Assembly (NCBI GenBank): GCA_944324625.1
Contig: CALUWZ010000031.1
Span: 1-13,628, forward strand
DNA from: an uncultured Mailhella sp.
Lineage (GTDB): Bacteria; Desulfobacterota; Desulfovibrionia; Desulfovibrionales; Desulfovibrionaceae
Direction of reading: 5' to 3'
Length of the DNA: 13,628 nucleotides
Below are positions 1 to 13,628 of this stretch, one piece after another. A program made the translations under genes and the position numbers. The notes under the pieces were generated by a model, which was given only the letters and a program-made list of their open reading frames with translations, did no database searches and was not told the DNA's origin. The first letter of the stretch is position 1, and the number at the start of each line of letters is the position of its first letter.

Positions 1-569
1 ACGGCACCGTAACCATTTCCCGTTCAGCCCAAACCGTTGCGTATCCTGCATCCTGCATGCTCATAGCCGCAATGAATCCGTGTCCCTGCGGATATTACGG
101 GGACAGCAGGCATGAATGTACCTGCTCGCGGCAGCAGTTGGAGAGATACAGGGCAAAGCTTTCAGGGCCTTTGCTTGACAGGATAGACCTGCATATAGAA
201 GTGCCTGCGGTGCAGTTTGATGATTTTCAGTCCGAAGCAAAAGGCAGGGATTCCGCATCCATGCGGGCACGGGTGGAAACAGCCCGAGCCATACAGAAAG
301 AACGCTATCAGGGTACTGCGTGTCTGACTAATGCGGATTTGAACGGTTCCATGCTTGAAAAATTTTGCTTTTTGGGGGATAAAGAAAGAAATTTTCTTGG
401 CAAGGCCGCTGACAGGCTTGCTCTTTCTGCCCGCTCCTTCACCAGAATACTGCGTGTGGCGCGTACTGCAGCCGATTTGGAACAGGCAGAGCAAATAAAA
501 ATTCCTCATCTGGCTTTGGCCATTCAGTGCCGTGTGTTGGACAGATTGAAACAACAGGAGTGGGTATGA
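1..569 (+). CDS. comM: ComM/YifB family Mg-chelatase-like AAA+ ATPase, C-terminal part (start outside window)
   Basis: The reading frame is open from the left edge (first full codon at base 3), giving about 188 residues to a TGA at 567-569. The family is usually about 500 residues, so this is the C-terminal third, with the Walker motifs lying upstream of the window. It opens with the VTISR...YPASCMLIAAMNPCPCGY stretch typical of YifB/ComM, where a cysteine-rich NPCPCGYYGD...CTCS segment follows the sensor region. Next come LSGPLLDRIDLHIEVPAV and the helical Mg_chelatase_C domain ending in RTAADLEQAEQIKIPHLALAIQCR. ComM is a hexameric helicase that promotes branch migration during natural transformation in several bacteria; a role in DNA recombination here is inferred from the family. 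Its stop codon overlaps the start of the next gene (ATGA), so the two are probably co-translated. Confidence 0.93.
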   Translation, partial: GTVTISRSAQTVAYPASCMLIAAMNPCPCGYYGDSRHECTCSRQQLERYRAKLSGPLLDRIDLHIEVPAVQFDDFQSEAKGRDSASMRARVETARAIQKERYQGTACLTNADLNGSMLEKFCFLGDKERNFLGKAADRLALSARSFTRILRVARTAADLEQAEQIKIPHLALAIQCRVLDRLKQQEWV

Positions 570-1528
570 ATCCTCTGCGTCATAAATTTTTGCCTGTGTC
601 TTTTGGCGTCAGTGTCATGGGACTGGCTTTTTCCGTATACAATATTTTGAGCAGCTTTTTATCAGGGGAAGTCTGCGAAACAAACTGCAGCGTATTTGCC
701 GATTTCACGTTTATGGGCTTTTCTCTGTGGTGGCTGAGCACTCTTGTTTTTGCGCTTATTCTGATTTTGTCTTTATTCGGTTTGGCTTACTGCATACGCC
801 TTATTACCGCCATAGCGCTGTTTTGCGATTTGTTTTTGTTTGCGATAATGCTTAAAACTGCCATGTGCATTATGTGTGTGGGAGCAGGCGTGCTTTTTGC
901 GCTGTCTTATTATGCCATTCGGTATGAAAACAGGCGTCCCATTGAGCCGTATCCCAAAACCCTGCTTTTGACTGTCTGGGGAATGCTGTTTATTGCTTTG
1001 ATCGGTTCAGCCGTCAATGCCTCGCAGAAGGCTTATTCTCTTGTCAGTTCGGAAAACGCGGCTGCCAATGTTTTCTTTTCTCCGTCCTGTCCTGCCTGCA
1101 AAAAACTGATTGCGGCGGAACACGGCAACAGGTATATTTCATGGTATCCCGTGGAAGAAAATGAAGATGACATTTGGCGCATTATTTATATGAAGCACTG
1201 TCTGCAGGCCGGGGATACGCTGTATCAGGCCCTTTTAAAAGCAGAAGAAGCAAAACCTGAAGATACAGTGGGCTTTTTCGATGCGCTGGACAGTGAATAT
1301 TTCAGCATGCAGTTTGCGGTATGGAAAAACAGTGCCATTGTAAAAAGAAGAAGCACAGTATTGCCGTATACGGAAGTTTTCGGCGCTCCTGCGGATTTGG
1401 AACAAGGCGGCACGGATTCTTCAATTCGGCTGCAGAATTCCGTGCAGATGCAGAGCAATTCCGTCCGTCAGCTGATTGGCCGCGAAACAGAAATGTGCGG
1501 CGACGAAACACAGCCGTGTGATGAATAA
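566..1528 (+). CDS. Vitamin K epoxide reductase-like membrane protein with C-terminal thioredoxin-like domain
   Basis: This 320-residue inner-membrane protein likely acts in oxidative disulfide-bond formation in the cell envelope, as VKOR homologues do in bacteria using a quinone acceptor. The ATG at 566 is chosen over an upstream in-frame one at 527 because it follows a GGAG-type ribosome site at 553-558 and overlaps the comM stop by 4 nt. Residues 8-30, 52-75, 76-98, 100-118 and 131-150 are hydrophobic and look like membrane helices. The loop cysteine pair C37/C41 and the active-site CIMC (C101-C104) at a helix start match the VKOR layout. After the last helix, VFFSPSCPACKKL (C175, C178) is a thioredoxin-like CxxC motif, so donor and oxidase domains are fused. 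The C-terminal tail (about residues 270-320) is polar, Gln/Ser-rich and of unknown role. A terminator follows 22 bp after the stop. Confidence 0.82.
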   Translation: MNPLRHKFLPVSFGVSVMGLAFSVYNILSSFLSGEVCETNCSVFADFTFMGFSLWWLSTLVFALILILSLFGLAYCIRLITAIALFCDLFLFAIMLKTAMCIMCVGAGVLFALSYYAIRYENRRPIEPYPKTLLLTVWGMLFIALIGSAVNASQKAYSLVSSENAAANVFFSPSCPACKKLIAAEHGNRYISWYPVEENEDDIWRIIYMKHCLQAGDTLYQALLKAEEAKPEDTVGFFDALDSEYFSMQFAVWKNSAIVKRRSTVLPYTEVFGAPADLEQGGTDSSIRLQNSVQMQSNSVRQLIGRETEMCGDETQPCDE

Positions 1529-1550
1529 TGACAGGGATCTGAAAAATAAA

Positions 1551-1580
1551 AAAGATTGGGATATGCCCAATCTTTTTTTT
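1551..1580. terminator. Bidirectional intrinsic terminator
   Basis: A perfect 10-bp stem (AAAGATTGGG at 1551-1560 with CCCAATCTTT at 1566-1575, loop ATATG) is followed by eight T on the + strand. On the minus strand it is followed by TTTATTTTT. It ends the comM-VKOR transcript and could equally end a minus-strand RNA arriving from 1710. Confidence 0.88.
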
Positions 1581-1645
1581 GCAGCCTTTAGCGGCAATAA
1601 ACCACCTGCTCTGCAGGCGGAATAAAAAATCTTTAGATACAAGAA

Positions 1646-1700
1646 TGTCCTCCGTTGGTAAACATTTGCTGTTTTTGCTGATGATAACCAAAGGAGGACA
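1646..1700. repeat. Imperfect inverted repeat, about 16 bp arms, 24-bp spacer
   Basis: TGTCCTCCGTTGGTA (1646-1660) pairs with TAACCAAAGGAGGACA (1685-1700) with one internal mismatch and one near the loop. Each strand carries a GGAGGA Shine-Dalgarno-like core inside an arm. It lies in the convergent gap between the VKOR gene and the antiporter gene and is not itself followed by a T-tract, so it is not a simple terminator. Confidence 0.75.
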
Positions 1701-1716
1701 GTGTTTATATTTTAAA

Positions 1717-1726
1717 ATTATACCAA
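1717..1726 (-). promoter_or_regulatory. Extended -10 promoter, minus strand
   Basis: On the minus strand the sequence reads TTGGTATAAT, which contains a perfect TATAAT preceded by TGN, the extended -10 motif that can dispense with a good -35. No convincing -35 is seen. It points toward the inverted repeat and the bidirectional terminator. Confidence 0.4.
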
Positions 1727-1843
1727 TATGCAATCATTAGGGTATGGTTATCGATTTTTTATAACGAACTCAGCGTAAATAATATACTTGTCTTTTAAAG
1801 AGCAGGTTTATCATGCTAAGCTGCGGCAATATTCCCGTACTGT

Positions 1844-3838
1844 TTATTTGTCCGCATGAAGTTCTGCTTTATTTTCGGCAAATATTTCCTGTACGTGAAT
1901 AATGGCTTCCTGTGTTCCGAACAGATAGACAATGTCGTGCGCAAAAAATTCCGTTTCGGAGTTTAATTCCGTAATGTCTTTTCCGTCACGGTGTATGCCT
2001 GCCACATTGACTTTATAGATATTGCGCAAAATGCCGTCCCCCAGCCTGCTTCCTGCCAGTTTGGAGTGTTCTTCCACGGTCAGGGCGGCAAACTGTAGAT
2101 TGGGCAGGCTGTCTTTTATGGACTGCAGGCTGTTGCCCATGTCCACTGATCGAACGCCTGAATAGACTTCTTCGCGGATTTGGTGGATATATTTCTGAAT
2201 TTGCTGAAGGGGTATGAGGTAATGGTTTAAAACTTTGGCAAATGCTTCAATGGAGGTTTCAAATTCTTCGGGAATAACATCATTTGCACCAAGCTGCTTG
2301 AGGCTCGGAATTTCGGAAAGGAATCGGGTGCGCACCACTATGTGCAGGCTCGGGTTGAGTTTTTTGGCATTGCTGATTATGGCGCGGGAGCCCACGGGAT
2401 CTGTAACCATTATGGCAAGAACTCTTGCTTTTGCCACGCCGAGATGTTCGAGCACGAGAGGATAGCTTGCATCGCCGTGATAAATCGGTTCGCTGTTTTT
2501 GAAGCGTTTTACCGTGTCGGGATTGAGTTCTGAAATAACGTAGGGAATGCCGCTTTCCTTGGCAACTTTCGCAAGATTTTTTCCGCCTATGCCAAAGCCT
2601 ATGATAATGATATGGTCAGAAAAATCATTGTGCTTTTCGGGAAGGATGTCTTCCTGTTCGTTTTCGTATTTTTTCAGGTAGCGTACCAGCAGGATTTTTG
2701 CAAACTGCGGAGCGTTGTTGATAAAATAGGGCGTCAGAACCATGGTGATGATGCTTGCAGCCAAAAAGGTTTGGTAGCCGTTTTCGTTCATAAGGTTCAG
2801 CGTCAGGGCGTGGCCGGCAAGCACAAAGGAAAATTCGCCGATCTGAGCCATGCTGAATGCTGAAATAATGGACGTGCGCATGGAGGAACCTGCCATTTTG
2901 ACTACGGGAACAAGGGAAATCACTTTAATGGCAATAATGATTGCGGCAATGAGCAGAACAATAAAAATGTGGGAGAAGAAATAATCCAGATTCAGCAGCA
3001 TGCCGACGGAAATAAAAAATATGCTTGTAAATACTTCCTTAAACGGCAGAACATTTTCCATGACGCTGATGCTGTATTCGGATTCGGAAAGCAAAAGACC
3101 CGCTATGAATGCGCCGAGAGACAGGGAAAGCCCGATGGAAGCCGTAATGAGCGCCACCATGAAGCAAAAGCCCAAGGTTGTCATCAGCATAAGTTCGCGG
3201 GATCGGGTTTTGACCACGGCAAACATCAGTTTGGGCAAAATGAATTTTCCGAATAAGATTATGCCCAGAATGACAAGGGAATTTTTTCCGAGGGTAATAA
3301 GTCCTTCCTGCAGGGAAAGTTCCAGTTTGCCGCTTAAAAACGGAAACAGCAGCATCATGGGCACAATGATCAGATCCTGAAAAATTAAAATGGCCAGACA
3401 CATTCTGCCCTGCGGTGAATCGGACTGGGCTTTCTGCTGAAAAAGGCTGAGCACTATGGCTGTGGAGGAAAGCGTTACCAAACAGCCGAAGGCAACTGCT
3501 TCTTGCCATGTAACGACAAAGGAAAAAATGGCGGTGATAATCAGTATGGTAAAAGTCATCTGACCGAAACCGCCGATTAGGAGCGGCCTTTTTATCCGTG
3601 CCAGTTCCTTGAGCGACAATTCCATGCCGATGGTGAAAAGAAGAAGGGCAACGCCGACTTCAGCCATGATATTGACCGCTTCCGCTTCAGAAACCAGTTT
3701 CAGCGCAGAAGGGCCGCAGATTATGCCTGCTAAAAGCAGGGCGACAATGCTGGGAATCTTAAATTTTGCGCAGGCCAAGATAACCACAATGGAAATCATA
3801 AACAGTGCAACAAGTTCTTGTAAAAAATCAAAATGCAT
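1844..3838 (-). CDS. CPA2 family cation/proton antiporter with C-terminal TrkA-N and TrkA-C domains (KefB-like)
   Basis: This 664-residue inner-membrane monovalent cation:proton antiporter probably exports K+ or Na+. Residues 5-385 form a hydrophobic domain of about a dozen helices with CPA2 landmarks: KIPSIVALLLAGIICGP near residue 27, FTIGMELS near 68, and LIFQDLIIVP with D155. Residues 408-540 are a Rossmann-type TrkA-N (RCK) domain with GFGIGG at 414-419, an acidic residue E437 at the end of strand 2 and HGDAS at 454-458. Residues 583-653 are a TrkA-C domain, so nucleotide or ligand gating from the cytosol is likely. The start is the ATG at 3836-3838, preceded by GAGGAAA at good spacing; a GTG four codons upstream overlaps that ribosome site and is less likely. 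Ion specificity cannot be read from sequence. It is transcribed alone, with no clear terminator of its own before 1580. Confidence 0.92.
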   Translation of the reverse strand: MHFDFLQELVALFMISIVVILACAKFKIPSIVALLLAGIICGPSALKLVSEAEAVNIMAEVGVALLLFTIGMELSLKELARIKRPLLIGGFGQMTFTILIITAIFSFVVTWQEAVAFGCLVTLSSTAIVLSLFQQKAQSDSPQGRMCLAILIFQDLIIVPMMLLFPFLSGKLELSLQEGLITLGKNSLVILGIILFGKFILPKLMFAVVKTRSRELMLMTTLGFCFMVALITASIGLSLSLGAFIAGLLLSESEYSISVMENVLPFKEVFTSIFFISVGMLLNLDYFFSHIFIVLLIAAIIIAIKVISLVPVVKMAGSSMRTSIISAFSMAQIGEFSFVLAGHALTLNLMNENGYQTFLAASIITMVLTPYFINNAPQFAKILLVRYLKKYENEQEDILPEKHNDFSDHIIIIGFGIGGKNLAKVAKESGIPYVISELNPDTVKRFKNSEPIYHGDASYPLVLEHLGVAKARVLAIMVTDPVGSRAIISNAKKLNPSLHIVVRTRFLSEIPSLKQLGANDVIPEEFETSIEAFAKVLNHYLIPLQQIQKYIHQIREEVYSGVRSVDMGNSLQSIKDSLPNLQFAALTVEEHSKLAGSRLGDGILRNIYKVNVAGIHRDGKDITELNSETEFFAHDIVYLFGTQEAIIHVQEIFAENKAELHADK

Positions 3839-3891
3839 GGCTTTCCTCACTGCATGGCGTTTGCTGTATTGTTATAAATTTTTTATAAATT

Positions 3892-3906
3892 TGCAAGAGT
3901 CTTGCA
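3892..3906. repeat. 15-bp dyad TGCAAGA-G-TCTTGCA
   Basis: A perfect 7-bp inverted repeat about one central base lies 54 bp upstream of the antiporter start codon, where an operator would be expected. On the + strand it lies just after a possible promoter (TTGCTG at 3861, 17 bp, TATAAA at 3884-3889). It may bind a dimeric regulator; the regulator is unknown. Confidence 0.45.
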
Positions 3907-4097
3907 TAAAGGGCCGCAGGACTTTTTTCCTGCAGGATCAAAATCTGCGCTGCGGCAATTAAACGTGAAGGCAGGGAACAGTGAAGGTGTATGAGGAACA
4001 GAAGGTATTGCAGAAGAAATGACAGCCCGGTAAAAAAATATCTGCAATAATGTTTATTAAACAACAAAGAGCACCATACGTATGCAGGGTGCTTTTT
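3896..4097 (+). ncRNA. Weak candidate structured RNA in the antiporter-rpsP gap
   Basis: This gap (3839-4149) has no convincing protein gene. On the + strand it carries a moderate promoter (TTGCTG-17-TATAAA, 3861-3889). Mutually exclusive stems follow: 3913-3919 with 3950-3956, and 3916-3921 with 3928-3933. There is also a 9-bp stem, 4006-4014 with 4041-4049. A terminator-like hairpin at 4070-4093 is followed by TTTTT. Several GGA triplets occur between 3919 and 4000. Each element is individually ordinary, and the same hairpins could belong to the antiporter leader on the minus strand, so confidence is low. Confidence 0.2.
4070..4097. terminator. Terminator-like hairpin, stronger on + strand
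   Basis: AGCACC (4070-4075) pairs with GGTGCT (4088-4093) around a 12-nt loop that itself contains ATACGTAT. The + strand continues with TTTTT; the minus strand continues with the T-rich CTTTGTTGTTT. It could back up the rpsP terminator on the minus strand or end a + strand RNA. Confidence 0.45.
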
Positions 4098-4124
4098 ATT
4101 GTGACAGAAAAAGCAGGAAAATCA

Positions 4125-4148
4125 GTTAAGAGGCAGAAGCCTCTTAAC
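4125..4148 (-). terminator. Perfect hairpin terminator directly after rpsP
   Basis: GTTAAGAGGC (4125-4134) and GCCTCTTAAC (4139-4148) form a perfect 10-bp stem with a 4-nt loop, starting 2 nt after the rpsP stop. On the minus strand it is followed by TGATTTTCC, an imperfect U-tract. It marks the end of the ffh-rpsP transcript. Confidence 0.7.
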
Positions 4149-4149
4149 A

Positions 4150-4389
4150 TTATTTATTGTTGATTTTCACAATGCTTTTTACAGTGTCAGACATTTGAGC
4201 GCCTTTATTTACCCATTCCTGAAGTTTTTCTTCGTCAATGCGAACTTCGGCAGGATTTTTGTGAGGATTGTAGTATCCCAAAAAGTCCAAAGGACGACCG
4301 TCACGGCGGGTTTCGCTGTTGATGGCAACAACACGGTAGAAAGGAAGTTTTTTAGAGCCGCTACGGGTAAGTCTGATTTTTACAGCCAT
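4150..4389 (-). CDS. rpsP: 30S ribosomal protein S16
   Basis: The 79-residue product matches bS16 over its full length. It opens [21 protein letters not shown], continues with the [15 protein letters not shown] segment and has the [22 protein letters not shown] region before a basic end. S16 binds 16S rRNA early in 30S assembly. The start is an ATG preceded by AGGAGA at about 6 nt. It follows ffh on the same strand after a 40-bp gap with no terminator, only a 5-bp hairpin (4410-4424), so the two are one operon. In many bacteria the genes for a KH protein, RimM, TrmD and L19 follow; here a terminator follows at once and the next gene is the antiporter. Confidence 0.97.
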
Positions 4390-4429
4390 TGTAATCTCCT
4401 GTGTATTTTGATAGATATTCTATCTGTTT

Positions 4430-5920
4430 TTATCTTTTTTTCTTTTTCTTTTTATCTTTGTCGCGTTTTTTCTTGGTTGCGGAACTGCCGCGTGTTCCCG
4501 GCATGCCCGGAAATCCGCCAAGGCCCGGCATGCCGCCGAAACCTCCCAAACCGCCCATTCCGCCAAGATTATTCATGCCGCCGAGCTGGTTCATGTTGGG
4601 CATGGACGGCATTTTGCCTTTTGTGCCCTTCATAAGGCCTGACATCATTTTGCGCATCTGCTCAAACTGGCGCAGAAGCTGGTTGACGTCCTGAACTTTT
4701 GTGCCCGAACCGTTGGCAATGCGGACTTTTCGGGAAGGATTGATAATGTCGGGGTTGCGACGTTCCTTCATGGTCATGGAATTGATAATGGCCTCTGTTT
4801 TGGCAATTTCTTTTTCATGGCCTTTCATCTCGCCAAGCTGTTTTGCAATGCCGCCAAGACCGGGAATAAGTTTTAAAATTGACTCAAAAGAACCCATGGA
4901 ACGCATGCGTTTCATCTGCGTGCGGAAATCTTCCAAATCAAATTTTGCTTTCTGCATTTTTTTGGCAAGCGCTTCGGCTTCTTCCTGTTCCATGGTGCTT
5001 TGGGCTTTTTCAAGCAGCGTAAGCACGTCGCCCATGCCGAGTATGCGCCCTGCCACGCGTTCGGGGTGGAAAACTTCCATTTCGGAAAGCTTTTCGCCCA
5101 TACCCACGAATTTTACGGGGGCACCTGTGACGGATTTAATGGAGAGGGCTGCGCCGCCCCTTGCATCGCCGTCCATTTTGGTAAGCACTACGCCGGTAAT
5201 GCCGATTTGCTGATTGAAGGAATCAGCTACGGTTACGGCATCCTGACCTGTCATGGCATCGGCCACAAACAGGGTTTCCTGCGGTTTTGCCGTTTCTTTG
5301 ATGGCTTTGAGTTCCTGCATGAGCGCATCGTCAACGTGCAGGCGGCCTGCAGTATCCAGAATGACAACGGTGCATTGCTTTTCTTTTGCGTCCAGAAGAG
5401 CATTTTTGACAATGTCAACAGGCTTCATGTCAGCTTTGGACGGATAGCAGGGAATATCAAGCTGTTTGGCGAGCGTGCAGAGCTGCTCAATAGCCGCAGG
5501 ACGGTATATGTCGGCAGGAACAAGGTAAGGCTTCATTTTCTTTTTGCGAAGCAAAAGGGCCAACTTACCTGAGGATGTGGTTTTACCGGAACCTTGTAAG
5601 CCTGCCATAAGAATAACGGCAGGTTGCTGGCCCTGTAAATTTAGTTCCGTGCTTTCACCGCCAAGCAGGTGCACAAGTTCGTCATGAACAACTTTAATAA
5701 CCTGCTGCGCCGGACTGACTCCTTTCATCACAAGCGTGCCGAGGGCTTTTTCTTTTACGGTGTCGGTAAATTCCTTGACAACCTTAAAGTTGACGTCAGC
5801 CTCGAGAAGAGCCAGACGCACTTCGCGCATGGCTTCCTGAATGTTTTCTTCCGTAAGCTGCACACGTCCGCCGAGGGTGCGGAATACTCCGGAAAGTCGG
5901 TCAGTTAAGCTTTCAAACAT
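4430..5920 (-). CDS. ffh: Signal recognition particle GTPase Ffh
   Basis: Ffh binds signal sequences and 4.5S RNA and delivers ribosomes to FtsY at the membrane. The 496-residue protein shows the full order: an N-terminal helical domain (1-90), then the G domain with GLQGSGKTT (107-115), the insertion-box region near DIYRPAA, DTAGR (189-193) and TKMD (247-250). The methionine-rich M domain (about 325-430) includes the RNA-binding stretch around RRNPDIINPSRKVRIANGSG (387-406). The tail beyond 431 is long: Gly/Met/Pro-rich repeats to about 476, then a lysine-rich end encoded by A-rich codons. The ATG at 5920 follows AGGAT at suitable spacing. It heads the ffh-rpsP operon. Confidence 0.98.
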   Translation of the reverse strand: MFESLTDRLSGVFRTLGGRVQLTEENIQEAMREVRLALLEADVNFKVVKEFTDTVKEKALGTLVMKGVSPAQQVIKVVHDELVHLLGGESTELNLQGQQPAVILMAGLQGSGKTTSSGKLALLLRKKKMKPYLVPADIYRPAAIEQLCTLAKQLDIPCYPSKADMKPVDIVKNALLDAKEKQCTVVILDTAGRLHVDDALMQELKAIKETAKPQETLFVADAMTGQDAVTVADSFNQQIGITGVVLTKMDGDARGGAALSIKSVTGAPVKFVGMGEKLSEMEVFHPERVAGRILGMGDVLTLLEKAQSTMEQEEAEALAKKMQKAKFDLEDFRTQMKRMRSMGSFESILKLIPGLGGIAKQLGEMKGHEKEIAKTEAIINSMTMKERRNPDIINPSRKVRIANGSGTKVQDVNQLLRQFEQMRKMMSGLMKGTKGKMPSMPNMNQLGGMNNLGGMGGLGGFGGMPGLGGFPGMPGTRGSSATKKKRDKDKKKKKKR

Positions 5921-5945
5921 ATTTTATCCTATTGTAATGCTCTTA

Positions 5946-5974
5946 TTAATAGCAGCTAACTAGCGTTACTTGAA
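5946..5974 (-). promoter_or_regulatory. Candidate sigma-70 promoter for ffh-rpsP
   Basis: On the minus strand TTCAAG (5969-5974) and TATTAA (5946-5951) are separated by 17 bp, placing transcription start about 18 bp upstream of the ffh ATG. The -35 is weak, so this is a position-supported guess. Confidence 0.35.
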
Positions 5975-6043
5975 AAAGTGCATTACGTCAAGAAAAAATA
6001 AAGTGTTTAAAAATATTTAACTTTTTAATGATAATTTCTGTAT

Positions 6044-6086
6044 AAAATTTAGACAGGCAAAATTTTTGCTGTGCAAATTTTAGACA
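6044..6086. repeat. Direct repeats flanking a palindrome, candidate enhancer-binding sites
   Basis: AAAATTTAGACA (6044-6055) and AAATTTTAGACA (6075-6086) are near-identical and 31 bp apart, about three helical turns. Between them lies the dyad GCAAAA-T-TTTTGC (6057-6069), which overlaps a second one, TTTGC-TGT-GCAAA (6065-6077). The block sits 81-123 bp upstream of the predicted start at 6167, the usual distance for activators of sigma-54 promoters. No specific activator is identified, and AT-rich DNA raises the chance of fortuitous repeats. Confidence 0.4.
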
Positions 6087-6140
6087 ATATTTTTTACAGC
6101 AGTAAAATATAAAATGAATAAAATCAATGAATTGTTGTTT

Positions 6141-6156
6141 TGGCACATTGTTTGCT
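6141..6156 (+). promoter_or_regulatory. Sigma-54 (-24/-12) promoter
   Basis: TGGCACATTGTTTGCT matches the TGGCACG-N4-TTGCW consensus at 11 of 12 informative positions, with GG (6142-6143) and GC (6154-6155) exactly 10 bp apart. Transcription would start near 6167. No protein gene begins directly downstream; a terminator follows at 6234. Confidence 0.6.
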
Positions 6157-6166
6157 TTGTTATTGT

Positions 6167-6260
6167 TACCTCTCTAAAATGAAGCATTACTTACCAAACA
6201 GGTAAAGTACTCCTTCCTATCTCCCCTTATAAAGCCGCCTTCCCCTGGGCGGCTTTTTTT
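6167..6260 (+). ncRNA. Candidate sigma-54-dependent small RNA
   Basis: The predicted RNA of about 94 nt runs from the -24/-12 start to the T-tract of the terminator at 6234-6260. It contains a first hairpin (ACTTACC 6189-6195, loop AAACA, GGTAAAGT 6201-6208, one bulge). An unpaired pyrimidine-rich segment (6210-6228, ACTCCTTCC and TCTCCCC) follows, then the terminator stem. ACTCCTT is complementary to AAGGAGT, the ribosome-binding site seen before htpG and flgF in this window, so base-pairing with translation starts is plausible. An alternative sigma-70-like promoter (TTGCTT at 6152, 17 bp, TAAAAT at 6175) would give a shorter RNA from about 6187. It could also be a terminated leader of ychJ, though 79 nt separate the terminator from that start. 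Confidence 0.45.
6234..6260 (+). terminator. Intrinsic terminator
   Basis: GCCGCC (6234-6239) pairs with GGCGGC (6248-6253) around an 8-nt loop and is followed by seven T. No + strand protein gene lies upstream in this gap, so the terminator implies a non-coding or leader transcript. Confidence 0.85.
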
Positions 6261-6338
6261 GGTTTTTTCAAGCATAAAAAAGACTTGTCAATTGAAAAAA
6301 GAAAGTGCAATATACACAAAAAATTTTGGAGGAACATT

Positions 6339-6836
6339 ATGAGCCTTTGCCCCTGCGGTTCACAATTGGAAGATAAAGACTGCTGTCTGCCCATTCTTGA
6401 AGGCACCAAAAAAGCTCCCACAGCAGAAGCTTTGATGCGTGCGAGATATACTGCTCATGTAATGAAAAAATATGACTTTCTGGTGGAAAGCGCCCACCCT
6501 GAATTCCGTGATGATGTAAATCCTGCGGAAATTGAAGAGTGGTCATCTCTTATGGATTGGAAATCTTTGGAAATTCTCGATACCAAAGACGGCCTTGAAA
6601 GTGACGAAACCGGTGAAGTAAGTTTCTGCGCTCATTATACCGTGCGTGATTTTCCTCAGGAACTTCGCGAGGATGCATTTTTCCGCAAAGAAGGCGATAC
6701 ATGGTATTATGTTGACGGCACTGTGCACGGCAAAGAGCCGGTGCGCCGTGAAAGCCCGAAAATCGGAAGAAACGATCCCTGTCCCTGCGGAAGCGGCAAA
6801 AAATACAAGAAATGCTGTGCAAAAAAAGAAGCATAA
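6339..6836 (+). CDS. ychJ: YchJ-like protein with two SEC-C zinc motifs
   Basis: The 165-residue product matches the YchJ (UPF0225) layout. An N-terminal SEC-C-like motif MSLCPCGS...CC (C4, C6, C15, C16) is followed by a central NTF2-like domain (about 25-135) with [20 protein letters not shown] and [11 protein letters not shown]-terminal SEC-C motif [18 protein letters not shown] (C148, C150, C159, C160) ends the protein. SEC-C motifs bind zinc, and the C-terminal one resembles the SecB- and ribosome-contacting tail of SecA, but YchJ has no settled function. The start is the ATG at 6339 after GGAGGA; the frame is open further upstream only from a TTG at 6285 without a ribosome site. A possible -35 (TTGTCA, 6285) suggests its own promoter. 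Terminator follows the stop. Confidence 0.88.
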
Positions 6837-6840
6837 TCCA

Positions 6841-6862
6841 AAGCCCCCTGCGGGCTTTTTTC
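6841..6862 (+). terminator. Intrinsic terminator after ychJ
   Basis: AAGCCC (6841-6846), loop CCTGC, GGGCTT (6852-6857) and a T-run form a compact terminator 4 nt after the ychJ stop. Confidence 0.8.
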
Positions 6863-6909
6863 TTTAATATTACTGCTTGCAAAAGCAAACAAAACAGCGT
6901 ACATTAAAG

Positions 6910-6915
6910 TATAAT
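6910..6915 (+). promoter_or_regulatory. -10 element for the CBS-ACT gene
   Basis: A perfect TATAAT would start RNA near 6922, just upstream of the ribosome site. This supports translation from 6945 rather than from the in-frame ATG at 6921. No good -35 is present at 16-18 bp. Confidence 0.5.
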
Positions 6916-6944
6916 ACAAAATGTTTCCCAAGGTGGAGGTTTAT

Positions 6945-7616
6945 ATGTTGATTCGCAATTGGATGACAAGTTCGGTAATCTCTGTAAAGGAAGATGCTTC
7001 CATGCTCAAGGTTTCCAAACTGATGAAAGAGCATGGCATCAAGCGTGTTCCCGTTGTTGATGATGAAAACAAGCTCATCGGCATTGTTTCAGACAGGGAT
7101 ATAAAAGAAGCCTCACCTTCAAAAGCGACAACTCTTGATATTCACGAACTTTCCTATCTTCTGTCCGAACTTAAAATTAAAGATATCATGACAAAGGACC
7201 CTGTTGCGGTAAGTCCGATGGACACCATTGAGCAGGTAGCCCTTATCATGCTTGAAAAGAAACTGACCGGCCTTCCCGTTGTTGACTGGGAACATAAGCT
7301 TGTGGGCATTATCACCGAAGCGGATATTTTTAAAATCTTTACGGAAATTTCCGGGGTGAAGCTTGGAGGCATTCAGTTTGCACTGGAACTTTCCGAAGAG
7401 CCGGGAACGCTTCCTCCCGTGCTTGACCTTATCAGGGAAAACGGCGGCAGGCTGATTTCCGTTCTGACCGGCGGTTATAAAAATGAAGGCACCATGCGTG
7501 ATGTATACATTCGCATACGTCCTATGGGCGAAGAAGAAGAAAAGAATCTTATTGAAAAGGTTAAAGCCAACTGCAAGGTGGTGTACTGGGCTGATGATAA
7601 AGTTCATCTTGTTTAG
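6945..7616 (+). CDS. CBS-pair and ACT domain protein (AcuB-like)
   Basis: This 223-residue soluble protein has no catalytic domain. CBS 1 spans about residues 1-57 (IRNWMTSSVISV...GIVSDRDIKEA) and CBS 2 about 80-135 (IKDIMTKDPVAVSP...GIITEADIFKIF). Paired CBS domains typically bind adenine nucleotides. Residues 142-215 look like an ACT or ACT-like ligand domain (FALELSEEPGTLPPVLDLIRENGGRLISVLT...VYIRI), the layout of AcuB-like proteins. A sensor or regulator of metabolism is likely, but the ligand and partner are unknown; no acu operon is nearby. The start ATG at 6945 follows GGTGGAGG at good spacing. It is monocistronic, flanked by a terminator and a -10 element. Confidence 0.88.
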   Translation: MLIRNWMTSSVISVKEDASMLKVSKLMKEHGIKRVPVVDDENKLIGIVSDRDIKEASPSKATTLDIHELSYLLSELKIKDIMTKDPVAVSPMDTIEQVALIMLEKKLTGLPVVDWEHKLVGIITEADIFKIFTEISGVKLGGIQFALELSEEPGTLPPVLDLIRENGGRLISVLTGGYKNEGTMRDVYIRIRPMGEEEEKNLIEKVKANCKVVYWADDKVHLV

Positions 7617-7620
7617 TTAC

Positions 7621-7668
7621 CTTTTGAAATTATTATGTTTTTTTATGCAAAAAATAAAAATTCAAAAG
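7621..7668 (+). terminator. AT-rich terminator-like hairpin after the CBS-ACT gene
   Basis: CTTTTGAA (7621-7628) pairs with TTCAAAAG (7661-7668), and an inner TTTTTT/AAAAAA stem lies at 7638-7654. The hairpin starts 5 nt after the stop but is AT-rich and lacks a following T-tract, so it may be weak or act mainly as a 3' stabiliser. Confidence 0.3.
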
Positions 7669-7727
7669 AAAATTAATGAAAAACTCTTTACAAATATAAT
7701 TTAAATGCGTACTATTAAATAAATGAA

Positions 7728-7745
7728 AGCCTTTCATGAAAGGCT
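7728..7745. repeat. Perfect 18-bp palindrome
   Basis: AGCCTTTCATGAAAGGCT is fully self-complementary (9-bp half-sites) and lies 162 bp upstream of dsrC. As RNA it gives a 7-bp stem with a CATG loop, but no T-tract follows, so an operator or processing site is as likely as a terminator. Confidence 0.6.
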
Positions 7746-7776
7746 GATGAGTCGAAATGAAAAAATAAAAAGCTTG

Positions 7777-7802
7777 CTTTTTGTACAAAAATGTGCAAAA
7801 AG
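7777..7802 (+). other. 10-bp hairpin in the dsrC upstream region
   Basis: CTTTTTGTAC (7777-7786) pairs with GTGCAAAAAG (7793-7802) including one G-U pair, around an AAAAAT loop. No T-tract follows. It is the second strong hairpin in the 290-bp gap before dsrC, which otherwise shows no gene. Confidence 0.4.
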
Positions 7803-7906
7803 AAAGAAAGGATAAAATCCTGTTCGATTCAAATATTTGACATTGTTTTGGCTTGCACAGGCCGAAACGAAAACTCTATGTCCATATTGTCCAAGGAGGA
7901 CCTCAC

Positions 7907-8224
7907 ATGGCTGAAGTAACCTACAAAGGCAAAACCTTTGAAGTTGACGAAGACGGTTTCCTTCTTCGCTTTGACGACTGGTGCCCAGAATGGTTGGAGT
8001 ATGTAAAAGACTCTGAAGGCATCACAGAACTCAACGAAGATCACCAAAAAATTCTTGACTTCCTTCAAGACTACTACCGTAAAAACGGTATTGCACCGAT
8101 GGTTCGTATTCTTTCCAAGAACACCGGTTACAAATTGAAAGAAGTTTACGAATTGTTCCCATCCGGTCCCGGTAAAGGAGCTTGCAAAATGGCAGGTCTT
8201 CCTAAACCTACCGGCTGCGTATAA
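7907..8224 (+). CDS. dsrC: DsrC, sulfur-carrier substrate of dissimilatory sulfite reductase
   Basis: DsrC carries sulfite-derived sulfur from DsrAB as a trisulfide to the membrane DsrMKJOP complex. The 105-residue product has the DsrC/TusE fold signature (EVDEDGFLLRFDDWCPEWLEYVK, HQKILDFLQDYY, GIAPMVRILSKNTG). It ends with the flexible arm GACKMAGLPKPTGCV, where C93 and the penultimate C104 are 11 positions apart. Both cysteines and the full length mark a true DsrC rather than a TusE-like relative. The ATG at 7907 follows AAGGAGGA; a further upstream in-frame ATG-like start at 7853 has no such site. Codon choice is strongly biased (CTT, TTC, GAA, GGT), as expected for an abundant protein. 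It is a single-gene unit with a strong terminator, apart from dsrAB, as is usual in sulfate or sulfite reducers. Confidence 0.97.
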   Translation: MAEVTYKGKTFEVDEDGFLLRFDDWCPEWLEYVKDSEGITELNEDHQKILDFLQDYYRKNGIAPMVRILSKNTGYKLKEVYELFPSGPGKGACKMAGLPKPTGCV

Positions 8225-8241
8225 TCGGAACGTATTTACGC

Positions 8242-8273
8242 AAGGCAGGACTTTTGGTCCTGCCTTTTTTTTT
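8242..8273 (+). terminator. Strong intrinsic terminator after dsrC
   Basis: AAGGCAGGAC (8242-8251), loop TTTTG and GTCCTGCCTT (8257-8266) form a perfect 10-bp stem running into nine T, 17 nt after the dsrC stop. Confidence 0.95.
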
Positions 8274-8274
8274 G

Positions 8275-8561
8275 AATTTGCCTTGAAGGATGCCGCAGTT
8301 TTATTCTGTTTCTTGATGGGGAATGTAAAATTATAAAACGGAAACTGCAGGTTCAGCCGCGCTGTCCATAACAGCAAAAAAATATTCGGTGTCTTATGCG
8401 GACGGGCTGAAGGCAAGCGCAAAGTTTTTTGATGCGGTTTCGGAAAATGCCTGTTTGCGCATGGCGGAAAAAAGGCTTTAAAAGCAATTTTGAAATGCCT
8501 TGACTTTGCTTTCAAAAAGTTTTTTCCCTAAATATAAAATAATCCTGCAATGCATAAATGT
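8275..8561. other. Intergenic stretch without a supported gene; possible gene remnant
   Basis: Nothing here meets the standard for a gene. One + strand frame is open for about 50 codons (8329-8481, ending AENACLRMAEKRL-like then TAA) with codon-like composition, but it has no start codon or ribosome site. It may be a decayed 3' end or chance. The final 80 bp are AT-rich and lead into the ompA promoter. Confidence 0.3.
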
Positions 8562-8589
8562 TTGACAAATTCTTAAATAAGCGTATTAT
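8562..8589 (+). promoter_or_regulatory. Strong sigma-70 promoter for the VWA-OmpA gene
   Basis: A perfect -35 TTGACA (8562-8567) and a TATTAT -10 (8584-8589) are separated by 16 bp. RNA would start near 8596, giving a leader of about 55 nt with a small AGTCT/AGACT hairpin and a GGAGG ribosome site. Confidence 0.75.
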
Positions 8590-8650
8590 CTTTATATAGG
8601 ACGGTAAGTCTTATTTCAGACTGGTCAATAAAGCCAAATGGAGGCTCAAA

Positions 8651-9634
8651 ATGAAATTTAAATCTTTAATTGCTGCATTTGCAATGGTTCTCGGTTTCAG
8701 CACCGCTGCATCTGCAAACGGCCTTGTCCGTACTGTTGACAGCTTCGATTACCTCGTGGACTATTCCGGTTCCATGATGATGACCGAGCAAGAAACAAAA
8801 ATGCCTAAAATGGAAGTTGCAAAAGCTGTTTTGAACAGAATTACCAACGCAATTCCTGATCTCGGCTACAAAGCAAGCATGCACACCCTCGCTCCTGCAA
8901 ATGAACTTGTAAGCTACGGTGACTTTGCTCCTGCACAAATGGAAGACGCTACCAACTCCCTTCAGTCCGACCTTGCCATTTTCGGCAGAAAAACACCTAT
9001 CGGCAACGGTATTGCAGGTTTTGCCCCCGCTTATGAACAAATGGCTCGTCCGACCGCCATTATTCTTGTAAGCGACGGCTTGAACAACGTAGGCATTGAA
9101 CCTGTTAAAGCTATTGTTGACAACAACATCGGCGCCTGCTTCCACATCATTTCTTTTGCTGATGAAGCAGAAGGTCAGGCAACTCTTGATGAAATCGCAA
9201 AACTCAACGACTGCACCGTTATGGTAAACGGCGTTGATCTTTATAAAGACGATGCTGCACTGAACGATTTCGTACAAAAAGTTTTCTATGCAGGCCTTGC
9301 CAATGATGCGCTTGTTCTCCGCGGCGTAAACTTTGCATTTGACTCTGCTGCTCTTACCGATGAAGCCAAAAACATCCTCGGTGACGTTGCAGTTCTTCTT
9401 AAAGAAGACGGCAATGCAGTTGTTCTTGAAGGCTGGACCGACAGCGTAGGTTCCGATGCATACAACAAAACCCTTTCTCAGCGCCGTGCAGAATCCGTAA
9501 AGGCATATCTTATCGAAGAAGGCCTTGCAGCTGACAAGCTCGAAGCCAAGGGTATGGGCAAATCCTTCAAGTATGACAACTCCAATGCTGACGGCCGTTA
9601 TTTGAACCGCCGTGTAGAAGTTGTCGTAAAATAA
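8651..9634 (+). CDS. Outer-membrane protein with VWA domain and C-terminal OmpA peptidoglycan-binding domain
   Basis: The 327-residue exported protein begins with a Sec signal peptide (MKFKSLIAAFAMVLGFSTAASA, cleavage after A22). Residues 30-210 form a von Willebrand A domain with a complete MIDAS metal site: D37-x-S39-x-S41, T115 and S141-D142-G143. Residues 222-327 are an OmpA-like domain (VNFAFDSAALTDEAK, GWTDSVGS, LSQRRAESV); D264 and R279 correspond to the diaminopimelate-binding pair of OmpA. There is no beta-barrel, so it is likely periplasmic or lipid-independent and held on the cell wall, with the VWA domain binding an unknown partner. The two cysteines (C163, C188) could form a disulfide. 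The strong promoter and biased codons suggest high expression. The ATG follows GGAGG. Confidence 0.9.
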   Translation: MKFKSLIAAFAMVLGFSTAASANGLVRTVDSFDYLVDYSGSMMMTEQETKMPKMEVAKAVLNRITNAIPDLGYKASMHTLAPANELVSYGDFAPAQMEDATNSLQSDLAIFGRKTPIGNGIAGFAPAYEQMARPTAIILVSDGLNNVGIEPVKAIVDNNIGACFHIISFADEAEGQATLDEIAKLNDCTVMVNGVDLYKDDAALNDFVQKVFYAGLANDALVLRGVNFAFDSAALTDEAKNILGDVAVLLKEDGNAVVLEGWTDSVGSDAYNKTLSQRRAESVKAYLIEEGLAADKLEAKGMGKSFKYDNSNADGRYLNRRVEVVVK

Positions 9635-9662
9635 TCATTGCGATGATTAAATAATTTTTATG

Positions 9663-9699
9663 CAAAGGCTATTTATTAACTATTAATAAATAGCCTTTG
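9663..9699 (+). terminator. Long hairpin after the VWA-OmpA gene
   Basis: CAAAGGCTATTTATTA (9663-9678) pairs perfectly with its complement at 9684-9699 around the loop ACTAT. The 16-bp stem lacks a strong T-tract, so it may terminate poorly or stabilise the 3' end. Confidence 0.6.
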
Positions 9700-9755
9700 T
9701 CCGATTAAAGATACTGACACCTGTTGGTGATATGTTTTATCGGAGAGAAATTGAA

Positions 9756-10241
9756 ATGAAAAAAATTCTTAGTGTATTGGTTTTGTCCTTGTCCCTGACA
9801 GCTTGCAACTCCGCAAAAGAAGAAAATGTTGCGGTTAAAACTGAAACTGAGTCCGCGCCCAAGCTCGCGGTAAAAAAAGAAGCACAAGAATTATCCGCTC
9901 AGGAAAAAGCCGTATATGAAGCATTGGCGACTTTTGCCCGCAGTCATATCAAAAAAAGCAACAATAATATTATTCCCAATAAACGCGCCCCAAAAGTTGA
10001 AAAGAAAAATAATATGTATGTGGCCAGTTATGTGGAATTTGATCCTGACAGCCTGAGCATGGAACTTATTCCCACCCCGCACAGACAGTATAAATATCTT
10101 GCAAAAATCAAATACCGCGAACGCCTTTTCCAAAGCAAGGCAGAAACCAAAAAGCTTGCTTTGAACGGTGATTTCAGTGTAGTCGGCAGCCGTTTCATTA
10201 CCGAAGTGCCGAGATACAAACAAGGTAAATGGTGTTATTAA
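9756..10241 (+). CDS. Putative lipoprotein of unknown function
   Basis: I do not recognise the family. The 161-residue product starts with a lipoprotein signal, MKKILSVLVLSLSLTAC, with lipobox L14-T15-A16-C17; Asn at +2 suggests release to the outer membrane. Residues 18-55 are a charged Lys/Glu/Ala linker and are likely disordered. From about residue 58 a compact domain follows (ALATFARSHIKKS, YVASYVEFDPDSLSMELIP, YKYLAKIKYRERLF) with alternating strands. It ends in a Lys-rich stretch and WCY. The ATG at 9756 is preferred over the in-frame one at 9732 because GGAGAG precedes it and the signal peptide begins there. It lies 121 bp after the VWA-OmpA gene, both being envelope proteins, and ends at its own terminator. 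Confidence 0.72.
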   Translation: MKKILSVLVLSLSLTACNSAKEENVAVKTETESAPKLAVKKEAQELSAQEKAVYEALATFARSHIKKSNNNIIPNKRAPKVEKKNNMYVASYVEFDPDSLSMELIPTPHRQYKYLAKIKYRERLFQSKAETKKLALNGDFSVVGSRFITEVPRYKQGKWCY

Positions 10242-10267
10242 AAAAAGAGGCTTGCGCCTCTTTTTTT
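10241..10267 (+). terminator. Intrinsic terminator between lipoprotein and wcbI-like genes
   Basis: GAGGC (10247-10251), loop TTGC, GCCTC (10256-10260), extended by AAAAAA/TTTTTT, forms a strong terminator. The next start codon is only 17 nt beyond it, so the next gene depends on read-through or a promoter inside the lipoprotein gene. Confidence 0.88.
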
Positions 10268-10283
10268 GTAAACGGAGAAAACA

Positions 10284-11132
10284 ATGCAGCAGTGTATTAT
10301 TTCGGCCAATTGTCAGGGCATACCGCTTATAAGGCAGATGGGTAAATTTTTGCCGTTTATTAAAAATTATTGCGTTGAATATTATATCAATTTTAAAAAA
10401 GAGATAATTCCCTTACATAAATTGGCAGACTGCGATCTTTTGATTTACCAGAAATTGGATGACAGCTGGGGAGAATTGTCAGAAAAATATCTTTTGGAAC
10501 ACGTTAATCCAAAAGCGCTTACTGTCTGCATGCCAAATATTGCCAATAAAGCATTATGGCCTATTTCAAAAGGTACAGGCAATCTTAATAATCCGTACAA
10601 TGAAACCTATGTTGATGAACTCCTTGCACGAAATCTTTCTGTAGACGAAATTATTTATCTTGTGCGGAAAGTTGATTTTGCACGGCATTATGATTTGCAG
10701 GCTTTGTTTGAAGAATCAATGCGGCTGGAGCGTTCCAAAAAGTATGCGGGCTGTGAAGAAATTTGTGATTTTATAGAAGAAAATTTTTCAAAAGTTCGTC
10801 TTTTTTCCACGTATAACCATCCCTGCGGGGTATTGCTCAATAAGGCGGCACAGATTGTTTTGCGTGAAATCGGTTTTGACAATGTTCCTGAAAGGCTGAT
10901 TGAAAACATTGTATGCGAGGAAAATTATTATATGCCCGTTCATCCGTCCGTAGCACGGTTTTTTGGGCTGGACTTTATTGACGAAAATACAAAGTATCCT
11001 GTTTACGGCAATATGCTGACCTATTATGAATACATTAAAGGCTATGTCTATGCTAAGCGGAATAATGTGGAACTTGCGCCTTATTTTTTATGGGTTGCCG
11101 AACAGCAAAATAAAAATGCCGAAAAATCTTGA
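10284..11132 (+). CDS. WcbI-like polysaccharide biosynthesis family protein
   Basis: The 282-residue cytosolic-looking product has the features of WcbI-type proteins, a family linked to capsule modification and shown for its founding member to bind coenzyme A. Visible landmarks are the N-terminal strand-loop with ANCQG (9-12), the CDLLIYQKL strand (50-58), VCMPN (81-85), STYNHPCG (175-182) and MPVHPSVARFFGL (217-229). These residues line the active site in relatives, but a catalytic role here is inferred. No capsule or glycosyltransferase genes are near. The ATG follows CGGAG at 10274-10278. Its codons are more AT-rich than those of the flanking htpG and VWA-OmpA genes, which may reflect low expression or acquisition. 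It sits 54 bp upstream of htpG, whose promoter overlaps its stop. Confidence 0.68.
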   Translation: MQQCIISANCQGIPLIRQMGKFLPFIKNYCVEYYINFKKEIIPLHKLADCDLLIYQKLDDSWGELSEKYLLEHVNPKALTVCMPNIANKALWPISKGTGNLNNPYNETYVDELLARNLSVDEIIYLVRKVDFARHYDLQALFEESMRLERSKKYAGCEEICDFIEENFSKVRLFSTYNHPCGVLLNKAAQIVLREIGFDNVPERLIENIVCEENYYMPVHPSVARFFGLDFIDENTKYPVYGNMLTYYEYIKGYVYAKRNNVELAPYFLWVAEQQNKNAEKS

Positions 11133-11155
11133 CTGATTGCAAATGCTCCTTATTT
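11128..11155 (+). promoter_or_regulatory. Sigma-32-like heat-shock promoter for htpG
   Basis: CTTGACT (11128-11134), a 13-bp spacer and CCTTATTT (11148-11155) resemble the CTTGAAA / CCCCATNT pattern of sigma-32 (5 of 7 and 6 of 8). The -35 overlaps the stop codon of the upstream gene. A sigma-70 reading (TTGACT with TATTTA at 16 bp) is also possible. Confidence 0.5.
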
Positions 11156-11186
11156 ATTAATGGTATGAATGAATAAGGAGTTTATT

Positions 11187-13163
11187 ATGTCTTCCACCTA
11201 TAAATTTAAAGCAGAAACCCATAAGGTATTGAATATTCTCACGCATTCGCTGTATACGAACCGTGAGATTTTTTTGCGCGAACTGCTCTCCAATGCTTCC
11301 GATGCGCTGGATAAGCTGCGCTTTAAACAAAACAAAGGCGAGAGCGTGCTTTGTCCCGAACTTCCTTTGGAAATTAAAATTACAGCCGACAAAGAAGGCA
11401 ATGTGCTGACTGTTCAGGACAGCGGCATAGGCATGACCAGACAGGAAATGCAGGATAACCTCGGCATTATAGCCAAATCAGGTTCCGAAAAATTTCTGAA
11501 AGATATTGGCGATACGTCCTGCGACAGCAGCAAGCTCAATATCGACCCGTACGCCGAAGAGGAAATCGTGGAGCACAAAGACGGCGAAAATGCCGATGCT
11601 TCCCAGATTATCGGCCGTTTCGGCATTGGTTTTTATTCTGTGTTCATGGTTGCGGATAAAGTGGAAGTATATTCCGTGCCTGCCTGTGAAAGTGCCAAAG
11701 AAGAAGGCGATGCCAAGGCGTATGTCTGGACGTCAGCAGGAACCGACAGCTTCACCATTGCTCCCTTGGACGACGTTGCAGGCCTTTCCCGCGGAACCAT
11801 GATTAAAATTTATCTGAAGCAGGATGCCAAGGAATTTGCGGAAGAATACCGTCTTGAAAGCATTATCCGCCGCCATTCCAATTTCCTGCCTTTCCCCATT
11901 TTCCTGAACGGAAAACAGACCAATACAACGCCTGCGCTGTGGCGTGAACCGAAATTCAGCATCAAAAAAGAACAGTACGATGAATTTTATAAATTCCTCA
12001 CCTATGACAGCGAAAATCCCTTTGATGTCATTCACCTGTCCGTAGATGCTCCCGTACAGTTCAATGCGCTGCTGTTTATCCCGCAAAAAAGCGAAGATTA
12101 TTTTCTTGACCAAAAGGATGCATGGGGGCTGGATTTGTATGTCCGCCGCGTGCTGATTGACAAAAACAGACAGGAACTTCTGCCCAATTATTTTGCGTTT
12201 GTAAAAGGCGTGGTGGATACGGAAGACCTGCCTCTGAATATTTCCCGCGAAACCCTGCAGGAAAACATTGTTCTCAAGAAAATTTCCCAAACCATTGTGC
12301 GTCAGCTAATGACCCATTTTGAAAAAATGGCTGCGGCGGACAAGGAAAAATATAATGAATTTTGGAAAAAACACGGCAAATATTTCAAGTTTGCATTCAA
12401 TGATTTTGTTTACCGTGATCGTGTGGCTAAACTCATGCGTTTTGTTTCCTCTTCCTCTGACGAGCTTATCAGCCTTGAAGACTATGTAAGCCGCGCTAAG
12501 GCAGGCCAAAAGGAAATCTGGTATGTAAGCGCTTCTTCCAAGGAAGCCGCAAAGCTCAACCCGCACATGGAACGCTTTGCCCGCAAGGGGTTGGAAGTAT
12601 TGTTCCTTCTTGAGCCTGTGGAAGAAATCGCCTTGGAAAGCCTGCAGAAATTCAATGATTATACATTTAAAAATATTGAACAGGCAGATGCCCATGCTCT
12701 GGATTCCTTCCCCGATGTGGAAAAAAAGGAAGATGAACTGCCCAAGCTTTCCGAACTGGAACAGACGGAACTTGATCAAATGCTGGAACGCATGAAAGAA
12801 ATTCTGGGCGATAAAGTAAAAGATGTCAGACGCACGGACAGACTGACAGGCAGTCCTGCCTGCATGGCTTCCCAAGACGGTGTCAGCTCCACCATGGAAA
12901 AACTTATGCGTTCTTTCCAAAAAGACGACAGCATTCCGCAGAAAGTTCTGGAAATCAATCCCGACCATGCGCTTATCCGTTCCCTGCTTGCCATTTATAA
13001 GGATGACAGGCGTTCCGGGCTGTTTGAAGAAATGGTCTGGGGTATTTTCGACAATACCATATTGCTGGACGGCTATATGAACGATCCATTTGTTATGGCG
13101 CAAAGAAGCCTGAAGCTTATGGAAAAAGCAGGGCAATGGTATATGGACCTGCGTTCCAAATAA
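11187..13163 (+). CDS. htpG: Molecular chaperone HtpG (Hsp90)
   Basis: This 658-residue ATP-driven dimeric chaperone has all GHKL motifs: E32 and N36 in RELLSNASDALDKLR, D78 in VQDSGIGM, and the GRFGIGFYS glycine motif (143-151). The middle domain contains LPLNISRETLQ with R354, the arginine that contacts ATP in relatives, and the C-terminal dimerisation domain follows. Enterobacterial HtpG is about 624 residues; most of the excess is a segment of about 24 residues (roughly 111-136, DSSKLNIDPYAEEEIVEHKD core) in the ATP lid between KSGSEKFL and IIGRFG, rich in Asp and Glu. The ATG at 11187 follows AAGGAG; an ATG six codons upstream precedes that site and is rejected. Terminators follow. Confidence 0.97.
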   Translation: MSSTYKFKAETHKVLNILTHSLYTNREIFLRELLSNASDALDKLRFKQNKGESVLCPELPLEIKITADKEGNVLTVQDSGIGMTRQEMQDNLGIIAKSGSEKFLKDIGDTSCDSSKLNIDPYAEEEIVEHKDGENADASQIIGRFGIGFYSVFMVADKVEVYSVPACESAKEEGDAKAYVWTSAGTDSFTIAPLDDVAGLSRGTMIKIYLKQDAKEFAEEYRLESIIRRHSNFLPFPIFLNGKQTNTTPALWREPKFSIKKEQYDEFYKFLTYDSENPFDVIHLSVDAPVQFNALLFIPQKSEDYFLDQKDAWGLDLYVRRVLIDKNRQELLPNYFAFVKGVVDTEDLPLNISRETLQENIVLKKISQTIVRQLMTHFEKMAAADKEKYNEFWKKHGKYFKFAFNDFVYRDRVAKLMRFVSSSSDELISLEDYVSRAKAGQKEIWYVSASSKEAAKLNPHMERFARKGLEVLFLLEPVEEIALESLQKFNDYTFKNIEQADAHALDSFPDVEKKEDELPKLSELEQTELDQMLERMKEILGDKVKDVRRTDRLTGSPACMASQDGVSSTMEKLMRSFQKDDSIPQKVLEINPDHALIRSLLAIYKDDRRSGLFEEMVWGIFDNTILLDGYMNDPFVMAQRSLKLMEKAGQWYMDLRSK

Positions 13164-13215
13164 GCTGAAATCCTTTTGCCGTTTTGCGGCAGGGGATTTG
13201 CCTGTTTTGTATGAA

Positions 13216-13246
13216 AACTTCCTGTTTCGGCAGGAAGTTTTTTTTT
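13216..13246 (+). terminator. Intrinsic terminator after htpG
   Basis: AACTTCCTG (13216-13224), loop TTTCGG and CAGGAAGTT (13231-13239) form a 9-bp stem followed by a run of T to 13246. Confidence 0.93.
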
Positions 13247-13282
13247 GTTAACAGGGATAAAAACAGAAAGATTTAAATATTT

Positions 13283-13298
13283 TGGCATGCTCTTTGCT
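13283..13298 (+). promoter_or_regulatory. Sigma-54 promoter for flgF
   Basis: TGGCATGCTCTTTGCT matches TGGCACG-N4-TTGCW with GG (13284-13285) and GC (13296-13297) exactly 10 bp apart. Transcription would start near 13309, giving a leader of about 66 nt before flgF. Sigma-54 control of rod and hook genes is common in flagellated bacteria. Confidence 0.78.
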
Positions 13299-13332
13299 AA
13301 ATATGGGTATGGAAATTTTTTATGTGTATTTG

Positions 13333-13356
13333 CGTCAGATTAATGACGTCAATTGA
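13333..13356. promoter_or_regulatory. GTCA/TGAC dyads in the flgF leader, candidate activator site
   Basis: CGTCA-GATTAA-TGACG (13333-13348) is a perfect 5-bp dyad, overlapped by TGACGTCA (13344-13351) and TCAATTGA (13349-13356). It lies about +24 to +47 from the predicted start. Flagellar sigma-54 activators of the FleQ/FlrC type are known to bind within leaders downstream of the start, and the outer GTCA-N6-TGAC halves resemble the reported FleQ box. The match is by eye only. Confidence 0.42.
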
Positions 13357-13374
13357 TAACGGCAAGGAGTTTTT

Positions 13375-13628
13375 ATGCAAAATGCATTGTATACGGGCTT
13401 ATTTGCATCCCTGACCACAGAACACAGAATGGCCATGATAAGCAACAATTTGGCCAACGTGAATACGGCAGGCTATAAGGCAGACGCATTGGCATTTAAA
13501 GATACCATGATACATTTTGCCCATGATTTTATTCGTGAGCCCTTGGAAAACCTGCGCTCAGAGCCTTTATTCCCTGAACAGTGCCTTAGGGCCAGAACTC
13601 GTATTGCCACCAAAGAAACGGATTTTTC
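13375..13628 (+). CDS. flgF: Flagellar basal-body rod protein FlgF, N-terminal part (cut by window end)
   Basis: The first 84 residues are present. MQNALYTGLFASLTTEHRMAMISNNLANVNTAGYK carries the flagellar rod/hook family signature (ISNNLANVNTAGYK, residues 22-35), which forms part of the axial core after export by the flagellar type III system. FlgF or FlgG is the choice within this family; the following FKDTMIHFAHDFI and the L-x-S-x-P-L-F-P-E stretch fit FlgF of Desulfovibrio-type bacteria, where flgF precedes flgG, flgA, flgH and flgI. The ATG follows AAGGAGT at 6 nt. It is the first gene behind a sigma-54 promoter, so it probably heads a rod/ring operon to the right. Confidence 0.82.
   Translation, partial: MQNALYTGLFASLTTEHRMAMISNNLANVNTAGYKADALAFKDTMIHFAHDFIREPLENLRSEPLFPEQCLRARTRIATKETDF

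Follow-up and report, generated by a model that had tools for sequence, protein, structure and literature searches.

A predicted sigma-54-dependent small RNA gene with its own enhancer pair between ffh and ychJ in a genus of Desulfovibrionaceae

The divergent genes ffh (4430–5920, − strand) and ychJ (6339–6836, + strand) are separated by DNA that contains an intrinsic terminator, and since ffh lies on the − strand this terminator has no gene upstream of it on the + strand, which raises the question of what transcript it ends. An initial annotation, which drew attention to this orphan terminator, had proposed that the block encodes no protein and carries a sigma-54-controlled small RNA with enhancer sites of its own and a conceivable link to motility. 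We examined this proposal in the window, i.e. the whole 13,628-nucleotide stretch analysed, which is contig C31 of a 1.80 Mb draft genome (G000; 237 contigs, 88.7% complete), and across a genus sample of six genomes (G000–G005), of which five (G000, G001, G003, G004 and G005) bear the RNAs described below and one (G002) is without them. The gene names used here (ffh, ychJ, uvrA, flgF, htpG, flagellin, symporter) were read off translations. Comparison between genomes shows positions 6039–6260 to have the composition of a stand-alone small RNA gene, with a predicted sigma-54 promoter, a pair of enhancer sites, an RNA of ~90 nt (RNA-A) and a terminator, arranged as follows:

6039–6055, + strand: enhancer site 1, TGTATAAAATTTAGACA (TGT-N11-ACA), −128 to −112 from +1, with 12/17 positions invariant in five genomes
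6070–6086, + strand: enhancer site 2, TGTGCAAATTTTAGACA (TGT-N11-ACA), −97 to −81 from +1, with 7/17 positions invariant in five genomes
6140–6155, + strand: sigma-54 −24/−12 promoter, TTGGCACATTGTTTGC, matching TTGGCAC-N5-TTGC with 0 mismatches
6167–6256 plus T-tract, + strand: predicted small RNA (RNA-A), ~90 nt, with its predicted +1 at 6167
6167–6181, + strand: open 5′ stretch of RNA-A, UACCUCUCUAAAAUG, with 15/15 positions invariant
6181–6216, + strand: hairpin 1, from folding, with an outer stem GAAG/CUUC and an inner stem around CUUACC/GGUAA
6217–6230, + strand: CU-rich linker, CUAUCUCCCCUUAU, with 12/13 positions invariant over 6218–6230
6231–6260, + strand: intrinsic terminator with the CU-rich loop UUCCCC, from a terminator scan, with one compensatory A-U/G-C pair
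6285–6313, + strand: sigma-70-like promoter of ychJ, TTGTCA-N17-CAATAT, downstream of the terminator, identified by reading

The promoter bears out what was first claimed for it, namely exact GG–GC spacing, and GG and GC recur with identical spacing (GG-N10-GC) in 5/5 RNA-bearing genomes. The paired repeats are likewise real, with the correction that site 1 starts five bases before the interval of −123 to −81 originally given for them; the two sites lie 31 bp apart in the window and 31–32 bp apart in all five genomes, the second being weaker in some relatives. Within the window, two sigma-54 promoters with at most one mismatch (6140–6155 and that of flgF) compare with 0.68 expected, at least two being obtained in 27/200 shuffles, and a shorter sigma-54 pattern allowing two mismatches occurs 12 times, fewer than in shuffles (17.8). 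Taken in the window by itself the promoter match is accordingly suggestive, and the case is carried by comparison between genomes. The terminator scan returned 26 terminator-like sites in the window, that of RNA-A among them, versus 17.6 in shuffles; the segment 6166–6260 has a folding z-score of −5.25, with 0/200 shuffles as stable.

Promoter and RNA are both kept in close relatives, being present in five of the six genus genomes. RNA-A lies upstream of ychJ in each of these five, with ffh on the other side in four (the G004 contig stops short of ffh). Invariant positions across the five genomes amount to 75/90 in the RNA, 10/17 in the promoter region, 9/53 in the spacer between enhancer and promoter and 0/10 in the ten bases before +1, and 11 nucleotides intervene between TTGC and the first conserved base of the RNA in 5/5, even though the intervening bases are themselves unconserved. 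Identity of RNA-A to its relatives is 0.99 in G001 and 0.88 in G003, with the neighbouring coding DNA of ychJ and ffh below it (0.87–0.88 in G001 and 0.82–0.83 in G003). Such a pattern, in which conservation sets in abruptly at the predicted +1, resembles that of a promoter and its RNA maintained together by selection; the sequences of G003 and G005 hardly differ in this region, such that the five genomes count as about four independent sequences. The sixth genome, G002, offers a natural empty site within the genus (L164), in which ffh and ychJ are adjacent without the RNA module and a scan of the 600 bp before ychJ found no TGT-N11-ACA, sigma-54 site or terminator.

The layout originally envisaged for the RNA, i.e. 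a hairpin, an unpaired anti-Shine-Dalgarno segment and the terminator stem, agrees in part with the predicted fold: UAUCUCCCC in the linker is open (0.98 unpaired in 5/5 genomes), whereas the pairing of CUUC with GAAG leaves ACUCCUUCC less than half open (0.42 unpaired). Further open CU-rich stretches of RNA-A are the terminator loop UUCCCC (0.84 unpaired) and, at the 5′ end, ACCUCUCU (0.99–1.00). Changes on both sides of a pair affect 1/21 pairs of RNA-A, located in the terminator; hairpin 1 has none, so covariation is no proof of it. The internal ATG frame of RNA-A is short (eight codons in three genomes, six in two) and unconserved, consistent with a block that holds no protein gene, and an RNA-encoded peptide was ruled out because this frame breaks between genomes.

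A second locus of the source genome has the same plan:

Contig C28 of G000 (L053:1608–1930), − strand: predicted RNA-B gene, between a sodium:amino-acid symporter gene and uvrA

Here a two-site enhancer and an exact sigma-54 promoter are followed by a gene-free stretch of ~150 nt and a terminator, and the arrangement occurs in the same five of six genus genomes as RNA-A, with the enhancer sites 32 bp apart in 5/5. An exact GG-N10-GC stands at constant distance from the RNA in all five genomes for RNA-A and in all five for RNA-B, and a TGT-type pair with 31–32 bp spacing is found in 10/10 modules under a relaxed pattern, the second sites being partly degenerate. RNA-B has no visible sequence relation to RNA-A; common to both are the enhancer pair, the promoter type and CU-rich stretches. 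Of the latter, in RNA-B, CUGCCUCC is predicted to be 0.68–0.96 unpaired and ACUCUCCUU 0.04–0.89, the lower figure reflecting two genomes in which it is nearly all paired, and the open CU-rich motifs that RNA-A has in both linker and terminator loop are present in RNA-B only partly. Compensatory changes occur in 5/31 predicted pairs of RNA-B, all five in its first hairpin, and the covariation evidence for its predicted structure is stronger than that for RNA-A (1/21); its fold energy is unremarkable (z −1.88).

How distinctive this arrangement is can be judged from the other promoters of G000. The exact 16-bp promoter pattern occurs at eight places, seven of them non-coding, before flagellin-like, ZraP-like and other genes. 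With up to one mismatch it occurs at 76 places, and when 48 distinct sequences with flanks were classed, 12 fell outside coding DNA, among which only the window site is followed by a terminator with no gene intervening; the promoter on contig C28, whose 16-mer is the same as that on contig C3, was judged apart from this classing. The second gene of the same design lends good support to a sigma-54 small RNA at the window locus, and RNA-A and RNA-B would appear to be a real and new pair of RNA genes, sigma-54 small RNAs as such being already known. Of the original proposal, the sigma-54-controlled small RNA gene and its dedicated enhancer sites are thus well supported, by modular conservation as well as by RNA-B, and the link to motility, considered below, is unsupported.

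The range of both RNAs was explored with covariance models (R1 for RNA-A, R2 for RNA-B) run over 288 genomes of the family under strict filters. R2 matched the five genus genomes only. R1 matched ten, i.e. the same five and five others; in these others, and at a further G003 locus, what aligns is the terminator (27.7–30.5 bits), and these six terminator matches were rejected, the 60 nt before each of them being free of sigma-54 sites. This search, which had been recommended at the outset, therefore recovers RNA-A in the five genus genomes and gives no convincing match outside the genus among the 288; since strict filters lose weak matches, diverged relatives may exist there. Weak matches to a 231-base query in coding DNA (G001:C10, G004:C81) and in intergenic DNA (G040:C13) were attributed to chance, with no sigma-54 consensus nearby. 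Fourteen genomes outside the genus with a full-length ychJ match (L165–L178) have no comparable module in the ychJ region: two possess a terminator, L169 has two loose sigma-54-like sites and L174 a poor TGT-N11-ACA, and in none are these combined. The plasmids searched gave no match. Rfam yields 0 matches at gathering score in the window, and the initial impression that no described RNA is present holds as far as Rfam goes; the best sub-threshold matches (21.7 bits for RNA-A against a cut-off of 75, 25.1 for RNA-B against 50) mostly cover the terminator. No report of these RNAs was found in the accessible portions of a largely open literature on sigma-54 and Desulfovibrio small RNAs (PMC11124144 included), Taurinivorans and ZraR, and the term 'small RNA' is absent from the Taurinivorans paper (PMC10507020).

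A pattern scan of named genomes placed RNA-A in three genus records, DONZ01000011.1 (MAG UBA8003), JARHYD010000053.1 (labelled Mailhella sp.) and CASGAP010000001.1 (uncultured Desulfovibrionaceae); a fourth stretch, in a MAG labelled Heimdallarchaeota, lies inside an apparent GTPase gene and was judged a chance match. The available text of PMC10507020 assigns UBA8003 to Taurinivorans muris and gives a G+C content of 43.6% for that species, compared with 43.7% in the window. The host genus is apparently Taurinivorans, on evidence that is good but indirect. It includes, again from the available text of PMC10507020, the isolate T. muris LT0009, which makes predictions about the RNAs testable by ordinary RNA work.

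With regard to the activator, 59 enhancer-binding proteins were collected from five genomes, G005 being left out (9 in G000, 8 in G001, 15 in G003, 14 in G004, 13 in G002). Regulator clusters 0–4 are present in all five genomes, cluster 5 is missing only from G001, and clusters 6 and 7 are missing only from G000, which is incomplete; because every cluster common to the RNA-bearing genomes is also found in G002, presence and absence single out none. A weight matrix built from 16 RNA-A and RNA-B enhancer sites was scanned over the regulator loci (321,573 bases). Matches of at least 16 bits were found only beside cluster 2, a ZraSR-like pair, in G000 and G001 (17.9 each, of 22.8); the corresponding match is 13.5 bits in G003 and poor in G004. 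At 10 bits the matrix gives 32 matches in regulator loci versus 34 in one shuffle, and the upstream activating sequence (UAS) pattern occurs in G000 barely more often than when reversed (6 and 9 versus 6 and 7), so that the case for the activator depends on the highest-scoring sites and on where they lie. Eleven distinct UAS-like sites with at most two mismatches were found in G000, five of them roughly 60–125 nt upstream of a sigma-54 site; these five represent three of the nine loci tested together with the two window sites.

Upstream of the gene that diverges from cluster 2, GG-N10-GC lies 41–67 bp before the start in 5/5 genomes (G000–G004), and TGT-N11-ACA within 180 bp in G000, G001, G003 and G004, the latter element being absent in the RNA-less G002. 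The best NCBIfam models for the cluster 2 kinase and regulator are ZraS and ZraR, with scores below the equivalog cut-offs, whilst the divergent gene passes the cut-off for Metal_resist (ZraP family) in G002 only, falling below it in G004 (24.0 bits) and G003 (13.6 bits) and giving no family match in G000 and G001. These observations point to a ZraR-like response regulator as the candidate activator of the RNAs, at odds that we would place slightly short of evens, and the enhancer motif tentatively hints at envelope-stress control. That some other enhancer-binding protein found in the genus (e.g. of clusters 0, 1, 3, 4, 5, 6 or 7) instead drives a CU-rich sigma-54 small RNA has an even chance of being correct. 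Allowing for gaps in the drafts G000 and G001, the RNA-bearing genomes considered have eight regulator clusters, and in D. vulgaris, according to the available part of PMC4641369, three regulator-motif groups share TGT/ACA half sites (9/11/12 bp); against such a regulator stand the restriction of sites of at least 16 bits to the ZraSR-like locus among the regulator loci scanned, and the presence of TGT-N11-ACA at the ZraSR-divergent promoter in 4/4 RNA-bearing genomes examined and not in G002.

Other sigma-54-type loci were observed in G000. On contig C5 (L044:2373–2930, + strand) a UAS, TGTATAAAAATTGAACA, stands 121 bp upstream of a sigma-54 promoter with an exact match; a leader containing a strong inverted repeat comes next, then a 94-aa protein of secreted appearance, and related DNA is found in three of the six genus genomes (G000, G001, G004). 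On contig C101 (L064, L065) two tandem, near-identical combinations of a sigma-54 promoter and the start of a ZraP-family gene (Metal_resist, 43.1 bits) lie ~1 kb apart with no TGT-N11-ACA upstream, and on contig C83 (L200) a sigma-54-like site and a 190-aa ORF are preceded, 142 bp upstream, by a UAS-like TGTATCATTTTTTTACA.

The explanation that we favour, with a probability of roughly 0.78, is that of a stand-alone small RNA gene, one of a pair under sigma-54 and an enhancer-binding regulator (with a ZraR-like protein as the candidate), whose CU-rich RNA would repress translation without Hfq. In outline, an NtrC-type enhancer-binding protein would bind the two TGT-N11-ACA sites and activate sigma-54 polymerase at 6140–6155; transcription would start at ~6167 and end at the terminator near 6256–6260; and the resulting RNA of ~90 nt would most likely pair, via its 5′ CCUCUCU, the linker UAUCUCCCC and the loop UUCCCC, with AG-rich ribosome-binding sites. 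Such pairing would lower the translation of several messages independently of Hfq, and RNA-B, placed under a like enhancer pair and promoter, would act jointly with RNA-A. Base-pairing of RNA-A with ribosome-binding sites, considered on its own, is a proposition that we regard as evenly balanced. Repression of several messages is favoured by the CU-rich layout, which resembles that of LhrC, taken together with the failure to find Hfq, for which 0/6 genus genomes were positive in a search that was positive in 5/14 controls, the drafts being partly incomplete.

Candidate targets were sought among 856 ATG sites with an SD-like stretch in the DNA fragments examined, many of them not real genes, and none was convincing, repeated or conserved. 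The initial annotation had connected the RNA with motility through flgF, which has a sigma-54 promoter (13282–13297, 91–93 bp upstream of the start; conserved in G001 and G003) and the ribosome site AAGGAGT. The same AAGGAGT precedes htpG in the window, and the complementarity is that of ordinary ribosome-site sequence; with a match no longer than that of htpG, and of the ordinary SD kind seen at window ribosome sites, flgF was rejected as a specific target. At the putative flgF-pairing segment RNA-A reads ACUUCUUCC in G003 and G005, a variant that weakens the pairing (−13.1 kcal/mol in G000, −8.9 in G003). The lipoprotein gene at 9756 was also rejected, its full-length duplex of −26.4 kcal/mol having failed in G003 with open stretches alone.

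An unlikely alternative is that RNA-A is a decoy that titrates a protein via its CU-rich stretches, and not an antisense regulator. Decoys of this general kind are exemplified by CrcZ, which titrates Hfq–Crc. Several open CU-rich stretches and the lack of a detected Hfq are in keeping with such a role, and known sigma-54 RNAs include decoys, such as GlmY for RapZ in the available text of PMC7073468. Against it, the CsrA motif GGA is absent from RNA-A by reading, which rules out a CsrA decoy in particular. We know of no matching binding protein in this organism. It is very unlikely that the block is a cis-acting leader of ychJ, composed of an attenuator and an anti-SD stretch able to cover GGAGGA at 6328–6333. 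RNA-A does lie directly upstream of ychJ in 5/5 genomes and is able to pair with the ribosome site of that gene, but the CU-rich stretches match ribosome sites generally; moreover a sigma-70-like promoter (TTGT...CAA[TA]AT, 17-nt spacer) stands between terminator and ychJ in all five genomes, if weaker in G004, RNA-B has a like design elsewhere, before uvrA, and in G002 ychJ still follows ffh although the RNA is absent. A decayed or chance arrangement of a relic promoter and an unrelated terminator would suit the absence of the module from G002 and from the other genera searched, but is scarcely credible given an RNA more conserved than neighbouring coding DNA and a constant spacing to +1.

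Sigma-54 promoters fire only once an activator is switched on, and an RNA placed behind one is for that reason a clean read-out of a single signal. On the favoured reading, i.e. two translation-repressing RNAs switched alike in a lineage without detectable Hfq, the pair would form a small test case for Hfq-free small RNA pairing, and would also bear on the significance of the activating signal for a taurine-respiring, sulfide-forming bacterium of the mouse gut.

Several known systems bear comparison. For D. vulgaris the available part of PMC4641369 describes four sigma-54 non-coding RNAs in a regulome of 36 regulons, with TGT/ACA half-site motifs and with DVU0653, DVU0679, DVU1419 and DVU2359 as the regulators of the RNAs, DVU1419 being listed with envelope stress; the available part of PMC3333781 places Dv_sRNA2 under DVU0679. 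RNA-A and RNA-B resemble these RNAs, by description, in bacterial family and in the pairing of sigma-54 regulators with stand-alone RNA targets, whereas neither the RNA-A nor the RNA-B model had a convincing match beyond the genus among the 288 genomes of the family. Kazakov et al., in the text available, associate regulators of non-coding RNAs with free-living species; T. muris is a gut bacterium. GlmY has a sigma-54 promoter with QseF acting at three TGTN12ACA sites and is homologous to GlmZ (PMC6075780, available portion), and the GlmY/GlmZ–QseEF (GlrKR) system shares with the present one a sigma-54 small RNA promoter and several TGT...ACA sites; two-component control and a cell-envelope role would be further likenesses. 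In contrast, RNA-A and RNA-B have two TGT-N11-ACA sites each and are not visibly homologous to one another, and the Rfam models of GlmY and GlmZ are not among the matches to the window, RNA-A or RNA-B.

In the LhrC family of Listeria, CU-rich open motifs pair with AG-rich ribosome sites, and the functions characterised earlier are independent of Hfq (PMC13350326, available portion). RNA-A is similarly built of a stem-loop and a terminator loop joined by a single strand, with several open CU-rich motifs; unlike RNA-A and RNA-B, which have no Rfam match to LhrC, LhrC members are highly similar homologues with known targets. To our knowledge, the LhrC family has no sigma-54 promoter. The likeness to ZraPSR lies in the divergent arrangement of a ZraS/ZraR-like pair and a ZraP/Spy-like gene, the latter behind a sigma-54-like promoter (PMC4987338, available text); the rows consulted in the table of that review name only zraP and zraSR under ZraR. 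An RNA target would be new for such a system, and the Zra-like scores here are below the equivalog cut-offs.

The most far-reaching form of the proposal, which we consider doubtful, is that a Zra-type system in Hfq-less gut Desulfovibrionaceae might, in response to envelope stress, switch on through sigma-54 two unrelated CU-rich RNAs that shut ribosome sites and at the same time induce a ZraP/Spy-like periplasmic chaperone, the whole having evolved within one genus. Were this so, the circuit would be an independently evolved sigma-54 counterpart of the sigma-E/MicA–RybB arm.
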